NCBI RefSeq assembly: GCF_902729405.1
Contig: NZ_LR746496.1
Location: forward strand, 2,852,001-2,916,000
Length of the DNA: 64,000 nucleotides
Origin: Acididesulfobacillus acetoxydans
GTDB lineage: Bacteria > Bacillota > Desulfitobacteriia > Desulfitobacteriales > Desulfitobacteriaceae
Direction: 5' to 3'
Part shown: in pieces, positions 1 through 64,000 of the stretch
How the letters are laid out: each line of letters opens with the position of its first letter
Position numbering within the stretch: position 1 is the stretch's first letter
The notes under the pieces: generated by a model
Told to the model about the DNA's origin: nothing
The model's database searches: none
Seen by the model: only the letters and a program-made list of their open reading frames with translations
Position numbers and translations under genes: made by a program

Positions 1-10
1 TATCGGAATC

Positions 11-97
11 TCACTCGCAGCGCGCAAGGGGTCGGTGGGCCCAGACGCTCGCTTAGCCATAAAACCAAAAGAGCCGCTCACTCGCAGCGCGCAAGGG
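11..97. repeat. 20-bp direct repeat pair upstream of typA
   Basis: TCACTCGCAGCGCGCAAGGG occurs exactly at 11-30 and again at 78-97, and both copies are followed shortly by GGTCGGTG. No coding sequence is supported in 1-376. A related GCGCAAGGG string also occurs inside the 5' part of spoVK near 2499. This may be a dispersed short repeat; function unknown. Confidence 0.8.
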
Positions 98-284
98 TAA
101 GGTCGGTGCGCGTCCGCGGCAGGCGGAGTGGCCGGACGGGCAGAGCGCGCTCCGTCTGTATACGGCCGCAGCTTGAGCCGGGAACTCCGACCGGGCGCAA
201 ACGCCGCTGATGGCCGTCGAAAGCAGTCGAACGCCTCTGAGCGCCGCTGACAGCCGTTTAGAAAGTGCAAAAAGTGCCAAACTG

Positions 285-311
285 TTGTTGCCTTTTGATG
301 ATCTGTATAAT
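285..311 (+). promoter_or_regulatory. candidate typA promoter
   Basis: A perfect TATAAT lies at 306-311. TTGTTG (285-290, 15-bp spacer) or CTGTTG (282-287, 18-bp spacer) could be the -35. It sits about 65 bp before the typA start and is the only good sigma-A-like box in the spacer. Confidence 0.55.
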
Positions 312-376
312 ATACTGAAAGGTAGTGCATTTTTTGACGAATAGGCACAGCATAACCAAGAAGAAGGGGAAATTCA

Positions 377-2200
377 GTGGAGACTGCCAATTTACGCAAT
401 ATCGCAATCATAGCTCACGTTGACCACGGGAAAACGACACTCGTCGACGCGATGCTGAAACAAAGCGGAACTTTCCGGGCTAACCAGCAGGTCATGGAGC
501 GGGTCATGGACTCCAATGACCTGGAACGGGAACGCGGCATCACGATTCTGTCAAAGAACACCTCCGTGCATTGGCGAGGAACGAAAATCAACATCGTGGA
601 CACACCCGGCCATGCGGATTTCGGCGGAGAAGTGGAACGGGTGCTGAAAATGGTTAACGGCGTCCTCTTAATCGTGGATGCCTTCGAGGGGCCGATGCCG
701 CAGACGAGGTTTGTGCTGCGAAAAGCGCTGGAGCTGAAACTCACTCCGATTGTCGTGGTCAATAAAATAGATCGCGCCGATGCGCGCCCGGAGGAAGTGG
801 TGGATGAAGTTCTTGATCTCTTCATCGAACTGGGCGCGGACGAGGATCAACTGGATTTTCCGGTGATTTATGCATCCGCCCGGCAAGGATCTACCGGGAC
901 GGCACCGGACCGGATCGAGCCGACCCTGGAACCTCTTTTTAACATGATCATGGCCCACATTCCCGCACCCCAAGTCGACCTCGAGGCCCCGGTGCAGCTT
1001 CTGGTAACCACACTGGATTATGACGACTATGTGGGAAAAATCGTCGTAGGGCGGATTGTGCGCGGTGCGATTCATCAAGGAGAGCAGGTTACCTTGATCA
1101 AGCGGGACGAAACTTATGAGAAAGCCAAGATCGGCAAAGTCTATGTCTTTGAAGGGCTGCAGCGTGTTGATGTTCCCGTGGCCGCGGCCGGGGAAATCGT
1201 GGCATTGACCGGCTTGACCACGGCCAACATCGGAGAAACTGTGGCCTGTGCCCTAAACCCCGAGGCTTTGCCGACGATCGAAGTGGATGAGCCGACCCTG
1301 AGCATGAATTTTATCGTCAACGACAGCCCCTTCGCAGGACTGGAGGGGGAATTTGTCACTTCGCGCAAACTCAGGGAACGCCTTTTCAAAGAGGTTGAAA
1401 CCAATGTCAGTTTGCAGGTCGAGGAAACCGATTCCGCGGACAGCTTCAAGGTATCCGGCCGGGGAGAACTCCACCTGTCCATTTTGATTGAAAACATGCG
1501 CCGGGAAGGGTACGAACTCCAGGTCTCGAAACCCGAAGTGATCTACAGGACGATTAACGGTGAAAAATGCGAACCCATCGAGTTCCTGATTGCCGACGTG
1601 CCGGAGAACTCCGTGGGGGCGGTGATGGAACTTTTGGGTCGGCGCAAGGCCGAGATGGTCAATATGATAACACTTTCCCCAACTCAAGTCCGGCTGGAAT
1701 TCAAGGTGCCTGCCCGCGGGCTGATCGGTTTCCGTAACGAATTTCTCACGGAGACGCGTGGGGAAGGCATGATGAGCCATGTCTTTCACGGCTATGAGCC
1801 CTACAAAGGGGAGATTTCCGGGCGCAACCGCGGGGCTCTGATCGCCTTTGAAAACGGAGAAGCCACAACTTACGGCCTTTACCAAGCGCAAGAGAGGGGC
1901 CGGATCTTCATTGAGCCGGGAATCAAAGTTTATGAGGGAATGATTGTGGGAGAAAACAGCCGGGAACAGGATATTGAAGTCAACGTGGCCAAAAAGAAAC
2001 ACGTTACGAATATGCGCTCGAGCACGGCCGACGAGGCCCTGCGTTTGGAAAAAGCCGTGGTCTTCACTCTCGAGCAGGCCCTTGAATTTATTGAAGAAGA
2101 CGAACTGGTCGAGATCACCCCGAAAAGCATTCGTTTGCGCAAAAAGTTCCTCGATCATCCCTCCCGGGTCCGCTATGCTAAAAGTCTGACCGGCAGCTGA
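377..2200 (+). CDS. typA: translational GTPase TypA/BipA
   Basis: Full-length 607-residue ribosome-associated GTPase of the EF-G/LepA superfamily, cytoplasmic, involved in 50S assembly and stress or cold adaptation. The G1 motif AHVDHGKTT is at residues 13-21, DTPGH (G3) near residue 75 and NKID (G4) near residue 128. The EF-G-like domains and the BipA-specific C-terminal domain ([13 protein letters not shown], then the [12 protein letters not shown] segment) follow. The start is GTG at 377, preceded by AAGAAGGGGAA at 361-371. Length and motifs are typical and there is no sign of damage. Confidence 0.97.
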
Positions 2201-2400
2201 AGGGCCCGCGCTGAATCTCCCCTAAAGCCAGGGGCATGCGGCTAAGCCTCTTGGTCAGACGCCGGCGTGAATGCAACTCGTTTATGCCGCCGGCTGAGAG
2301 TGTCTTGAGCCGGGAGACGGTTTTGACAGCAAATTTTGTGGCACCTTTCGCCCGATCCGCGCGTATAGTAATAAGGATGGGAGGGAGGTGCCCCTTTTTC

Positions 2401-3387
2401 ATGCCAATACGCGTCACTTTTCGGCCCGACCGGCAAGCCCCTCCGGTAGTGGAGTCTCCTCAGCCTGCGGAGACGCACCCGCAAGGAGCACCCCCGCTGC
2501 GCAAGGGCTCAGGCGCCGCTCCCGGGAAGAACTCCGCTTCGTTCGGCCGAAGCGCGGTTCAAGCGACGGAGAAAGAGCGCGTCAATGAGATTCTCAGTGA
2601 ATTGGATGAACTCATCGGACTTATTTCAGTTAAACGCTTGATTCGGGAGCTGCAAGCTTATGTGGAAATCCAAAAAAGGCGCACCCGAGAAAAGCTCGTG
2701 GCGGAGCCTTTAGTCCTACATATGATTTTCCGGGGAAATCCCGGAACCGGAAAAACCACCGTAGCCCGCATCATCGGCAGACTCTTTAAAGAAATGGGCG
2801 TCCTGCAGAAAGGACATATCATCGAATGCGAGCGGGCGGACCTGGTGGGGGAATACATCGGTCACACGGCTCAAAAAACCCGGGAACAGGTAAAGAAGGC
2901 TTTGGGTGGCGTCCTTTTTATCGATGAAGCTTACTCTTTGGCCAGAGGCGGAGAAAAAGATTTCGGCAAAGAAGCGATCGACGCCCTGGTTAAAGCGATG
3001 GAAGACCAAAAGGATAACCTGATTCTCATTTTGGCCGGATACCGTCAGGAAATGGAATGGTTTTTGCAAACCAATCCCGGGTTGCGTTCCCGTTTCCCCA
3101 TCCATATCGATTTCCCGGATTATTCTTTGGAAGAACTTTTGGCCATCGGCCGCAGTATGTTTAACCAGCGTCAGTACACTTTGACTCCGGAGGCGCAGGA
3201 ATCCCTGCGGCGGATCCTGCAAGGGCTTTTGCATCTCCATCCCTATGCGGGCAATGCCCGTCTGATTCGCAACCTGGTGGAGCGGACCGTCCGCAAACAG
3301 GCTGTCCGCCTTTTTCAGAATGCCTCTTCTACCCGCGAGGAACTGATGGAGATCATAGCGGCGGACCTGGACTGGGACGAAGTTTAG
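2401..3387 (+). CDS. spoVK: stage V sporulation protein K, AAA+ ATPase
   Basis: CbbX/SpoVK-type AAA+ ATPase made during sporulation in Bacillus relatives. Walker A is GNPGTGKTT, Walker B is GGVLFIDEAY, and the block ERADLVGEYIGHTAQKTR with LARGGEKDFGKEAIDALVK matches SpoVK closely. The ATG at 2401 is preferred (328 residues), because GGGAGGTG lies about 11 bp upstream and the in-frame extension to 2236 adds arginine-rich sequence unlike the family. Even from 2401, residues 8-58 are a Pro/Ala/Gln-rich stretch not usual in SpoVK. It contains GGAGCACCCCCG, a string also found in the tandem repeat after ddl, which hints at local insertion of repeat DNA. Confidence 0.9.
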   Translation: MPIRVTFRPDRQAPPVVESPQPAETHPQGAPPLRKGSGAAPGKNSASFGRSAVQATEKERVNEILSELDELIGLISVKRLIRELQAYVEIQKRRTREKLVAEPLVLHMIFRGNPGTGKTTVARIIGRLFKEMGVLQKGHIIECERADLVGEYIGHTAQKTREQVKKALGGVLFIDEAYSLARGGEKDFGKEAIDALVKAMEDQKDNLILILAGYRQEMEWFLQTNPGLRSRFPIHIDFPDYSLEELLAIGRSMFNQRQYTLTPEAQESLRRILQGLLHLHPYAGNARLIRNLVERTVRKQAVRLFQNASSTREELMEIIAADLDWDEV

Positions 3388-3489
3388 GGGTTTAGGGACA
3401 CTTCAGTTGCCAACAGCCGCCCGGCAGGAGTATACTAGCAGAAGTATGTGGGTAAGTATTGTTACATTTGGCTTGAGGGGGCTCAGGTA

Positions 3490-4767
3490 TTGACATCCCA
3501 GGTATTGTTAACCCAAGAAGAGCTGCCGGAAAGAATCCGCAAGGCGCGGGTTACGGCTGAGGGTAAACTGCGGGAACAGCTGGAAGTCCTGCAAGAAGGT
3601 TTCGAACATAATCATGCCAAGGTTCTTCGGGCTTTTCAGGCGGAGAAGGTCTCATCTTATCACTTGCAGGGTTCAAACGGTTACGGTTTGGGGGACGCCG
3701 GCCGTGAAACCCTAGATCGTGTCATGGCCAGAATATTGGGGACGGAAGCTGCTCTGGTCAGGGGTCAGTTTGTCTCGGGCACCCATGCCATTGCCGTCGC
3801 CTTGTTCGCGGTCCTGCGTCCGGGAGACCACCTCCTTTCTGTCACCGGAGACCCGTATGACACTCTGGAGGAGGTCATTGGCCTCCGAGGCCAGGGCCAG
3901 GGGAGCCTGCTGGACTTCGGCGTCAGTTACTCCTCTATTTCGCTGGGCCCGGAGGGGACGATACAGTATGCGTTGCTGGAGCAGGCGATTCGGCCGGAAA
4001 CCCGTTTGCTCCTGGTTCAGCGTTCCAGAGGGTACGCCTGGCGGGACGCTTTAAGTATCGCCCAGATTTCCGAGTTGGTGGACTACATTCATAGGCTCCA
4101 TCCGGGGATCTTGATCTTCGTAGACAACTGTTACGGAGAACTGGTGGAAACACGCGAACCCGGCGACGTCGGGGCCGATCTCATGGCAGGTTCACTGATC
4201 AAGAATTTGGGCGGAAGCCTCGCTCCCACCGGAGGGTATATCGCCGGTCGCCGCGAGTTGGTGGAACTGGCAGGTCAGCGCCTGACCGCGCCCGGTATCG
4301 GAGGGGAAGTGGGGGCTACCTTGGAAGGGCAGCGCCTTTTCTTCCAGGGACTTTTTTTCAGCCCGCTGACTGTCAGCGAAGCCCTAAAAGGTGCGATCTT
4401 TGCCGCGGCCTTTTGGCAGGCCCTGGGATTCGAGGTCCATCCTCTGCCGGAGTCGGCGCGTTCCGACCTCATCCAGGCGGTCAAATTGAACTCGAAAGAA
4501 AAGATGATTGCTTTTTGCCAGGGGTTGCAGAAAGGTTCCCCGGTGGATGCGCATGTTCTGCCGATCCCGGCCGGCATGCCCGGCTATGGGGACGAAGTGA
4601 TCATGGCCGGAGGAACTTTTGTGCAAGGGGCAACCAGCGAATTTTCCGCGGACGGGCCCTTGCGTGAACCGTACATCGCCTACCAGCAAGGCGGCATATC
4701 TTACGCTTATGTGAAGCTGGGAAACATTCTGGCGGCTCTGCAATTATGGCAAGACGCCCTCTTGTAA
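3490..4767 (+). CDS. PLP-dependent aluminium-resistance / methionine gamma-lyase-like protein (YnbB family)
   Basis: Fold-type I PLP enzyme of the family annotated as aluminium resistance protein or methionine gamma-lyase family; the true substrate is not established. The core has SSYHLQGSNGYG, the cofactor region GTEAALVRGQFVSGTHAI, an Asp in FVDNCYGE and the Schiff-base Lys in GSLIKNLGGSLAPTGGYIAGR. A TTG start at 3490 is chosen because GAGGGGG at 3475-3481 is correctly spaced; the in-frame GTG at 3448 has no good ribosome site. In many Firmicutes this gene sits with spoVK/hflX and near lexA, as here. About 425 residues, intact. Confidence 0.88.
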   Translation: MTSQVLLTQEELPERIRKARVTAEGKLREQLEVLQEGFEHNHAKVLRAFQAEKVSSYHLQGSNGYGLGDAGRETLDRVMARILGTEAALVRGQFVSGTHAIAVALFAVLRPGDHLLSVTGDPYDTLEEVIGLRGQGQGSLLDFGVSYSSISLGPEGTIQYALLEQAIRPETRLLLVQRSRGYAWRDALSIAQISELVDYIHRLHPGILIFVDNCYGELVETREPGDVGADLMAGSLIKNLGGSLAPTGGYIAGRRELVELAGQRLTAPGIGGEVGATLEGQRLFFQGLFFSPLTVSEALKGAIFAAAFWQALGFEVHPLPESARSDLIQAVKLNSKEKMIAFCQGLQKGSPVDAHVLPIPAGMPGYGDEVIMAGGTFVQGATSEFSADGPLREPYIAYQQGGISYAYVKLGNILAALQLWQDALL

Positions 4768-4815
4768 ACGGCCTCTTGTACAACGAACATCTAAGCAGCA
4801 AGGAAGGTGTAAAAT

Positions 4816-5376
4816 GTGGACGAGCCGCAGATGAATGTCGAGGAGCCGCGCAAAAGCGGCGGACGCTTCCTTTTGGAACTTGTGGAAATTGTCCTGATCG
4901 CTTTTGTCCTTTCCTGGGCTATCAGGACCTATGTGATCGAGGCGCGGGTTATCCCGACGGGATCGATGCTGCCGACGATTCAACTTCAGGACCGGGTCAT
5001 CGTGGACAAGTTCTTCTTCAAGTATTTTGATCACATCCGCAGGGGTGACATTATTGTCTTTCGTCCGCCCGCGGCCGCCCATTCCCAGGAGGATTTCATC
5101 AAACGCGTTATCGGTTTGCCCGGGGATAAGATTCAGATTAAAGACCATAAAACCTATGTCAACGGCAAAGCCCTCTACGAACCTTACCTGCTCGCTCCCG
5201 AACAGGGAAGCTACGGACCTGTGGTCGTCCCGCCGGGGGATCTTTTCGTGATGGGGGACAACCGCAATAACAGCGACGACTCCAGGGTCTGGGGCTTTCT
5301 GCCCCTGAAAAATGTCACCGGCCGGGCCCTGTTCCGCTACTGGCCGCTGAGTCGATTCGGACCGCTCGCCAAATGA
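4816..5376 (+). CDS. lepB: signal peptidase I
   Basis: Type I signal peptidase (S26), membrane-anchored, cleaving Sec and Tat signal peptides outside the membrane. One transmembrane segment spans about residues 20-38. The catalytic Ser50 lies in PTGSMLPT and the general-base Lys96 in FIKRVIGLPGD; box E is MGDNRNNSDDSR. GTG at 4816 follows AGGAAGGTG at 4801-4809. 186 residues is typical for Gram-positive SipS-type enzymes. It lies 48 bp after the PLP enzyme and may be cotranscribed with it. Confidence 0.95.
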   Translation: MDEPQMNVEEPRKSGGRFLLELVEIVLIAFVLSWAIRTYVIEARVIPTGSMLPTIQLQDRVIVDKFFFKYFDHIRRGDIIVFRPPAAAHSQEDFIKRVIGLPGDKIQIKDHKTYVNGKALYEPYLLAPEQGSYGPVVVPPGDLFVMGDNRNNSDDSRVWGFLPLKNVTGRALFRYWPLSRFGPLAK

Positions 5377-5774
5377 GCCGCTTGGCTTTTCCTGACCCCT
5401 GACGCGACGCCGCTTCGCTGCGAGCAGCTGCCAGTGAATATTTTCTCAGGGAGGCCTTGACGAGAACGGCTGCACGCTTAAGGACAGGGGAAATACCTTC
5501 CGCCCACGTGAAGCCGGAAAACTTTCCGGCGGCTTGGCCGTTTTGGCAAGACACCTGCTGCAAAACCTAAAGGCTGCTCCGACCTCGGGGTATGATACTG
5601 ATACGTTGCGCGTAGATATATAGAGTAAACTCGTTTGGCAGAAGCTGAACATCGCGCTAGCGTCCTCCGGACACTGTCGCCGAACGGCCAGCTTGCAAAA
5701 AATACTTGTCTGGTAGGGAACACTCCAGCCCGCAGAAGTGGGAGTCTCGCGATTGGATAAACCGGTGAAAGGGA
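5377..5774. other. 398-bp spacer between lepB and ddl
   Basis: No gene is supported here. There is a small hairpin GCCGGAA(5513-5519)/TTCCGGC(5524-5530), not followed by a T-run, and a TATGAT box at 5591-5596 that could be a -10 for ddl but has no convincing -35. Nothing else recognised. Confidence 0.4.
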
Positions 5775-5783
5775 GTGGATAGC

Positions 5784-6905
5784 TTGCAAGATACGTCCTT
5801 ACGCGTCGCTTTATTGTTCGGCGGCCAATCCGGAGAACACGAGGTATCCGTTAACTCCGCCAAATCTGTGCTTCAGGCCATTGACCGCGGCAAGTACGGT
5901 GTTGAAACTGTCTGGATAGCTCAGAACGGACGTTGGTATTGGGGAATCACGCCGGACCAAGTTCTTAAGCAAGGTGTCGGGGCTTCTGCGCCCGGTGAGT
6001 TCGGGCGGGACGGGGTACAAGTGACCTTGGTTCACGACCCGGAAAATCCGCATTTTATGGCCTTGGATCGCCGGGAACTTCCCAACGGGGGCCGGGTGAA
6101 CCTTGTCTTTCCGGTTCTGCACGGTCCGTTTGGGGAAGACGGCACTCTGCAGGGCCTCTTGGAGATGGCGAATCTTCCCTACGTAGGTTCCGGAGTATTG
6201 GGTTCCGCGCTCGGTATGGATAAAGACCGGATGAAAGCTGTCTTTGCCCAGGCGGGTTTGCCCTTGGCACACTATCTGACATTTTTGCGCGCCGAAATAC
6301 GCCGTGATGCGGAAGGCTGCATCCATCGTATCGCGGAAAACCTCGGCTTTCCTTGTTTTGTTAAACCCGCAAATCTGGGATCCAGCGTCGGCATCAGCAA
6401 GGCTCATGACAACCTTGAACTTAGGCGTTCCTTGGAACTTGCGGCAATTTATGACCGGAAGATAGTAGTTGAAGAAAATATCCGCGGGCGTGAAATCGAG
6501 GTCAGCGTCCTGGGCAACGACGAAGCCCGGGCTTCGCTCCCGGGCGAGATCCTGCCTGCCCGGGAATTTTATGATTATGAAGCCAAGTATCAGGATTCCG
6601 CCTCCCGCCTTCTCATCCCGGCCCCGCTCAGTCCCGCGCTTCAAGCTGATTTACAGGCGACCGCCGTTAAAGCCTTTCGGGCCGTGGATGCCTCGGGATT
6701 GGGCCGGGTCGATTTCTTTGTCACGGCTGATGACAAAATCGTGCTCAACGAAATAAACACCATGCCTGGCTTTACCCAGATTTCCATGTACGCCAAGTTA
6801 TGGGAAGCCACCGGGATCCCTTATGGGGAACTCGTTGACCGCCTCATCACTCTTGGCTTGGAACGGTTCCGGGACACCCGGAATCGGAAAATAGCCAGGG
6901 TCTGA
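5784..6905 (+). CDS. ddl: D-alanine--D-alanine ligase
   Basis: ATP-grasp ligase that makes the D-Ala-D-Ala dipeptide for peptidoglycan, in the cytoplasm. Family blocks are LLFGGQSGEHEVS near the N-terminus, FPVLHGPFGEDGTLQG, LPYVGSGVLGSALGMDK, FVKPANLGSSVGISK, and the metal-binding EINTMPGFT near the C-terminus. The usual Gly-x-Gly loop and Asp/Glu ligands are present, so it should be active. The purine-rich ribosome site (5766-5774) touches the upstream GTG at 5775 but is well spaced from the TTG at 5784, so TTG is preferred. The last codons lie inside the first partial copy of a 67-bp tandem repeat. Confidence 0.95.
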   Translation: MQDTSLRVALLFGGQSGEHEVSVNSAKSVLQAIDRGKYGVETVWIAQNGRWYWGITPDQVLKQGVGASAPGEFGRDGVQVTLVHDPENPHFMALDRRELPNGGRVNLVFPVLHGPFGEDGTLQGLLEMANLPYVGSGVLGSALGMDKDRMKAVFAQAGLPLAHYLTFLRAEIRRDAEGCIHRIAENLGFPCFVKPANLGSSVGISKAHDNLELRRSLELAAIYDRKIVVEENIRGREIEVSVLGNDEARASLPGEILPAREFYDYEAKYQDSASRLLIPAPLSPALQADLQATAVKAFRAVDASGLGRVDFFVTADDKIVLNEINTMPGFTQISMYAKLWEATGIPYGELVDRLITLGLERFRDTRNRKIARV

Positions 6906-7062
6906 CTGAACCAATCCCTCCGCCGGCAGCAGCTTCCGCTCCGGAGCACCCCCGAATATAGCCAAGGTCTGACTGAGCCAATCCCTTCCGCCGGCAGCAG
7001 CTTCCGCTCCGGAGCACCCCCGAATATAGCCAAGGTCTGACTGAACCCATCCCTTCCGCCCA
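6890..7062. repeat. 67/68-bp tandem repeat overlapping the end of ddl
   Basis: The unit begins TCTGACTGAACCAATCCC and ends AATATAGCCAAGG. Copies start at 6901, 6968 and 7036 (period 67, then 68 from one extra T); the third is partial. A matching tail, AATAGCCAGGG, precedes copy 1 inside ddl, so the ddl stop codon TGA is part of the repeat. Near-identity of the copies implies recent expansion. Confidence 0.9.
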
Positions 7063-7132
7063 CCTGAGAACGTGGAGTCAGAACAAGTACTTAAATTATG
7101 GATATTCACCGGTATTGCTTGCATATGTAAGA

Positions 7133-7174
7133 GCGCCCGCACACTTATGACCAAAGTCGCAAGTGTACGGGCGC
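7133..7174 (-). terminator. hairpin downstream of lexA
   Basis: GCGCCCGCACACTT (7133-7146) pairs with AAGTGTACGGGCGC (7161-7174), one mismatch in 14 bp. It lies just after the lexA stop; on the minus strand it is followed by only a weak T-rich run. Confidence 0.6.
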
Positions 7175-7187
7175 CGTCCGTACCTGC

Positions 7188-7805
7188 TCAACGGATATAG
7201 CGAAAGACCCCTATGACTTTACCCAAAATAACCGCATCTTGGGTAAAAATAGGATCCATGGCGGAATTTTCGGGCTGAAGGCGAATCAGGTTCTTTTCTT
7301 TAAAAAAGCGTTTGACAGTCGCTTCCTCGCCGATCATCGCCACTACAATTTCCCCGTTGCGGGCTGAGTTCTGCTGCCGGACCACGATATAATCCCCATC
7401 CAATATTCCGACATCTATCATGCTGTCACCCTGCACCTTCAGCATGAAGACGGAATCGTCGTGAACAAAATCGGCCGGCAGGGGAAAATAGTCCTCAATG
7501 TTTTGCAGAGCCAGAATGGGTTTACCGGCTGTCACGCGGCCCACCACCGGCACGTGAACCATGCGCTTCTTCGGGTCCTCATCACTGGCACTGCTCAATA
7601 TCTCGATGGCCCGGGGTTTCGTCGGGTCTCTACGAATATACCCTCGCTCTTCCAGGGTTTGCAGATGACCGTGTACGGTCGAACTGGAGGCAAGTCCTAC
7701 CGCGTCTCCAATTTCGCGTACAGAGGGGGGATACCCTTTTTTGCGGATTTCGCTTTTGATAAAGTCGAGGATAGCCGTTTGGCGTTGAGATAAATCAGGA
7801 TACAT
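7188..7805 (-). CDS. lexA: SOS repressor LexA
   Basis: Transcriptional repressor of the SOS regulon that self-cleaves on RecA filaments. It has an N-terminal winged helix ([39 protein letters not shown]) and a C-terminal S24 peptidase domain. The cleavage site [10 protein letters not shown] (Ala-Gly), the Ser in [11 protein letters not shown] and the Lys in [11 protein letters not shown] are all present. The start is ATG at 7805 after AGGGGTGA; an in-frame extension to 7886 has no support. About 205 residues, typical. Autoregulation is supported by the operator at 7936-7949. Confidence 0.96.
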
Positions 7806-7909
7806 ACATTTCACCCCTAAATCATTTTTTTTGCCCACTATGTACACACCACGTACGTCCGAATAGCTTGGAATTATTGACACCACAACAGTGATGAATT
7901 ATTACCACT

Positions 7910-7949
7910 ACTTTACCACATCTTTCTCCGTATTGCAAACAGATGTTCG
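7910..7949 (-). promoter_or_regulatory. lexA promoter with SOS box
   Basis: On the minus strand TTGCAA (7938-7933), 17 bp and TAAAGT (7915-7910) form a sigma-A promoter. CAAACAGATGTTCG at 7936-7949 matches the Gram-positive LexA operator CGAACATATGTTCG at 12 of 14 positions and overlaps the -35. It lies between lexA and the divergent M23 gene, so it might influence both. Confidence 0.8.
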
Positions 7950-8016
7950 CAGTATGAACTCTTCTTTTTCCAATACTTTATCCATAGTGTAGTGTATAGG
8001 GAAAGGAGAGACCGAC

Positions 8017-8796
8017 ATGCCAAAGACCCACCGCTGCCGAGAAATCGTGCTGCTCCCTCTGCTTCTTATTTTAGGCATGATCGCGTGGGCCGCCTTGCAT
8101 CACCCTCCCGGAGGCACACTCAATGATTGGTCCTATCTGGCGTCTGTACCCGCTCCGCTGGTGCTGCAGGCACATGAAGAGGGGAAACTAATTTCTCCCG
8201 GAGCCTGGGCCGACATCCTCGCTCTGCGTTCAACCTTGCCGCGCAATTGTGGCCCGTTGGTTGCCCAGCTGAAAGAGGGCATGAAATTCACCGGCCTCAA
8301 CTGGGCGGGTATCGCCAAGAGTGATGCCAAAACGGTTGCCTATCGAAGAACGCTGCTGCTAAAATACCCCGTTTTTCAAATCGGCGCCTATACTTTCCCG
8401 GTCAACGGCAGGCATTGGTATGAGGATACTTTCGGCGCCGGACGGGAAGGGGGAAAACGACGGCACGAAGGCACCGATATTTTCGGCAGTGAAGGAACCC
8501 CGATTGTCAGTGCCTGTTCCGGCAAAATCGAGCGGCTTGGCTGGAATCGCTTGGGGGGAGAGAGAGTCGGAGTGCGCGGAGACGATGGGAATTATTATTA
8601 TTATGCTCACCTGCAAAAGATCTCGCCCGGACTTCAGCGGGGGCAAAGAGTTGCCAGGGGAGAAACCTTGGGGACAATGGGACACACCGGGGATGCTCTC
8701 ACTACTCCCGACCACCTGCACTTTGGCATAGAGATCCCGGATGGCCACTGGATCAATCCTTATCAGTTCTTGCGGGTTTGGGAAGAAAATTCTTGA
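8017..8796 (+). CDS. membrane-anchored M23 (LytM-type) metallopeptidase
   Basis: Zinc peptidase expected to cleave peptidoglycan cross-bridges or stems outside the cell. An N-terminal hydrophobic anchor spans about residues 9-28. The M23 domain occupies about residues 120-255, with metal ligands His150 and Asp154 (RHEGTDIF) and His235 (HLHFGI), plus a catalytic-type His in YYYYAHLQ near 198. The ATG at 8017 follows GGAAAGGAGAG. It is divergent from lexA. The SpoIIQ-like layout (anchor, spacer, LytM domain) is compatible with a sporulation role, but that is not shown. Active-site residues are intact. Confidence 0.9.
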   Translation: MPKTHRCREIVLLPLLLILGMIAWAALHHPPGGTLNDWSYLASVPAPLVLQAHEEGKLISPGAWADILALRSTLPRNCGPLVAQLKEGMKFTGLNWAGIAKSDAKTVAYRRTLLLKYPVFQIGAYTFPVNGRHWYEDTFGAGREGGKRRHEGTDIFGSEGTPIVSACSGKIERLGWNRLGGERVGVRGDDGNYYYYAHLQKISPGLQRGQRVARGETLGTMGHTGDALTTPDHLHFGIEIPDGHWINPYQFLRVWEENS

Positions 8797-8904
8797 ACCG
8801 CTGAGGCCCATGAACATACCTGCCTTTTCCCTCCGGTTAAGACCATAGGGCTTGGCGATAGGCAGTCCGACGGCCCCAACGGCTGCGACAGCTCCCGCAC
8901 AAAG

Positions 8905-8934
8905 TTGACGCAGCCGGGTGTTAGGAGCTATACT
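8905..8934 (+). promoter_or_regulatory. candidate promoter for the Cys-rich/sigma-like gene pair
   Basis: TTGACG (8905-8910), 18-bp spacer, TATACT (8929-8934). It lies about 150 bp before the Cys-rich gene at 9083, in an otherwise empty spacer. Confidence 0.6.
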
Positions 8935-9082
8935 TGCCCTGACGGAATCTTGTCCCCGAGGCTAGGTTCGTACGAGGGCATGGCTATTGCCGTCATAGCT
9001 GATGAAAACATGCAACGTAAAAGATCGAGCAAAAACCGTGGCAAAAAGCGACCTTAGAATTCAACAGGATGGGCAAGGAAAA

Positions 9083-9319
9083 ATGCGTAAAGCCGGAGAA
9101 CCATGTATTTTAGAAGACAGGATTTGTGACGAGTGCGGAGAATGCGACCGCTGTGAATTGAATCCCGACAAAATTTGTGATAACTGTTGTAAATGCCTGG
9201 ATGAGGGCGCAGATTACCTCGAAGTGAGAATAGACGATATTCTTATCTCCGAAGAGAAGCCCAAGCCAAGAGCCGGCAGGCGCACCTACCGTTTCAAAAG
9301 CCGGCCTGACCGTCAGTGA
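9083..9319 (+). CDS. small Cys-rich protein, unknown function
   Basis: 78 residues from the ATG at 9083 (MRKAGEPC). An in-frame ATG at 9002 would add 27 residues without a better ribosome site. Seven Cys fall in one cluster: CDECGECDRC, then CDNCCKC, preceded by C-I-L-E-D, a pattern suited to binding zinc or an Fe-S cluster. The rest is charged and ends in a basic tail rich in Arg and Lys. I do not recognise a named family. It precedes a small sigma-region-4-like gene in the same direction and probably shares its promoter. Confidence 0.65.
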   Translation: MRKAGEPCILEDRICDECGECDRCELNPDKICDNCCKCLDEGADYLEVRIDDILISEEKPKPRAGRRTYRFKSRPDRQ

Positions 9320-9472
9320 GACACAGTGACGCACAGGGCGTGGCTGAAAAAGGGGAAAGCTCTGTAATGAAGGTCAGGTTACCTGACGGCCATCGTCGGA
9401 AAATGCTTGCCCGTAGCGCGGGGGAGCAAAACGGGCGAAAGAGGAAATGGCGTTGCAGAGGGGGAGGCCTAA

Positions 9473-9673
9473 TTGTATACCCGCGAGCAAATAGTCGCAG
9501 CTGTCGAGAATTGTCTGAGCGAACGCGAACAGCAGATAATTAAGACGAGATTTGGCCTCGATAGTGGAGTCACGGTAACTTTGGCCGAAATCGAGTTGAT
9601 ATACGGACTCACCCGAGAGCAAGTACGCTTGTTGGAAAAACAGTTGCTCACATATGTAAGGACAAGCAACTAG
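9473..9673 (+). CDS. stand-alone sigma-70 region 4-like protein
   Basis: A 66-residue protein from TTG at 9473, preceded by GAGGGGGAGG at a good distance. The segment LSEREQQIIKTRFGL, then TLAEIELIYGLTREQVRLLEKQLL, has the layout of sigma-70 region 4 (xxRExxVLxxRFGL ... TLEEIGxxxGVTRERVRQIE), the -35-binding helix-turn-helix. No region 2 is present, so it cannot be a complete sigma factor. It may act as a regulator, like other solitary region 4 proteins, or serve as a partner of a separate core-binding subunit. Both are inferences. Confidence 0.7.
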   Translation: MYTREQIVAAVENCLSEREQQIIKTRFGLDSGVTVTLAEIELIYGLTREQVRLLEKQLLTYVRTSN

Positions 9674-9852
9674 GGACGCGCTTCGGAATTTGTCGGCCCG
9701 GGCCATTTAAAATTGCGATTTTACAAAAGCTGTATGTGGTTTTAGAATGTGGGTAAGATCGAACTCGGTGAAGGCCGGAGTCTATAATACCGAAAGGAGG
9801 GAGTATTTCGCCCAGCTAAACCCTGCAAGGTAAACCCACAAACCCCGTCGTC

Positions 9853-9893
9853 GGCAAATTGTGATGCGGATTTAGGCAAATTTTGACGCGGAT
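9853..9893. repeat. 22-bp-period imperfect direct repeat
   Basis: GGCAAATTGTGATGCGGAT (9853-9871) and GGCAAATTTTGACGCGGAT (9875-9893) differ at two positions. Repeated sites of this kind occur at the ends of IS21-type elements, but no transposase is next to it, so an IS-end remnant is only a guess. Confidence 0.6.
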
Positions 9894-9984
9894 GTAAGGG
9901 TATTTGACCGGCGCGAACGGTGCGAAAGGGGGGAAGCGGTTGACTGAATAACTATCGAATCGTCCTAAAAACATGTCAGGTCCT

Positions 9985-10007
9985 ACAATGCCCCCTAATC
10001 ATACGTA
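9985..10007 (+). pseudogene. 23-nt relic matching the 3' part of znuA
   Basis: The 23 nt here are identical to 35586-35608 in znuA, where they encode TMPPNHT. Upstream and downstream sequence do not match. In the spacer the same frame runs into TAA one codon later. It is most easily read as a scrap of a second zinc-binding-protein gene; the rest of 9674-10037 holds nothing I recognise. Confidence 0.5.
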
Positions 10008-10037
10008 AAAAATTAGTCTCTTAATAAAGGATATATT

Positions 10038-10172
10038 ATGAAAGTTCCCGCTTTCCTAATAGAGAAGGATGAAGATCTATTCTGCGGGAAGCCTCCGGCG
10101 GGTGGCGTGAAACCATCCGTTAAGCCATGTTGGTGCGGCAGACGACTGAGACACAAGAGTAACGGAGATTAG
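10038..10172 (+). CDS. possible 44-residue protein, unknown
   Basis: ATG at 10038 preceded by AAAGGA at 10025-10030. The peptide has one Cys at residue 16, a C-W-C near residues 31-33 and a basic tail. No relative is recognised. It is reported because the start and ribosome site are good, but it may be chance in a degenerate spacer. Confidence 0.3.
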   Translation: MKVPAFLIEKDEDLFCGKPPAGGVKPSVKPCWCGRRLRHKSNGD

Positions 10173-10206
10173 GGGATTAGGGGAAGCTTTTGGGGCGAAT
10201 CAGGCT

Positions 10207-10263
10207 AAAAAGAGAGAAGAAAGAGAAAAGAGAAAAGAGAGAGGAGAGAAAAAAGAAAGAAAA
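10207..10263 (+). repeat. 57-nt almost pure purine tract
   Basis: Only A and G occur over 10207-10263 (AGAGAGAAGAAAGAGAAAAG and similar), immediately upstream of the yeiH-type gene. A comparable purine tract, read on the minus strand, lies at 57027-57079. Confidence 0.85.
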
Positions 10264-10297
10264 TAGAAGAGTGAGCATTTAACAAGGAGGATGGCCA

Positions 10298-11653
10298 ATG
10301 AGTAACATCTCCCTCGTCAACAAGAGCACACCCACAACACCGGGAAGCGGTTCGGGGCTCTTGAAGAAAGAAGACTATTGGGCTGTTTGGATCGGTTTGG
10401 GGACGGTTATCCTATCTATTATTCTGTGGGCTGCCGGCAGCACTGCCATGCCTGCTCTCGCCGTCAGTTTCCCGGCCTGGGACCAGTTCAGCAAGGTCTC
10501 TGTCTATTTCCATTCGCACTGGGGCGGAATCGTGGCGCTCTGGTTCTGTTTCTTGGTCGTATTTTCCATCGCCGTAAAAGTGCTTGGCCATAATCTGAAA
10601 AGCTTTATTCCCGGATTCACCATCTTGTTCATCCTGGGCGTCATTGTTTCGATCTTGGGTGCTTCGTCCCTGGCCAAGAAATGGAGTCTGGAGCCGCCGT
10701 TGATGGCCCTCTTGGTCGGACTAATTCTCGGCAATGTGGTCCCTTTGCCCAAATGGCTGGATACCGCTTTCCGCACAGAATTCTACGTCAAGACAGGAAT
10801 CGTCTTAATGGGGGCTACGCTCCCTTTCACCATCATTCTGCAGTCAGGCCCTATGGCCTTTTTGCAGGCGACCATTGTCGCTGTTTCCACCTTTCTCACC
10901 ATCTACTGGATAGGAACAAGGCTTTTCCATCTAGACAAGCGCTTTTCCACAGCGCTGGCAGCGGGCGGCTCAATATGCGGAGTCTCCGCCGCCATTGCCA
11001 TCGGAGGCTCGGTTAAGGCTGAAAAAAACCACGTTTCCGTAGCCATCTCTTTGGTTGTGGTTTGGGCCATTATAATGGTTTTTGCCTTGCCTATCGTGAT
11101 CAAAGCTTTGGGTATCTCCCCGGGGCCCGGCGGGGCCTGGATCGGAACTTCCGAATTCGCTGATGCTGCTGGAATAGCGGCGGCGGCGTCCATCAGTGAG
11201 CAAGCGATCAAGACCTTCACCCTCATGAAAGTCGTCGGCAGGGATATGTTTGTCGGTATCTGGTGTTTCATCATGGCTCTCATTGCCGTGACCAAATGGG
11301 AACGCCGAGAGGATGGCCGCAAACCCAATGGCAAGGAGATCTGGTTCCGTTTCCCCAAATTTGTCCTTGGCTTTTTCGCTGCCTCGATCGTTGTCACTTT
11401 GCTCATTGCTTCGGTCGACGCCCCTACCGCCAAAACGGTATCGGCCAATATTGTCGGTCCGATCTCAATGATTCGGCTTTGGGCCTTCATCTTTACTTTT
11501 CTCTGCATTGGTTTGACCACGCGTTTCAAAGAACTCGCCGCCGTGGGCTGGCGGCCCTTTGCAGCTTTTACTGCGGGGGTCATCGTAAACGTTCCACTCG
11601 GCTACATTTTGTCCGTCCTCGTTCTCGGCGGGTACTGGACAATGGTAAAATGA
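10298..11653 (+). CDS. YeiH/UPF0324-family putative sulfate (sulfite) exporter
   Basis: Integral membrane protein of 451 residues with about 11 hydrophobic segments. The conserved family stretch is readable: LMALLVGLILGNVVPLP, FYVKTGIVLMGATLPF, SICGVSAAIAIGG and EFADAAGIAAAASI. Family members are annotated as putative sulfate exporters; substrate evidence is thin. ATG at 10298 has a near-ideal AACAAGGAGG 9 bp upstream, and a strong terminator follows at 11685, so it is probably monocistronic. A sulfur-oxyanion role would fit a sulfate- or sulfite-using anaerobe, but that is inference. Confidence 0.88.
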   Translation: MSNISLVNKSTPTTPGSGSGLLKKEDYWAVWIGLGTVILSIILWAAGSTAMPALAVSFPAWDQFSKVSVYFHSHWGGIVALWFCFLVVFSIAVKVLGHNLKSFIPGFTILFILGVIVSILGASSLAKKWSLEPPLMALLVGLILGNVVPLPKWLDTAFRTEFYVKTGIVLMGATLPFTIILQSGPMAFLQATIVAVSTFLTIYWIGTRLFHLDKRFSTALAAGGSICGVSAAIAIGGSVKAEKNHVSVAISLVVVWAIIMVFALPIVIKALGISPGPGGAWIGTSEFADAAGIAAAASISEQAIKTFTLMKVVGRDMFVGIWCFIMALIAVTKWERREDGRKPNGKEIWFRFPKFVLGFFAASIVVTLLIASVDAPTAKTVSANIVGPISMIRLWAFIFTFLCIGLTTRFKELAAVGWRPFAAFTAGVIVNVPLGYILSVLVLGGYWTMVK

Positions 11654-11684
11654 GAACTGTTGCCAAGATGATAATGTGACGAGG

Positions 11685-11715
11685 CGGGGTCCCCCTTGCC
11701 GGGGGACCCCGTTTT
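11685..11715 (+). terminator. rho-independent terminator after the YeiH-type gene
   Basis: An 11-bp perfect stem, CGGGGTCCCCC (11685-11695) with GGGGGACCCCG (11701-11711), a 5-nt loop, then TTTT. Confidence 0.9.
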
Positions 11716-11742
11716 GCCGGACAGCAGGGCAGGAAGGCTGAG

Positions 11743-12117
11743 GTGAATTTCATGCGCCCCGAAAACGAAACCTGCATCCAAAAAGTCCAGCTCGATTTTC
11801 CTTTCTTTTCCGACTGCGGCTGGGACCAAGGAACCACTCCTTGGCAAAGATTGACCAAGACCCGGGGGCTCACTCCCGATACGCTGCGGCAAGGGCAAAA
11901 GTTTATCATGTGGCGCCTGGAAAGAATCGCCTCCATGATGGAAATCCTATTGGACATGCATGAGGATTGGCAGTTGGTCGGCCAGAAAGACCGGATTCTA
12001 ATGGAAACCGTCAGCCTGGACTTTAACCGAGCTCTTCAGGTTTTGAGGCAAAACGGGTTTTCCGATCAGGAATTCATTCTCACCGTAGAGTACTTGCGCA
12101 AATGGGGCATGCTTTAA
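11743..12117 (+). CDS. conserved-looking hypothetical protein
   Basis: About 124 residues, from GTG at 11743 (AGGAAGG just upstream) or ATG at 11752 (MRPENET). It is soluble, with no membrane segment. The second half is helical, with FNRALQVLRQNGFSDQEFILTVEYLRKWGML at the end broken by no obvious motif. I do not recognise the family. It lies between the YeiH-type gene and the convergent citF, so it is probably transcribed alone from a weak upstream promoter. Confidence 0.65.
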   Translation: MNFMRPENETCIQKVQLDFPFFSDCGWDQGTTPWQRLTKTRGLTPDTLRQGQKFIMWRLERIASMMEILLDMHEDWQLVGQKDRILMETVSLDFNRALQVLRQNGFSDQEFILTVEYLRKWGML

Positions 12118-12182
12118 GCATCGGGTGGGGTAAATACCATCACGCCTCATCCTTATGCCCCATCCTTAGGAAACAGCTGCCT

Positions 12183-13736
12183 CTAATCCAGAGGTTTTTT
12201 GACGACATCAATTACGCTGCCGTCGCGATATTCAACGACCGCAACGATTTCATCGCTGAAGGGGATGGGTTTGGGGACTCCCGTCAGCCGTTCGGCCATT
12301 TCTCTCAATGTCTCGATGGGCACGAGCGGAAGAGCCGAATCTTTTAGCTTCTCTATCAGGTCGCTCCGCCGGGGATTGATCGCGATGCCGCGTTCCGTTA
12401 CGAGAACATCGACCGTTTCTCCCGGCGTGGCGACAGTCGTGACCTTGCTCTTGACAACAGGCAGACGCCCTTTAATCAGGTTCGTTACGATAATGGCGAG
12501 TTTGGAGCCTGCGGCAGTATCGTTATGTCCGCCCGAGCCCCCCATAATGATCCCGTCCGATCCCGTGATGACGTTCACGTTAAAGTCGGTATCAATTTCT
12601 GTGGCTCCCAGGATCATGATATCCAAATTATTGACTAAGGCGCCTTTTGTATTGGGATTTCCATAAAGTGACCCACTCATGCCTTGATGTTTGGGATTAT
12701 CCCGGTAGGATGCGATCGCTTTCAAATCAAAGCACTGTACGTCGAACACGGAACGGAAGAGGCCTTCATTCATCATGTCAACGATGTAGCCGGTTACTCC
12801 GCCCGCGGCAAAACTGCCGACGACCTTCTTTTCTTTCATGCGTTTTCTCACTTCGGCTGTAACAGCCAAAGAAGTCCCACCGGCGCCGGACTGAAACGAC
12901 ATCCCGTCTTTGATGTAGCCTGCTTCGTCGATGAACTGTGCAGCCAGGCTGGCAATCCGCAGGCCGACCGGGTCCTTGGTGACACTGAGGGTGCCGGAGA
13001 CAATCCCGCTGGGATCGCCGATGGAATCTACAGTGACCACATAATCGACGTAATCTTGACTAATCTCGATAGGACAAGCGGGATAAGGAACAAGATTATC
13101 GGTGATTACCACGACTTTGTCGGCGTACTCTGCATCGGCAATCCCGTAGGACAAGGTCCCGCAGGCGGCCTTTCCCTGCACGCCGTTGATATTTCCGTAA
13201 GCGTCTGCGGTCGGCGCTCCGATGAAGGCTACATCGATATGCAGTTCTCCGCCCTCGATCGCTCTCGGCCTGCCCCCGTGGCTTCTGAGCACAGCTGGGT
13301 TTTTCAGGTATCCCTTCATTATCGCCTTAGCGACAGCCCCGGGGGAGATGTAACTTGCGGACAGACCTGTGACGACCCCTCGCTTAATGTAGTCAACCAA
13401 AGGCTCGTGGATCGGAAAGATATGCGTTGCCGCAAGATGCAGATCTCTAATTCCCTTCGCGGCAATGACTTCCATGACCTGATTGATCACATAGTCTCCG
13501 TTTCTCAGATGGGAGGGAAAGGAGATGGTCATGCCGTCTCTAAGGTTGACTTTTTCGATCGCTTCATCAATACTCTCTAAGAGTTTAGTTTTACCCGGTT
13601 GTACCGAGTCCAGCCGGACGGCGACTTTCCGCACCTGTCCATAGCCGGCGAAAGCGCCGGCAAACGGCTTTACTTCCCCATATCCTTTAATAAACTCCGG
13701 CAGTTCAACACCCGCAGCGTTTTTCATTCTATCCAC
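12183..13736 (-). CDS. citF: citrate lyase alpha subunit (citrate:acetyl-ACP transferase)
   Basis: 517-residue alpha subunit that exchanges acetyl for citryl on the CitD prosthetic arm, part of anaerobic citrate cleavage to acetate and oxaloacetate. Typical blocks are visible: FPSHLRNGDYVINQV, HIFPIHEPLVDYIKRG, RSHGGRPRAIEGGELHIDVAFIGAP broken into recognisable parts, SFQSGAGGTSLAV, and GGSGGHNDTAAGS. It lies 57 bp after citE on the same strand. The length is normal and no frameshift is seen. Confidence 0.93.
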   Translation of the reverse strand: MDRMKNAAGVELPEFIKGYGEVKPFAGAFAGYGQVRKVAVRLDSVQPGKTKLLESIDEAIEKVNLRDGMTISFPSHLRNGDYVINQVMEVIAAKGIRDLHLAATHIFPIHEPLVDYIKRGVVTGLSASYISPGAVAKAIMKGYLKNPAVLRSHGGRPRAIEGGELHIDVAFIGAPTADAYGNINGVQGKAACGTLSYGIADAEYADKVVVITDNLVPYPACPIEISQDYVDYVVTVDSIGDPSGIVSGTLSVTKDPVGLRIASLAAQFIDEAGYIKDGMSFQSGAGGTSLAVTAEVRKRMKEKKVVGSFAAGGVTGYIVDMMNEGLFRSVFDVQCFDLKAIASYRDNPKHQGMSGSLYGNPNTKGALVNNLDIMILGATEIDTDFNVNVITGSDGIIMGGSGGHNDTAAGSKLAIIVTNLIKGRLPVVKSKVTTVATPGETVDVLVTERGIAINPRRSDLIEKLKDSALPLVPIETLREMAERLTGVPKPIPFSDEIVAVVEYRDGSVIDVVKKPLD

Positions 13737-13793
13737 CCATTCACAAATAATATCGCGGCCACAGTTGCAAATTCAGCACTTTGGATTTTAGTG

Positions 13794-14540
13794 CTAGATA
13801 TATGTTTGCGGAAATGCGGCCTGCTTTAAGGAGGCGTCAAAGACGATGTTGATCGTCTCGACTTGGCGGCCATCAATCGCAGCCTTGCCCGTAAACCCTA
13901 AGAGGTTCGCCTTTTCGGTATCCATTTCCAAGCCTTCACTGTCATTGATGTCCATATAAGGGGTGTCGATCACTTCAATCCCAGCCGCACGGCAGGCCAT
14001 GGACACTTTGCTCCGGGCATAGAGGATTTCGTCACCTTCTTTAGTCCGCTTGCTGCCATAGTCCGCGGCTAAGTCCTCGGCGTTGAGAAAAGCGGCCGTG
14101 ACCCGTGATGAGGCATTAATGGTGCTGTGGACACTTTCGAGTCCGACAATGTTGTCGATCATTGGAATAAGCTTAATGCTTTCCTCTTCAAAACCTTGAG
14201 CTTTCTCGATTTCGGAGAGCAGGTTTGCCAGGGCTTGAATATCTTCCGCCCTAGCTTTCGGGATCATGAAAGCGTACGGTTTAACCGGGGCAATCGTCTT
14301 CACATCTTTAAGCCCGTACTCACTGCTGAGTGGATTGATTCTGACGATAACCTCGACGTTGGAGTAATCTAAAAACCGGAGAGCTTCCTTGACCAAAATC
14401 CTGGCACTGTCCTTCTCAGTGGCTGGAACTCTCCGCGCAAGGTCGATTACAATAGAATCCGGATCGAAGACAGGTGCGTTCTGAAGCATCTTTGGCTCAT
14501 TGCCTGAGACAAAATACATGCTTCGTGCATTCTTTTGCAT
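13794..14540 (-). CDS. citE: citrate lyase beta subunit-like protein, divergent
   Basis: A 248-residue HpcH/HpaI-fold protein between citD and citF, where citE belongs (citryl-ACP lyase). The N-terminus aligns well (RSMYFVSGNEPKMLQNAP, ATEKDSARILVKEAL). However, the usual F-D-L-E-D-A-V is I-D-L-A-R-R-V, so the acidic pair that helps bind metal is lost. The usual AIESALG Glu is replaced in MIDNIVG, and GKSVINPRQIE reads GKAAIDGRQVE. LNAEDLAADYG is kept. It also ends about 45 residues earlier than standard CitE. Activity as a lyase is therefore doubtful, or the substrate differs. Confidence 0.8.
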   Translation of the reverse strand: MQKNARSMYFVSGNEPKMLQNAPVFDPDSIVIDLARRVPATEKDSARILVKEALRFLDYSNVEVIVRINPLSSEYGLKDVKTIAPVKPYAFMIPKARAEDIQALANLLSEIEKAQGFEEESIKLIPMIDNIVGLESVHSTINASSRVTAAFLNAEDLAADYGSKRTKEGDEILYARSKVSMACRAAGIEVIDTPYMDINDSEGLEMDTEKANLLGFTGKAAIDGRQVETINIVFDASLKQAAFPQTYI

Positions 14541-14732
14541 AACTATTATCTCCGTTTCCCCAGTTCGTTTCTCTGTCTGGTTTTTTGTCTGGTAAATCTA
14601 TTCTTACTTTGAGATTTGATTTAGCGAAAGGCCCACCTCGGGCTTTTTGCGATTATTCGCCGGCGAGCAACGGCCGCCAAGAAATTGTTGGCAAGAGACC
14701 GCCGGCAAGAGACGCCGCCAGCCAAAGGACCG

Positions 14733-15023
14733 CTAGTTGGACGCGCGTTCTAACGCCGCCTGCAGCCTTGCTCTTATGGTATAATCCAAAGCTCCCTTGT
14801 CTTCTGCTTTGATAGTGACGTTATCCGCTCCCAGTTCTTTGGCTTTATCCATGATCACCTTTTCTATTTGTTCGCCGAACAGCTTAAGAACGACGTCCTT
14901 ACTTTTTAACTGCAAATGAATTCCGGGAGTCTCACTCGGACTGACAGTTATTAAAACATCGCTGTTCGCCGTTGACCCCGCCTGAGCAGTTTTCGTAACC
15001 AGCATCTCAAATTCCACTTCCAT
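14733..15023 (-). CDS. citD: citrate lyase acyl carrier protein (gamma subunit)
   Basis: 96 residues. CitD carries the 2'-(5''-phosphoribosyl)-3'-dephospho-CoA arm on a Ser. Here AQAGSTANSDVLITVSP contains the candidate attachment Ser, and DKGALDYTIRARLQAALERA is the standard C-terminal block. It is first of three minus-strand genes (D, E, F). citE follows after a 192-bp spacer. No citC, citG or citX (arm attachment, acetylation) is in the window, so maturation would need genes elsewhere. Confidence 0.9.
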   Translation of the reverse strand: MEVEFEMLVTKTAQAGSTANSDVLITVSPSETPGIHLQLKSKDVVLKLFGEQIEKVIMDKAKELGADNVTIKAEDKGALDYTIRARLQAALERASN

Positions 15024-15107
15024 CCCATATTTTGTTTAAAAGAGTAAAATGACGCGGCAACTTGGCCTTCGTCAAATGGCAAGGCCAAGGTATTGGCACA
15101 CGTATAA

Positions 15108-15116
15108 ATTATATCA
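15108..15116 (-). promoter_or_regulatory. extended -10 promoter upstream of citD
   Basis: On the minus strand TGATATAAT (15116-15108) is an extended -10 (TGnTATAAT), about 85 bp before citD. No convincing -35. The rest of 15024-15284 holds no gene I can support. Confidence 0.5.
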
Positions 15117-16218
15117 GAATTCGTCCTGAGGTGGCCAGATTTTAAGTGAGGTTCAGAGTTATTTTGTCCGTAACTGCAAAAAAGTATAAAGAATGATTAG
15201 AATAGTCGTGAGTATCCCCTCCCTGGCCCCAGATTACTACCCTTAAATATGAGAAAAAATTTCAAGACTTTTTAAAAAAGGTAGGAATGTTGCATCCTCT
15301 GCGGTCCCTGCACCGTAGTCTGTCCAGTTTACAGTGAGGTAAAACGGGAGACGGCTGTGGCCCGGGGCAGAATAAGACTGGTTAGGGAACATCTAGACGG
15401 GAGTTTGGACCTGAGCGCTACCATGAGGAACTATTTGGATTTATGCCTGGGTTGCCGGGCCTGTGTGGTCAGCTGCCCGCCCCAGGTTCCAACTGACAGA
15501 ATCGTCAGGGCGGCCCGAGCCAAGTATGCTGTCCAACAAGGCCAGCCGCTGGTGCGTCATGTGCTACTGCGCAATGTCTTGAATAAGCCCGAACGTTTTT
15601 CCCTGGCCCTGGACTCAGTTAAACTTGTACGCACTGTCAGGCTCAATCATCTCTTCCCCAAGACACTCAAAGCAAAAGAGGATTTATTGCCTGAGCTTCC
15701 GGAGCAAACGTTCTGGGAAATGCTCAAAGGGCGCAAGCTGAAGAAAAGTGCCAAAAAAACGGGCTTTTTCTTAAGTTGCATGGATAATAACGTCTTTCCC
15801 CAAGTCGTCATGCAAGCCATAAAAGTTTTGGAAAAACTGGATTTTGAAGTGGTCATCCCCACTGGTATTGTTTGCTGCGGTGCGGCCCATCACAACTACG
15901 GGGATTTGGACAATGCCCGCCGGCTGGCGCGTCAAAACATCCGGGCCTTCGCCAGCGCAGATGTGAAGGTTATCCTGACCGACTGCGCTTCTTGTGAGTC
16001 AACCATGCAATCCTACGGCGAACTCTTCGAGGGAGAAAAGGAAGAAGGGGAGGCCCAAAACTTCGCCAGCAGGGTCATGGACATCAACGTCTTCTTGCAG
16101 GATAAAATCGTATCCGGTTCTCAGCCGGTCGATGCTATCGCAACTTATCACGATCCCTGTCATGCAGTCCGCTATCAGAATATTAAGGAGGAACCCCGCA
16201 AGGTGGCAGCTGCAGGGG

Positions 16219-16405
16219 GTGAACCACCCCCGCTTACGCTTCGCTAAGAAGCGGGGGCTTCTCGGCGAACACTTGGACGTTGGCTTCCTGTTTCATCAAC
16301 CGTTGCCCTCGTCCAGTACTCAAGGTTTCTCAGTGCTGGATGAGGTCTTACGCAATTTCCACAGGCGTAACTTCGGGCGGTTCCCGCCCTACAGAAAATC
16401 TATAT
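16219..16405 (-). ncRNA. candidate omega (reRNA) guide RNA of the TnpB element
   Basis: In TnpB systems the RNA runs from the 3' end of tnpB through the right-end hairpin into the flanking host sequence, which serves as guide. Here the scaffold would cover 16405-16219 and the guide would start at 16218, reading CCCCTGCAGCTGCCACCTTG. Position and hairpin are seen; transcription is inferred. Confidence 0.5.
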
Positions 16406-17275
16406 TTAGGCCATGACACTCAGTCCACGCTCTAAGATGAGTTTAGCACTCACTAGATCCCGATCCATCACTAATCCGCAAACGGGGCACTCATGGACAC
16501 GGACACTGAGATCTTTGGGGACATGCGCTCCACATAAGCAGGTTTGCGATGTGCCCTTGGGGTCAACTAGAACGTGTCGTTTCCCCTGGCGTAAACTTTT
16601 GCACTCAATGTAGTCTCCGAATTTCCCCCATCCGGCATCCTGGATGCTCTTGGCGAGTTTGTGATTTCGGATCATGTTTTTTATCCTTAGATCCTCCATG
16701 ATAATAAGGTCATGGTTCTTGACGATCTGAGCACTTGCCTTGTGGAGAAAGTCCCTGCGTTGGTTGGCGATTTTGGCGTGTACTTTGGCGACCTTCGCTT
16801 TGGCCTTCCCTCGGTTGTGTGAACCTTTCTTTTTGCGGTAAAGCCTGCGCTGTTCCTTGGCAAGTTTTTTCTCTGTTTTGCGGAAGTACTTCGGGTTGTC
16901 GATATACGTTTCGTCAGACAAAACCGCAAAATGGTTGATGCCGCGATCAATGCCCACTGCTTTCATGGCATTTTCTACCGGCTCAGCCTCTGGTATTTCA
17001 GTGGTTAGATTAGCGTACCACTTGCCGCCATGGTATTTGACATTGACCCGCGAAATAGCCTGGGCCGGAAACTCTCGGTGAACGTTCATCTTAATAAAGC
17101 CTATTTTTGACAAGTAAATACAACCCGGTCTGCTGAACGTCTTCTTGACATTATCCACTTGCGGATAACTGAATGAAGTGTAGTGGTCCCGGTCTTTGTA
17201 ATGTGGATATCCGGCAAGACCGCTGAAAAACCGTTTGAAAGCATCCTCTAGTCGACGCAGCGCATCTTGAAAATA
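16406..17275 (-). pseudogene. tnpB: N-terminally truncated TnpB RNA-guided nuclease
   Basis: The RuvC core is complete: Asp in VGIDRGINHFAV, Glu in IIMEDLRIKNM, Asp in VMDRDLVSAKLIL, with a zinc-binding loop CLCGAHV ... HECPVCG. The N-terminal part is missing. The frame opens only after a TAG at 17278-17276, at YFQDALRRLEDAFKRFF, which in full TnpB lies about 70-80 residues from the start. The element's left end begins immediately before. The first codons after the left end (ATGGACATTCACGAAAAAGC) are in another frame, so a deletion plus frameshift removed the wedge/REC start. It probably cannot be a normal nuclease unless it starts internally (GTG 17158). Confidence 0.8.
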
Positions 17276-17770
17276 CTATAGGCTTTTTCGTGAATGTCCA
17301 TAGCGATTCATCCCCCGCCTATAGAGGCCTATAGAGGACGGGGGACTTCTCGCAAGCCATGTTAAAGTGGAGGAAATGGCTGAAGCCGACCGCTGCTGCG
17401 GCGGCGGAGGGACTTTTAACATTTTCCATTATCAACTTTCTATGAAAATTCTCGACCGTAAAATTGAAAATGTGCGCAAAACCGGGGTCTCTATCGTGGC
17501 TACTTCTTGCCCGGCCTGCCGTATTCAGTTGGCTCACGGCCTGAAAAGGCACGGGCTGGCGCTCAAAGTTTTGCATCCGGTTGAACTGTTAGCCGAATCC
17601 TATGGGAAAGGGGAGTGAGAACGCCTGAAAATGCAAATGAGCAAACTGCAATGGCAGAGCGCGTCAGGGAGCAGTTATGTCTAGACAAAGACATGTGTGT
17701 GGAATTTGTGATGTGGAGAAGGGGTGGAAGGTAAAGATAGAACAACCGCATTTTCAGAGGGGGATAAACA

Positions 17771-17977
17771 ATGGCCAATTATTCCGAAGTAGAGGACAGA
17801 ACCATCAAGAAATTATGGACCCGCCTCATCCCATTCATTTTTATTCTCTACATTGTCTCCTTCCTGGATCGGGTCAACCTGGGCTATGCTGCGCTTACCA
17901 TGAACAAGGCCCTGAATATCAGCAGTACGGCGTTCGGACTAATATCGGGCATTTTCTTCTTCGGTTACTTCATTTTT
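17771..17977 (+). pseudogene. N-terminal fragment of an MFS transporter
   Basis: From ATG 17771, about 69 residues match the start of anion:cation symporter-type MFS proteins: TIKKLWTRLIPFIFILYIVSFLDRVN, cut here for length, then GYAALTMNKAL and the first two membrane segments through FFFGYFIFE. After that the sequence changes abruptly to the antisense of a histidine-kinase fragment. The remaining ten or so membrane segments are absent from the window. It probably once followed glcF as a glycolate/lactate or dicarboxylate uptake gene; that is inference from position. Confidence 0.75.
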
Positions 17978-18145
17978 GAATCAAATCCCGGCCCCAAATC
18001 AGAAATTTCAAAACGAATTTCCCTGGATTCTTCCTCAGCCTTTATGGTGATACTGCCGCCATCTGGCAGGTATTCCAGGCTGTTGCATACGACATTATCA
18101 AGAACACGCTCCAATTTTCCCAGATCAATCTTATAAAGGGTATCC
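17978..18145 (-). pseudogene. histidine kinase ATPase-domain fragment
   Basis: About 55 residues on the minus strand: DLGKLERVLDNVVCNSLEYL is an N-box-like segment, then PDGGSITIK and EISDLGPGF resembles the G1 box of HATPase_c. The upstream side ends at the right end of a TnpB element at 18146 and the downstream side ends at the MFS fragment, so only a middle piece survives. Confidence 0.7.
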
Positions 18146-19241
18146 TTGAACCTCCCCGGACTGAAGTCAGAGGATTCCCGGTTGCTTCCGGGGACTTCGT
18201 ATCTGCCTGGGGTACACGTTAACCGAAGTGATCGGGCCGTAGGCCCCACTGCTGATTCCGCATTTTACCCAGTCCAAAAGACCAGCGGGTTCGTGCCTCA
18301 TCCGGTTAACCCTATAGGCTAACCGAACGCCTAGCCGTCACCGGCCAGGGCTTAAAGCGTATTCAGGCAAGCCATTTTTTTCTGAAGTTCCGGCCAATAC
18401 CGAGTGAACCGATGTAGTCCGCGTTCACGTCTTTGACGCCACAGGTCGGGCATTTAGCGAGAGCCACGCCTTGGTAACGCGTGAATGTACCCCCGCAGTA
18501 GGGGCATTCTTTAGATGTATTCCTGGGACTGACCCGGTTGACCACAATCCCTTCGTGCAGCGCCTTATACCGGGTATACTTGACAATCCGCCCTTTGACC
18601 CAGAAGATAAATTTCTGGTTGAGCCGGTGAGACTGGGTTCCCTTGCTGGGCTTGAGGTTTGTTAGGTGCTCAAAGACGATGGTTTTAGCTCCGTGCTTTT
18701 TGGCAAACTCCACAATGGCCCTCGAAACCCGGTGTGCCACATCATCGTTGAAGTTGCCAATTTTATCCCAAAGGTCTGCCGCAAAGCGTTCTCCTTCAGG
18801 AATCACCCGGGTCTGTTTCTGAAGTCTCACAACTTTCTCAAGATAGCTCTTCCTAAGATGATTGTCCTCACCACCCGATATAACCTTGGTGGCTAAGACT
18901 CGACCTTTCCTATCCTGAATCGTCATGACGAGATGGTGGTTGATCCCTAAGTCCACGCAGCACATTCTGAAGTCGGTCTTTCCCACTCTGACCTGGACAC
19001 TCTCCAACTTTACCGCTTTTCTCGGCAGCACTACCGGTACGTGTAACTGCCAGCCGCTCTGTTTATGGATGAGCATGGGGGTTCCCGCCTCATACCCAGC
19101 CGGTACAATCAGGGGTTGCAGATCAGTATGGTTTGATGTACATGGTAGGTTTTGTCTTTTTAAAGCGACATAGCGCGAATGTGCCAGGTTTGAAGGAAGA
19201 TGCAGATGATCCTTAAACAGGGAATAAAAATCTGAACTTCC
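18146..19241 (-). mobile_element. second TnpB-encoding IS605-type element, left end lost
   Basis: The right end on the minus strand has the typical hairpin CCTCTGACTTCAGTCCGGGG followed by AGGTTCAA ending at 18146, inside a histidine-kinase gene. The opposite side runs straight into the feo promoter at 19246 with no kinase sequence, so the left end was removed by a rearrangement. 18146-18362 would carry the guide-RNA scaffold. Confidence 0.65.
18363..19241 (-). pseudogene. tnpB: TnpB-family nuclease, N-terminus truncated
   Basis: This differs clearly from the TnpB at 16.4 kb. The RuvC Asp is in CCVDLGINHHLVM, the Glu in TIVFEHLTNLK, the final Asp in DVNADYIGSLGIG, with zinc knuckles CPYCGGTF and CPTCGVKD. 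The frame is open back to a TAG at 19244-19242 (FKDHLHLPSNLAHSRYVALK can be read), but the only ATG, at 19076, starts after the usual N-terminal domain. No start codon supports a full-length product. Likely a decayed copy. Confidence 0.75.
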
Positions 19242-19244
19242 CTA

Positions 19245-19273
19245 TTGAGAATGATAATCACTCGTAGTAAGAT
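19245..19273 (+). promoter_or_regulatory. Fur box overlapping the feo promoter
   Basis: TGAGAATGATAATCA at 19246-19260 matches the 7-1-7 Fur site TGATAATNATTATCA at 12 of 14 fixed positions. TTGAGA (19245-19250), 17 bp and TAAGAT (19268-19273) form the promoter, with the box on the -35. Iron repression of feo is strongly suggested. Confidence 0.85.
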
Positions 19274-19323
19274 AAGAGCAAGGAAAATCTACTTAACCCT
19301 AGCCTTTGAAGGAGTGGTTTCAA

Positions 19324-19617
19324 ATGGAAAAGGAAAAAATAGCGGCTGTAGCCGCTCCGAGCCGGACAACATGCCATGGAAAGGCGGTGTCTTTAAAAAA
19401 TGTAATTCCTTTGAGCATGGTGCGCGCGGGGGAGCGGGTCAAGGTCAAGTCTATTTCCGGCAAAGACGATATAAGACGCTTCCTCAGCAGCATGGGTTTT
19501 GTGGAGGACGCTGAAGTAATGGTTGTTTCGGAAATGAATGGAAATGTTATTGTAAAGGTCAAGGGGACCAGGGTTGCGGTCAGCAAGTCAATGGCGAACC
19601 GCGTGTTAACTACCTGA
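19324..19617 (+). CDS. feoA: FeoA-domain protein, first copy
   Basis: 97 residues from ATG 19324, with AAGGAG at 19309-19314. The SH3-like FeoA fold is evident in VIPLSMVRAGERVKVKSISG, DDIRRFLSSMGFVEDAEVMVV and VIVKVKGTRVAVSKSMANRV. A 25-residue N-terminal tail (with one Cys in TTCHGKA) precedes the domain, longer than in simple FeoA. It acts with FeoB in ferrous iron uptake at the cytoplasmic side. It lies directly downstream of the Fur-controlled promoter. Confidence 0.92.
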   Translation: MEKEKIAAVAAPSRTTCHGKAVSLKNVIPLSMVRAGERVKVKSISGKDDIRRFLSSMGFVEDAEVMVVSEMNGNVIVKVKGTRVAVSKSMANRVLTT

Positions 19618-19648
19618 CTTCTATTTTTTCTGTTGGAGGGGGAAAATC

Positions 19649-19870
19649 ATGAAAACACTGAAAGAAATCAACCCGGGAGAAACCGTATCCGTCCTTGCCT
19701 TTAACGGGACAGGCGCACTCCGCCGCCGCCTGATGGATATGGGGATTACCAAAGGAACCAAGATTTTTGTGCGCAAGGTAGCCCCATTGGGGGACCCAAT
19801 CGAGATCACGGTTCGCGGCTATGAGCTTTCCCTGCGCAAGGGCGAGGCGGAAAACATAGAGGTGGGCTGA
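19649..19870 (+). CDS. feoA: FeoA-domain protein, second copy
   Basis: 73 residues, the compact SH3-like form: TLKEINPGETVSVLAFNGTG, LRRRLMDMGITKGTKIFVRK, DPIEITVRGYELSLRKGEAENI. The ribosome site GGAGGGGG is well placed. It follows the first feoA by 31 bp and precedes feoB by 61 bp, forming a feoA-feoA-feoB operon as in several clostridial genomes. Confidence 0.94.
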   Translation: MKTLKEINPGETVSVLAFNGTGALRRRLMDMGITKGTKIFVRKVAPLGDPIEITVRGYELSLRKGEAENIEVG

Positions 19871-19931
19871 AAGGTTTCGCGGATTTTTTTTAGTCTAAAC
19901 GTCAGAATGGTCTTAAGAAAGAGGAGGCGCA

Positions 19932-22067
19932 ATGCCAACGAAAATCGCGCTTGCCGGCAACCCGAACTGCGGCAAGACAACCCTGTTCAACGATCTGACG
20001 GGCAGCAGCCAGTATGTGGGCAACTGGCCAGGTGTTACCGTGGAGAAAAAGGAGGGGAGGCTAAAGGGCCATAAAGACGTGATCATTACCGACCTCCCGG
20101 GGGTCTATTCCCTTTCCCCTTATACGCTGGAAGAGGTTGTCAGCCGCAACTACCTGATCAATGAGCATCCGGACGCCATCATCAACCTGGTGGACGGCAC
20201 CAACCTGGAGCGGAATTTATACCTGACGACTCAGATCTTGGAATTGGGCATTCCGGTCGTGATTTCCCTGAACATGATGGATATCGTTAAAAAGTCCGGC
20301 GACCGGATTGACAGCCTGAAGCTGGGCGCGTCACTAGGCTGCGAGGTCGTGGAAACTGCCGCCATTAAAGGAGAAGGTTCGCTGGAAGCCGCGGAAAAAG
20401 CCATCGCTCTCGCCAAAGGGAAACAGACCCCCGCCCCGCAGGGCAAGTTCAGCAAACAGGTGGAGGAAACCCTTTCCGGGATTGCCAAAGCATTCAAGGA
20501 TATTCTGGAACCGCAACGTGCCCGTTGGTATGCCGTTAAGCTCTTTGAACGGGATGAAAAGGTTTTGGGACCCCTCCAGTTTTCCTCAGAGCAAAAAAAT
20601 AAGCTGGAAAGCCTTATTCTCCCCATCGAAGAGGAGTATGGGGATGACAGTGAAACAATCATCACCAACGAAAGGTATGAATATATTGCTCAACTTGTGA
20701 ACAAGTGCCTCCGTAAAAACTCCAAAGGAATGTCGGTTTCCGACAAAATTGACCGCATTGCCACCAACCGCTTTCTCGCTCTTCCGATTTTCGCGGCTAT
20801 TATGTTTTTAATGTATTATACATCCGTGACCACTTTGGGCCGTATTGCCACAGACTGGGTAAACGACACCCTGTTCGGCACCTGGATCACCAATGGTGCC
20901 ACCGCGGCGTTAAGTACCGTGGGCGCCGCCGACTGGCTCAACGGGCTCATTGTCAATGGCATTATCGGGGGTGTGGGCACTGTGCTCGGCTTTGTTCCCC
21001 AGATGCTCATCCTGTTTTTCTTCCTTTCCCTTCTGGAGGATTCGGGATATATGGCCAGGGTTGCTTTCATCATGGATCGGATCTTTCGCAAATTCGGTCT
21101 TTCCGGGAAATCCTTTATCCCGATTCTGATCGGCACAGGTTGCGGTGTACCGGCCATTATGGCAGCCAGGACTATCGAAAACGAAAAAGACCGCCGGATG
21201 ACAATCATGCTTTCCACCTTCATGCCCTGCACTGCGAAGACGGTGATCATTGCCATGATCGCCTCGACATTTTTCCCGAAGTCCTTCTGGATCGCGCCCG
21301 CTATGTATTTTCTGGGGATTGCCATCATCATTTTATCCGGCATCGGCTTGAAAAAGACAGCCTACTTTGGAGGAGAGCCTGCTCCTTTCGTCATGGAGCT
21401 GCCTCCTTATCATATCCCGGCGCTCAAAGGAGTGCTGATCCATATGTGGGAACGCTCCCGGGCTTTTGTTATTAAAGCCGGTACAATCATCTTTACGGCT
21501 TGTGTCCTTATCTGGTTCCTCTCTTCCTTCGGCTGGACGCTGAAGATGGTGGATATAGAGAGCAGCATGCTGGCAGGCATTGGGCATGCTATTGCCTGGC
21601 TCTTTGCCCCGCTTGGCTTTGGGAACTGGAAAGGAGCGGTCGCCACGATCAGCGCTCTCATGGCAAAAGAAAGCGCGATTGGCACTCTGGCTGTTCTGAA
21701 CGGTGTCGCGGATCCGAATAACACGCAGTTTGTGATGACCGGTATCGCTTCCATGTTTACGGCGCTGGGAGCATTCTCATTCATGCTGCTGAATCTCTTT
21801 GATCCTCCCTGCATCGTGGCCATGGCCACCACCAGCCGGGAAATGGGCAATTCCAAATGGACAGCGATTGCCATTGGCTATCAGGTTGTACTGGGCTACA
21901 GTATAGCGTTTATCGTCAACCAGCTGGGCAGTGTCTTGTTCTACGGCGCCAGTTTCGGAATCGGGCAAAGCATAGCGCTCCTCCTTTTGGCCTTGGCGGT
22001 TTTCCTGCTGATAAGGCCGTCTTCGCACCGCGGGACAATGTTCGGCCGGGCGGGTAAAGCGATTTAA
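19932..22067 (+). CDS. feoB: ferrous iron transporter FeoB
   Basis: 711-residue polytopic membrane protein with an N-terminal G domain. G1 is GNPNCGKTTLF at residues 8-18, G3 is DLPGVYSL, and G4 is LNMMDIVKK. Switch-region VGNWPGVTVEKKEG and a helical GDI-like domain to about residue 270 follow. The membrane part carries the conserved RIFRKFGLSGKSFIPILIG region and GCGVPAIMAART, with the Cys of the Gate motif and CTAK. Full length, intact, with AAGAGGAGG at the start. Confidence 0.97.
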   Translation: MPTKIALAGNPNCGKTTLFNDLTGSSQYVGNWPGVTVEKKEGRLKGHKDVIITDLPGVYSLSPYTLEEVVSRNYLINEHPDAIINLVDGTNLERNLYLTTQILELGIPVVISLNMMDIVKKSGDRIDSLKLGASLGCEVVETAAIKGEGSLEAAEKAIALAKGKQTPAPQGKFSKQVEETLSGIAKAFKDILEPQRARWYAVKLFERDEKVLGPLQFSSEQKNKLESLILPIEEEYGDDSETIITNERYEYIAQLVNKCLRKNSKGMSVSDKIDRIATNRFLALPIFAAIMFLMYYTSVTTLGRIATDWVNDTLFGTWITNGATAALSTVGAADWLNGLIVNGIIGGVGTVLGFVPQMLILFFFLSLLEDSGYMARVAFIMDRIFRKFGLSGKSFIPILIGTGCGVPAIMAARTIENEKDRRMTIMLSTFMPCTAKTVIIAMIASTFFPKSFWIAPAMYFLGIAIIILSGIGLKKTAYFGGEPAPFVMELPPYHIPALKGVLIHMWERSRAFVIKAGTIIFTACVLIWFLSSFGWTLKMVDIESSMLAGIGHAIAWLFAPLGFGNWKGAVATISALMAKESAIGTLAVLNGVADPNNTQFVMTGIASMFTALGAFSFMLLNLFDPPCIVAMATTSREMGNSKWTAIAIGYQVVLGYSIAFIVNQLGSVLFYGASFGIGQSIALLLLALAVFLLIRPSSHRGTMFGRAGKAI

Positions 22068-22160
22068 AGTTATTTAGAAGTTCACAGAAAGGTTTTATCT
22101 AGTATGAGGGCTGAAGGCGCGTTTTCCGCCAAATGCTTTTATCGGAGAGGAAGTCAACCC

Positions 22161-22391
22161 ATGAATTTACCGACCCTTTTTATTGGATTTGCCGTGGTCG
22201 CACTTCTGGTCCTGGCAATCCGTTATATTATCAATAAGGGAGCCTGCGCGGCCTGTGAAGCAAAAGGCGCCTACCAGTCCGCGCGGGCGGGTTCCAATAT
22301 TCCCTTGGGCTGTGGCGGTTGCAGGGGATGCCACCATTGTTCGGGAGAGGACAGACCTTTCAAGTCCACTGCCGATCATTCCGGTGAGTGA
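22161..22391 (+). CDS. FeoB-associated Cys-rich membrane protein
   Basis: 76 residues from ATG 22161. One N-terminal membrane helix (TLFIGFAVVALLVLAIRYII) precedes a Cys-rich tail with CAACEAKG and CGGCRGCHHC. This is the layout of the small FeoB-associated family that follows feoB in many Firmicutes. Its role in iron transport is not established. Its end overlaps the start of the next small gene by 8 bp. Confidence 0.85.
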   Translation: MNLPTLFIGFAVVALLVLAIRYIINKGACAACEAKGAYQSARAGSNIPLGCGGCRGCHHCSGEDRPFKSTADHSGE

Positions 22392-22590
22392 AATCCCTCA
22401 AGTGCATGTCCGCCTCAAGGACATTGTCGCTATAGATCATTGGGCCGATCACCACGGCCTTAGTCGTTCGGACGCCATTAATATGATGTGTATCTTCATT
22501 CTAGATGCCGGAGGGGGATTCCGATTCCTCCCCCGGGTGGCTCCGATTTGCCGGAACAAGTTCATGTTCGCCTTAAGGCTATCCCCTTGA
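22384..22590 (+). CDS. small ribbon-helix-helix-like protein, coupled to the feo operon
   Basis: 68 residues from GTG 22384, overlapping the stop of the FeoB-associated gene by 8 bp, which suggests translational coupling. IPQVHVRLKDIVAIDHWADH then GLSRSDAINMM reads as beta strand, helix, turn, helix of the CopG/Arc type, where a basic beta strand contacts DNA. The C-terminal third (FRFLPRVAPICRNKF) is not typical. A second, frameshifted copy of the same sequence follows directly. A metal-linked regulator is possible but unproven. Confidence 0.55.
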   Translation: MSEIPQVHVRLKDIVAIDHWADHHGLSRSDAINMMCIFILDAGGGFRFLPRVAPICRNKFMFALRLSP

Positions 22591-22759
22591 TTGACGAATT
22601 TGCCAGGGAGCATAAGTGCAGCCGTCAGAGCCCATTAGTGCCATGTGTGTGGCTTATATAGAGACAGAAAAAAGGATGCTCCATGATTTGCGGGCCATGG
22701 AGATTGACTTCCTCCCCCGTGGAAACGCGAGGATTCCTAAGTCTCCCGAAAGATCTTAG
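22548..22759 (+). pseudogene. second, frameshifted RHH-like copy
   Basis: LPEQVHVRLKAIPLIDEFA then REHKCSR is readable in one frame to about 22620. SEPISAMCVAYIETEKRML and MEIDFLPRGNARIPKS continue in another frame to the TAG at 22757. It parallels the coupled gene before it (QVHVRLK, ID, SRS-A, MC, FLPR), so the pair arose by tandem duplication and the second copy is broken. Confidence 0.6.
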
Positions 22760-22883
22760 ATGGCCGTACAAGTGGCCTCTATACTGTCACCGTCAGGCCG
22801 CTGCGTTACTTTTGATCGCTCTCACCCAGGAATTCGATCCCGTTTTTGGCCCCGAAATAGCCCTAATCAACGAGGAACTCCCC

Positions 22884-23640
22884 TCACGGGCGCCGTCTTA
22901 GACTAAGGTCCCTGCCTGCCCGGCACTCGGAAACGATCGCCTGTGGATCGGTTACTCTTTCTTCGCGCAAGCGCACCCCACCCTGCTCAATCAATCTTCG
23001 CGCTTCTCCCCGGCTGGGGGCCAGACCTGAGCCCACCAAAAGGGTCACCAGTTCCAGCCGTCCGTCCGGACCCTTCAGGGCCCCCACCTCAATCTCGGGC
23101 ATTTCGTCGGGGGCTTCCTTCTATTGGAACATCCTGATAAACTCCGTTTGTGCCCTTTCCGCCTCTTCTTCCCCGTGGTAAATACCGACGATCTCACGGG
23201 CCAGACGCATTTTTAAATCCCGGGGATGCGTTGTTCCTTCGTGCAAGCCTGCTTCCGGCCGCCGAATCTCCGCAACCGGAACTTTGGTTACCAGTTCGAA
23301 ATAACGGATCATCAACTCATCCGGCAGGGACATCGTCTTGCCGAACATCTCACGCCCCGATTCGTAAACCCCGATGTAATTACCCAGGCTCTTACTCATT
23401 TTCTGAACCCCGTCCAAGCCCTCCAGGAGAGGCAGCGTCAAAGCAACCTGAGGTTCCTGACCCGCTTCCTTCTGCAGGGTGCGCCCCATAAGCAGGTTGA
23501 ACGTTTGGTCCGTACCCCCCAGCTCGACATCGGCCCGCAAAGCGACCGAATCATATCCCTGCATCAGGGGATAAAGGAACTCGTACACACCGATGGGCAA
23601 ACCCGCCGCATAGCGTTTGGCAAAATCGTCGTAACCCTCT
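22884..23640 (-). pseudogene. tyrS: tyrosyl-tRNA synthetase remnant
   Basis: Central and C-terminal TyrS sequence without the N-terminal half. Readable parts are [38 protein letters not shown] and the signature [14 protein letters not shown]. An S4-like domain (LLVGSGLAPSRGEARRLIEQ, GGVRL) follows. The stretch MFQ is followed by TAG in frame, then KEAPDEMPEIEVG, so one codon has become a stop. Sequence before about 23640 and after QAIVSE is not TyrS. A functional tyrS must exist elsewhere. Confidence 0.9.
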
Positions 23641-23864
23641 ACCGATACCTAGAATCCATGTGAATGTTTATGGCTAATCAAAAGCAAATCTGTAAGAGCA
23701 TAGACAGATACCAAATCGTCCTCTGCGCGTCTTTATGCCGGAATATGGGTTTTGGCCTTTGAGTAGTATGTAGGTAGGGAGTTGCTGCAAGCACAATCAA
23801 AAAGACTTGGGGTATCAGACTTTGCCTATTACTCATTCAACATCCAAAACGAGAGGGGCCGGAA

Positions 23865-24971
23865 ATGATAAAGACACCAAAAATGTTGAATTTCACCATG
23901 GCGTTGGTCCTGGCCACAACCTTGCTGATGGCGAATCTTGGATCCCCGGTCTCCGCTCAGACGATGAAGGCCGTGCCTCCGATTCAAGGGGAGGCGGTGT
24001 ACCTGATGGATTTACAGTCAGGGCAGGTTCTGTATGCCAAAAACCCGGAGGAAAAGCTTAACCCAGCCAGCACGACCAAAATCATGACAGCGCTTCTAGC
24101 GATTGAGCGTGGCAACCTTAACGATAGGGTTACGGCCAGTCGGACGATGTTGGACAGTAAAATAGTCTATGGCACCCAAATCTATTTGAAGCCGGGAGAA
24201 CGCATGTCACTCAAGGATCTCCTTTATGCCGTCTTGCTTAATTCGGCCAATGATGCGGCCGTGGCGGTAGCGGAGCACATTGGGGGGAATTTGCCGCATT
24301 TCGTGGATTTGATGAATAAGAAAGCTAAAGAGATTGGCATGGTCAATACGCATTTCATGAATCCAACCGGTCTAACAGAGAAGGGGCATTTTACGACCGC
24401 TCGTGATTTGGCGCTGCTAGCCAGAGTCGCTTACCAAAATCCGGTTTTTCGTCAATATGTCAAAACAAAAATCCATACCATTCCTCGCGCTCAAACCAAT
24501 GTTCCTACAGTGATGGTCAATGAAAACAAATTACTGTGGCAGGACCCTGATGTCAACGGAATGAAGACCGGATATACTACGGCCGCTGAAAACTGTTTGG
24601 TGGCCACCGCGACACGCGGCGGGCGGGAACTCGTGGGCGTGATTTTAAAGGCTCCAGGAGGGGAATTGTTTAGCAATATGAAGGAGCTGCTCAATTACGG
24701 TTTTTCGTCTGCGCCTACGCTCAACAGGCAACAAGCGAGTTCAGTCTTACCAAGTACCGACAAGCCGGAATTAAAAAGGGTGCACCTGAGAAACGTATTA
24801 GTTCGGGCAGAGGCTTTGAAAGGCGTGGATCTAGGTGTAATCGATTTTCTATATTTTTCCCCACTGGGGGTGCTATCTTTGCTCGCCTTTTACCTTTTAG
24901 TCCATTTGCTCACGGGTCTTGGGACCCATCGCCGGGCCTGGGCCAAGAGTGACCATTGGGAAGAGAACTGA
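23865..24971 (+). CDS. dacF: D-alanyl-D-alanine carboxypeptidase, DacF/PBP5 type
   Basis: S11 peptidase trimming the terminal D-Ala of peptidoglycan stems outside the membrane. The signal peptide ends near residue 31 (VSAQ). The active-site motifs are STTK (69-72), SAN (127-129) and KTG (234-236). The C-terminal domain ends with a membrane helix around VLSLLAFYLLVHLLTGLG, which anchors it. ATG at 23865 follows GAGAGGGG. 368 residues, intact. A sporulation-cortex role like that of DacF is possible; the sequence alone does not decide. Confidence 0.94.
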   Translation: MIKTPKMLNFTMALVLATTLLMANLGSPVSAQTMKAVPPIQGEAVYLMDLQSGQVLYAKNPEEKLNPASTTKIMTALLAIERGNLNDRVTASRTMLDSKIVYGTQIYLKPGERMSLKDLLYAVLLNSANDAAVAVAEHIGGNLPHFVDLMNKKAKEIGMVNTHFMNPTGLTEKGHFTTARDLALLARVAYQNPVFRQYVKTKIHTIPRAQTNVPTVMVNENKLLWQDPDVNGMKTGYTTAAENCLVATATRGGRELVGVILKAPGGELFSNMKELLNYGFSSAPTLNRQQASSVLPSTDKPELKRVHLRNVLVRAEALKGVDLGVIDFLYFSPLGVLSLLAFYLLVHLLTGLGTHRRAWAKSDHWEEN

Positions 24972-25147
24972 GTCCAATCATTGAAACCTCAAATACCTTT
25001 TGAGCGATACCTTTACCTCTCCAAGAAGAATTTCTATTCCCGTACGATGGGACGCAAGCGTAAGCCTGTATGTGACGTGAGGTCTTTAAGGTTCTAAACG
25101 TGGCTTGTCCTTCATAATTCTTGAGGGAGAGGGGGGGATAGGCCATT

Positions 25148-26176
25148 GTGAGTGATGCAGCTTTAACGTGGCAAAAAAGGAAATCGTTGACTTTGGGCAG
25201 AAGGTTGGCGATCTTCTTTGTTTTACTATTCGTGGCGGGGCTGATTTACAGCTTGGAAGCCGGATTCCCTGGCCAGTTGATACATTTTCTAAATGAGAGA
25301 AAGTTTCCCTACGATGACATCCTTATTGAAGGAGTTCCTGGTATTTCCGAGAGGCAGCTCTTAGCGCAAGATGAAGAAGAACGGAAAATTGCTTCGCGGG
25401 CAATATTCTTACCCATTCTAGGTCCAGCTGGGTTAGGGTGGATTTTCAACCCATCGGTCCCTAAGCACCCTAAGCAGGATGTACCCCCGAAACCTTTAAT
25501 GGCGAACTCTACGACAATTTCCAAGCAAACATCTTGTATTAATGGTCTTGATGCGGACTCAGACCTCTCTTTGGAGGTATCAAGTATACGGACAAGTACG
25601 CCCTATCGGTTTGTTGGTCGTTATTTAGGAGGGCCGTGCTATCCTGGCAAACCGTTATCAGAATCGGAAGCCTCGACCCTTAGCAATGCCGGATTTTGGA
25701 TCGTCAGTATCTATTCCGGTGCAAATCATACGGACACGATTCATGGCGGAACGCAATCTTATGCTCAAGGTCAAAAGGATGGACAACAAGCCGTTTTGTT
25801 AGCCGGGGAAGTTAGGCAACCGGTTAAATCAGCTATTTATCTAGATCTCGAAGCGCAGCAACTGAATCAAAATCACTATGTTTCTTATGTGAAAGGCTGG
25901 GTCCGTGCCGTGAGGGCGGATGGATATATCCCAGGGGTATATTCTTCAGTAGCTCAGCTTCAGACGATTCTGCGTGAATCTTGGGCCGGGACCTCAATCC
26001 TCTATTGGGACGCGCATTGGCTATATTCCGGCGTACAAACCCCGGCACCCTGTCCGTCCAAGGACCTGAGCTACGCTCAAGTCTGGCAATATGCCAAACA
26101 TACCCTGGTGTGTAAAAAAACGGTTGACATTGACACGGCCAAAAACACGGATGGTATGTGGAGAATATCTAAATAA
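25148..26176 (+). CDS. membrane-anchored DUF1906 (glycoside hydrolase-like) protein
   Basis: 342 residues from GTG 25148. An N-terminal membrane segment spans about residues 18-38 (LAIFFVLLFVAGLIYS). The C-terminal 200 residues match the DUF1906 TIM-barrel type of Rv2525c: YRFVGRYLGG, GFWIVSIYSGA, AIYLDLEAQ, GYIPGVYSS, WDAHW and WQYA followed by VDIDTAK. The acidic residues DLE and DID are in place for a hydrolase-like site. Members are often secreted and linked to cell-wall metabolism. It follows dacF by 176 bp in the same direction. Confidence 0.82.
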   Translation: MSDAALTWQKRKSLTLGRRLAIFFVLLFVAGLIYSLEAGFPGQLIHFLNERKFPYDDILIEGVPGISERQLLAQDEEERKIASRAIFLPILGPAGLGWIFNPSVPKHPKQDVPPKPLMANSTTISKQTSCINGLDADSDLSLEVSSIRTSTPYRFVGRYLGGPCYPGKPLSESEASTLSNAGFWIVSIYSGANHTDTIHGGTQSYAQGQKDGQQAVLLAGEVRQPVKSAIYLDLEAQQLNQNHYVSYVKGWVRAVRADGYIPGVYSSVAQLQTILRESWAGTSILYWDAHWLYSGVQTPAPCPSKDLSYAQVWQYAKHTLVCKKTVDIDTAKNTDGMWRISK

Positions 26177-26225
26177 TCCTTGGATTTTTATTGGGTGTGG
26201 GCGTAGTTCTCCTTGGTCTTGCACT

Positions 26226-26261
26226 GGTTGTGATAGAGTTTGTTAAAACTCTATCACAACC
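26226..26261. repeat. 16-bp perfect inverted repeat
   Basis: GGTTGTGATAGAGTTT (26226-26241), loop GTTA, AAACTCTATCACAACC (26246-26261). It is not followed by a T-run, so it does not look like a simple terminator. It could be a protein site or two abutting element ends. Confidence 0.75.
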
Positions 26262-26336
26262 AAGCCCCAGAAGTGCAGGCACACCTGTTCGGTCTCTGAT
26301 TTGTTTTTGCTATTTTGTAACAAGCTCTATTAAACC

Positions 26337-26362
26337 GCGCCTTTAGGCGCCTTTCTTTTTTA
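26337..26362 (+). terminator. terminator downstream of the DUF1906 gene
   Basis: GCGCC TTTA GGCGC stem (26337-26350) followed by CTTTCTTTTTT. Confidence 0.7.
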
Positions 26363-26479
26363 TGGATAATATACAGTAATGACGTTTCCTGTCTGCACAG
26401 GTAAAATTAATGCATTGCCCGTTCCCAATACTCTTCCCACGGCCAGAGCGGCCATCAATTGTCCTTGTGGGAAAGCTAC

Positions 26480-26605
26480 CTTCACTTAACCTTTTATCCG
26501 AATATGCGGAGACATTCTGGCTTTCCAAGCCGCAAGGAAATTTCGGCAGTGCAACTAACAAGGGCAACAAAAGCCGGTCAGTAGCAAGCTCCCGGCTCTT
26601 TTTTA
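26480..26605 (+). other. leader-like stretch ending in a terminator, no gene attached
   Basis: The region begins CACTTAACCTTTTATCCG and contains several short complementary segments, such as GCCGCAAGGAAATTTCGGC. It ends with a terminator, AGCCGG (26572-26577) with CCGGCT (26592-26597) and CTTTTTT. This resembles a riboswitch-type leader, with faint likeness to the ydaO (c-di-AMP) class, but I cannot assign it. No gene is supported between here and 26845, so it may be orphaned. Confidence 0.3.
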
Positions 26606-26845
26606 CCGAACATGCGCAATGTAAGCGACAGACGGACGGACGGATCCAGGAATTTCGGTCAGTCCATCCGTCAAATTACGGACAATCTACGCCATCAATC
26701 CACGGACACTATGCGGCGGCAGTAACACTATCCCATACAATTGAAGAAAAAGTATGGTCTACTTAGGCTACACAACGAAATAGGGCACGGTGGGCGGCCA
26801 AACCCCTAAATCTTCCAATTTTCGCGTTGGAAGAGGGTGAGGCCG

Positions 26846-26944
26846 GTGACCCAGTGGTATCAAACATTAACGCTAATGATTGCGTTTGCGACATTAGTGG
26901 TTCTGATACTCCAGTTTGCTTACAATATGACAAAAAAGAAGTAG
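26846..26944 (+). CDS. 32-residue holin-like type I toxin
   Basis: GTG at 26846 behind AGAGGGTGAGG. The peptide begins with VTQWYQTLTLM, has a single hydrophobic segment (FATLVVLILQFAYNM) and ends TKKK. This is the build of the putative holin-like toxins of Firmicute type I toxin-antitoxin loci: about 30 residues, a membrane helix and a poly-Lys end. The stop codon lies within a bidirectional terminator. An antisense RNA gene overlaps its 3' end. It probably inserts into the inner membrane when translated. Confidence 0.75.
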   Translation: MTQWYQTLTLMIAFATLVVLILQFAYNMTKKK

Positions 26945-27042
26945 CCCACCCCTGAGACGGAGGCTACTTCTTCTCTCCCTATGGCCGCCTATAGTGGCCC
27001 GATTGTGCAGGCTGGGATGCTCACAACATCCCAGCGTTTAGT
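26932..27042 (-). ncRNA. antisense antitoxin RNA of the type I locus
   Basis: Predicted from a promoter at 27077-27049 and a terminator. Stem GAAGTAGCC (26938-26946) pairs with GGCTACTTC (26962-26970), and on the minus strand it is followed by TTTTTT (26937-26932). The RNA, about 110 nt, includes a hairpin GCTGGGATG ... CATCCCAGC and covers the last codon and 3' UTR of the toxin message. Transcription itself is inferred. Confidence 0.7.
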
Positions 27043-27048
27043 ATGTAT

Positions 27049-27077
27049 ATTATACCTTGCGAGGGCAATCAATGCAA
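27049..27077 (-). promoter_or_regulatory. promoter of the antisense antitoxin RNA
   Basis: On the minus strand TTGCAT (27077-27072), 17-bp spacer, perfect TATAAT (27054-27049). Confidence 0.8.
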
Positions 27078-27277
27078 GAAGTGGGAAGAAAGAAACGCAG
27101 AGCCTAAAAATATTTTTTCACAGCAGCCACGACCCCCTTAAGAAACCGTGGCTCGCTATTGCTTGCTATGGCTCGGCTGGCACCTTGCAATTGTCTTGTC
27201 CTCGGGCATCGTTTTCACGGCAGGGCCGGGGTATAGAGAGGCCGATGGGAAGAAGACTAAAGAAGACTAAGGAAGCA

Positions 27278-28456
27278 TTACACAAGAGAGGGAGTTCTTT
27301 GAGATAATTGACCCTCCGTGTAGCCAAAGTGCCAAACTTTTTTATTCGAGCAAGCCGAATACCATATGCGTAGCGTCTGTGAATTACCCGGTTCCCGAAC
27401 GAAACTGCTCCGATAAATGTAACCGTTGTCCCACTGATTTCCGGTGCCCCGACGAAGGATCGGCTGCGCAAGGGGCATCCTGAGTTCTTTGGGGTCTGAC
27501 ATGGGTGCTGTGGCATAAAATAGTTGGCAATCTTTTATAGTACCCTTTTTCGACCAACCGGCAATCAAAAACTCGACGTTGTGTTCGATAGGATTGGGTT
27601 TTGCGGCGATATGCCAAGGAATATAGCCGCCGTTCCAAGCATCCCAGGGGGCATTGCAAGGTTGTGGAGGGCTCCAGACAAGGCCGTTGCTTGATGTATA
27701 CGAATGCATCGTCACGTTCCCGTCCGTCGTCCACATGTACCATTCTTTGGCGCTTTTGCGCCAAACGGTTGGGGATAGGATCAAACCGGTCTTGTGGTCC
27801 CACTTCTTTTCGACGCAAAGAATCTTGTTGCTTGGCTTATGATTTGGGCTGATTTTCTTGGCCCAGATTTTTTCAAAGGCGCCTTCGCTATATTCACGCC
27901 AATAAAGGATTAGCATGTTTTGATTCGGGTCATAAATTAACTCCGGGTCTGAATTATAATTGCGGTTTATTAAGCCGAATGGTCTTGGAACCAATGGGTT
28001 TTTGATGGCAGGTGGATTATGCCACTTCAATCCATCTTGGCCCACCAAAAGACTGGGATTTTCATGAGTACTCCAAAAGTAAGGAAACGGTGTCAACGCC
28101 ATCCAATAGCGGAATCCCCCCCAACTTTCCAGGCCATATTCGGTCTTAAAATCAACGATGCTGGGATGAACCGCTTGCCCGGAACGATCGTAGGTAGGTG
28201 TCACCATATATCTGGGCGCATTCGCCAGGTGTGCGACAAAGAGGAGGGGGGAGGCAGAAGGTGGGGAAGAAGGCGGGGGTACTCTCCTGTCAACTTTGGC
28301 GAGAGGAGGATGAGCTTCTTTAACGTTACTCGTGTTTTCGGCAAAAGGAAAATAGCGAAAATAAACGTAACCTGCTCCCACGCCGAGAATGGTTCTTAAG
28401 AAGTTCCTTCTCGTCACTAGGGGAGTTTTCTGGCGAATCCTCTTATCTGTTTCCAC
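27278..28456 (-). CDS. Tat-type secreted beta-propeller protein, glycosidase-like
   Basis: 392 residues from GTG 28456, with AGAGGAGG upstream. The N-terminus has a twin-arginine motif (TRRNFLRTILGVGAGYVYF), indicating folded export, followed by a Pro/Ser-rich linker. The body has repeated blade-like segments (YWMALTPFPY, NSDPELIYDP, LILYWREY, SPTVWRKSAKEWYMWTTDG, FLIAGWSKKG, LRIWYSAC), like those of five-bladed GH43/GH117- or sialidase-like proteins. I cannot name the substrate or confirm catalytic acids. A product bound for the envelope is likely. Confidence 0.7.
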   Translation of the reverse strand: METDKRIRQKTPLVTRRNFLRTILGVGAGYVYFRYFPFAENTSNVKEAHPPLAKVDRRVPPPSSPPSASPLLFVAHLANAPRYMVTPTYDRSGQAVHPSIVDFKTEYGLESWGGFRYWMALTPFPYFWSTHENPSLLVGQDGLKWHNPPAIKNPLVPRPFGLINRNYNSDPELIYDPNQNMLILYWREYSEGAFEKIWAKKISPNHKPSNKILCVEKKWDHKTGLILSPTVWRKSAKEWYMWTTDGNVTMHSYTSSNGLVWSPPQPCNAPWDAWNGGYIPWHIAAKPNPIEHNVEFLIAGWSKKGTIKDCQLFYATAPMSDPKELRMPLAQPILRRGTGNQWDNGYIYRSSFVREPGNSQTLRIWYSACSNKKVWHFGYTEGQLSQRTPSLV

Positions 28457-28844
28457 GTTTGCGGCCTCCTCTGCTGCAGCTTAATCCTGAGTAAATATTA
28501 TCACTATCCTCCTTGTAAGATAAGTATAGGGCTCAGGCCTTGAATATAGCCCGAACGTTCTTTTACAACTTGGTCCTTATTGTTCAGATGAATCAATCGA
28601 CACTCTAGCTATCTATCGCTAAATATCATGCTATAATCGTTTTTGTCAGAGAGATAGATGTGCGTTCCTCCTGGATCCCTCGTTTGAGGTCTTATCCGTG
28701 AAATAGCGTGTCACTCCACAAGAATGATTCGATGTTTAGCTGGTTGGGTCACTTATCGAGTGCTACCCGTTTCAAATGCAAGGTTGTTCGACATTCTTCT
28801 TTAGTGGATGCTCTGATTCATCTGTTTTGAAAGGTTGTGTTGTT

Positions 28845-30143
28845 TTGTCCGAGTTCCTAAATGATTTCGTTGTCGGAATCGATGTTTCTTCCGAATTTTC
28901 CATCGTTGCAATGCTCGCCCCCTCCGGAGAACTTATCCGCAAACCGTTTAGGATTGAGCATAATCCTGGTGGCTTCCACAAACTACTCGACATCCTTAAA
29001 AAGGAAGAAGAGCGGTTAAAACGAAAGCCCATCTACTTCGTAGAATCTACAGGTATCTTTCACTTACCACTCTTCTTCTTCTTGCGGTCGAATGACCTCA
29101 AGGGTTTTGTGCTAAACCCTCTGAGTATCCATTCTATCAAAAATTTCGACCTAAGAAAAGTGAAAAATGATAGGAAAGATGCCGAAGCGATCGCCAAGCT
29201 GGCAAAATACCAGGACGTTAAAGCTTCCATAGTTCCTGAGCCCCAAATTCTTGCTCTCCGTATGATGACCAGAGAGTATTACGCTCTTTCGGACATGCTC
29301 ACGGAGATGAAGAACCGGCTCTGTACGGATCTCTACCTGCTTTTCCCCGGATTTCTCGATGTGTTCTCAGGGTCCCTTGGCAAGACGGCTTTAACCGTCC
29401 TGAGAAGCTATCCCTCTCCTAAAGCCGTTCAAGCTGCTGACACAGAAGCACTTACTTTGCTAATCTCTAAAACGAGCCGAAAGAGCTCTGCGTGGGCTTC
29501 TAACAAGGTAAATCAGCTTCGTGACTGTGCTCAGCTTGCCTCTTCTATGCCCTGTGAATTCGCCTTGCTGGGTACTAAGATTAAGTTTCACATTGATGGG
29601 ATAGAACACATGCAAACAAGCTTAAATGGCATTGATGCACAGATCCACACGATGATCGAATTGGAACAGTTTCCTGCGAAGGCAAGGCGCAATATTGAGC
29701 TTCTGGATGAAATACCCGGTATTGGCTTTTTGACAGCTGCTACGCTCATTGCGGAGATCGGAGACTTTCGTCTGTTCAAATCCCCTAAAGCCTTCACCGC
29801 CTTCTTTGGCATCGATCCCTCGGTCAACCAATCCGGCAAATTCAATGGAGACAGGAACAAGATCTCTAAGCGAGGCACACGCATAGGGAGAAGAGTTCTG
29901 TTTGCAATCGCCATGGCCTCCATTAGAACAACCCGGAATGGTCAGGAGATTAACCCCGTTCTGCGGGACTTCTACACAGCAAAATGCGTTAGCAAGAAGA
30001 AAAAGGTAGCTCTCGTGGCCGTAATGCACAAACTTCTTCATTACATCTTTGCAGTTCTCCGTGACCAGAAACCCTTTGAAGTCAGAAAACCAGAAGATCA
30101 CCAATCGTGGAGAAAAACAAAACTTCAACAGGCTGCGGCTTAA
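28845..30143 (+). CDS. IS110-family (DEDD) transposase
   Basis: About 432 residues from TTG 28845 (AAAGG upstream); an ATG at 28776 in frame lacks a ribosome site. The N-terminal RuvC-like DEDD domain has VVGIDVSSEFSIVAM, YFVESTGIFH, and KNDRKDAEAIAKLA with the late Asp pair. The C-terminal transposase_20 domain has LLDEIPGIGFLTAATLIAEIG, AFTAFFGIDPSVNQSGKF and the catalytic Ser region RGTRIGRRVLFAIAMAS. All domains are intact, so it may be active. This family uses a bispecific bridge RNA encoded in a noncoding arm. Confidence 0.95.
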   Translation: MSEFLNDFVVGIDVSSEFSIVAMLAPSGELIRKPFRIEHNPGGFHKLLDILKKEEERLKRKPIYFVESTGIFHLPLFFFLRSNDLKGFVLNPLSIHSIKNFDLRKVKNDRKDAEAIAKLAKYQDVKASIVPEPQILALRMMTREYYALSDMLTEMKNRLCTDLYLLFPGFLDVFSGSLGKTALTVLRSYPSPKAVQAADTEALTLLISKTSRKSSAWASNKVNQLRDCAQLASSMPCEFALLGTKIKFHIDGIEHMQTSLNGIDAQIHTMIELEQFPAKARRNIELLDEIPGIGFLTAATLIAEIGDFRLFKSPKAFTAFFGIDPSVNQSGKFNGDRNKISKRGTRIGRRVLFAIAMASIRTTRNGQEINPVLRDFYTAKCVSKKKKVALVAVMHKLLHYIFAVLRDQKPFEVRKPEDHQSWRKTKLQQAAA

Positions 30144-30159
30144 GATAAAGCGCCGGCAT

Positions 30160-30235
30160 CGTGTCAAGGGTGATGCGAGGGATACCGGAGACCGTTAAGG
30201 CCGAGGATATGCTCGCTCATCATCCCTTTGACACG
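30160..30235 (+). ncRNA. long hairpin 3' of the IS110 transposase, candidate bridge RNA
   Basis: CGTGTCAAGGGTGATGCGAG (30160-30179) pairs with CTCGCTCATCATCCCTTTGACACG (30212-30235) with small bulges, enclosing a 32-nt loop rich in GGAGACCGTTAAGGCC. In the IS1111 branch of IS110 elements the bridge RNA lies downstream of the transposase. Structure seen; function inferred. Confidence 0.45.
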
Positions 30236-30668
30236 TAGACCACACCTAAACGCTTGAAGACGGCAAAGTCTCTTTCACCCCAAAGAGCTACCCAAGATTA
30301 AAAGAAACTTTGCTTGGCAAGCGCCGAGCGTTGCGTCCCCCCCTTATTCACGTAGGTTTAGTCATTGTTCGGATTTTTCAATGGCTTGGTTTGTATTACC
30401 CTCCTTTTCTGAGCCAGCGATCAAAGAATTAATCAAAAAAACTCTTGACTTTTATTAGCTGGTCTTGGGGAAAAGCAAATTTCCTTTTGGGATCCCTGAG
30501 GAAGTCCTACAGTCTTTACATATACTACCATCCTCAGGTTAATCTCGCAAGGGTCAGGTGGCCATTTCTGTGATGCAAGCGGTTGTCCAATTTTGTTCAT
30601 GAGATAAAGGTATTACGAACTTACGGATGTTCTGTAGACGCCGAAATTTCGTGGTGCTAATCTTGTTT

Positions 30669-30677
30669 TGCTATAAT
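30669..30677 (+). promoter_or_regulatory. extended -10 promoter for the chromate transporter pair
   Basis: TGCTATAAT at 30669-30677 (TGnTATAAT), 52 bp before the first gene. No good -35. Confidence 0.5.
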
Positions 30678-30728
30678 AATCACAGGGAGAGGTTCGAAAA
30701 GCAGTTAGGGGAAGTGGCTGAGGTGGTA

Positions 30729-31298
30729 ATGAAGGCGATGGAGTTACCGGAGTTGTTTGCGGTTTTTCTCAAGATTGGCTGCCTTGCCTTTGGCGGGGGT
30801 TATACGGTCATAGCGCTTTTGCAAAAGGAGACCGTCGAAGCCAGAGGATGGCTGGATAATAACGAACTTACGGATATTATGGCCATCTCTCAAACGCTGC
30901 CCGGAATCATCACGGTCAATGCGGCGACGATGATCGGCTACCGTAGACAAGGGCTCGTGGGTGCGACTCTTGCCACCGCGGCTTCCATTTTGCCCACCTT
31001 TATTTTGATTCTGGTTCTTACCCATATGGCCTGGGGATTTACGGATAATCCGCTGGTCCGCAAAGCTTTCACGGGAATTCTCCTGGGGGTTGCTGCTTTG
31101 ATCCTTAACACCCTTCGCAAGACCGGGAAAACAGCCGTCAACACTTATGCGGATGGATTATTGGCGCTTTTTACCACGGTCTTGCTGCTTGGCACCGGGC
31201 TCAATGTTGCTCTGGTCATCCTTCTGGCGGGCGGGCTTGGCTGGGTTAAGAATCTGTACGCCGAAAAACGGGGAGCCAAGAAACATGGCACTGATTAA
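30729..31298 (+). CDS. chromate transporter, N-terminal-type half (ChrA/CHR short form)
   Basis: About 189 residues from ATG 30729. CHR-family short proteins work as pairs, each holding one CHR domain. This one has FLKIGCLAFGGGYTVIALLQ, then ETVEARGWL, ISQTLPGIITVNAATMIGYR and a long series of hydrophobic helices ending GLGWVKNLY. It is a membrane protein for chromate or possibly sulfate-like anions. It overlaps the second half-gene by 14 bp. An in-frame extension to 30627 is unlikely because the promoter lies within it. Confidence 0.9.
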   Translation: MKAMELPELFAVFLKIGCLAFGGGYTVIALLQKETVEARGWLDNNELTDIMAISQTLPGIITVNAATMIGYRRQGLVGATLATAASILPTFILILVLTHMAWGFTDNPLVRKAFTGILLGVAALILNTLRKTGKTAVNTYADGLLALFTTVLLLGTGLNVALVILLAGGLGWVKNLYAEKRGAKKHGTD

Positions 31299-31836
31299 TC
31301 TATTTATGGTGTTTATGAAAATAGGAGCTCTCGGTTTCGGCGGCGGCTACGCCATGATTCCGTTCCTGGAGGCGGAAGCCGCGGCACACGGCCGGGTCCT
31401 TCTTGAGAATTATATCAAAGTTATCGCCATGGCGCAGGTAGTACCCGGACCCTTTGCCGTCGATTCATCTGCTTATATCGGTTTTGAGGCGGCGGGTATA
31501 CCGGGAGCCCTGGCGGCTACATTCGCCATTTGTCTGCCTTCTTTCGCTGCTTCTGTTATCATCAGCAAGTTTTACGCACAGTTTAAAACGAACACCGGAA
31601 TCAAAGCCTTATTGGACGGCGTGAAACCGGCTGTGCTGGGGTTGCTCGCGAGTGCGGCCTACATTATTGGTGTTAAGCCGCTTTATGAGTTAAGCCACAG
31701 TCTGGCCTCGTTAACCGTGCTCAAGGCCTTCTTGGCGATAGCTTGCGGCTACTTTGCTCTAACCCAAAAAAGAGTTCGCATCGGCACCTTGGCTTTTCTC
31801 ACTGTTTTTGCGCTCGTGGGCATCTTGTTCTTCTAG
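31285..31836 (+). CDS. chromate transporter, second short-form half
   Basis: 183 residues from ATG 31285, inside the end of the preceding gene. Features are FMKIGALGFGGGYAMIPFLE, MAQVVPGPFAVDSSAYIG, FEAAGIPGALAATFAICLPS and several more membrane helices. The PGP and GGGY motifs mark the CHR family. It presumably forms a heterodimer with its upstream partner in the membrane with opposite topology, as in known short-chain ChrA pairs. Confidence 0.92.
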   Translation: MALINLFMVFMKIGALGFGGGYAMIPFLEAEAAAHGRVLLENYIKVIAMAQVVPGPFAVDSSAYIGFEAAGIPGALAATFAICLPSFAASVIISKFYAQFKTNTGIKALLDGVKPAVLGLLASAAYIIGVKPLYELSHSLASLTVLKAFLAIACGYFALTQKRVRIGTLAFLTVFALVGILFF

Positions 31837-31984
31837 GAGTTGTCTTTCCGCAGCCGAAGAAGGATGGTAACATTTCGGGAATGGCGCCGGCATGGATTGT
31901 CTTTGGGAGACAGCCGCAAGGTTGCCGAAAAATCGGCGCACAAATGTTTGAGTGAAAAAATTTGCCCAGGGGCGGGAGTTAAGC

Positions 31985-32032
31985 TTGACGTGTAATATGG
32001 ACAATAGTAATATTGAAAATACTAATATTACT
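31985..32032 (+). promoter_or_regulatory. padR promoter with palindromic operator
   Basis: TTGACG (31985-31990), 17 bp, TAATAT (32008-32013). AGTAATATT (32006-32014) and AATATTACT (32024-32032) form a perfect 9-bp inverted repeat covering the -10 and the start region, well placed for autorepression by the PadR product. Confidence 0.8.
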
Positions 32033-32051
32033 AAGGCATGGGGGTGTTCTT

Positions 32052-32576
32052 TTGTCTAACGTCGAGTTGATTCTGATCAAATTCATTAAGGCCAAACCTT
32101 CCTATGCTTACGAAGTTGAAAAAATGATCGAGGAGCGGGAGATGCGGCAGTGGGTAAAGATTGGGGGTGCCACGGTTTACCAAGTTCTCGACAGGCTTTG
32201 TCAAAAAGGCCTGCTGGAATTCAAGGTGGAAAGAGAAGGGAAAATGCCGGAGAGAAAACGTTATCACGTGACTCCGGAGGGAGAGCGGGCTTTTGCTTTG
32301 GCCACGGCTGAGTTGCTGAGGAAAAACGAGCTCTATTATTTTGACCTAACGACAGGTTTGACCTGCCGGCACTTTATGGAGCCGGCGGTATTCAGGCAAG
32401 CTATCGAGGAGCGATTAACGCGACTGAACGATTTTATCGACCACTTTAACGAACGCTTTGACAAGGCGCGGGAACTCTATCCGACGAAAAGGCTTCTGGT
32501 GAGGGAATATTTGCTCTCACACTACAAGCTGGAGCAAGCCTTTCTGGCAAAGTTGTTGAAGGAACCGAGCGCATGA
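32052..32576 (+). CDS. PadR-family transcriptional regulator
   Basis: About 174 residues from TTG 32052. The N-terminal winged helix has VELILIKFIKAKPSYAYEVE, MIEEREMRQWVKIGGATVYQ, VLDRLCQKGLLEFKVER and the wing YHVTPEGERAF. The C-terminal helical dimerisation domain (long helix ARELYPTKRLLVREYLLSHY) is typical of the PadR subfamily with a Vir_act_alpha-like end. It is cotranscribed with the MFS gene, overlapping it by ATGA, so it likely regulates drug efflux in response to a ligand. Confidence 0.9.
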   Translation: MSNVELILIKFIKAKPSYAYEVEKMIEEREMRQWVKIGGATVYQVLDRLCQKGLLEFKVEREGKMPERKRYHVTPEGERAFALATAELLRKNELYYFDLTTGLTCRHFMEPAVFRQAIEERLTRLNDFIDHFNERFDKARELYPTKRLLVREYLLSHYKLEQAFLAKLLKEPSA

Positions 32577-33829
32577 GCGGCGCCGGCCTGAAGGGCAGGG
32601 TCAGTCGGGTTTTCCCGGCTTTGAAGCAGCGGAATTTCCGCTATTTTTGGTTAGGTCAGTGTATTTCCTTGATTGGTAGTTGGATACAGACCACGGCCCA
32701 GCAGTGGCTGGTCTACACGATGACGAAATCGGCGCTCTTGCTGGGGTTGCTCGGAGTAGCCCAATTCGGGCCGATCATGTTGTTGTCGCTTTTTGCCGGG
32801 GTCTTTGTCGATAGATATCCCAAGAAACGGATGCTCATTTTTACCCAAACCTGTCTGACGATCCAGGCGCTTGTCCTCGCCGTCCTGGTATGGCTGGGAC
32901 ACATCGCCTATTGGGAAGTTCTGCTGCTGGCGGCTTTTATGGGTTTGGTCAACACCCTGGATCTCCCCACACGGCAGTCTTTGCTGCCGCAACTCGTGCC
33001 TAAGAAAGACTTGCGGAGCGCTATTGGACTTAATTCGGCCATTGTCAACGTTGCCAGAATATTGGGACCGGCCTTGGCCGCTCTCCTTATGGTTCAATTT
33101 GGGGCAGGATTCTTGTTCTTTCTGAATGCTATCAGTTTCATACCGGTTCTTGTCGGCTTGCATCTAATTAAACTTAAACCCGAAAATATCATCAATGCTG
33201 AAAAAAGGGTGCTGGCCGGGGTACGGGACGGTCTGGCGTATATTCACCGTTCTTCGATTTTATTGGGAGCGGTCTTTTCCATGCTGGCAATTGGTACGTT
33301 TGTCATGAATTTCAGCGTCGTCATCCCTCTCTACGCGGTTGAGGTGCTCAAGCGGGGAATTCATGGCTACGCATTTCTCTTGTCGGCTTCCGGAACGGGG
33401 TCATTGTTAGGGGCGCTTTTGGTGGCATCTTGGGCAAAGGGGAATCCGCGCCTGCGTTTGCTGTTGGGCAGTGCCTTTCTGGTTTCGGGGCTGCTGTTGT
33501 TCCTAAGAAACATTCACACTTTACCGCTGGCCATAGGTATGTTTGTTATGATAGGATTTGTCAATATTATCTTTATTACGACGGCGAATTCGACGGTTCA
33601 GCTCAATACGGAAGATCGGTACAGGGGTCGGGTCATGAGCGTCTATTCCTTCGCCTTTTCCGGCACGACACCTATAGGAAATCTGTTTGCCGGGGCAGTG
33701 ACACAATGGTGGGGCGCGGGAATGGGCTTTTTCCTCTGCGGAGCCGCATCTGCCTTCTTTCTCTTGCTGACGGTTTTGGGCCTGGGCCTTAAACTAAGAA
33801 AGCGTTCGTCATTTGATCGAAGTTCGTAG
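32573..33829 (+). CDS. MFS transporter, EntS/MFS_3 type
   Basis: 418 residues, twelve predicted membrane helices. The start (ALKQRNFRYFWLGQCISLIG) and SWIQTTAQQWLVYTMTKSA then FAGVFVDRYPKKRMLIFTQT carry the A-type motif of this group, whose members export siderophores or drugs. LDLPTRQSLLPQLVPKKDL and MSVYSFAFSGTTPIGNLFAG are also typical. ATG at 32573 overlaps the padR stop (ATGA), giving translational coupling. Substrate unknown. Confidence 0.9.
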   Translation: MSGAGLKGRVSRVFPALKQRNFRYFWLGQCISLIGSWIQTTAQQWLVYTMTKSALLLGLLGVAQFGPIMLLSLFAGVFVDRYPKKRMLIFTQTCLTIQALVLAVLVWLGHIAYWEVLLLAAFMGLVNTLDLPTRQSLLPQLVPKKDLRSAIGLNSAIVNVARILGPALAALLMVQFGAGFLFFLNAISFIPVLVGLHLIKLKPENIINAEKRVLAGVRDGLAYIHRSSILLGAVFSMLAIGTFVMNFSVVIPLYAVEVLKRGIHGYAFLLSASGTGSLLGALLVASWAKGNPRLRLLLGSAFLVSGLLLFLRNIHTLPLAIGMFVMIGFVNIIFITTANSTVQLNTEDRYRGRVMSVYSFAFSGTTPIGNLFAGAVTQWWGAGMGFFLCGAASAFFLLLTVLGLGLKLRKRSSFDRSS

Positions 33830-33838
33830 ACCCATTTG

Positions 33839-33925
33839 AAGCAGATCTAAAGCAGATGTGCAACAGATGTACAGAGGAGCAGGGTGAAGCAGATGTAAAG
33901 TGATACGGGTGTGAAGCAGATGCAT
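33839..33925. repeat. degenerate short repeats, AAGCAGATGT type
   Basis: Variants of GAAGCAGATGT recur at about 33839, 33850, 33862, 33887 and 33913, between the MFS gene and the zur promoter. Purpose unknown. Confidence 0.5.
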
Positions 33926-33948
33926 GGGATAATTCGGAAGGCTTCCTA

Positions 33949-34001
33949 TTTACAATCTGAAAGAGATGATATATACTACAAATCGTAAAGATTACGATTT
34001 A
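33949..34001 (+). promoter_or_regulatory. zur promoter and Zur box
   Basis: TTTACA (33949-33954), 18 bp, TATACT (33973-33978), followed at once by AAATCGTAA AGA TTACGATTT (33981-34001). This is a perfect 9-3-9 palindrome matching the Firmicute Zur consensus AAATCGTAATnATTACGATTT. Zinc repression of zur and znu is strongly indicated. Confidence 0.92.
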
Positions 34002-34038
34002 CCAATAGTGGACAGACAGATCTCACGAGAAGGTAGGG

Positions 34039-34503
34039 GTGAAGGCCGGAATGAACTCAGAGCAAGAAATCCTTGAGCAGTTAAAAGAATCGGGACACCG
34101 CTTTACCGGTAAACGGAAAGAGGTCATAGATCTTTTTATTGAATACAAAGACAGATATTTAACGGCCAAAGATGTCTATGAACATGTCGAAAAGGTCTAT
34201 CCTTCCATCAGCCATGATACGATCTATCGTACGTTGGCCCTTCTCGAACAAGAGCACCTGATTGAAGAACTGGAGTACGGGGACGAAGCCTGTAGATACC
34301 GGCTTAGTTGCGGACCGGAGCATCACCATCATTTGGTGTGCTTAGGCTGTGGAGCGACTAAAGTGCTTCATGGTTGTCCTATGGAATTCATGGAGATTGA
34401 TCAGGAAGACTTTACGGTGGTGAATCATCGTTTCGAGATTTTCGGTTATTGCTCCACTTGCCGCCTTTCCGGCCGAGGCCAGGAAGGTGGAGGACAGAAG
34501 TGA
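34039..34503 (+). CDS. zur: Fur-family zinc regulator Zur
   Basis: 154 residues from GTG 34039 (or ATG 34051). Winged-helix part: HRFTGKRKEVIDLFIEYKDR, YLTAKDVYEHVEKVYPSISH, DTIYRTLALLEQEHLIEELE. The regulatory part has EHHHHLVCLGCGATKV (His cluster and structural CxxC) and a second pair in YCSTC. The perfect Zur box in front and the znu genes behind identify it as Zur rather than Fur or PerR. It is probably autoregulated. Confidence 0.92.
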   Translation: MKAGMNSEQEILEQLKESGHRFTGKRKEVIDLFIEYKDRYLTAKDVYEHVEKVYPSISHDTIYRTLALLEQEHLIEELEYGDEACRYRLSCGPEHHHHLVCLGCGATKVLHGCPMEFMEIDQEDFTVVNHRFEIFGYCSTCRLSGRGQEGGGQK

Positions 34504-34506
34504 ATT

Positions 34507-34551
34507 AAAGCCGGCATTGATGCACCCAATGCAATTCAGACGCCGGCTTTT
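34507..34551 (+). terminator. terminator between zur and znuA
   Basis: AAAGCCGGC (34507-34515) pairs with GCCGGCTTT (34542-34550), then TTCCTTT. It may attenuate rather than abolish read-through into znuA. Confidence 0.7.
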
Positions 34552-34612
34552 CCTTTAGCGCAGACGAGGGGGGCCATCGTTGACAATGTGACCAGAGGAA
34601 CGGTGATTTGAG

Positions 34613-34642
34613 GACTGCCGATAGGGTGACTGCCGATAGGGT
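34613..34642. repeat. 15-bp tandem duplication upstream of znuA
   Basis: GACTGCCGATAGGGT occurs twice head to tail (34613-34627, 34628-34642), with further GGGTGA-like units after it. Confidence 0.85.
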
Positions 34643-34682
34643 AAGGGGCGAAAGGGTGAAGAACAAAAGGGTGAATACCAAT

Positions 34683-35687
34683 ATGAAGGATGACGACTTA
34701 AGTTACCTAAAAGTTGTCCGAAAAACAGGGGTCCAGGGAAGAAGAGTCGAGGGCAGAGGAGTGCTGCTGGCGATTCTGGTAGCTTTAACGTCCATTTCCT
34801 TGTTAGGAGGTTGTGGCACTCAGTCTCCCACTGCCAAGGTAACGCCATCGACCCGCGAAAAGTCCGTCCTGGCGGTTGGTGCGGAAAACGAATATGCTGA
34901 TGTCATCCGTCAGATCGGAGGGAAATATGTGTCGGTTACCGCGATCATGAGCGATCCCAGCGTCGATCCGCATTCCTATGAGGCCGACACTCGAGATGCG
35001 TCCATCGTTAGTAAAGCCACTCTCATTGTTCAAAACGGCCTTGGCTATGATGATTTTATGAATAAACTTGAAGCGGGTTCTCCCCATTCAGGTCGGGTTG
35101 TTATTGATGTCGCCCAAGCTCTTGGCTACTCAGAAAATACGGCCAACCCCCATCTTTGGTATAAACCCGAGACCATGCCCAAAGTGGCCGCGCCGATTGC
35201 CAAAGATCTCGAAAGGCAGTTGCCCAGTGAGAAACCGTATTTTGAAGACCAATTAACTAAATTTAATGATTCTCTGAAAACCTGGCATGACGACTTGAAT
35301 CAACTTCACAAGGCCTATGGTAATACCGGGGTGGCGGTCACCGAGCCTGTGGCTGACTACATGCTGGAAGCCGCTCAGCTTCAAGTCAAGACCCCTTGGG
35401 GATTTCAGGCTGCGGTTATGAATGGGACAGACCCGTCACCGCAAGACGTGAAAATTCAACAAAACCTGCTCATAGATAAACAGGTGAAAGTACTTATCTA
35501 CAACCAACAAGCGGTGGACAGCGCTACAACTGCTTTGCTGCAACTTGCTAAACGCCATGGAATCCCAGTGGTTGGTGTTTATGAGACAATGCCCCCTAAT
35601 CATACGTACCAGACATGGATGGAAGACGAAGCCACAAACCTATTAAAGGCACTCAAGAGCGGCGTTTCAACGGAGACTCTTAAATGA
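34683..35687 (+). CDS. znuA: zinc ABC transporter substrate-binding lipoprotein
   Basis: About 334 residues from ATG 34683. The lipobox SLLGGC follows a hydrophobic segment, so it is a lipoprotein on the outer face. The SBP_bac_9 fold is recognised by VGAENEYADVIRQIGG, DPSVDPHSYEADTRD, NPHLWYKPE, VAVTEPVADYMLEAA and ETMPPNHTYQTWM. Candidate metal ligands are His in DPHSY and NPHLWY plus acidic residues further on. There is no long His-rich loop. A 23-nt piece of its 3' region recurs at 9985-10007. The start lies within repeat-rich DNA; an upstream in-frame start at 34608 is less likely. Confidence 0.9.
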   Translation: MKDDDLSYLKVVRKTGVQGRRVEGRGVLLAILVALTSISLLGGCGTQSPTAKVTPSTREKSVLAVGAENEYADVIRQIGGKYVSVTAIMSDPSVDPHSYEADTRDASIVSKATLIVQNGLGYDDFMNKLEAGSPHSGRVVIDVAQALGYSENTANPHLWYKPETMPKVAAPIAKDLERQLPSEKPYFEDQLTKFNDSLKTWHDDLNQLHKAYGNTGVAVTEPVADYMLEAAQLQVKTPWGFQAAVMNGTDPSPQDVKIQQNLLIDKQVKVLIYNQQAVDSATTALLQLAKRHGIPVVGVYETMPPNHTYQTWMEDEATNLLKALKSGVSTETLK

Positions 35688-36529
35688 TGGATTGGGCTGC
35701 AGGAAAGGACGATCCGGTCTTAGCACTGGATAATATCTCGGTACAGTTTGACAAGCGTTGTGTTCTCAAAAACGTCAATATTCGGGTTTACCCCGGAGAG
35801 TTTATCGGACTCATCGGTTCCAACGGTGCCGGGAAATCCACTCTACTCAAAGTGATTCTTGGGCTGCTGTCTCCCACTCAGGGGACTGTGCAGGTTGGTG
35901 GCCCGGCGGATGGAAAAGGAGAGCGCTTGATGGGCTACGTACCCCAAAAGCTATTTTTGGCTCCGGACATTCCTTTGCGTGGACGCGATTTAGTAGCCCT
36001 GGGGCTGGATGGACACCGCTGGGGGATTCCACTTTTCAGCAAAGAACGAAAAAGGCGGGTGAGTGAAATATTGGAGGCCGTCGATGCTGCGCGCTATGCC
36101 GATGCCCCTGTGGGTCAATTATCCGGCGGTGAGCAGCAGAGGCTGCTCATCGCTCAAGCGCTGCTGACAGATCCACAAATCTTACTGCTGGACGAACCTC
36201 TGTCAAACCTTGACATCAAAAGTGCCTATGAGGTGATTCAGTTGGTTTCCCGGATCGGACGCGAAAAAGGAATCGCTGTGATTCTGGTAGCCCACGACAT
36301 GAACCCCCTTTTAGGTGTTATGGACCGGGTCGTGTACCTGGCGGACGGAAAGGCTCTCATGGGGCAGATCCCGGACGTTTTCCGCAGTGACGTATTGAGT
36401 GATTTATACGGATATCCGGTTGAAGTATTGAATGTGCAAGGACGGATCATGGTGGTTGGCGGCAGGAATTTTGAAAACAACGGCTATCCCAGGGAAGCCA
36501 TTTGTTGCGAATCGAATGAGGTGCTCTAA
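35684..36529 (+). CDS. znuC: zinc ABC transporter ATP-binding protein
   Basis: 281 residues. Walker A GSNGAGKST, signature LSGGEQQRL, Walker B LLLDEPLSNLD and the switch His in ILVAHDMN are all present. It overlaps znuA by 4 bp (ATGA) and precedes the first permease gene by 1 bp, so the genes are coupled. It powers zinc import with the two permeases. Confidence 0.94.
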   Translation: MMDWAAGKDDPVLALDNISVQFDKRCVLKNVNIRVYPGEFIGLIGSNGAGKSTLLKVILGLLSPTQGTVQVGGPADGKGERLMGYVPQKLFLAPDIPLRGRDLVALGLDGHRWGIPLFSKERKRRVSEILEAVDAARYADAPVGQLSGGEQQRLLIAQALLTDPQILLLDEPLSNLDIKSAYEVIQLVSRIGREKGIAVILVAHDMNPLLGVMDRVVYLADGKALMGQIPDVFRSDVLSDLYGYPVEVLNVQGRIMVVGGRNFENNGYPREAICCESNEVL

Positions 36530-36530
36530 G

Positions 36531-37424
36531 ATGACGCGTTTAGGAGAACTGTTATTCGCCCCCGGTTTTTTCCAAAGCGCGGAAGTAACCCGGGCTTTGC
36601 TGCTGGGCAGCATGGTGGCGGCGATATCCGGTTTGATGGGCGTGTTTGTCGTGATTCGCGGCCAAGCGTTCATCGCGCATGCCTTGGCCGATTTTGGCGG
36701 TGCCGGCGCGGCGGTTGCCTTTCTGGTCAGAATCAATCCTGTATGGGGGTTCTTAACTTTCGGGGTTCTCGCGGCCACGGGTGTGGAGTTTCTCGGTAAA
36801 CGGGCCGGCGAGCGGGATTTGTCGACCGGGATTGTTTTATCAGTGGCGCTAGGAGTGGAGTCGTTGTTCCTCTATCTCGATACTCACTATACAGGTCATG
36901 CGGGGGCGCCGATGTTGATCCTATTTGGATCAATTTTTTTGGTCGCACCCTTTACAGTCCCAATCATTATGGCCCTCACCGTCACTACGGGAGTCACCCT
37001 AGACTTAATCTACCGGCCTCTGCTGTTGAGCTCCATTGATCCGGAACTTGCCCGCATACGGGGGGTTCCGGTTCAAGCCATGAGTCTCATATTCGTGATT
37101 TTGTTATCTCTGGTGGTAGAGGAGGGCTCATTGATGATGGGTGCCTTGCTGAGTATCTCTTTGCTCATTGGACCGGCGGCTGCCGCAACGCACCTTACCC
37201 ACCGCATGGGATGGGCCATGCTTTGGTCGGCGCTTTTGGGGATTACAGCCATGTGGATGGGGATTGTTTTGGCCTATGACAGTTTCTACTGGCCCCCGGC
37301 CGGACGCGGCTGGCCCGTGAGTTTCTTTATATGCGTTCTCGTTTTGTTGTTTTATCTTCTGGCAAGGTTAAGCAGTCAACGCTCTCAAGTAAAGGTTCGG
37401 GTTGCAAGGAAGTGTGATGCCTAA
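36531..37424 (+). CDS. znuB: zinc ABC transporter permease (first)
   Basis: 297 residues from ATG 36531, an ABC-3 family integral membrane protein with about eight helices. Family segments are ALLLGSMVAAISGLMGVFVV, FIAHALADFGGAGAA, DLSTGIVLSVALGVESLF and LIGPAAAATHLT. It is followed by a second ABC-3 permease with a one-base overlap, so the translocation pore is probably a heterodimer. Confidence 0.92.
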   Translation: MTRLGELLFAPGFFQSAEVTRALLLGSMVAAISGLMGVFVVIRGQAFIAHALADFGGAGAAVAFLVRINPVWGFLTFGVLAATGVEFLGKRAGERDLSTGIVLSVALGVESLFLYLDTHYTGHAGAPMLILFGSIFLVAPFTVPIIMALTVTTGVTLDLIYRPLLLSSIDPELARIRGVPVQAMSLIFVILLSLVVEEGSLMMGALLSISLLIGPAAAATHLTHRMGWAMLWSALLGITAMWMGIVLAYDSFYWPPAGRGWPVSFFICVLVLLFYLLARLSSQRSQVKVRVARKCDA

Positions 37425-38260
37425 TGTTTAGTTCAGGTCTGTTTACAGAGACCTTCATGGTCCATGCCTGGATGGGTGGAACCATGGTGGCTGTTCTCTG
37501 CGCCCTTGTAGGGTTCTTTGTGGTGATGCGCGACTCGGCTTTTGTGGCACACACCGTACCCCAAGCCGGTTTTGCCGGGGGTGCCGGGGCGGTATTCTTG
37601 AATGTGAATCCACTCTATGGCTTGTCCGTGTTTGCGGTGGGAGGCGCCTTACTCATCGGCTACCTGGGTACACGAGAACGCAATGATGTGGCAACGGCAC
37701 TAATTTTGGTTGCGGCCCTTGGAACAGGGGCGCTTTTCTTAGGATTGACCAACAAATATGCAACCGGGGCTTATGCTCTCCTGTTTGGTCAACTCGTAGG
37801 CGTCAGTTCTGAACAGATCGTCACGACTGCTATTTTAAGTCTTATATGTTTGTTGGCCCTAGCCTTTTTGTATCGTCCTCTTTTGCTCGCGTCTGTCAGC
37901 AAAGAAATCGCTCAGTCCCGTGGTATTCCGGTGAGATGGGTGGAGATGTGCTTTATGGTCATTGTCGGGTTGACGGCGGCCATTACCGTTCCGGTGGTAG
38001 GCGCCTTGCTCTGTTTCAGCTTGCTGATTGGACCCACCGCTGTGAGTATTCTCCTGACAAGCAGCTCCGAAAAAGTTATGGCTTTGTCCTTGCTCTTTTC
38101 CGTGCTCACGGTCTGGCTTTCACTGATTTTAGGTTACTATTCCGGTTGGCCTATCGGATTTTTTGTCTCAATCATCGGAGCCATTCTCTATTTGGCTGCA
38201 CGGTCCATAAAGTTGTTTCGATACAAGACGCGCGCGTTGTTTCCACACCATGCAAGGTAG
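37424..38260 (+). CDS. znuB: zinc ABC transporter permease (second)
   Basis: 278 residues, ABC-3 family. Start overlaps the preceding stop (TAATG). Recognisable parts: GTMVAVLCALVGFFVVMRDS, FVAHTVPQAGFAGGAGAVF, YLGTRERNDVATALILVAAL, VPVVGALLCFSLLIGPTAVS. Last gene of the zur-znu cluster; the next genes run in the opposite direction. Confidence 0.92.
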   Translation: MFSSGLFTETFMVHAWMGGTMVAVLCALVGFFVVMRDSAFVAHTVPQAGFAGGAGAVFLNVNPLYGLSVFAVGGALLIGYLGTRERNDVATALILVAALGTGALFLGLTNKYATGAYALLFGQLVGVSSEQIVTTAILSLICLLALAFLYRPLLLASVSKEIAQSRGIPVRWVEMCFMVIVGLTAAITVPVVGALLCFSLLIGPTAVSILLTSSSEKVMALSLLFSVLTVWLSLILGYYSGWPIGFFVSIIGAILYLAARSIKLFRYKTRALFPHHAR

Positions 38261-38352
38261 AATACCCCTCGATTCTATCAGGGCTGTAGAGTTATGCTCC
38301 ATTCCATGCGCGCCAGACCCATTGGGTCCAGTTCCTCCGCTGAGGACAGGTC

Positions 38353-38793
38353 TCAGGCAAATATCCAATATCTGTAGCCAATATAGCGAACAGACCAAGT
38401 GACGCCCGTAACCGCTATTTTCGCCAGGTATATGTTGACTCCAAGAAAATCGTTGAGGGTTTTCAGGCCCAGCAGGGAAATCCCCAGAGACAGGATATTC
38501 AAGCCGAAAAATTGAACGAACTCTGACTGGGTGCTCATGCTCTGCCCTGCATTGTCGAAGGTCCAAAGCTTGTTCATGATAAAACTGTTGAGCACCCCAA
38601 AACAGTACGAGATGGTTTGAGCTAGGAGATAGTTCATCCCGGCTGCGCGAATGAGCAAAAGAAACAGCAGAAAGTCGACACCCGTGTTGACGCAGCCCAC
38701 CAGCAGAAACCGCCACAAACACTTGTACCTCGCTGGAAGGAGCCGGCTTAAGCCTTTAGCGGGTGCGCGCCCGGAGCTTCGCATGTACATCAT
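38353..38793 (-). CDS. GtrA-family membrane protein
   Basis: Up to 146 residues with four membrane helices. LWRFLLVGCVNTGVDFLLFL, YCFGVLNSFIMNKLWTF and IGYRYWIFA are typical of GtrA, which is thought to flip undecaprenyl-phosphate-linked sugars or otherwise assist surface glycosylation. The start overlaps the end of the GT2 gene by up to 38 bp; a later Met is possible. It is last in a three-gene set with GT2 and GT39. Confidence 0.88.
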   Translation of the reverse strand: MMYMRSSGRAPAKGLSRLLPARYKCLWRFLLVGCVNTGVDFLLFLLLIRAAGMNYLLAQTISYCFGVLNSFIMNKLWTFDNAGQSMSTQSEFVQFFGLNILSLGISLLGLKTLNDFLGVNIYLAKIAVTGVTWSVRYIGYRYWIFA

Positions 38794-39727
38794 ACCCCAT
38801 CTTTTCTTTCAGTATATAAAGCGGCCTGGCCTTGGCTTCGTCAGCTATCCGCCCGATGTATTCACCCAGTATAGCGATGGCGGCCAGAGTGACTCCGTTA
38901 CCGAATAAACCGACCGCAGCCAGCCAGTCCCAGCCCGGCGCGGCGAAACCGGCAAACAGCCGCGCACCTAAGGCATAAAGCAAGTACAAGCCACTGGCCA
39001 GAATCATCACCGTCCCGAGGTAACCGGCCAGTTTCAGCGGCTTGTAGGAGAACGAAGTGATGCCGTCTGCCGCCAATTTCAGCATCTTGCGCAGCGGATA
39101 CTTGGTCTCCCCCGCGAAACGTTCCTCTCGGACAAACTCTATCCCCGTTTGTTTAAAGCCGATCCAACTGGCCAACCCTCGCACATACCGGTTTCTTTCG
39201 GGCAGAGATTTGAGGGCATCGCAGGCCTTGCGGTCCAGCAATCGGAAGTCGCCGGCATCCAGGGGCACATCTACCTCGCTCAGGCCATGCAGAAGCTTAT
39301 AGAAAAGTTTGGCGGTCAGCTTCTTAAAAAAGGTTTCGCCCTTTCTCTCCGCTCTTCTTCCGTATACCACGTCGAAACCTTGCCGCCACTTCTCGATCAT
39401 CGCCGGTATCACTTCCGGAGGGTCCTGCAAGTCGGCGTCGATCACGACCACCGCCGAGCCGCAGGAGTGATCCATTCCTGCGGTTATGGCGATCTGGTGG
39501 CCGAAGTTCCGGGAAAAACTCAGGAGTTTTATATTTTCGTCTGTCTGGCAGAATTCCCGGGCCAAGTCCAGGGTTCGATCCCGGCTGCCGTCGTCGACAA
39601 AGATGATCTCGTAGGGCTCGCGGGTAGAGTCCAGCACCTGTTTCAAGCGCTTATAAGTTTCGGGGAGCACCTGCTCTTCGTTGTATAAAGGTACCACTAC
39701 GGAGAGCTCAACCGGCCTTCTATCCAT
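38756..39727 (-). CDS. polyprenyl-phosphate glycosyltransferase, GT2 (GtrB/DPM1-like)
   Basis: 323 residues from ATG 39727, with GGAGGG in front. The GT-A domain has LSVVVPLYNEEQVLPETYKR, FVDDGSRDRTLDLA, VVIDADLQDPPEVI and VVYGRRAER. Two C-terminal membrane helices (LGTVMILASGLYLLYALGA; LFGNGVTLAAIAILGEYIGR) anchor it. It is expected to transfer a sugar to undecaprenyl phosphate on the inner face, with GtrA next to it and the GT39 enzyme using the lipid-linked sugar outside. Confidence 0.92.
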   Translation of the reverse strand: MDRRPVELSVVVPLYNEEQVLPETYKRLKQVLDSTREPYEIIFVDDGSRDRTLDLAREFCQTDENIKLLSFSRNFGHQIAITAGMDHSCGSAVVVIDADLQDPPEVIPAMIEKWRQGFDVVYGRRAERKGETFFKKLTAKLFYKLLHGLSEVDVPLDAGDFRLLDRKACDALKSLPERNRYVRGLASWIGFKQTGIEFVREERFAGETKYPLRKMLKLAADGITSFSYKPLKLAGYLGTVMILASGLYLLYALGARLFAGFAAPGWDWLAAVGLFGNGVTLAAIAILGEYIGRIADEAKARPLYILKEKMGYDVHAKLRARTR

Positions 39728-39749
39728 ATTCACCCTCCATTCTGCGAAA

Positions 39750-41801
39750 TTAGGATGCTGCGGCACGACTCAAGTCGTATAGCTGCAGGTCAGGCATACG
39801 GCCCGTCCAGGGAGAGCCGTCACTGCCTTCGGCAGATGCGTTGCTATCCCATTCCTGTTGCGGCACCAGGGTCCCGTGGTCCTCTACCCACTGGGTAACC
39901 GCTGTCTGACTGCCCATCCAACCTAACCTGGCGGCTGGGTTGGGACCCTTTCCTGCGTTGCCGCCGGGCAAGCCGGTAACCATGAAGTATCTGAGCTCGC
40001 CGGCCGCAACCATTTGTTGCAACCGTGCCACCGTCAGTATGGGATCTCGGCCCATGAATCCGCCGACCGCCATTACCGCTTTACCGGTCTGCAGGATGAT
40101 TGGCGCAGCCGTCATCGCATTAGGAACCGCCACCAGATAGGTTGCGTTGCCGTTATGCCGGAGCAGAAAGTTGATCAATTTCGACGTATTGATATCGCCG
40201 CCGAAACCGAATCCCCCGAAGCCCCGTCCGTTCGCGCCGTTTTCGGCCAACTCCGGACCGGCAGTAGGGCTGCTGGCGTTGGTCCCATACATCATGGGGG
40301 TAAGCGACCAAACCGCCGGAGCGACGAGCAGAGCTGACAAAGCGGCCGCCGCGATGAACCTTGTTCCCCGGGCCGGTTCCGTGCGGCTCCTCACCTTGCC
40401 GATGACCAGGGCGAGGGCGCACAATCCGCTTACTCCGGCCGCCACGGGGGTAAGCCAGGCACTCCACGTCGAATAGCCGGACAGGATGAATACCTGCAGG
40501 GCGGCGGTGGCCGCCAGGGCCACAGGAAGGAAGAAGGCTTTCCAGCCGCTCTCGTCCCGGTACAACAGGTACATCTCCCGGAAGCCTATAGCCGCCAGCG
40601 CCGCTATACCGGGCGCCAACATGGACATGTAGTACAGGTGGGCCAGACTGGCTATACTGAAATACACCACCATAGGGAGGACCCACAACCCCCAAAAGCC
40701 CAGCGCCAGCCGTACAGTCCTGGATTCGTCCGGGTCAGCGCCGCGCCGCCTGCTTCTCAAGTAGGCCCCGAGGATACCGAGGAAGGCCAGCGGCAACAGC
40801 CAGCTAATCTGTCCGGCCATCTGGTTGTCCAGAAGCCGCAAAATTCCGCTGCTGCCACCACCCATGCCGAATCCGCCATGTCCTCGCGCCCCACTGGGCC
40901 TGACCCCTTTCCCGTCCGGGACATGAAACCCGGCTTCGCGATCGGCGAGTTCGCGCTCCCATTGATCCGCCAGCCTTGGCGAGAAATCCGCCTTTAAACC
41001 GGTGAATCCGTGTCGGGGGAGGACCCTCTGGATACCGTTGTAGCCCACGGCCAGTTCCAGTTCCGAATTGGTCTGGCTGCTTCCCACATAGGGCCGCATG
41101 GAGGCAGGCGTCATATCGACGACAGTCACCCAGGAAAGGGATACCACCACGAGCACGGCGGTGGCCAGCGCCAGGTGACCCAGCCTCCGCCCAGGCTTGA
41201 CTCGGGCATAAAGCCAATAGACCCCGTAGAACGCCGGCACGACCAAAAATGCCTCGGCCATTTTGACGTTGAAACCGATGCCCACGAGACCCAGGGCGAG
41301 TACCAGATACTTCAAGCTGGACCGCTCTGCGGCAAGAATCAGAGCCCAGGCGGCAAAAAGAACCACCATGACCAGGGTCGGGTCCGGTTCATTAGTCCGG
41401 CTCACCGCCACCAGAATAGGGGTTACGGCCAAAACGGCGGCTGCCACCAGACCGCAGCTTTTGCCAAACACCCTCTGGACCAGATGATATATCAGGGCCA
41501 CCGATACCACCGTCGCCAAGGCCTCAGGCAGGATCAGACTCCAGCCCTGGAAACCGAAGAGTTTCGCGCTGGCCGCCTGAAGCCAGAAAGCGATGGGTGG
41601 TTTGTCGATAGTCACATAGCCACCGGGATCAAAGGATAAAAAGAAAAAGTTATGCCAACTCATCAGCATACTTTTTACCGCGGCGGCGTAATAGGTGTTA
41701 CCGTAACCTTCCTTGCCGACCCCGTAATAACTTAGAAATCCGGTAATTACCAAAATAAAGAACAAGATTATCTTATGCCACGTTCTTCGTATGGTTTCCA
41801 T
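39750..41801 (-). CDS. GT39-type membrane glycosyltransferase
   Basis: 683 residues with at least ten membrane helices. The N-terminal loop GNTYYAAAVKSMLMSWHNFF and FDPGGYVTIDKPPIAFWLQA carries the acidic residues expected in the PMT_2/ArnT-like active site. The C-terminal extracellular part has a Gly-rich loop (ENGANGRGFGGFGFGG) and RHNGNATYLVAVPNA. It is first in the minus-strand set with the GT2 and gtrA genes; the three probably decorate an envelope polymer or protein. Acceptor unknown. Confidence 0.9.
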   Translation of the reverse strand: METIRRTWHKIILFFILVITGFLSYYGVGKEGYGNTYYAAAVKSMLMSWHNFFFLSFDPGGYVTIDKPPIAFWLQAASAKLFGFQGWSLILPEALATVVSVALIYHLVQRVFGKSCGLVAAAVLAVTPILVAVSRTNEPDPTLVMVVLFAAWALILAAERSSLKYLVLALGLVGIGFNVKMAEAFLVVPAFYGVYWLYARVKPGRRLGHLALATAVLVVVSLSWVTVVDMTPASMRPYVGSSQTNSELELAVGYNGIQRVLPRHGFTGLKADFSPRLADQWERELADREAGFHVPDGKGVRPSGARGHGGFGMGGGSSGILRLLDNQMAGQISWLLPLAFLGILGAYLRSRRRGADPDESRTVRLALGFWGLWVLPMVVYFSIASLAHLYYMSMLAPGIAALAAIGFREMYLLYRDESGWKAFFLPVALAATAALQVFILSGYSTWSAWLTPVAAGVSGLCALALVIGKVRSRTEPARGTRFIAAAALSALLVAPAVWSLTPMMYGTNASSPTAGPELAENGANGRGFGGFGFGGDINTSKLINFLLRHNGNATYLVAVPNAMTAAPIILQTGKAVMAVGGFMGRDPILTVARLQQMVAAGELRYFMVTGLPGGNAGKGPNPAARLGWMGSQTAVTQWVEDHGTLVPQQEWDSNASAEGSDGSPWTGRMPDLQLYDLSRAAAS

Positions 41802-42035
41802 TGACTGTCCCCTTTCACGTTAACCGCCGCCTATTCTGAAGTACAAACATTCAAACTGGGATGCTCAGAATACTTTCCATCTATCCCAATCTATCCTTAT
41901 ATGATCTATCTCCCCTCCGCACAAAACATATTTTACTCACTATTTGTGTCAATCTCTTGGGGAAGATTTTCAGGAACCTTGAACTTCTTGTAGACAGTTC
42001 CTAAACAATTTGCTTCTAGAATAGGGAGATAGTTA

Positions 42036-42166
42036 GATTCCCCTGAAAAAGTCCGTATTTTATAACATCCAGCCAACGCCTCCGCTGGTAAACCCTTTAT
42101 TCATGCGGGTTGGGTTGGATATCTTTGGCCGAAATTTCTTCGAATTAGCAGTTTTTCAGGGGACTC
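42036..42166. mobile_element. 131-bp MITE-like element, copy 1
   Basis: The ends GATTCCCCTGAAAAA and TTTTTCAGGGGACTC are inverted repeats with one mismatch in 15. Flanked by an exact 6-bp direct repeat TAGTTA (42030-42035 and 42167-42172). It differs from the copy at 63796-63926 at only two positions and has no coding capacity. Confidence 0.9.
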
Positions 42167-42187
42167 TAGTTATTATATACCGGGAAG

Positions 42188-42224
42188 TAAAGATGACCCC
42201 TCCAGCCAGGAGGGGTCATCTTTA
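42188..42224. terminator. 16-bp perfect hairpin, probable bidirectional terminator
   Basis: TAAAGATGACCCCTCC (42188-42203), loop AGCCA, GGAGGGGTCATCTTTA (42209-42224). The A/T ends suit a terminator on either strand, but no adjacent gene ends here. Confidence 0.6.
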
Positions 42225-42229
42225 TGAGC

Positions 42230-42400
42230 GTTTCTTCGTCTGTGCGGAATGCCGTTCAAATCCTGCTGAGAAAGCAGGTTAGTGGGTAGAAGGCACCTCT
42301 CACGGGATGCCAGCCCCCGCTCTCACCGGACGTGCAGTTTTCCCGCATCCGACGGCCCCAATGCTATCCCCCAGCGGGAAGACAACACCTCTGGTGAGTG
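42230..42400 (-). other. possible group II intron remnant
   Basis: Read on the minus strand, GGGGCCGTCGGATGCGGG, GAAAACTGCACGTCCGG and TGAGAGCGGGGGCTGG resemble the conserved block next to group II intron reverse-transcriptase genes (GAGCCGTATG..GGGAAACT..CACGTACGGTTC). No reverse-transcriptase gene is present. The rest of 41802-42677 holds nothing I recognise. Confidence 0.35.
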
Positions 42401-42677
42401 CATCTCAACATACTATCGCTATTTCCAGATTGTCCCGAAGCATAGAACAAAATGATTATGATTATACCATCATCCTATAGACACTGGATGTTTGCGGTGC
42501 TAACCTCTCCTTGTGAGCACAATCACATACTCCCAATAAGGGGAAAGGAGGGGTTAGAAATGACAGGGTGACGAGGGATGGGGGGCCTGTCACCTTCTAT
42601 ATCCCGGCCGGGGGAAACACTACCCACAATTCCACAAGGAAGTGTCATAAGCAAGAGGATTGAAAGGTGGGATTTGT

Positions 42678-44405
42678 ATGTCTAGCTTAACACTTGATAA
42701 ACCTACTTTTATCGCTAAGCATATTCCCTTCATCGAGACGATCAGGAAGTACAAACGGGAAAATATTCGAAAAGACATCATAGCTGCTTTAACGGTGGCG
42801 GTGGTGGCGATACCCCAGTCTATGGCTTACGCCCTCATCGCGGGGGTCAACCCGGTTTATGGTCTATATACCGCGATCGTATCTGCCATTCTCGGTTCAG
42901 CTTTTGGGAGTTCAAATCAGCTGGTTACGGGACCGACCAATGCCATTTGTCTGCTCGTAGCCGGTGGTATGAAGAACTATATGGGGCTTACGAATGCCTA
43001 TGAATTGCTTTTTCTTATGACATTTCTCGTGGGCATTTTTCAAATACTCTATGGAGTCATTCGGCTGGGTAAATTGATCAATTTCATTTCCCATTCGGTT
43101 ATGGTAGGTTTTACTGCCGGAGCTGGGTTTTTAATCGCCATCGGTCAACTCAGTAATTTATTCAATATCTCAATCAAGAATTCGGCGCAAATGTCGCCTA
43201 TGCAAATCTTCTATTATATAGTAACCCATCTGGGTCAAAGCCACATCTACTCGCTGACGCTGGGGTTACTGACCATCGCCATTATAGCGACCTGCAAAAA
43301 GATCAACAACAAACTGCCGGGTGCCTTAATCGGGGTCATTGTTCCGGCATTCTTCATCGTTACCTTTTCGCTGGAACAGAGAGGGGTCAAACTCATTGGC
43401 GTCATTCCGGCGGCCTTACCGCCTTTTAAGATGATACAATTCAGCGCAGGATCCGTACAGGAGGTCTTGCGGGCTGCGTTTGCCGTGTCGATCGTGGGAC
43501 TGGTGGAAGCCATATCGATCTCAAAATCCATTGCCAGCACTTCCCGGCAAAAAATTGATTCCAACCAGGAATTTCTCGGTCAGGGTATTGCGAATACCGT
43601 GGGAGCATTCTTCCAGTGCCTTCCTTCTTCCGGTTCTTTTTCACGGTCGGCTATCAATTATGCCAACGGAGCCGCGACTCGGTTATCCGGAATCCTATCG
43701 GGAGTGGTCGTTGCCGCAGTTCTTGTCTTCTTTGCCCCCTTTGCCAAGTATATCCCTCAAACATGCCTGGCCGGGGTGTTGATGGTTGCGGCTTATAATT
43801 TGGTTGACGTCCAAGAATTCAAGAAGGTGGTCCGGTTAGGAAAATTGAAATCCGACTCGATTGCCCTGTGGATCACGTTTATCGCCGTGATTCTCATGCC
43901 AAACCTTGACTATGCTATTTACACTGGGATTGCGTTATCTATTCTCTTATACCTGAAAGATACAGACCAAGCGTCGGTAAAAATCCTTCTCCCAGCGAGA
44001 GGAGAGGAATCTCAAATCCTGGAGAAAGAGATTAAATCGGTTAAAGAAAAAGTCGAGGTACTCATTGTTCAGTTGGAAGGGAATCTTTACTTCGGTTCTA
44101 CCGCTGACCTGGAGGAAAGGCTTGACAGCTTGGTGGGTAAATCCAGAGCCTTTATTTTGAGAATGAAGTATGTTAGTACGGTCGATGTGACATCCCTCAA
44201 TGCGCTGAAGGTTTTTATCCGGACTGTCGGAGACGCGGGGGGAGTTGTCCTCATCAGTGGCGTAAAGCCCGAGCTCAGTGTCATGCTCGAGAAGGCCGGT
44301 ATTGTTTCTGAGGTGGGTCCGGACAATATATTTATGTCGGAAAACGAGATCTACGCTTCTTCCAATAATGCTTTAGAGAGAGCCAAAACAGTTCTGAGTT
44401 ATTGA
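42678..44405 (+). CDS. SulP-family anion transporter with STAS domain
   Basis: 575 residues from ATG 42678, with GAAAGGTGGG in front. The membrane part begins with IRKDIIAALTVAVVAIPQSM and AYALIAGVNPVYGLYTAIVS, the SulP signature, and SGSFSRSAINYANGAATRLS is the conserved loop. A C-terminal STAS domain spans about residues 440-560 (VLIVQLEGNLYFGSTADLEE; RMKYVSTVDVTSLNALK). Substrate is sulfate, bicarbonate or dicarboxylate by family; not decidable here. No carbonic anhydrase is adjacent. Confidence 0.93.
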   Translation: MSSLTLDKPTFIAKHIPFIETIRKYKRENIRKDIIAALTVAVVAIPQSMAYALIAGVNPVYGLYTAIVSAILGSAFGSSNQLVTGPTNAICLLVAGGMKNYMGLTNAYELLFLMTFLVGIFQILYGVIRLGKLINFISHSVMVGFTAGAGFLIAIGQLSNLFNISIKNSAQMSPMQIFYYIVTHLGQSHIYSLTLGLLTIAIIATCKKINNKLPGALIGVIVPAFFIVTFSLEQRGVKLIGVIPAALPPFKMIQFSAGSVQEVLRAAFAVSIVGLVEAISISKSIASTSRQKIDSNQEFLGQGIANTVGAFFQCLPSSGSFSRSAINYANGAATRLSGILSGVVVAAVLVFFAPFAKYIPQTCLAGVLMVAAYNLVDVQEFKKVVRLGKLKSDSIALWITFIAVILMPNLDYAIYTGIALSILLYLKDTDQASVKILLPARGEESQILEKEIKSVKEKVEVLIVQLEGNLYFGSTADLEERLDSLVGKSRAFILRMKYVSTVDVTSLNALKVFIRTVGDAGGVVLISGVKPELSVMLEKAGIVSEVGPDNIFMSENEIYASSNNALERAKTVLSY

Positions 44406-44675
44406 AGATTCTTCAGACAGATCGTGCGGGAAACCCTTTGGGCTCGTGCGCGGAGCATGACGATGAGTTGTTTGCGTAATATCCCACTTGTTCGGGACCT
44501 TTCACGCCTTTATCCGTGCTGTTGGAATAGTGATTGAATTTGCAATATGTATTAGAGATTTTGGCGATATCGTTTAGCTATAGACGAAACCCGAAGACAC
44601 TGTTAGACTCATGTCAGTTGCTAAGACAAAAGATCACAGGGTGAGGGAAAGAACGATGGAGAGGGGGCGTTTGGC

Positions 44676-44828
44676 ATGTTGGAGTGGATAGTGGCGTTGA
44701 TGATTGGTATATTTGTTATCAGCTGGGTCGCAGTCGTTACAACTTCTCTCTATCAAATCATTAAAGTTCCCCTGAGTCACTTACACCTGGGTCACTTAAA
44801 ATGGATAAGTTCATCAACTATCAAATGA
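44676..44828 (+). CDS. 50-residue single-pass membrane protein
   Basis: ATG at 44676 after GAGAGGGGG. The sequence is one hydrophobic helix (WIVALMIGIFVISWVAVVTT) followed by a polar His-containing tail. No relative recognised. It stands alone in the spacer between the SulP gene and the coiled-coil gene; short but with a good ribosome site. Confidence 0.45.
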   Translation: MLEWIVALMIGIFVISWVAVVTTSLYQIIKVPLSHLHLGHLKWISSSTIK

Positions 44829-44926
44829 CGTGTACTCTTCGGTTCTAGGAGTCTGTGTAACGGAGCCTTTACTCTTGTATTCTTTGGCAAGAGTAAGAAA
44901 TCCTTGAGGAAAGAAGTGTTGTAGCA

Positions 44927-45244
44927 ATGGACCGTATCTTAAGTGTCAAGAAAGCTACAGTCAGGTCTGCTAATGAGCGAACGGACGTGATGGATGAAGT
45001 CACCCGACGGGAGTTAGACTCTGGTCGAAGGGGAGGTAAGTCTTGGGACACAGCGGAAATTAACAGAAAAAAAACTTCAGTACGCGAAGTTTTGCGGCGC
45101 ATAAATGCGGTACTTCAGGAAGAAAATGACGAACTCGAGCAAGAAAATCGTGAACTCCAGCAAGAGAATCGTGAAGTCAAGGAAGATAACTGTAGACTTT
45201 GGGAACAGAACCATGAGCTCAGACGGTCAATGGGGCTGAAATAG
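44927..45244 (+). CDS. small coiled-coil protein, unknown
   Basis: 105 residues. The first half is charged (Arg/Lys/Asp) without motif. From about residue 57 a regular heptad pattern runs to the end, with the near-repeat EENDELEQENRELQQENRE and LWEQNHELRR, strongly predicting a coiled coil. It lies 63 bp before rex in the same direction. I do not recognise a family; a dimeric DNA-binding or scaffold protein is conceivable. Confidence 0.55.
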   Translation: MDRILSVKKATVRSANERTDVMDEVTRRELDSGRRGGKSWDTAEINRKKTSVREVLRRINAVLQEENDELEQENRELQQENREVKEDNCRLWEQNHELRRSMGLK

Positions 45245-45307
45245 GCATGAAAAGTGCGGTGAGTCCTCGGGGACGCTTTGCCTGCGTCCCCGAAGGGGAG
45301 GATATCC

Positions 45308-45976
45308 ATGAAGCTGAAAATTCCTGAAGCAACAATCATTCGACTTTCTTTATATCTGCGCAACCTTTGCGAAATGGAGCGCAAGGGCCACGTGACTATT
45401 TCATCAGAATATCTGGCGAAAAGTCTTGGTATTAAATCGGCCCTCGTGCGCAAAGATTTGGCTTACTTCGGGGAGTTCGGAACCAAAGGTGTGGGGTATG
45501 ATGTGAAAGACTTACACGCACAGATTCTCCGGATTTTTGGCTTAAATGCGAATTGGAACGTGGCAATCATCGGTGAACCCGGATTAGCGGTATTTCTGGA
45601 TAACAATTTCAAGAAACGCGGATTTGTTATCTCCAGTATCTTTAATCTGGATCCGGAAAAGGTTGGCACGGTGGTCAACGGTGTACGGATTCAAGCGATG
45701 GACTCCCTGGAAGCAACCCTTAAGGGAAAGAATACGCGGTTGGTTATTCTCGCGGTACCGGCCCCCGTAGCGCAGGAGATAGCGGACAAATTAGTGAAGG
45801 CCGGCATTCAGGCGATCCTGAATTTCGTTCCGGTTGTTTTGAACGTTCCGCCGTGGGTAAAACTTCGCAATGTTGATTTGGTCATGCATTTGGAGATTCT
45901 GACCTTTTGTGTGGGCACCCAAAGGGTGAGACTTGTCGAATCAAGGGGTAAGCGACCGTGGATAGGACAAGCGTAA
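45308..45976 (+). CDS. rex: Rex-family redox-sensing repressor, variant NAD-binding motif
   Basis: 222 residues from ATG 45308 after GGGGAGG. The N-terminal winged helix is standard (IPEATIIRLSLYLRNL, SSEYLAKSLGIKSALVRKDL, AYFGEFGTKGVGYDV). The Rossmann part continues as in Rex (WNVAIIG, NLDPEKVG, LAVPAPVAQEIADKLVKAGI, ILNFVPVVLNVP). However, the dinucleotide loop normally GxGxLG reads G89-E-P-G-L-A. That departure could weaken NADH sensing. The C-terminal swapped helix is replaced by a slightly longer tail (CVGTQRVRLVESRGKRPW). Confidence 0.88.
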   Translation: MKLKIPEATIIRLSLYLRNLCEMERKGHVTISSEYLAKSLGIKSALVRKDLAYFGEFGTKGVGYDVKDLHAQILRIFGLNANWNVAIIGEPGLAVFLDNNFKKRGFVISSIFNLDPEKVGTVVNGVRIQAMDSLEATLKGKNTRLVILAVPAPVAQEIADKLVKAGIQAILNFVPVVLNVPPWVKLRNVDLVMHLEILTFCVGTQRVRLVESRGKRPWIGQA

Positions 45977-46196
45977 GCGGAGAGGGATAGTTATTTGGCA
46001 TTACAACCATATCGACATACTGTAGACACCGCAGGGAGGCGATGATAAGCTCGCGGTGGAAAAGCAAGAAAGGAGTGGGGGGGTACATGAGGTAAAAAAA
46101 GGTTTAACAGGGAAACCACTCTATCGATTCAGTCAGGGATTCAGCCAGCTTGTGAGGACAAGCCAAAAGACGATAAGTTGAGAGGAGAAAACCGAA

Positions 46197-46577
46197 ATGA
46201 TTATTGGTGTGCCAAAAGAAATCAAGAACAATGAGAATCGAGTCGCCCTTACACCCGCCGGTGTGATGACCCTTCACAAAGCCGGTCACCGGGTCATGAT
46301 TGAAAATAACGCGGGGGTGGGAAGTGGAATTAATAACGGGGAATACGTCGCCGCAGGTGGCGAAATCCTTGCGACTCCGGCGCAAGTCTATGCGAGTGCT
46401 GAAATGATCATGAAGGTTAAAGAGCCGCTGCCTGCTGAGTATCCATTCTTCCAAGACGGACAACTACTTTTTACCTACCTTCATTTGGCTCCGGAACCTG
46501 TGCTGACCGCCGCCTTGCTGAAGAAAAACGTTGTAGGCATAGCCTACGAAACAGTCCAGCCCGCTGATGGCAGCCTC
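46197..46577 (+). pseudogene. ald: alanine dehydrogenase, 5' fragment
   Basis: The first 127 residues of Ald: MIIGVPKEIKNNENRVALTP, HKAGHRVMIENNAGVGSGI, VKEPLPAEYPFFQDGQLLFT and YETVQPADGSLP. It breaks off at about 46577 where an IS3-family element begins. No continuation (NAD-binding domain) is found after the element, so the rest was lost, not just displaced. Confidence 0.9.
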
Positions 46578-47800
46578 CCGTATAATGCTACATAGAAACA
46601 AGACAGAAAAAGAGGAGTAAGTTAGTTGTATGACGACCATCAGAAGAAAGTTTACGCCGGAAGAAAAGACACGAATTGTGCTGGAAATTTTGAAGGAAGA
46701 AAAGTCGGTCTCGCAGCTCGCATCTGAGCATGGCGTTCACACGAATGTCCTTAATAGGTGGAAATCGGAAGCTGTTCAGAATCTCCCGCAATTGTTCGTC
46801 GATGATCGGAAAGGCATCACGAAAATGAAGAATGATTACGAAAAAACGCGAACTCTACGCCGAGATTGGACAGCTCACCAGTCAATTATCGTGGCTCAAA
46901 AAAAAATCTGGCCTCTAACCTGTCACGCGATGAACGTATCGACCTGCTGGAATGGGATTGCCCCGAACACGCGCTCAGCGTTCAAGCCGAGCTGCTTAGC
47001 CTGAATCGCTCCAGCCTGTACTACAAGCCGGTCCCTCCCTCTCCGGAGGAGATTCGCCGCAAGCACCGGATTGATGAACTCTATACGCAGCATACGTTCC
47101 TGGGCTACCGGAGAATCGCTGCCATCATGAATCGGGAAGGAGATGGAATCCACGAGAATACCGTACGTCGCTACATGCGTGAAATGGCTATCATGGCTGT
47201 CTTTCCCGGGCCGAACCTGAGCAAACGGGATCTCCAACATCGGATCTATCCTTACCTGCTCCGGAAGCTGCAAATTACAAAGCCCGACCAAGTGTGGTCT
47301 GTGGATATCACCTACATCCGCATGACACATGGCTGGATGTATCTGTACGCTATCATGGATTGGTACTCCCGTTTCATTGTCGATTGGCAGCTCGATCAAA
47401 GTCTGGAGATTGGATTTGTGCTGGAGACGATGAAGCGAGCACTAGCGCGGCGTAAGCCTGAAATTATCAACAGCGACCAAGGCAGCCATTTTACAAGTCC
47501 ACAGTATATCGATTTGCTGAAGGAACATAACGTTCGCATCAGCATGGATGGCAAAGGCCGTGCCAAGGACAATATCGTCATTGAGCGCTTCTGGCGTAGT
47601 CTCAAGTACAATGAGGTCTATATCAATGACTATGCAAGTCCACGGGAGACCAGGCAGGGGGTGGAACGCTACATCCACTTGCATAATCACTATCTGCCGC
47701 ATCAGTCCCTGCAAAAGCATACGCCAGCAGCTGTGTATAACCAAGAGGTCAAGCTGCTATCCACACAGGAATAACGAACAACATCGGACTCCCAAGCCTG
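46578..47800 (+). mobile_element. IS3-family element in ald (ends approximate)
   Basis: orfA- and orfB-type sequence in one direction, starting directly after the ald fragment. I could not find matching terminal inverted repeats, so limits are approximate. Confidence 0.75.
46630..47774 (+). pseudogene. IS3-family transposase, two homopolymer frameshifts
   Basis: The N-terminal HTH part (RRKFTPEEKTRIVLEILKEE, SQLASEHGVHTNVLNRWKSE) runs to 46840. After the A-run at 46841-46846 the frame shifts; KRELYAEIGQLTSQLSWLKK continues one base on. After the A-run at 46898-46906 it shifts again into the integrase part. That part has NLSRDERIDLLEWD, the HTH_21 region HTFLGYRRIAAIM, and the DDE triad in WSVDITYI, INSDQGSHF and NIVIERFW. 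Each run has one A too many for a single frame. The catalytic domain itself is intact (46866-47774). Confidence 0.85.
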
Positions 47801-48177
47801 CAACTGTGGATAATAGAAAACTAGCATTTATCAACGTGTGGATAAGTCAACGCTCCTGCTTGGGCTACGTCCTCATCCTATCAAAGTATCTGTTATATTA
47901 ATCCATATTTGGAATAACGGAATATAGATCCTAGTTGGGGCAGGCAAAGATAATGTGAATTTTTTCACCCCTTAAAAATCTAAAAAAATTGTCTTGACAT
48001 CTTGTAGCACTATACTTGGCCGAGTTTACAACTTCCGGCCTCTCAAGGTAAAGGGTCCGCTTTGCCGGGCTTACGCCCGCCCTTGACATTGAAGTCCTCC
48101 AGCCGTTGTGCGCAATCAAGCGGTTGTCAAGGGTTTATCCGCAGATGGAATCTGCCCTCTGCTGCACATCAGCACAC
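47775..48177. other. 403-bp spacer between two IS3 elements
   Basis: No gene supported. TATACT at 48011-48016 with a weak TTGTCT at 47989-47994 could be a promoter. CCCTTGACA (48071-48079) and TGTCAAGGG are inverted around 48100. Probably element and host debris. Confidence 0.35.
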
Positions 48178-49163
48178 TTAAACTTTCACCACAAAGCGTT
48201 TGATTTCTCCTTTGCTGAGCTTTTCTTGGAATTCTTCAGGCGACAGGTCGTAAAGGCTGTCGTGATAACGGCGTTTGTTGTAGAAGTCAAGATAGTTAAC
48301 GATTACCTCATACGCTTCGGCGTAACTGCCAAATTCATGTTTTGAGAGACATTCCCGTTCTAGGTTGGAGTGAAACGATTCGATGTGAGCGTTCTTGTTC
48401 GGTGTCTTCGGCGGAATTCTCTCGTGCTCTACACCCCAACTTTCACAAGCGGTCTCAAAAATATGACTAATAAACTGCGGCCCATTATCTGTCCGGATCA
48501 CGGGCTCATTTGAGCTTCCAAATATTCGCCGACGCCAGAGAGCTCTTTCCAAGGTCTGGGCGGCGTGTTTGCCTTCGCAGCTTAAACCAATTTCGCAGCT
48601 TAAACCAATATGGTAATCGACCAGACTGCGGTCATACACGTCAAGAATGCCCATGAGAAAGAAGAATCGGTCTTCTCCGCGGATGTATCCGTACTTGATG
48701 TCCATTTCCCAGAGTTGATTCGGTGCGGTTATCTCTCGGTTTCTTGCGATCCGGCGGGGATGCTTGACTCGTAAACACTTAGCCGCCTCCAGAATATCCA
48801 GCTCTTTGCAGAGCCGATAGCCTTTTTTAAAGCTGATAACCAGATTCCTTTGCCTTCTTAAGCTTAAGGTGAGCTTTCGGTAGCCATACGCAGCCTCCTC
48901 CCCGGCCACAAGTTCCAGAAGCCATTCTTTGATCTCTTCGTCACTGATTAGCTTGCCCTCTTGGGTTCGGCAATAACCTGGACGTGGGCGTCCCCCCTTG
49001 TTTTCACGCTCCTGCTTAGGTACCTGTTCCGATTTCCTTCGGTTGTAGTACGTTGCTTCGCTGATACCAACAATTCTGAGCACATGAGCTACTGCATATC
49101 CCCGGTCAATCCATTGCTCAGCAACCTCTATTTTTTCGGAAAGCCGGGCTGGCGGTTTTTTAG
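48178..49163 (-). CDS. IS3-family transposase orfB
   Basis: Integrase-type transposase. The open frame starts at the predicted frameshift site (49161-49155); the first clear start is GTG 49083. DDE residues lie in LWEMDIKYGYI, VIRTDNGPQFI and NKNAHIESFHSNLE. A tandem 18-bp duplication (48574-48609) repeats IGLSCE within the catalytic domain, between the two Asp blocks. Expression needs orfA through -1 frameshifting at A AAA AAC, but orfA has a stop near its start. Confidence 0.85.
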
Positions 49164-49457
49164 AAGATCCTGATAAATTGCGATCTCAAGGTCCTTTTCT
49201 CCAAGAATCGATTTGAGCCTTCCGTTTTCCTCCTCGAGCTCGCGAAATTCCTTGGGTGACGGAAGGTACTCCGCTATCTTCTTTGCCTCGTCAGAAGCCT
49301 GTTCCCACGCCGTGTGCTCACTCTGCTTTCCCCAACGGTAGATTAGCCCAACGCTTATCCCATGTTTTTTGGCTACGGGAACCGCGTTGCCGACCTCCCG
49401 TACCTCTCGAAGAACCTCGGTCTTAAATTCTTTTGAGTATCAATTACGCTTCACCAT
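49128..49457 (-). pseudogene. IS3-family orfA with an early stop
   Basis: ATG 49457 opens MVKRN, then TGA at 49442-49440, then the typical YSKEFKTEVLREVREVGNAV helix-turn-helix and GISVGLIYRWGKQSE. A leucine-zipper part (EFRELEEENGRLKSILGEKD) and IYQDLLKN follow, ending at TAG 49130. The canonical slippery heptamer A AAA AAC (49161-49155, minus strand) precedes the stop. CGA to TGA at codon 6 is the likely lesion. Confidence 0.8.
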
Positions 49458-49499
49458 ATCCCCCTCCACATCTTCAGTGTACCCTATAAGGGGCTATGG

Positions 49500-50283
49500 C
49501 TCAAGTTCGGTTAGGGGGCTTTATAGCAAGGAGCTTGAGCTATCTCTGGCTCATACGGCCAAGAATATCTCTGATGATCAACTTTTCGATGAAGCCTTGG
49601 ACTTACCGGAGAAATTGGCCAAGGCAGACAAGAAAAAACTTATTGTCGTGTTTGACGAATTTCAGGAGGTCGAGAGGGTCGCTGGCCAAAACAGTTTAAA
49701 GGTAATCCGCGCTCATATCCAGTTGCATACCCATGTCAATTATCTCTTCATGGCTTCGCACCCCAGCATGATGAGAACCATTTTCTCGGACGAAAACCAA
49801 GCCTTCTATCGGTTTGCTCTCTTCTTGCCGGTACCGCCGATCCCCTTAGTTGCAATGGCTCAATATATTAAAAGGAAGTTTGCCGAGCAGGGTATTCCCA
49901 TTTCGTCCGAAGCAGTCCAGATGATTTTGGACATTACCGGCGGGCACCCGCAGGATACGATGTTGGTCTGGTCTGAGGTGTACCAGGCTTTTATCGAAAG
50001 TGGAGAAAATGTGTTGGGCCTTGAACATATTTTGCTGGGCAAAGACCGGGCCTTTGCGTTTCTGTCCCAGGGGTTTAATGAGGTCATTGGGAGCCTTGAT
50101 TCGGTTAGCAAGACGCTGTTGCTGCGCATAGCCAGGGGAACAACTCTGTACTCCAAGGACAACCACCCGAACACCGTCAAACGTATGCTGGGGCAGCTCG
50201 TTAATAGGGGGCTTATCGAAAAAATAGAGCGCGGTAAGTACGAGTTTGTGGAACCGATGCTTAAGGGGTATCTTTTGCTGTGA
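49500..50283 (+). pseudogene. ATPase of the archaeal/DUF234-type AAA group, N-terminus lost
   Basis: About 260 residues remain. Walker B is KLIVVFDEFQEVER, sensor-like MASHPSMMRTIF follows, then the lid region PLVAMAQYIKRKFAEQGIPI and a winged-helix end (NTVKRMLGQLVNRGLIEKIE, GKYEFVEPMLKGYLL). The Walker A half is absent; the IS3 element at 49457-49490 sits where it should be, and the first half is not on the element's other side. Such ATPases are often encoded near mobile DNA; function unknown. Confidence 0.75.
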
Positions 50284-50924
50284 GTAAAAACATTCTTTCA
50301 CAAGCACTATAACAGCTTTCAGTTGCCCTAAAAAGGGGTGGGGCAAAACCCGCTCCGGCGAGACTGCGCCAGAAGTCGCAGCCTGGCCGGAGACGGTCGA
50401 ACCGGGGCTAGGTAAGGAATCCCTGGGGAGATGCACATAAGTGTTTAGGCACGGGGGAGGCTCTGAACAGCGAAATGCCTCGGTGTTCCGGTGAACCCTA
50501 GCGACCATCGCCCTTATACCCTTTATACCCTTATAGAAGAGGTTTTTTTGAACAGTCCCTGTACGGGTTTTTTAGGTCCTATAATAGATATTATGTCAAG
50601 TTGGAGACGACCAGGCGACCGAAGCGGACGATTCAAGCCATACGTCATAGAGTGACCGTGCTTGGGATCCTTTTTTTCCCGATCGGCATATGTGGGTCAT
50701 ATGTGGGTACGACTAGTGACGGACGCAAAACCCCGTCTTTGCAAACGGGGTTTTGGATTCTTTTACTTTATACTTTATGATGATGCGAGGGTTAGACTTC
50801 GCTTTCTTCATTTCCTCACCGGATCAACCACTTTATACTCGACATTCCGTCCGCCAAATTCCGGCAAACCACTCACATTGGGAGCTCTTTCATTTTTCCG
50901 ATTCTCACCCTCGGATGTCACCCC
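50284..50924. other. 641-bp spacer
   Basis: No gene supported. A GC-rich folded-looking stretch (50341-50510), a TATAAT box at 50580-50585 without a good -35, and a terminator at 50726-50755 are the only signals. Confidence 0.4.
50726..50755. terminator. bidirectional-looking terminator
   Basis: CAAAACCCCG (50726-50735) pairs perfectly with CGGGGTTTTG (50746-50755). On the plus strand the arm ends in TTTT then GGATTCTTTT. It could also serve the acyl-CoA ligase gene running the other way. Confidence 0.7.
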
Positions 50925-52601
50925 TTAAACCCTCTCCAGCAAACCCTGCGCCAAATCGTGAGCCGCTTGTTCCTTGACTTTAAAGTGCATTTTCTTTCCT
51001 GTGGCAGTAAATGGCAGCTCTTCGACGAAACGATAGTAACGGGGGCGTTTATATTTGGCCAGCATGGGATGATTGTTGCAAAAATCTGTCAGTTCTTTGG
51101 CCGTCAGGGTGGGGTCTGATTTGATAACGTAAGCGGCTACCGCTTCCCCGCGCAATTCATCCGGGACCCCGGTCACGATGGATTCTTTCACTTTAGGGTG
51201 CTGGTTGAGGACTTCCTCGACCTGTACGGGATGGATGTTTTCGCCGGCGGAATTCACCATATCGTCCTTGCGTCCGACAATCGTCACAAACTCGTTTTCG
51301 TCCCAGGTCCCGACGTCCCCGATATAAATCCAACCCTTATAAAACACCTTTTCACTGCCATATGCGTCATTGAGATAAGTGTAGGTCGTTTTGTTCGGGG
51401 CCTTCACGATGATCTCCCCGACCTCGCGGTTGTCTTTGTCCACATAGTCATCCGGCTCTCCCCTGCGGTCCGGATAGGTCTTAACCACGGCCACATCGTC
51501 ATCCGTGCAGGCCCGGCCCGCCGAACCGGCCATCGCCGGCAAATCATGGGGCCTGAGAAAGGTGTTCCAAAAGGCTTCCGAGGTACCGTAGCCATTGAAA
51601 ATGTTCGGAGTGAGAGCTTCCTGGAAGCGGATGCAAGCCTCCCTTTCCAAAGGGGCGCCCATCGTGACGATCCCTTTCAACCGGCTGAGGTCTGCCGGAG
51701 TCTTGAGCTGAGCTTCATACAGCATTTTTAGCATGGGTGGCGCTCCGATCAAGAAAGTAACTCCGTATTTTTCGGCCAATTCCAGACACCCTTTAGGATA
51801 GAATTGCCTAAGGACGACAATTTCTCCCCCCACATAGAGGGTGGGAGTCGGTCCCCCGGAATGCAGGCCTCCTCGGTGAAACCAAGGGCTCATATTCATC
51901 GTGCGATCCTCAGAACTCAAGGGGAAATGCATGATCACATCATGAGCGGACAGAAGATCATTGATGTTGTTGATGGGAACTCCTTTGGGCATGCCCGTCG
52001 TGCCAGAGGTATAGAGGCGGGTTGTTTCATCATAGATATGAGCCTGGCGGGCTGGTACGGGATCTTCCTGCGGACGGTTCCGGACATAATCCTGATACGT
52101 CACTTGCCCGGCCGACGGCTCCTGTTGTCCGAATATATCCACCATCACCAGCCGGCGCGGTTTATGTTCAGCCATGGCCAAAGCCTGTTCCGCCGTTTCC
52201 CGGATTTCCGCGTCGAAAACATAGACGGCCGGCCTGCTGTCGTCGATGATAAAAGCAGTTTCGCCGGGTGAGAGACGGAAATTTATTGGGCAATTAATCG
52301 CACCCAGCTTTTGCGGCGCCAGGTAGCAGAAAACGAATTCCGCCGAATTGAGCAGTTGGTACATCACGACTTCATTTTTTCCGACGCCATCTGCCTCAAG
52401 GGCGTGGGCTAATTGATTGGCTTCCTCATTCAGTTCCTTGTAAGTCCAGGTTTTCTCCCGTAAGGGACAGGTCAGAGCCCTTCTTCCGGCAAAGCGGTGT
52501 ACATTGCGCAAGAATCCATTAAGATAAGTAAATTCATGCTCAAAGGTCTCTTTAAACATAGTGACATCATAAGTGAAAAGTCCTTCTGCCACAGCCGTCA
52601 A
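50925..52601 (-). CDS. acyl-CoA ligase (AMP-forming)
   Basis: 558 residues, ANL superfamily. P-loop YTSGTTGMPKGV, A5 region NGYGTSEAFWN, IGDVGTWDENEFVTIVGRKD (A7/A8) and the C-terminal Lys in PFTATGKKMHFKV (A10) are all present. The enzyme should activate a carboxylic acid as acyl-AMP and transfer it to CoA; chain length cannot be read. It is the last of five minus-strand genes that include a ketosynthase and thioesterase, separated from them by 490 bp of low-complexity DNA. Confidence 0.9.
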   Translation of the reverse strand: MTAVAEGLFTYDVTMFKETFEHEFTYLNGFLRNVHRFAGRRALTCPLREKTWTYKELNEEANQLAHALEADGVGKNEVVMYQLLNSAEFVFCYLAPQKLGAINCPINFRLSPGETAFIIDDSRPAVYVFDAEIRETAEQALAMAEHKPRRLVMVDIFGQQEPSAGQVTYQDYVRNRPQEDPVPARQAHIYDETTRLYTSGTTGMPKGVPINNINDLLSAHDVIMHFPLSSEDRTMNMSPWFHRGGLHSGGPTPTLYVGGEIVVLRQFYPKGCLELAEKYGVTFLIGAPPMLKMLYEAQLKTPADLSRLKGIVTMGAPLEREACIRFQEALTPNIFNGYGTSEAFWNTFLRPHDLPAMAGSAGRACTDDDVAVVKTYPDRRGEPDDYVDKDNREVGEIIVKAPNKTTYTYLNDAYGSEKVFYKGWIYIGDVGTWDENEFVTIVGRKDDMVNSAGENIHPVQVEEVLNQHPKVKESIVTGVPDELRGEAVAAYVIKSDPTLTAKELTDFCNNHPMLAKYKRPRYYRFVEELPFTATGKKMHFKVKEQAAHDLAQGLLERV

Positions 52602-52610
52602 ACCTCCTCT

Positions 52611-52770
52611 TATAATCTCTCATTACCTTATCCCCTATTACCTCTCATAATCTCTTGTAATCTCTTGTAATCTCTCATTTACTCTTACTTCTACTTCAGA
52701 TACTTCTTCTACTTCTTCAGATATAGATACTACCTCAGATGCTTCTGCTCTTTTAGATACTTCTACTGTT
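52611..52770. repeat. low-complexity CTTCT/TAATCTC repeats
   Basis: Units of TAATCTCTTG and TACTTCTACTTC recur over about 160 bp between the ketosynthase and ligase genes. 52771-53093 has palindromic fragments (AATTCCGGAATTCCGGAA) but no gene. Confidence 0.8.
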
Positions 52771-53093
52771 GTTTTGGCTATCGCATGATGTCCAAATACG
52801 GACGGCCTAGACTGTCCGATATCTGACAGACAAGTTTAATCCAGTACAATTGTCCGTCAGACACCTCACAATTGCGGCCCGCGGATCCGCAAACACCCGC
52901 TACGGAAACATTACTACGGATGTTGCAGACCATAATTCCGGAATTCCGGAACACGATCCGGTGATTGCCGGGATCCTGACACTAAAACGCCAGATGATGT
53001 AAACCTCCGAAGAGGGGTCGCCGTATCTGCCCGTGTCTGCAAAGTATTGGTTATTACCCGGGCAAGTTCCGGAGCCGGTTCGGTTTTCCGGTC

Positions 53094-54425
53094 CTACTCC
53101 CTATAACGGCTGACGATAAGACTGGCATTTTGCCCGCCGAAACCAAATGAATTGGACATAGCGATGTTCAATTCGACCGGGCGGGACCGGTTGGGTACAT
53201 AATCGAGATCGCAGAGCGGATCGGGAACTTCATAATTCAGGGTAGGCGGCACCACGCCCTGCTCAATCGCTTTGACACAGGCGATCAGTTCCGTGACTCC
53301 CCCGGCTCCCATGAGGTGACCGGTTGCCCCTTTGGTTGAGCTGACAGGAATTTGGTAGGCTCTCGGTCCAAAGACCGCTTTGAGCGCTTGGGTCTCAACC
53401 CGATCCCCTATCCGGGTTGAAGTACCGTGGGCATTGATGTAATCGACGGCGGCGGGTTCCAGCCCGGCCTGAGCCAAAGCTTTTTGCATGCATCTGATTT
53501 CTCCCTGTCCCGTGGGATCAGGGGCCGTCGTGTGGTAGCCGTCGGTGAGACTGGCATAACTCAATATTTCCGCTCGGACCATAGCGCCTCGTTTAAGAGC
53601 ATGGGGCAAAGTCTCCAAAAGCACCGCCCCCGCTCCCTCCCCCATGACAAACCCGTCACGGTTAAGATCAAAGGGCCGGCTGGCTTTCTCCGGTCGTTCC
53701 GTTTGTCGGGACAGAGCCTTTGCCGCCAGCAGCCCGGCGTACATCAGAGAGCAAAAGAGCGATTCGGCTCCCACCGCCAAGACCGCATCGGCCTCGCCCG
53801 CCCGCAAGAGCAGAGTCGCCAGACCTACGGCATCGGCTCCGGAGGAACACGCCGTACTCACTGTCAGGCTCGGCCCGCGCCAACCCTGTCTAATGGCAAT
53901 TTGAGCCGCGGCCACGTTGTTCAGCATTTTAGGTATAAAGTGAGGACTGATTTTCGCTGAGGAATCCAGATCCAGCTCTTCCTGCGTTTCCGTCAAGGTC
54001 TTAACTCCCCCCAGAGCCGTACCCAGAACAATTCCGATACGGCCGGGATCCGCCCCTGAGAGAGACACCGTTGCTTTATCGTCACGAGGTTCCTCCGGAT
54101 AGCTCCTCCATTCGTTAGGTGCAGAGCGACAAGGCTCGGCTTTCCCTACCGTTCGGAGATTTCCAGCTCTCAGGGCCTCCTCTGCCGCCACCAGCGCAAA
54201 TTGCATGAAGAGATCTGTTTCCTTGCTTAACTTTTTCCCCAAGAAATCAGCGGCCAGAAAGTTCTTCACCTCCCCCCCGATCCGCGAGGGCAGCTCACGC
54301 TCAAACTCCCTGAGCGGCCCAATCCCTGAACGGTTTTCAATTAAGCCCTTCCAGTAAGACTCCACCCCAATCCCCAGCGGAGTCACGGCTCCCATGCCTG
54401 TGATGACGATTCTTTCTTTATCCAC
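53094..54425 (-). CDS. beta-ketoacyl-ACP synthase (KAS II/FabF-like)
   Basis: 443 residues. Catalytic Cys193 in STACSSGAD, His334 in NAHGTSTRIGD and His371 in ATGHLMGAGG form a complete ketosynthase triad; the C-terminal block NSFGFGGQNASL is present. Residues 92-128 form an insertion of about 30 residues (RTVGKAEPCRSAPNEWRSYP onward) compared with FabF of fatty-acid synthesis. No acyl carrier protein or reductase is adjacent, so a dedicated product rather than housekeeping fatty-acid synthesis is plausible. It overlaps the thioesterase gene by 8 bp. Confidence 0.92.
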   Translation of the reverse strand: MDKERIVITGMGAVTPLGIGVESYWKGLIENRSGIGPLREFERELPSRIGGEVKNFLAADFLGKKLSKETDLFMQFALVAAEEALRAGNLRTVGKAEPCRSAPNEWRSYPEEPRDDKATVSLSGADPGRIGIVLGTALGGVKTLTETQEELDLDSSAKISPHFIPKMLNNVAAAQIAIRQGWRGPSLTVSTACSSGADAVGLATLLLRAGEADAVLAVGAESLFCSLMYAGLLAAKALSRQTERPEKASRPFDLNRDGFVMGEGAGAVLLETLPHALKRGAMVRAEILSYASLTDGYHTTAPDPTGQGEIRCMQKALAQAGLEPAAVDYINAHGTSTRIGDRVETQALKAVFGPRAYQIPVSSTKGATGHLMGAGGVTELIACVKAIEQGVVPPTLNYEVPDPLCDLDYVPNRSRPVELNIAMSNSFGFGGQNASLIVSRYRE

Positions 54426-54891
54426 GGCCTCCCTCCTCGTTCCCGTCCGCGCCGAGGAGACTGTTGAGTTTACTCCACAGCTCCGGATGGCGCTTCTTTA
54501 GGTCAAACGGCTTGCCTTGATGATCGACATAGGTATGGACCGTCGTCCCTTTGGCAGCCAACTGGCCATCTTGCTTATAGACCTTATAGACAAAAGTCAT
54601 TCTCGTCCGCTTCAGTTCCGGGAGAGAGGTCTCTAAAACTACGGTTTCATCCGGAAAGAGCAATTTCTTATACCGACAATTGGCTTCAAGCCCCACAAGC
54701 GAAATATCCTGATACTGAAACGTGGTCATATAGGGCAGGCCGAAACTCTTGAGCAAATGTAAACGCCCATTGGTAAACCAATCGAAATACCTGGCATAAT
54801 AAGTGATGCCGGCGGCGTCGCAATCGCCCCAGCCAATGGTCATTTCCAGGCGGGCGACCGGATAGGTCTTTTCCACTTCAAGACACCCCAT
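54418..54891 (-). CDS. acyl-CoA thioesterase, 4HBT hotdog family
   Basis: 157 residues from ATG 54891. The 4-hydroxybenzoyl-CoA thioesterase signature is clear: MTIGWGDCDAAGITYYARYF (Asp as catalytic acid), FDWFTNGR, and VYKVYKQDGQLAAKGTTVHTYV. Start lies 14 bp inside the MFS gene end; the stop overlaps the ketosynthase start. Such tight packing implies one operon. It would release an acyl chain from CoA or carrier protein. Confidence 0.9.
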   Translation of the reverse strand: MGCLEVEKTYPVARLEMTIGWGDCDAAGITYYARYFDWFTNGRLHLLKSFGLPYMTTFQYQDISLVGLEANCRYKKLLFPDETVVLETSLPELKRTRMTFVYKVYKQDGQLAAKGTTVHTYVDHQGKPFDLKKRHPELWSKLNSLLGADGNEEGGRG

Positions 54892-56053
54892 TTTCTTTCG
54901 CCAAATTCGCCCTAAGGGCGTTGTCCAAGACCGAACCATAGCGCCAGAGCGCAATCCAGCCCACCAGCACCAGCATTGCCGCTATCAAAAACGGGATACC
55001 CATCCCATACTTTTCCCCAATAAAGCCCGATAAAATAGGTGCCACCGCCGCTCCGGCCCAGCGCATGAAATTATAGGCACCGGAGGAAATGGAGCGTGAA
55101 AACGGGGACACTTCCATGGCCAGGGTGGTGAACAGGGCATTCCCGATCCCGCAAAACAGTCCAGAAACGACAATCAAGATGAGCAGACCGTAACCATGGA
55201 TAAAACCGGCGAGAACAAAAACGACGATAAGACCCACCAGGTTCAACCAAAGCAACCGCACCACCCCCACGAGCGGGCGCAGCCAATTGACGATCACGAC
55301 TGAGGAGAGGGCTACCACTATACCCCAGGCAAAATAGGTATACCCCAGCAGACTGGGAGGAAGTCCATTTAGGGTCAGAGGAGAATAGGCGAGGATGGTA
55401 AAAAAAGCATAACTATAACAGAGTCCGACCAGGGCATTGAAGAGGACCGCCGGATGGCGCAGGGCGACGAATATGTCTTTGGCGGCCCGGGGCGGTTCAC
55501 GCTTCGCGGGTTCTTTGACCGTAAAAAAGGTCGCCAGCAAAGCGAGTAACATTAAGGCCGAGGTACCGAAGAAAGGAAAGCGCCAGCTCAACGAACCGAG
55601 GAATCCTCCCAGTAAAGGGCCGGATGCAATCCCCAACCCCAAGGCCGCCTCATACAGGGTGATCGCCGAGGCGACACTGCCACCCGAAGCGCCCACAATG
55701 ATGGATAGCGCCGTTGAGGTAAAAAGGGCGTTGCCCAGTCCCCAACCCGCACGCATGATGGCCAGTACTCCGATGCTCGGTGCCTTTCCCGACAAAAAGG
55801 CGAACACTACCACCAGGCACAAGCCGATCAACATGGTCCGCCGCCCGCCAATCCGCGTCGCCAGCACCCCGGACACCAGCATGGCCAAGGCCATGACGGC
55901 AATATAGCTGGTGAACAGCCATTCCACTTGGGACGGCGTAGCCCCCATCGCTTTGCCTATCAAGGCCAGCAAAGGGTCCACCACACCGATACCGATGAAA
56001 GCTATAAAAGTGGCAAAAGCCGTGGCGATGACCGCCGCCGGAAATCTGCTCAT
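54878..56053 (-). CDS. MFS drug/metabolite exporter
   Basis: 391 residues, twelve helices. The motif A region VLATRIGGRRTMLIGLCLVV and motif C-like GLGIASGPLLGGFLGSLSW (antiporter signature) point to a drug:H+ antiporter. First structural gene after marR; it could export the product of the acyl enzymes or a toxic effector. Confidence 0.9.
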   Translation of the reverse strand: MSRFPAAVIATAFATFIAFIGIGVVDPLLALIGKAMGATPSQVEWLFTSYIAVMALAMLVSGVLATRIGGRRTMLIGLCLVVVFAFLSGKAPSIGVLAIMRAGWGLGNALFTSTALSIIVGASGGSVASAITLYEAALGLGIASGPLLGGFLGSLSWRFPFFGTSALMLLALLATFFTVKEPAKREPPRAAKDIFVALRHPAVLFNALVGLCYSYAFFTILAYSPLTLNGLPPSLLGYTYFAWGIVVALSSVVIVNWLRPLVGVVRLLWLNLVGLIVVFVLAGFIHGYGLLILIVVSGLFCGIGNALFTTLAMEVSPFSRSISSGAYNFMRWAGAAVAPILSGFIGEKYGMGIPFLIAAMLVLVGWIALWRYGSVLDNALRANLAKENGVS

Positions 56054-56241
56054 GAATAAACTCCCCTTTCCGCCAGAGCAAAACCACTCCTCAACTTAAA
56101 GTGAACTACTCTCCGTGAAATCGAGCTGCCATCGTAATGTGATTGTACCCGCTAGCCGTGGCGTCTGGAAAAACGCGGTTCTTAAGTGAGAGGATTCTTA
56201 CCATATATGTCATATGTCCTAAATTTAACTGATCCCTCCGC

Positions 56242-56757
56242 TCATTCTCGGATGGTCGTCAATACCTCATGCAAGCGGTTTAGGAGCTCAGTCAGTTCCA
56301 AGAGTTCTGCTTTGTTCAGCCCCGACATATAGTAGGCCGTTGTTCTGTAATGAGATGGCAGCATGCGTTCTAACAGGGCCAATCCCTCGGCTGTTAAACA
56401 CAGCAATTGTTTGCGCCGGTCGGTCGGATGGGGCCTGCGTTCTACCAAGCCTTGATTATCCAGTCCGTCGATGAGTCCTGTCAAGGTCGCCTTCGTAATT
56501 TCCGCCCTTTCACTGAGAAGAGCAAAATCTAAACTCTGGGGATATTCACGATAGAGCAGCATCAGGATAATAAAGCGCCCCCAGCTTATATCAAAAGAAG
56601 CAAAAAAGGAATCAAATACTTTTGACAAATCGGACGCAGTTCTCAGCAAGGCCAGAGCGGCGACGGCCGCTTCCTTGTCCAAGTCCGGAAAGCGCAGGGC
56701 ATACTCTTGGAGCGTCTGTTCTTCCGGTAAATCTCTCAAACCAAATTGGAACAACAT
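56242..56757 (-). CDS. MarR-family transcriptional regulator
   Basis: 171 residues from ATG 56757 behind AAAGGGGG. Winged helix: GRFIILMLLYREYPQSLDFA, LSERAEITKATLTGLIDGLD, NQGLVERRPHPTDRRKQLLCL. N- and C-terminal helices form the dimer interface. It has its own near-consensus promoter with a palindromic AGTAC operator, so it likely represses itself and the MFS-KAS genes 188 bp downstream. Confidence 0.92.
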   Translation of the reverse strand: MLFQFGLRDLPEEQTLQEYALRFPDLDKEAAVAALALLRTASDLSKVFDSFFASFDISWGRFIILMLLYREYPQSLDFALLSERAEITKATLTGLIDGLDNQGLVERRPHPTDRRKQLLCLTAEGLALLERMLPSHYRTTAYYMSGLNKAELLELTELLNRLHEVLTTIRE

Positions 56758-56779
56758 GGCAAACCCCCTTTGCAGCCTA

Positions 56780-56808
56780 ATTATAAGGCGGCTAACGTAC
56801 TGTGTCAA
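56780..56808 (-). promoter_or_regulatory. marR promoter with candidate operator
   Basis: Minus strand TTGACA (56808-56803), exactly 17 bp, TATAAT (56785-56780): a perfect sigma-A promoter. AGTAC half-sites flank the -35 as AGTACTTGACACAGTACG, which can act as an inverted repeat for a MarR dimer. Confidence 0.85.
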
Positions 56809-56861
56809 GTACTGGAAGAAAAAATGCAATGAGTAACCAAATCCCCCGGCCCCACCTAGAC

Positions 56862-57016
56862 ACTTCGCCCCACTGATTCCGCCAGCCTTTTCACCTCTTC
56901 GGCCAGACGAGAGAAAGCAGTGGGGGTCAGGGATTGGGGTCCATCACTTAAGGCCTTGGCCGGTTCCGGATGTAAGTAACGGCCGCAATTTCCTCTGCCG
57001 ACGCGCTCAGTTTCAT
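56862..57016 (-). pseudogene. remnant of a T-box-controlled gene
   Basis: ATG 57016 with a purine-rich leader and GGAGG-like site opens MKLSASAEEIAAVTYIRNRP, then a stop. In another frame ALSDGPQSLTPTAFSRLAEE and VKRLAESVG continue to about 56862. The original gene is too short and shifted to identify; given the T-box it was probably an amino-acid biosynthesis, uptake or tRNA-charging gene. Confidence 0.4.
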
Positions 57017-57026
57017 GAGGTAAACG

Positions 57027-57079
57027 CCTCCTTCTCCTTCTCCTTCTCCTTTTCTTTTTTTCTTTTTTTCTTTTTTTGT
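57027..57079 (-). repeat. purine tract on the minus strand (GAA/GAAAAAAA repeats)
   Basis: Plus strand shows CCTTCTCCTTCTCCTTCTCC followed by repeats of CTTTTTTT. On the coding strand this is (GGAGAA)n preceded by (GAAAAAAA)n, between the T-box terminator and the short ORF. Confidence 0.85.
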
Positions 57080-57129
57080 TCAACTTCCCTTGATCCCGCT
57101 TCCGCCACCCTGAGCAGAAACGGGACCAA

Positions 57130-57358
57130 GGTGGCAAAAAATAAAAATCCCGCAGCTCTTTTCGCCCCTTAGGGACGAAAGCTGCGGGTCTTTCGCGGTA
57201 CCACCCCAATTGATAACCATCTGCCGCGGGTTAATCCGCTCTGCGGACCCACATTGCCGGGGATGAATATCGTCTCATTCGAAAGTACGGGAATTACTCC
57301 TCCTCCCTCTGCCACCTGCTCAGTTTGGCGAGCAGGCGTACCCAGCACTCCCGTACTT
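57130..57358 (-). ncRNA. T-box leader (tRNA-sensing), orphaned
   Basis: The T-box core GGGTGGTACCGCG is read on the minus strand (57207-57195). The terminator follows: AGCTGCGGG (57180-57188 plus-strand) pairs with CCCGCAGCT (57149-57157), then a T-rich run, with the common TTCGTCCC. Upstream, AAGTACGGGA and TCCCGTACTT close a stem I-like arm, but its 5' end abuts the WapA-like relic at about 57345-57358 and no promoter precedes it. I cannot read the specifier codon with confidence. Confidence 0.85.
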
Positions 57359-59100
57359 ATGTAAACTCAGACGGCAGCTACACGACCCAAGTTTCCATTG
57401 GCTCCCTGCATTACAAAGATACCCACGGCCAGTGGCAGGACATTTCCAACCAATTAGTCCCTTCGAGCGAACCGGGATTTAGCCTGCAGAATAAGGCCAA
57501 CGCTTTTCAGACACGTTTCGCCGAGAGCTCTGCGGCCCGGTTTCTCGCGCAGCTGAGACTCGACTCCCAGCACAAGGTTTCTTGGCGTTTAGACCACGTT
57601 CGTACCGTGCGGGCGGTGAACCGCACGCATACGGTCACTTACCCGGATATCTTCCAAGACACCGATCTAGAGTACCAACCTTTCTCAGACGGCCTGAAGG
57701 AAAACATCCTCTTGAAGGACCTCCAGGCCGAATGCCTTTCAGTTTGAATTAAACACGGACGGACTCACCCCGGTCCCACAGAGTGACGGCAGCATTACGC
57801 TACAGGATGCCAAAACCGGCAAAACAGACTTTGTTATTCCCAAACCGTTTAGTCAGATAGTAAGCAGCAGTTAAGCCGGGACGTGAGTATGACGCTGTCC
57901 CCGAGTAAAGACCCTAATATTTATACCCTTACGCTGACCGGGAATTTAAAGTGGCTGGACGATCCGTCACGTGCCTATCCCATCACTCTCGACCCTTCTT
58001 TTGCGACCAAGAACTGGTACACAACCACTAGTGCCGGTGGCGGAATGGGCACCTATATTGCCTCTTATGCCCCGGATACCTATTATTATCCTACTTCCTA
58101 CATGACGACCGGTTATGATAGTGTAAATCAAGGGGTTGGCCTGTCTTTAATCAAATTTCCCAAACCTACCCTTCCGTCGGGAGCCATCGTTACCGATGCG
58201 GCCATGTCCATCTATAAATATACCACGACCAATACCCCATCAGAACAGTTGGATGCCCGTCGGAACATTAAACTCCAGAGCCTACAGCTACCACCAAGGA
58301 AATGTCACCACCGAATCCAATTTGCTCGGGGTAGCCGACAACCGGATCCTCAATGGCAGTTTTGAACAGTTAAGCGGGAGTCAACCCGTGAACTGGACGG
58401 CTTATACCCCCAGCGGGGCTTATAACCAGGTTGACGATGTCAGCGTCACCGGTACGGCGGATAGCCCCTTTGCCGACAGCAGCGGAAACAGTCACGTCTT
58501 GCACATCAACCCCGGAACCTATGCTTATGCTTATCTGCTTATGCTTATCTGCTTATGCTTATCAATGGACGAACTATATCAACCTAACCGGGCCGACCAC
58601 TGATCCTTTTACCGTCAGCGCCTACCTGAAAACCGGGCAAACCGGCCCTTCCAATGGGGCTTGTATCAATGTTTACTGGTACGACTCCAGTTATAACCCA
58701 ATCGGGGTCGTCCGTTTGTTCAATGTCCGCAGTACAAATTGGCAGCGCTACATTGCAACGGTTACGCCACCCAGCGGTTCTTGCTATTCCAAAGTCATGG
58801 CCATCACTTATGGCCCCTATGACGGTTATTTTGACAATGTCATGTTTGAGAAGAGCCCGTTGGCCAGAGGCTATAACCTGCTGGAGAATTCCTCCTTTGA
58901 GCTGGGATCCACGCAATGGAGAAATTCAGATAGCAGTGCTACTATTGTCAATGACGGTTCCAATGCTTATTCCGGCAGCTATGATGCCCAAATCAACCGC
59001 AGCTCGCCGGGAACTTCTGATTGGCAGTCCCTCACCGTCTTGCCGGTTAGATTCGCTAATCCTCGCCGGCCCTCACGAATCTACCCTAATCAACGTTGAC
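57345..59100 (+). pseudogene. WapA/RHS-type wall protein, N-terminal part, multiple frameshifts
   Basis: Readable in several frames: YVNSDGSYTTQVSIGSLHYK, DTHGQWQDISNQLVPSSEPG; NAFQFELNTDGLTPVPQSDG after a shift near 57735; LKWLDDPSRAYPITLDPSFA. A DNRLRE-like segment (LSLIKFPKPTLPSGAIVTDA) and two carbohydrate-binding-like repeats (ILNGSFEQLSGSQPVNWTAY; LLENSSFELGSTQWRN) follow. Such modules begin large RHS or polymorphic-toxin proteins. The gene lacks its start and its C-terminal toxin region. Decayed. Confidence 0.8.
58518..58562 (+). repeat. GCTTAT/CTGCTTAT slippage tract in the WapA-like relic
   Basis: TATGCTTAT is followed by alternating GCTTAT and CTGCTTAT units totalling 34 extra bases. 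Removing them restores TYAYQWTNYINLTGP in one frame, so the tract has caused a +1 shift. Confidence 0.8.
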
Positions 59101-59194
59101 TTGCGTACAGTATCTACAAGGTTGACCCTGACACGCTAAGCGTACGCCTTTCTGAGTTGCTCCGGATAGCCAGTTCAATGATCTTAATCGTTTG

Positions 59195-60178
59195 CTAAGC
59201 TTCTTCAGGCTTGACGCGAAGTTCCCGGCCATGGAGGATGGCGTCGGAGACGTTCTCATAAAATGCCTGGTAAGATCCCGGTAGGGTTTCAATAAAACCC
59301 ACAAAATGCACTCCGCTGATTTCCGCATTCAGCTTGCCCCACTGCGTCTTAGCTTCAACGCCCCACGCTGAAACAGCGTCTGGGGTTTGCCCTGCTTTCA
59401 AAGCATCTTCCTGCGGGTCGAAACCGTATTTCAGAAATGATCCTTTTCTACCCTGAAGGGTAAAGCGTGGGCCCGGCTCCCGCACGAACATGCCGGCCTT
59501 AAGAGTAGCCTTGAGTTCCGGATAGGTCAGGATGATCTCGAAGTTGTCGACTGCTTTGCCACCCTCCCTTTGAACCCTCAAGTCTGCGGTCACGGTGTCA
59601 GGCTGCCCAAACAGAACCAGGGCTTGATCGATCAGGTGAGAACCTAAATCAAAGAGGATCCCGGAACCCGGTTCTCCCGATTCGCGCCAGGCCTCAGGAT
59701 TCACCTCAGCCCGGAACCGGTCATAGTGGACTTCGTACTCCAGAATCTCCCCGAGGATACCGCCCTTGATCAGTGCCTGGACCGTCCGGAAATCTCCGTC
59801 CCAGCGCCTGTTTTGATAAACGCTGAGTATCCTTCCCTGCCTTTGGGCCAGCTCTATCAAGGACCGTGCTTCCGTCGCTGTCGGAGTGAACGGTTTGTCA
59901 ACCACGACATGCTTATCCGCCATGAGCGCTTCCCGTGCCAATTCAAAGTGGCTGGAATTAGGAGTCGCCACCACGACCAAATCGACCGTCCGGTCTTGGA
60001 GGAGTTCCTGACTGCTTTTATACACCCTAATTCCCGGATAATGCCGCACGGCCTTGTCGCCATGACGTTCAACAACGGCGTACATATTCAGAGAGGGAAC
60101 GGCGTTGATGAGAGGCGCGTGGAAAACCTGTCCGGCAAATCCGTAACCCAGTAACCCCACGTTGATTTTGTCGGTCAT
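59195..60178 (-). CDS. Gfo/Idh/MocA-family oxidoreductase
   Basis: 327 residues from ATG 60178 with CAGGAGATGATAAA ahead. The N-terminal Rossmann domain starts INVGLLGYGFAGQVFHAPLI (GxGxxG variant). EKPxxxT appears as VVDKPFTPTATEARSLIELA and the C-terminal GFO_IDH_MocA_C fold includes GSHLIDQALVLFG with the catalytic-type His. NAD(P)-dependent oxidation of a sugar-like substrate is expected; closest in style to YhhX/YvaA-like inositol or scyllo-inosose enzymes. Intact. Confidence 0.92.
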   Translation of the reverse strand: MTDKINVGLLGYGFAGQVFHAPLINAVPSLNMYAVVERHGDKAVRHYPGIRVYKSSQELLQDRTVDLVVVATPNSSHFELAREALMADKHVVVDKPFTPTATEARSLIELAQRQGRILSVYQNRRWDGDFRTVQALIKGGILGEILEYEVHYDRFRAEVNPEAWRESGEPGSGILFDLGSHLIDQALVLFGQPDTVTADLRVQREGGKAVDNFEIILTYPELKATLKAGMFVREPGPRFTLQGRKGSFLKYGFDPQEDALKAGQTPDAVSAWGVEAKTQWGKLNAEISGVHFVGFIETLPGSYQAFYENVSDAILHGRELRVKPEEA

Positions 60179-60194
60179 TTTATCATCTCCTGAA

Positions 60195-60569
60195 TTAATA
60201 GCGTGGATAATCACGCAGAGCCTCGGCGATGGCTTTTAGATTTTCGTGCGGGGTGGAGTGGGGAATTTCCCAGCCGGCCATGAACGAATCGGAAATAGCC
60301 CCCAGAATATCCAGGTCAAAATCTTTAGCCACCCGTAGATTGGACTCCAGCAGCACCTTGTAATCAAGGTAGAACTGGGATTGCGTTTTGCCAATATAAA
60401 GCGGGGCAAAAGCCATAATAAGATTACAGTTAGGAGCCCTGTCCACCGGCTCTCCGGCCAGTCGTCTTTTAAGTCTCTCCTTGTAGAGATAATCCGATGA
60501 CAGGCTTTGCACCCATAGCCGCTCCCACAGCAGCGGTACAGGAATTCGTAAATCTTTGTCACCCGTCAT
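60195..60569 (-). pseudogene. URO-D-type (methylcobamide:CoM methyltransferase-like) protein with large internal deletion
   Basis: 124 residues in one frame. LYKERLKRRLAGEPVDRAPN, LIMAFAPLYIGKTQSQFYLD and LRVAKDFDLDILGAISDSF match the N-terminal third of MtaA/CmuA-like URO-D proteins. GWEIPHSTPHENLKAIAEAL and RDYPRY match their extreme C-terminus. About 220 central residues, with the zinc/active-site region, are missing although the frame is kept. It starts 11 bp inside the end of the next small gene upstream. Confidence 0.75.
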
Positions 60570-60798
60570 TCATGGAGACTCTTCTTAACTTAATGCGCCA
60601 TTTAGACTTAATGCACCATTTAGGGAAACTCATCTTACTGGCAAAAACATGATATATGTTAAGCACACGCGTTGCACTCGGTTTCGAGAATGTTACGTGC
60701 GCGTCCACCGCTTCAAAGTCCGAGAGAAATGTTTCCTTGTCCCGCTGCTGAAGAATCTTGAGTTTGCCACAGAGCACAACTTCAGCTTTTCTCTGCAT
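60559..60798 (-). CDS. 79-residue hypothetical protein
   Basis: ATG 60798 preceded by AAGAAGGGATG. The sequence (MQRKAEVVLCGKLKILQQRD onward) is soluble, basic towards the end (KSKWRIKLRR) and unlike any family I know. Its stop overlaps the start of the URO-D relic. May be real or a remnant. Confidence 0.35.
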   Translation of the reverse strand: MQRKAEVVLCGKLKILQQRDKETFLSDFEAVDAHVTFSKPSATRVLNIYHVFASKMSFPKWCIKSKWRIKLRRVSMNDG

Positions 60799-60947
60799 CG
60801 AACATCCCTTCTTCATCAGCGTCTCTTGATCGAGTAATCGTTCTCAGCTTCGCGAGTTGATCCTGTCACATTATACCACAATCAAGCCTTGGCGCGCCTG
60901 ATTTCCATCTGATCAGCTGGTGGGAGAAGGGGTGCGACCGTACCAAC

Positions 60948-60975
60948 AAAAAAGGCCCCGGACCTTGCCGGAGCC
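60948..60975 (-). terminator. terminator of the peroxiredoxin gene
   Basis: Minus strand GGCTCCGG (60975-60968) pairs with CCGGGGCC (60961-60954), followed by TTTTTT (60953-60948). Confidence 0.85.
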
Positions 60976-61025
60976 GTGAGCGATGTTCCTGGATTGCTTG
61001 CAGTGAACTGAGGTCAACGTTAGAT

Positions 61026-61490
61026 CTAGAATTTCTCCAAAACCTTAATGACCTCTTCAATATCCGGAAGTTCATGAATCCCATATACCTTCAGCCAGAT
61101 GACTTTCCCCTCTGCGTCGAGGATGACATTCGTCCGCTCAGAAAAGCCCTCTTCCTCTCGAAACAAGCCGTAGGCTTTGGCAACTTCCCCATGGGGCCAA
61201 AAGTCAGACGGCAATTTAACGCGGGCGATCTTGAGTTCCTTAGCCCAGGCGTTTTTTGATGGATAAGGATCCACGCTTAGCCCCAAGGGAATCGTGCCCA
61301 GTTCTTCAAAACGGGCATAATGACTCTCCAACGCTTTCATCTGTTCAGCGCAGACGCCGGTCCAGGCCAAGGGATGCCAGGAAAGCAACACTTTCTGCCC
61401 CCTGTACCCGGCGAGATTGACCATGTTCCCCCGATTATCCTTGAGTGTGAAATCCGGAGCCATATCCCCCACTGCAATACGATTTCCCAT
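61026..61490 (-). CDS. AhpC/TSA-type peroxiredoxin
   Basis: 154 residues from ATG 61490, with GGAGG 8-9 bp upstream; in-frame sequence back to 61667 is unlikely to be translated. The thioredoxin-fold core has MAPDFTLKDNRGNMVNLAGY and the peroxidatic Cys in HPLAWTGVCAEQM, a variant of PxxxTxxC. No second conserved Cys is evident, so it is probably of the 1-Cys or AhpE/PrxQ-like kind needing an external reductant. It reduces peroxides in the cytoplasm. A 25-bp palindrome precedes it. Confidence 0.9.
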   Translation of the reverse strand: MGNRIAVGDMAPDFTLKDNRGNMVNLAGYRGQKVLLSWHPLAWTGVCAEQMKALESHYARFEELGTIPLGLSVDPYPSKNAWAKELKIARVKLPSDFWPHGEVAKAYGLFREEEGFSERTNVILDAEGKVIWLKVYGIHELPDIEEVIKVLEKF

Positions 61491-61550
61491 ACTTCCTACC
61501 TCCATCTTTTTAGAATTGCATGCACTTATCAGGCATTGAGACTTCGGTGA

Positions 61551-61575
61551 CGAAAGTGTCCAGTGGACACTTTCG
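61551..61575. promoter_or_regulatory. 25-bp perfect palindrome upstream of the peroxiredoxin gene
   Basis: CGAAAGTGTCCA (61551-61562), central G, TGGACACTTTCG (61564-61575). It lies 61 bp before the start codon, downstream of a TTGACA box (61667-61662, minus strand). Candidate operator or 5'-UTR hairpin; not a PerR or Fur consensus. Confidence 0.7.
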
Positions 61576-61663
61576 CCGAAACTCTTTGCGTATTTAGAGA
61601 GGTTACTTTTTAAGAAACGATGCAATTCTTTTAACCCTATAGTTTCATAGAATGGGCCAAATG

Positions 61664-61840
61664 TCAAGCACTCAAAACGGAGGCACCCATTAATTCTTTC
61701 ATTTTATCTACGGCAAAGCTGGCATGGGCGGCATAGCCATCCGCCCCGATTTCGTCGGCAAACTTTTGCGTGACAGGGGCCCCTCCAATCATTACTTTAA
61801 CTTTCTCCCTGAGCCGCCTCTCAACTTTTCTCCGGTTTCT
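61664..61840 (-). pseudogene. corrinoid (B12-binding) protein, C-terminal fragment
   Basis: LREKVKVMIGGAPVTQKFAD, EIGADGYAAHASFAVDKMKE read in one frame to the TGA at 61666. This is the end of the cobalamin-binding domain of methyltransferase corrinoid proteins (MtbC/MtaC type). The rest, including the DxHxxG lower-ligand motif, is absent. It fits with the URO-D relic nearby as parts of one dismantled methyltransferase locus. Confidence 0.8.
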
Positions 61841-61940
61841 CTTTCTAAGCGTTCATATGCTTTATCTTAGCACAGCTTGCGGACATACGGTTGATGTTGA
61901 TATGGGGTCTAATCACAGCCGTTGCTCTTTAGCGAGGACA

Positions 61941-63503
61941 TTAATGCAACAAGGCGGTTCGTGTAAATTCCAGAATTTCTGAGCCGATGCGCAAATTGTT
62001 CTCACTCAGTTTTTGTACACTCAACTCCAGCCGGCTCTTCAAAGCGGATTTTCCCGGATCCCGGGACGATAAATCCAAGTAATTAAGCGCCAGCAAACCC
62101 GCTTGCCCTTCCTGTCCCAGTTTAGCCAGCCACGGGCTAATTTCGCTTAAGAGTTCTTTGTTGGTCATGGTCCGGTTCAGGGTAGCGGGCAGATCACTGA
62201 CCGCCTGCAATTCCCGGCGCAGATTTGACTCGCTGCTTCCCGGATTCCCGGCACGGTAACTTTGCCAGAAAGCCGAGGTGAGCTGAAGGAAATAGGGATT
62301 GCCGCTGTCGTTAAGCAGGCTTTGACTCGAATAAAGACAAAATCGGCGGAAAGCCGCCACGCTTCCTATCCCCCGCCTGGCTTGGATCGCTAGAGTGAAA
62401 GCCTCCTCGGGATTGTAAGAGCCGGGATTCCAGAGATACTGTCCAATGGTGCTGAGGGCTACTTTCGAAGCTTGGGGTTGGATCATGGGGTTAGCCAGCA
62501 TTCCGCTTGCCTGAGCCGAAAGAGCGGGAGAACGGTTTTCCACGGGTCCCATGAATAACTGGGGAGCCTTTTTCTGCACGTAGGTGTAGTCATTGACGGG
62601 ATAATTGTCCCAGATCAGCGGTTTTCGGCCTAAGAATTGCCCAGCTTTTTCAGCCTGACTGCCGGATATTTCTTTGTTCAAAACCCACTGGCCCGTCCAA
62701 ATCACTTGAATCGAAGGGTTGAGCCGGGAACGAAGGGTGCGCCAATAGGCGCTGTCCTTCAAGCCGTAATAGTCGGTGGGGGCAAACCACAATCTGAAGT
62801 TCGGGTCTTTTCCTTGTTCATCGCGCAGCACTTTATCGGCTAGGTCAACGTGAGCGCGCGGATAATCCGAGCCGTATACCCTTTGATCCGCGCTCTTCAG
62901 AGTGTGTTCCACATCGTCAAAAGACAGCATAAACGTCTCTACACCGATGGAACGCAGTTGATCGATTTTGCTTTCCAAACGTTGCACCTCTTGGGCCGAC
63001 GAGAAGGTAATCGAGTCGGAGATCATTTTTCCCGTCAAGGATCCGGAAAGAGGTACCGGAATTCCCGGTGAGAGGGAATAAACAAACCAAATCCCATTTT
63101 TCTTGGCCGTTTGCACGACCGTCTTTAGCTGTTGAATTCCAGCCTCCGGATAGAGTTCTCCCCACTTGGCTCGCTGATAGGGATCATCTTTGGGAGCATA
63201 AAGATAGGTATTGAAATGGTTTTGTCCCATGAACTCCAGCATGCTGACGCGCTGGGCCATAGTCCAAGGCTGACCGTAGAAGCCTTCAATGACTCCCCGG
63301 ATGGCAAAAGCGTCGGCAGGGGCTGACGGCTCTGTCTCGGAGCCAGGAGCTTTCGGACCTGTCCCGCCGTTATTTCCCGTTGAATCGGACCAACCCGGCG
63401 GATGTGTGTTCTGCCGGGTATACCAGGTATGCAGGGCCAGGGTTCCCGCGCCCAGGAGCAGAACCATGGCAAGGAAAAGAATCGATAGACCTTTTCTCTT
63501 CAA
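61941..63503 (-). CDS. GH84 beta-N-acetylglucosaminidase, membrane-anchored
   Basis: About 520 residues from TTG 63503 (AGGTGGGG upstream) or GTG 63518. A hydrophobic anchor (LSILFLAMVLLLGAGTLAL) precedes a Ser/Thr/Gly/Pro linker. The catalytic domain begins RGVIEGFYGQPWTMAQR, the GH84 opening, and has the paired Asp in FMLSFDDVEH (201-202 by the longer form), the substrate-assisted catalytic dyad. LWFAPTDYYG, IQVIWTGQWV and PLIWDNYPVND are also typical. It acts outside on N-acetylglucosaminides such as peptidoglycan or chitin fragments. Intact. Confidence 0.93.
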   Translation of the reverse strand: MKRKGLSILFLAMVLLLGAGTLALHTWYTRQNTHPPGWSDSTGNNGGTGPKAPGSETEPSAPADAFAIRGVIEGFYGQPWTMAQRVSMLEFMGQNHFNTYLYAPKDDPYQRAKWGELYPEAGIQQLKTVVQTAKKNGIWFVYSLSPGIPVPLSGSLTGKMISDSITFSSAQEVQRLESKIDQLRSIGVETFMLSFDDVEHTLKSADQRVYGSDYPRAHVDLADKVLRDEQGKDPNFRLWFAPTDYYGLKDSAYWRTLRSRLNPSIQVIWTGQWVLNKEISGSQAEKAGQFLGRKPLIWDNYPVNDYTYVQKKAPQLFMGPVENRSPALSAQASGMLANPMIQPQASKVALSTIGQYLWNPGSYNPEEAFTLAIQARRGIGSVAAFRRFCLYSSQSLLNDSGNPYFLQLTSAFWQSYRAGNPGSSESNLRRELQAVSDLPATLNRTMTNKELLSEISPWLAKLGQEGQAGLLALNYLDLSSRDPGKSALKSRLELSVQKLSENNLRIGSEILEFTRTALLH

Positions 63504-63679
63504 TGCAACGGTCCCCACCTTTCCTTATCGGCATTGGTTTCGATTGTCAGCCCAAGCGAGACCCGCAAGCAAAACCGCCGCACTACTCGTCAACGTCATT
63601 ATTGCTTATCAACCTGCGAATCGGCGTAAAATCTTGGCCCTTTGTGGGAATAATAATCGCAAAGGAGTTGAGCTTTAGC

Positions 63680-63769
63680 ATGAATGAACTATTGGACTTC
63701 GTGGCCGGATACTTTTTGGTCCTGCCCGAGACTGCGTCTGCCGTCTATAATTTGCTGTCACATCGGTAA
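63680..63769 (+). CDS. possible 29-residue protein
   Basis: ATG 63680 after AAAGGAG at 63661-63667 (12-bp gap, rather long). MNELLDFVAGYFLVLPETAS then AVYNLLSHR. No relative recognised; may be chance. Confidence 0.25.
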   Translation: MNELLDFVAGYFLVLPETASAVYNLLSHR

Positions 63770-63795
63770 CGAAACATTCAAGAACTATCTATTCA

Positions 63796-63926
63796 GATTC
63801 CCCTGAAAAAGTCCGTATTTTATAACATCCAGCCAACGCCTCCGCTGGTAAACCCTTTATTCATGCGGGTTTGGTTGGATATCTTTGGCCGAAATTTCTT
63901 CGAATTAGCAGTTTTCCAGGGGACTC
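63796..63926. mobile_element. 131-bp MITE-like element, copy 2
   Basis: Same length and sequence as the copy at 42036-42166 apart from two base changes (one in the right inverted repeat, GTTTTCCAGGGGACTC). Flanks TATTCA (63790-63795) and TATTTA (63927-63932) look like a target duplication with one later change. 63927-64000 holds nothing else recognised. Confidence 0.9.
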
Positions 63927-64000
63927 TATTTACAAAGCAGAGCGAAAAATGCGCGAAAACTTTTTCGTAAGATTACTTACTCAAAGGAGACTGCTTTCTC

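What the first reader, a model, noticed from the sequence alone, without database searches (positions are those of the whole stretch)
16219..17361. TnpB element in glcF whose empty site, TAM and guide can be reconstructed from sequence
Cutting exactly from the right-end GGTTCAC (16219) to the left-end CATGG (17361) rejoins glcF in frame (AAAGVKVEEM). It also brings TTTAA (minus strand, 17366-17362) directly next to CCCCTGCAGCTGCCACCTTG, the 20 nt that follow the right end. That is the arrangement expected if the element's guide RNA targets its own empty site. The tnpB copy has lost its N-terminal part, so the element looks frozen.
Basis: partly seen in the sequence, partly recalled or inferred. 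Interest (0 to 1): 0.72.

Follow-up and report, generated by a model that had tools for sequence, protein, structure and literature searches.

The report
Broken IS605 transposon with reconstructable empty site
A 1.1-kb jumping gene of a well-known kind (IS605) sits in a lactate/glycolate-oxidase-type gene; related bacteria confirm exactly where it landed and which sequence its guide RNA would recognise, but the arrangement is normal for this family and this copy has lost its own working enzymes.

Summary
The 1143-bp insert (16219-17361, minus strand) is a decayed IS605-type member of the IS200/IS605 family. A congeneric genome carries the same gene uninterrupted, and its junction equals 16218 joined to 17362. 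A second copy's empty site, from the same relative, fixes the cut points to the base (TTTAA| ... TTCAC|). All nine left ends found in this genome, and five of six in relatives, directly follow TTTAA. The right-end RNA shows compensatory base changes and fits TnpB guide-RNA (omegaRNA) anatomy.

Two corrections. 'Frozen' is too strong: tnpA and about 75 TnpB residues are gone, but both ends are intact, same-ended miniatures (several nearly identical) lie at separate sites, and one copy elsewhere still has an open tnpA. And no complete TnpB of this subfamily was found in the genome, so self-targeting probably cannot run now from the family's own enzyme.

By-product: the omegaRNA is homologous to the Helicobacter small RNA HPnc0580, already known to lie in mini-IS605.

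The parts
16219..17361 (-). IS605-type element, 1143 bp, internally deleted
   Evidence: ends shared with other copies in the genome; empty site in relative L050
17300..17361 (-). left end (LE), starts CATGG, with subterminal hairpin
   Evidence: about 95% to other LEs; DNA fold z -3.7
17362..17366 (-). TTTAA target site / expected TAM abutting the left end
   Evidence: 9/9 left ends in own genome, 5/6 in relatives
16406..17275 (-). tnpB remnant: 289-codon open frame without its N-terminal part (about 75 residues fewer than intact L099 TnpB, 362 aa from its first Met); RuvC D, E, D align with ISDra2 TnpB
16219..16394 (-). predicted omegaRNA scaffold, ending at the right end TTCAC
   Evidence: covariation, R1 match, homology to RF02269
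16219..16270 (-). right-end (RE) hairpin
16199..16218 (-). predicted guide CCCCTGCAGCTGCCACCTTG
   Evidence: first 20 nt after the right end
15357..16218 (+). 5' part of the interrupted GlcF/LdhH-like Fe-S subunit gene
17362..17618 (+). 3' part of the same gene
   Evidence: LdhH model resumes at 632 after ending at 626 in the 5' part

Best explanation
A single-strand-transposing IS605-type element inserted 3' of TTTAA, on the minus strand, in a GlcF/LdhH-like gene (shown by empty-site comparison). It later lost about 690 bp, all of tnpA and the start of tnpB, through a junction at a short T-run (shown by comparison with copy L009). It is now non-autonomous: its hairpin ends could still be acted on by TnpA from another copy (inferred). 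Its right end still encodes an omegaRNA whose 3' guide is host sequence matching the empty site next to TTTAA (RNA structure supported by covariation; guide inferred from anatomy). With a working TnpB that RNA would direct cutting of the empty site and restoration of the element by recombination (known for the family, not shown here). Because the TnpB copies of this subfamily found in this genome are all broken, that last step is probably inactive now.
For: Empty sites for two independent copies. TTTAA at 9/9 own-genome left ends. TnpB family membership and aligned D/E/D residues. L009 copy with an open 134-aa Y1 TnpA but tnpB frameshifted before the third catalytic Asp. Complete TnpB in a relative, L099. 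Conserved RE RNA with 6 pairs changed on both sides. Model R1 finds 13 places in this genome, mostly copies of this element. Deletion junction.
Against: No RNA data for this organism. Supply of TnpA or TnpB in trans is assumed. Other TnpB subfamilies in the genome might or might not use this omegaRNA. The TAM is inferred from insertion sites, not measured.
Confidence: 0.72

Rival explanations
1. The element is completely dead: ends and RNA are decaying remnants, with neither excision in trans nor any omegaRNA function. (Same origin, different present state.)
For: Own TnpA absent, own TnpB truncated, no intact TnpB of the subfamily found; several other copies are fragments, and the only open tnpA sits in a copy with a truncated right end.
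Against: Ends match the family consensus; miniatures differing by 0-3 substitutions (L012-L015) show fairly recent spread of elements with ends alone; one tnpA is open.
Confidence: 0.22
2. The miniatures and this copy are guide-RNA donors for a TnpB of another subfamily in the genome, so targeting of the empty site is still live.
For: Several other long open TnpB frames (e.g. 3241680, 4487216, 2194589); miniatures retain the whole omegaRNA-coding right end.
Against: The right end is also needed by TnpA, so its retention does not require omegaRNA function; the omegaRNAs of those TnpBs were not compared.
Confidence: 0.05
3. The TTTAA/guide juxtaposition is chance.
For: None found.
Against: TTTAA at all 9 left ends with different flanks; background about 0.001 per position.
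Confidence: 0.01

Closest known systems
IS605 and mini-IS605 of Helicobacter
   Same: TTTAA flank at left end (PMC2993954); subterminal hairpins; right end TTCAC; homologous RNA at the right end (RF02269/HPnc0580); miniatures made of the two ends
   Different: Different bacterial phylum; different variable hairpin in the RNA; the window copy keeps most of tnpB
ISDra2 TnpB (PMC8612924)
   Same: TnpB with aligned D/E/D; flank motif doubling as TAM; guide just outside the right end
   Different: ISDra2 uses TTGAT; its TnpB is complete and tested
PATE-like IS605 derivative in Halanaerobium (PMC7290912)
   Same: LE hairpin + last 58 nt of tnpB + RE; the miniatures here are LE + about 50 nt of tnpB + RE
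   Different: One copy there; several loci here, some nearly identical
TnpBs with TTTAA TAM, e.g. ISAam1 and SisTnpB1 (as reviewed in PMC12477157)
   Same: TTTAA as TAM
   Different: Reported as recognised TAM there; only inferred from insertion sites here

Membership tests
IS200/IS605 family, IS605 type | Y1 (HUH) TnpA in the autonomous form | tested here: met
   L009 copy: PF01797 8.6e-40; absent from the window copy itself
IS200/IS605 family, IS605 type | tnpB gene | tested here: met
   NF040570 2.4e-71, PF01385, PF07282
IS200/IS605 family, IS605 type | Insertion 3' of a fixed tetra/pentanucleotide, no target duplication | tested here: met
   TTTAA in 9/9; empty sites without duplication
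IS200/IS605 family, IS605 type | Subterminal hairpins near both ends | tested here: met
IS200/IS605 family, IS605 type | Transposition by TnpA | not testable with these tools
   needs an excision assay
TnpB-omegaRNA (OMEGA) system | Structured RNA ending at RE, guide outside the element | tested here: met
   covarying structure and abrupt end of similarity at TTCAC; the RNA itself was not observed
TnpB-omegaRNA (OMEGA) system | Complete TnpB with N-terminal and RuvC parts | tested here: not met
   window copy lacks the N-terminal part; L009 lacks the C-terminal part. A relative (L099) has a complete one
TnpB-omegaRNA (OMEGA) system | RNA-guided, TAM-dependent cleavage | not testable with these tools
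   biochemical assay needed

The most novel reading that the evidence does not exclude
OmegaRNA-carrying miniatures of IS605 spread and persist without a matching TnpB, here and in Helicobacter, where the published small RNA HPnc0580 is their omegaRNA; such orphan guide RNAs may serve a TnpB in trans or have gained another role.
Probability: 0.25. Interest if true: 0.55.

Novelty: new member of a known kind. Interest (0 to 1): 0.3.

Why it matters
It is a clean worked example in which host junction, target motif and guide are all fixed by comparison, so a cleavage test of the empty site is straightforward with the intact L099 TnpB. The general principle is already established. The more useful by-product is the sequence-and-structure homology between this omegaRNA and HPnc0580: it offers an identity for a catalogued H. 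pylori small RNA and suggests that omegaRNAs of mini-IS605 elements are transcribed.

Tried and rejected
Search for another target of the guide (TTTAA + 14 nt): the best match is the element's own right end (2 mismatches, TTCAC in place of TTTAA); four places have 3 mismatches against one in the reversed control, so no convincing second target. Chance TTTAA rejected. The Rfam HPnc0580 hit first looked like noise (below gathering score) but held up in the genome-wide scan and in Helicobacter. A prophage CDS overlapping HPnc0580 (L139) was suspected to be TnpB but matched no family. The Campylobacter hit L130 proved to be IS607, not IS605. Empty sites for L009, L012, L013, L016, L018, L021 and L022 could not be resolved because the relative's sequence diverges at the junction. 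A viral-contig scan for the HPnc0580 consensus found nothing. No structure prediction was run; the homology was already clear.

Full report
What is there. The interval 16219-17361 holds a 1143-bp insert read on the minus strand. Its tnpB remnant is an open frame of 289 codons without its N-terminal part; the 250-aa ORF inside it matches NF040570 (2.4e-71), PF01385 and PF07282, and its D/E/D residues align with those of ISDra2 TnpB in solved structures.

Copies in the same genome. The insert finds 22 matches in the 4.52-Mb genome. L009 (2342800-2346600) keeps the left end, an open 134-aa Y1 transposase and most of tnpB, but tnpB is frameshifted before the third catalytic Asp (the frame breaks at CPVAD*) and about 70 nt of the right end are missing. 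Five miniatures (L012-L016; 391, 391, 402, 466 and a right-truncated 280 bp) consist of the left end, a short middle piece and the right-end region beginning about 50 nt before the tnpB stop. L012-L015 differ from one another by 0-3 substitutions apart from short repeat-length differences. Their flanks are unrelated, so each is a separate insertion.

Boundaries. Every left end recovered in this genome (9 of 9) directly follows TTTAA, and complete right ends stop at TTCAC (one, L010, reads TCCGC). Among relatives, 5 of 6 left ends follow TTTAA, the exception (L082/L087, one site) following TTCAT. TTTAA occurs at about 0.001 per position in the window.

Empty sites. A same-genus genome has the host gene whole (L050, 85% protein identity) and aligns across the join of 16218 and 17362; a same-order genome (L052) does too. 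The miniature L015 also has an empty site in the same-genus genome (TTTTTTGA|AACCTC against TTTTTTAA|AACCTC), which removes the 1-nt ambiguity caused by a C on both sides of the window junction. The joined reading frame is intact, and the LdhH model ends at position 626 on one side and resumes at 632 on the other.

The RNA. Right-end regions from 15 copies (own genome and relatives labelled Desulfosporosinus MAG, Pelotomaculum, Desulfoscipio, Desulfotruncus and others) align with a strongly conserved core and give 26 consensus pairs, six of them with changes on both sides that keep the pair. A covariance model from this alignment (R1) matches the window at 16219-16394 (the window is one of its sequences) and 13 places in the genome.

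Link to HPnc0580. Rfam's HPnc0580 model weakly matched the window. Genome-wide, all nine of its hits lie on copies of this element (these are homologous copies, so they count as one observation), and it also touches right ends of relatives. In Helicobacter plasmids and a prophage the HPnc0580 model scores 114-124 bits inside short elements with TTTAA shortly before a left hairpin and CTTCAC after a right hairpin. R1, built without Helicobacter, finds the same four places full length (E 1e-8 to 1e-6; rough calibration) and nothing in the H. pylori G27 plasmid used as a control; it also matches the 3' end of an IS607 tnpB in Campylobacter. A 2019 paper states that miniIS605 contains HPnc0580 (PMC6531487), and TTTAA-flanked mini-IS605 elements were described in 2010 (PMC2993954). 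In the papers held I found none that links HPnc0580 to TnpB; that search was limited.

How it most likely works. Established for the family: TnpA moves the element as single-stranded DNA to the 3' side of the target motif; TnpB uses an RNA ending at the right end plus adjacent host sequence to cut the empty site next to the same motif, prompting copying back of the element (PMC8612924; PMC10278001). For the present state of this copy, an internal deletion (from about position 91 to about 780 of the L009 element, at a T-run) removed tnpA and the tnpB start. No complete TnpB of the subfamily was found in this genome, whereas a relative has one (L099). I infer that re-homing at this site is probably off, while mobility by TnpA in trans remains possible.

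Verdict. Confirmed observation with an ordinary explanation: a new member of a known kind. 'Frozen' should read 'non-autonomous'.

Noticed in passing
window 16219-16394 (-); L137-L140: The omegaRNA is homologous to Rfam HPnc0580 (H. pylori small RNA carried by mini-IS605), which gives that small RNA a likely identity as an IS605 omegaRNA.
   Followed up: partly
window 16199-16218, compared with L050 and L052: The window flank lacks 3 nt (in frame) at about guide positions 14-16, close to the 15-21 nt region where ISDra2 TnpB cuts. Single case; miniature L015 shows no such indel.
   Followed up: partly
window 18363-19076 (-): A second, different truncated TnpB (closest to the Cas12f2/TnpB models) about 1 kb from the first.
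   Followed up: no
window 17771-18249: MFS transporter start cut short and followed by an oppositely oriented histidine-kinase ATPase fragment, suggesting a rearrangement breakpoint; the same-genus relative matches only to about 17853.
   Followed up: partly
L130:2249-2384: The IS605 omegaRNA model also matches the 3' end of an IS607 tnpB in a Campylobacter plasmid (E 4.6e-6), suggesting related scaffolds across IS605 and IS607.
   Followed up: no
L082/L087 (G039:C5): A left-end relative preceded by TTCAT instead of TTTAA.
   Followed up: no
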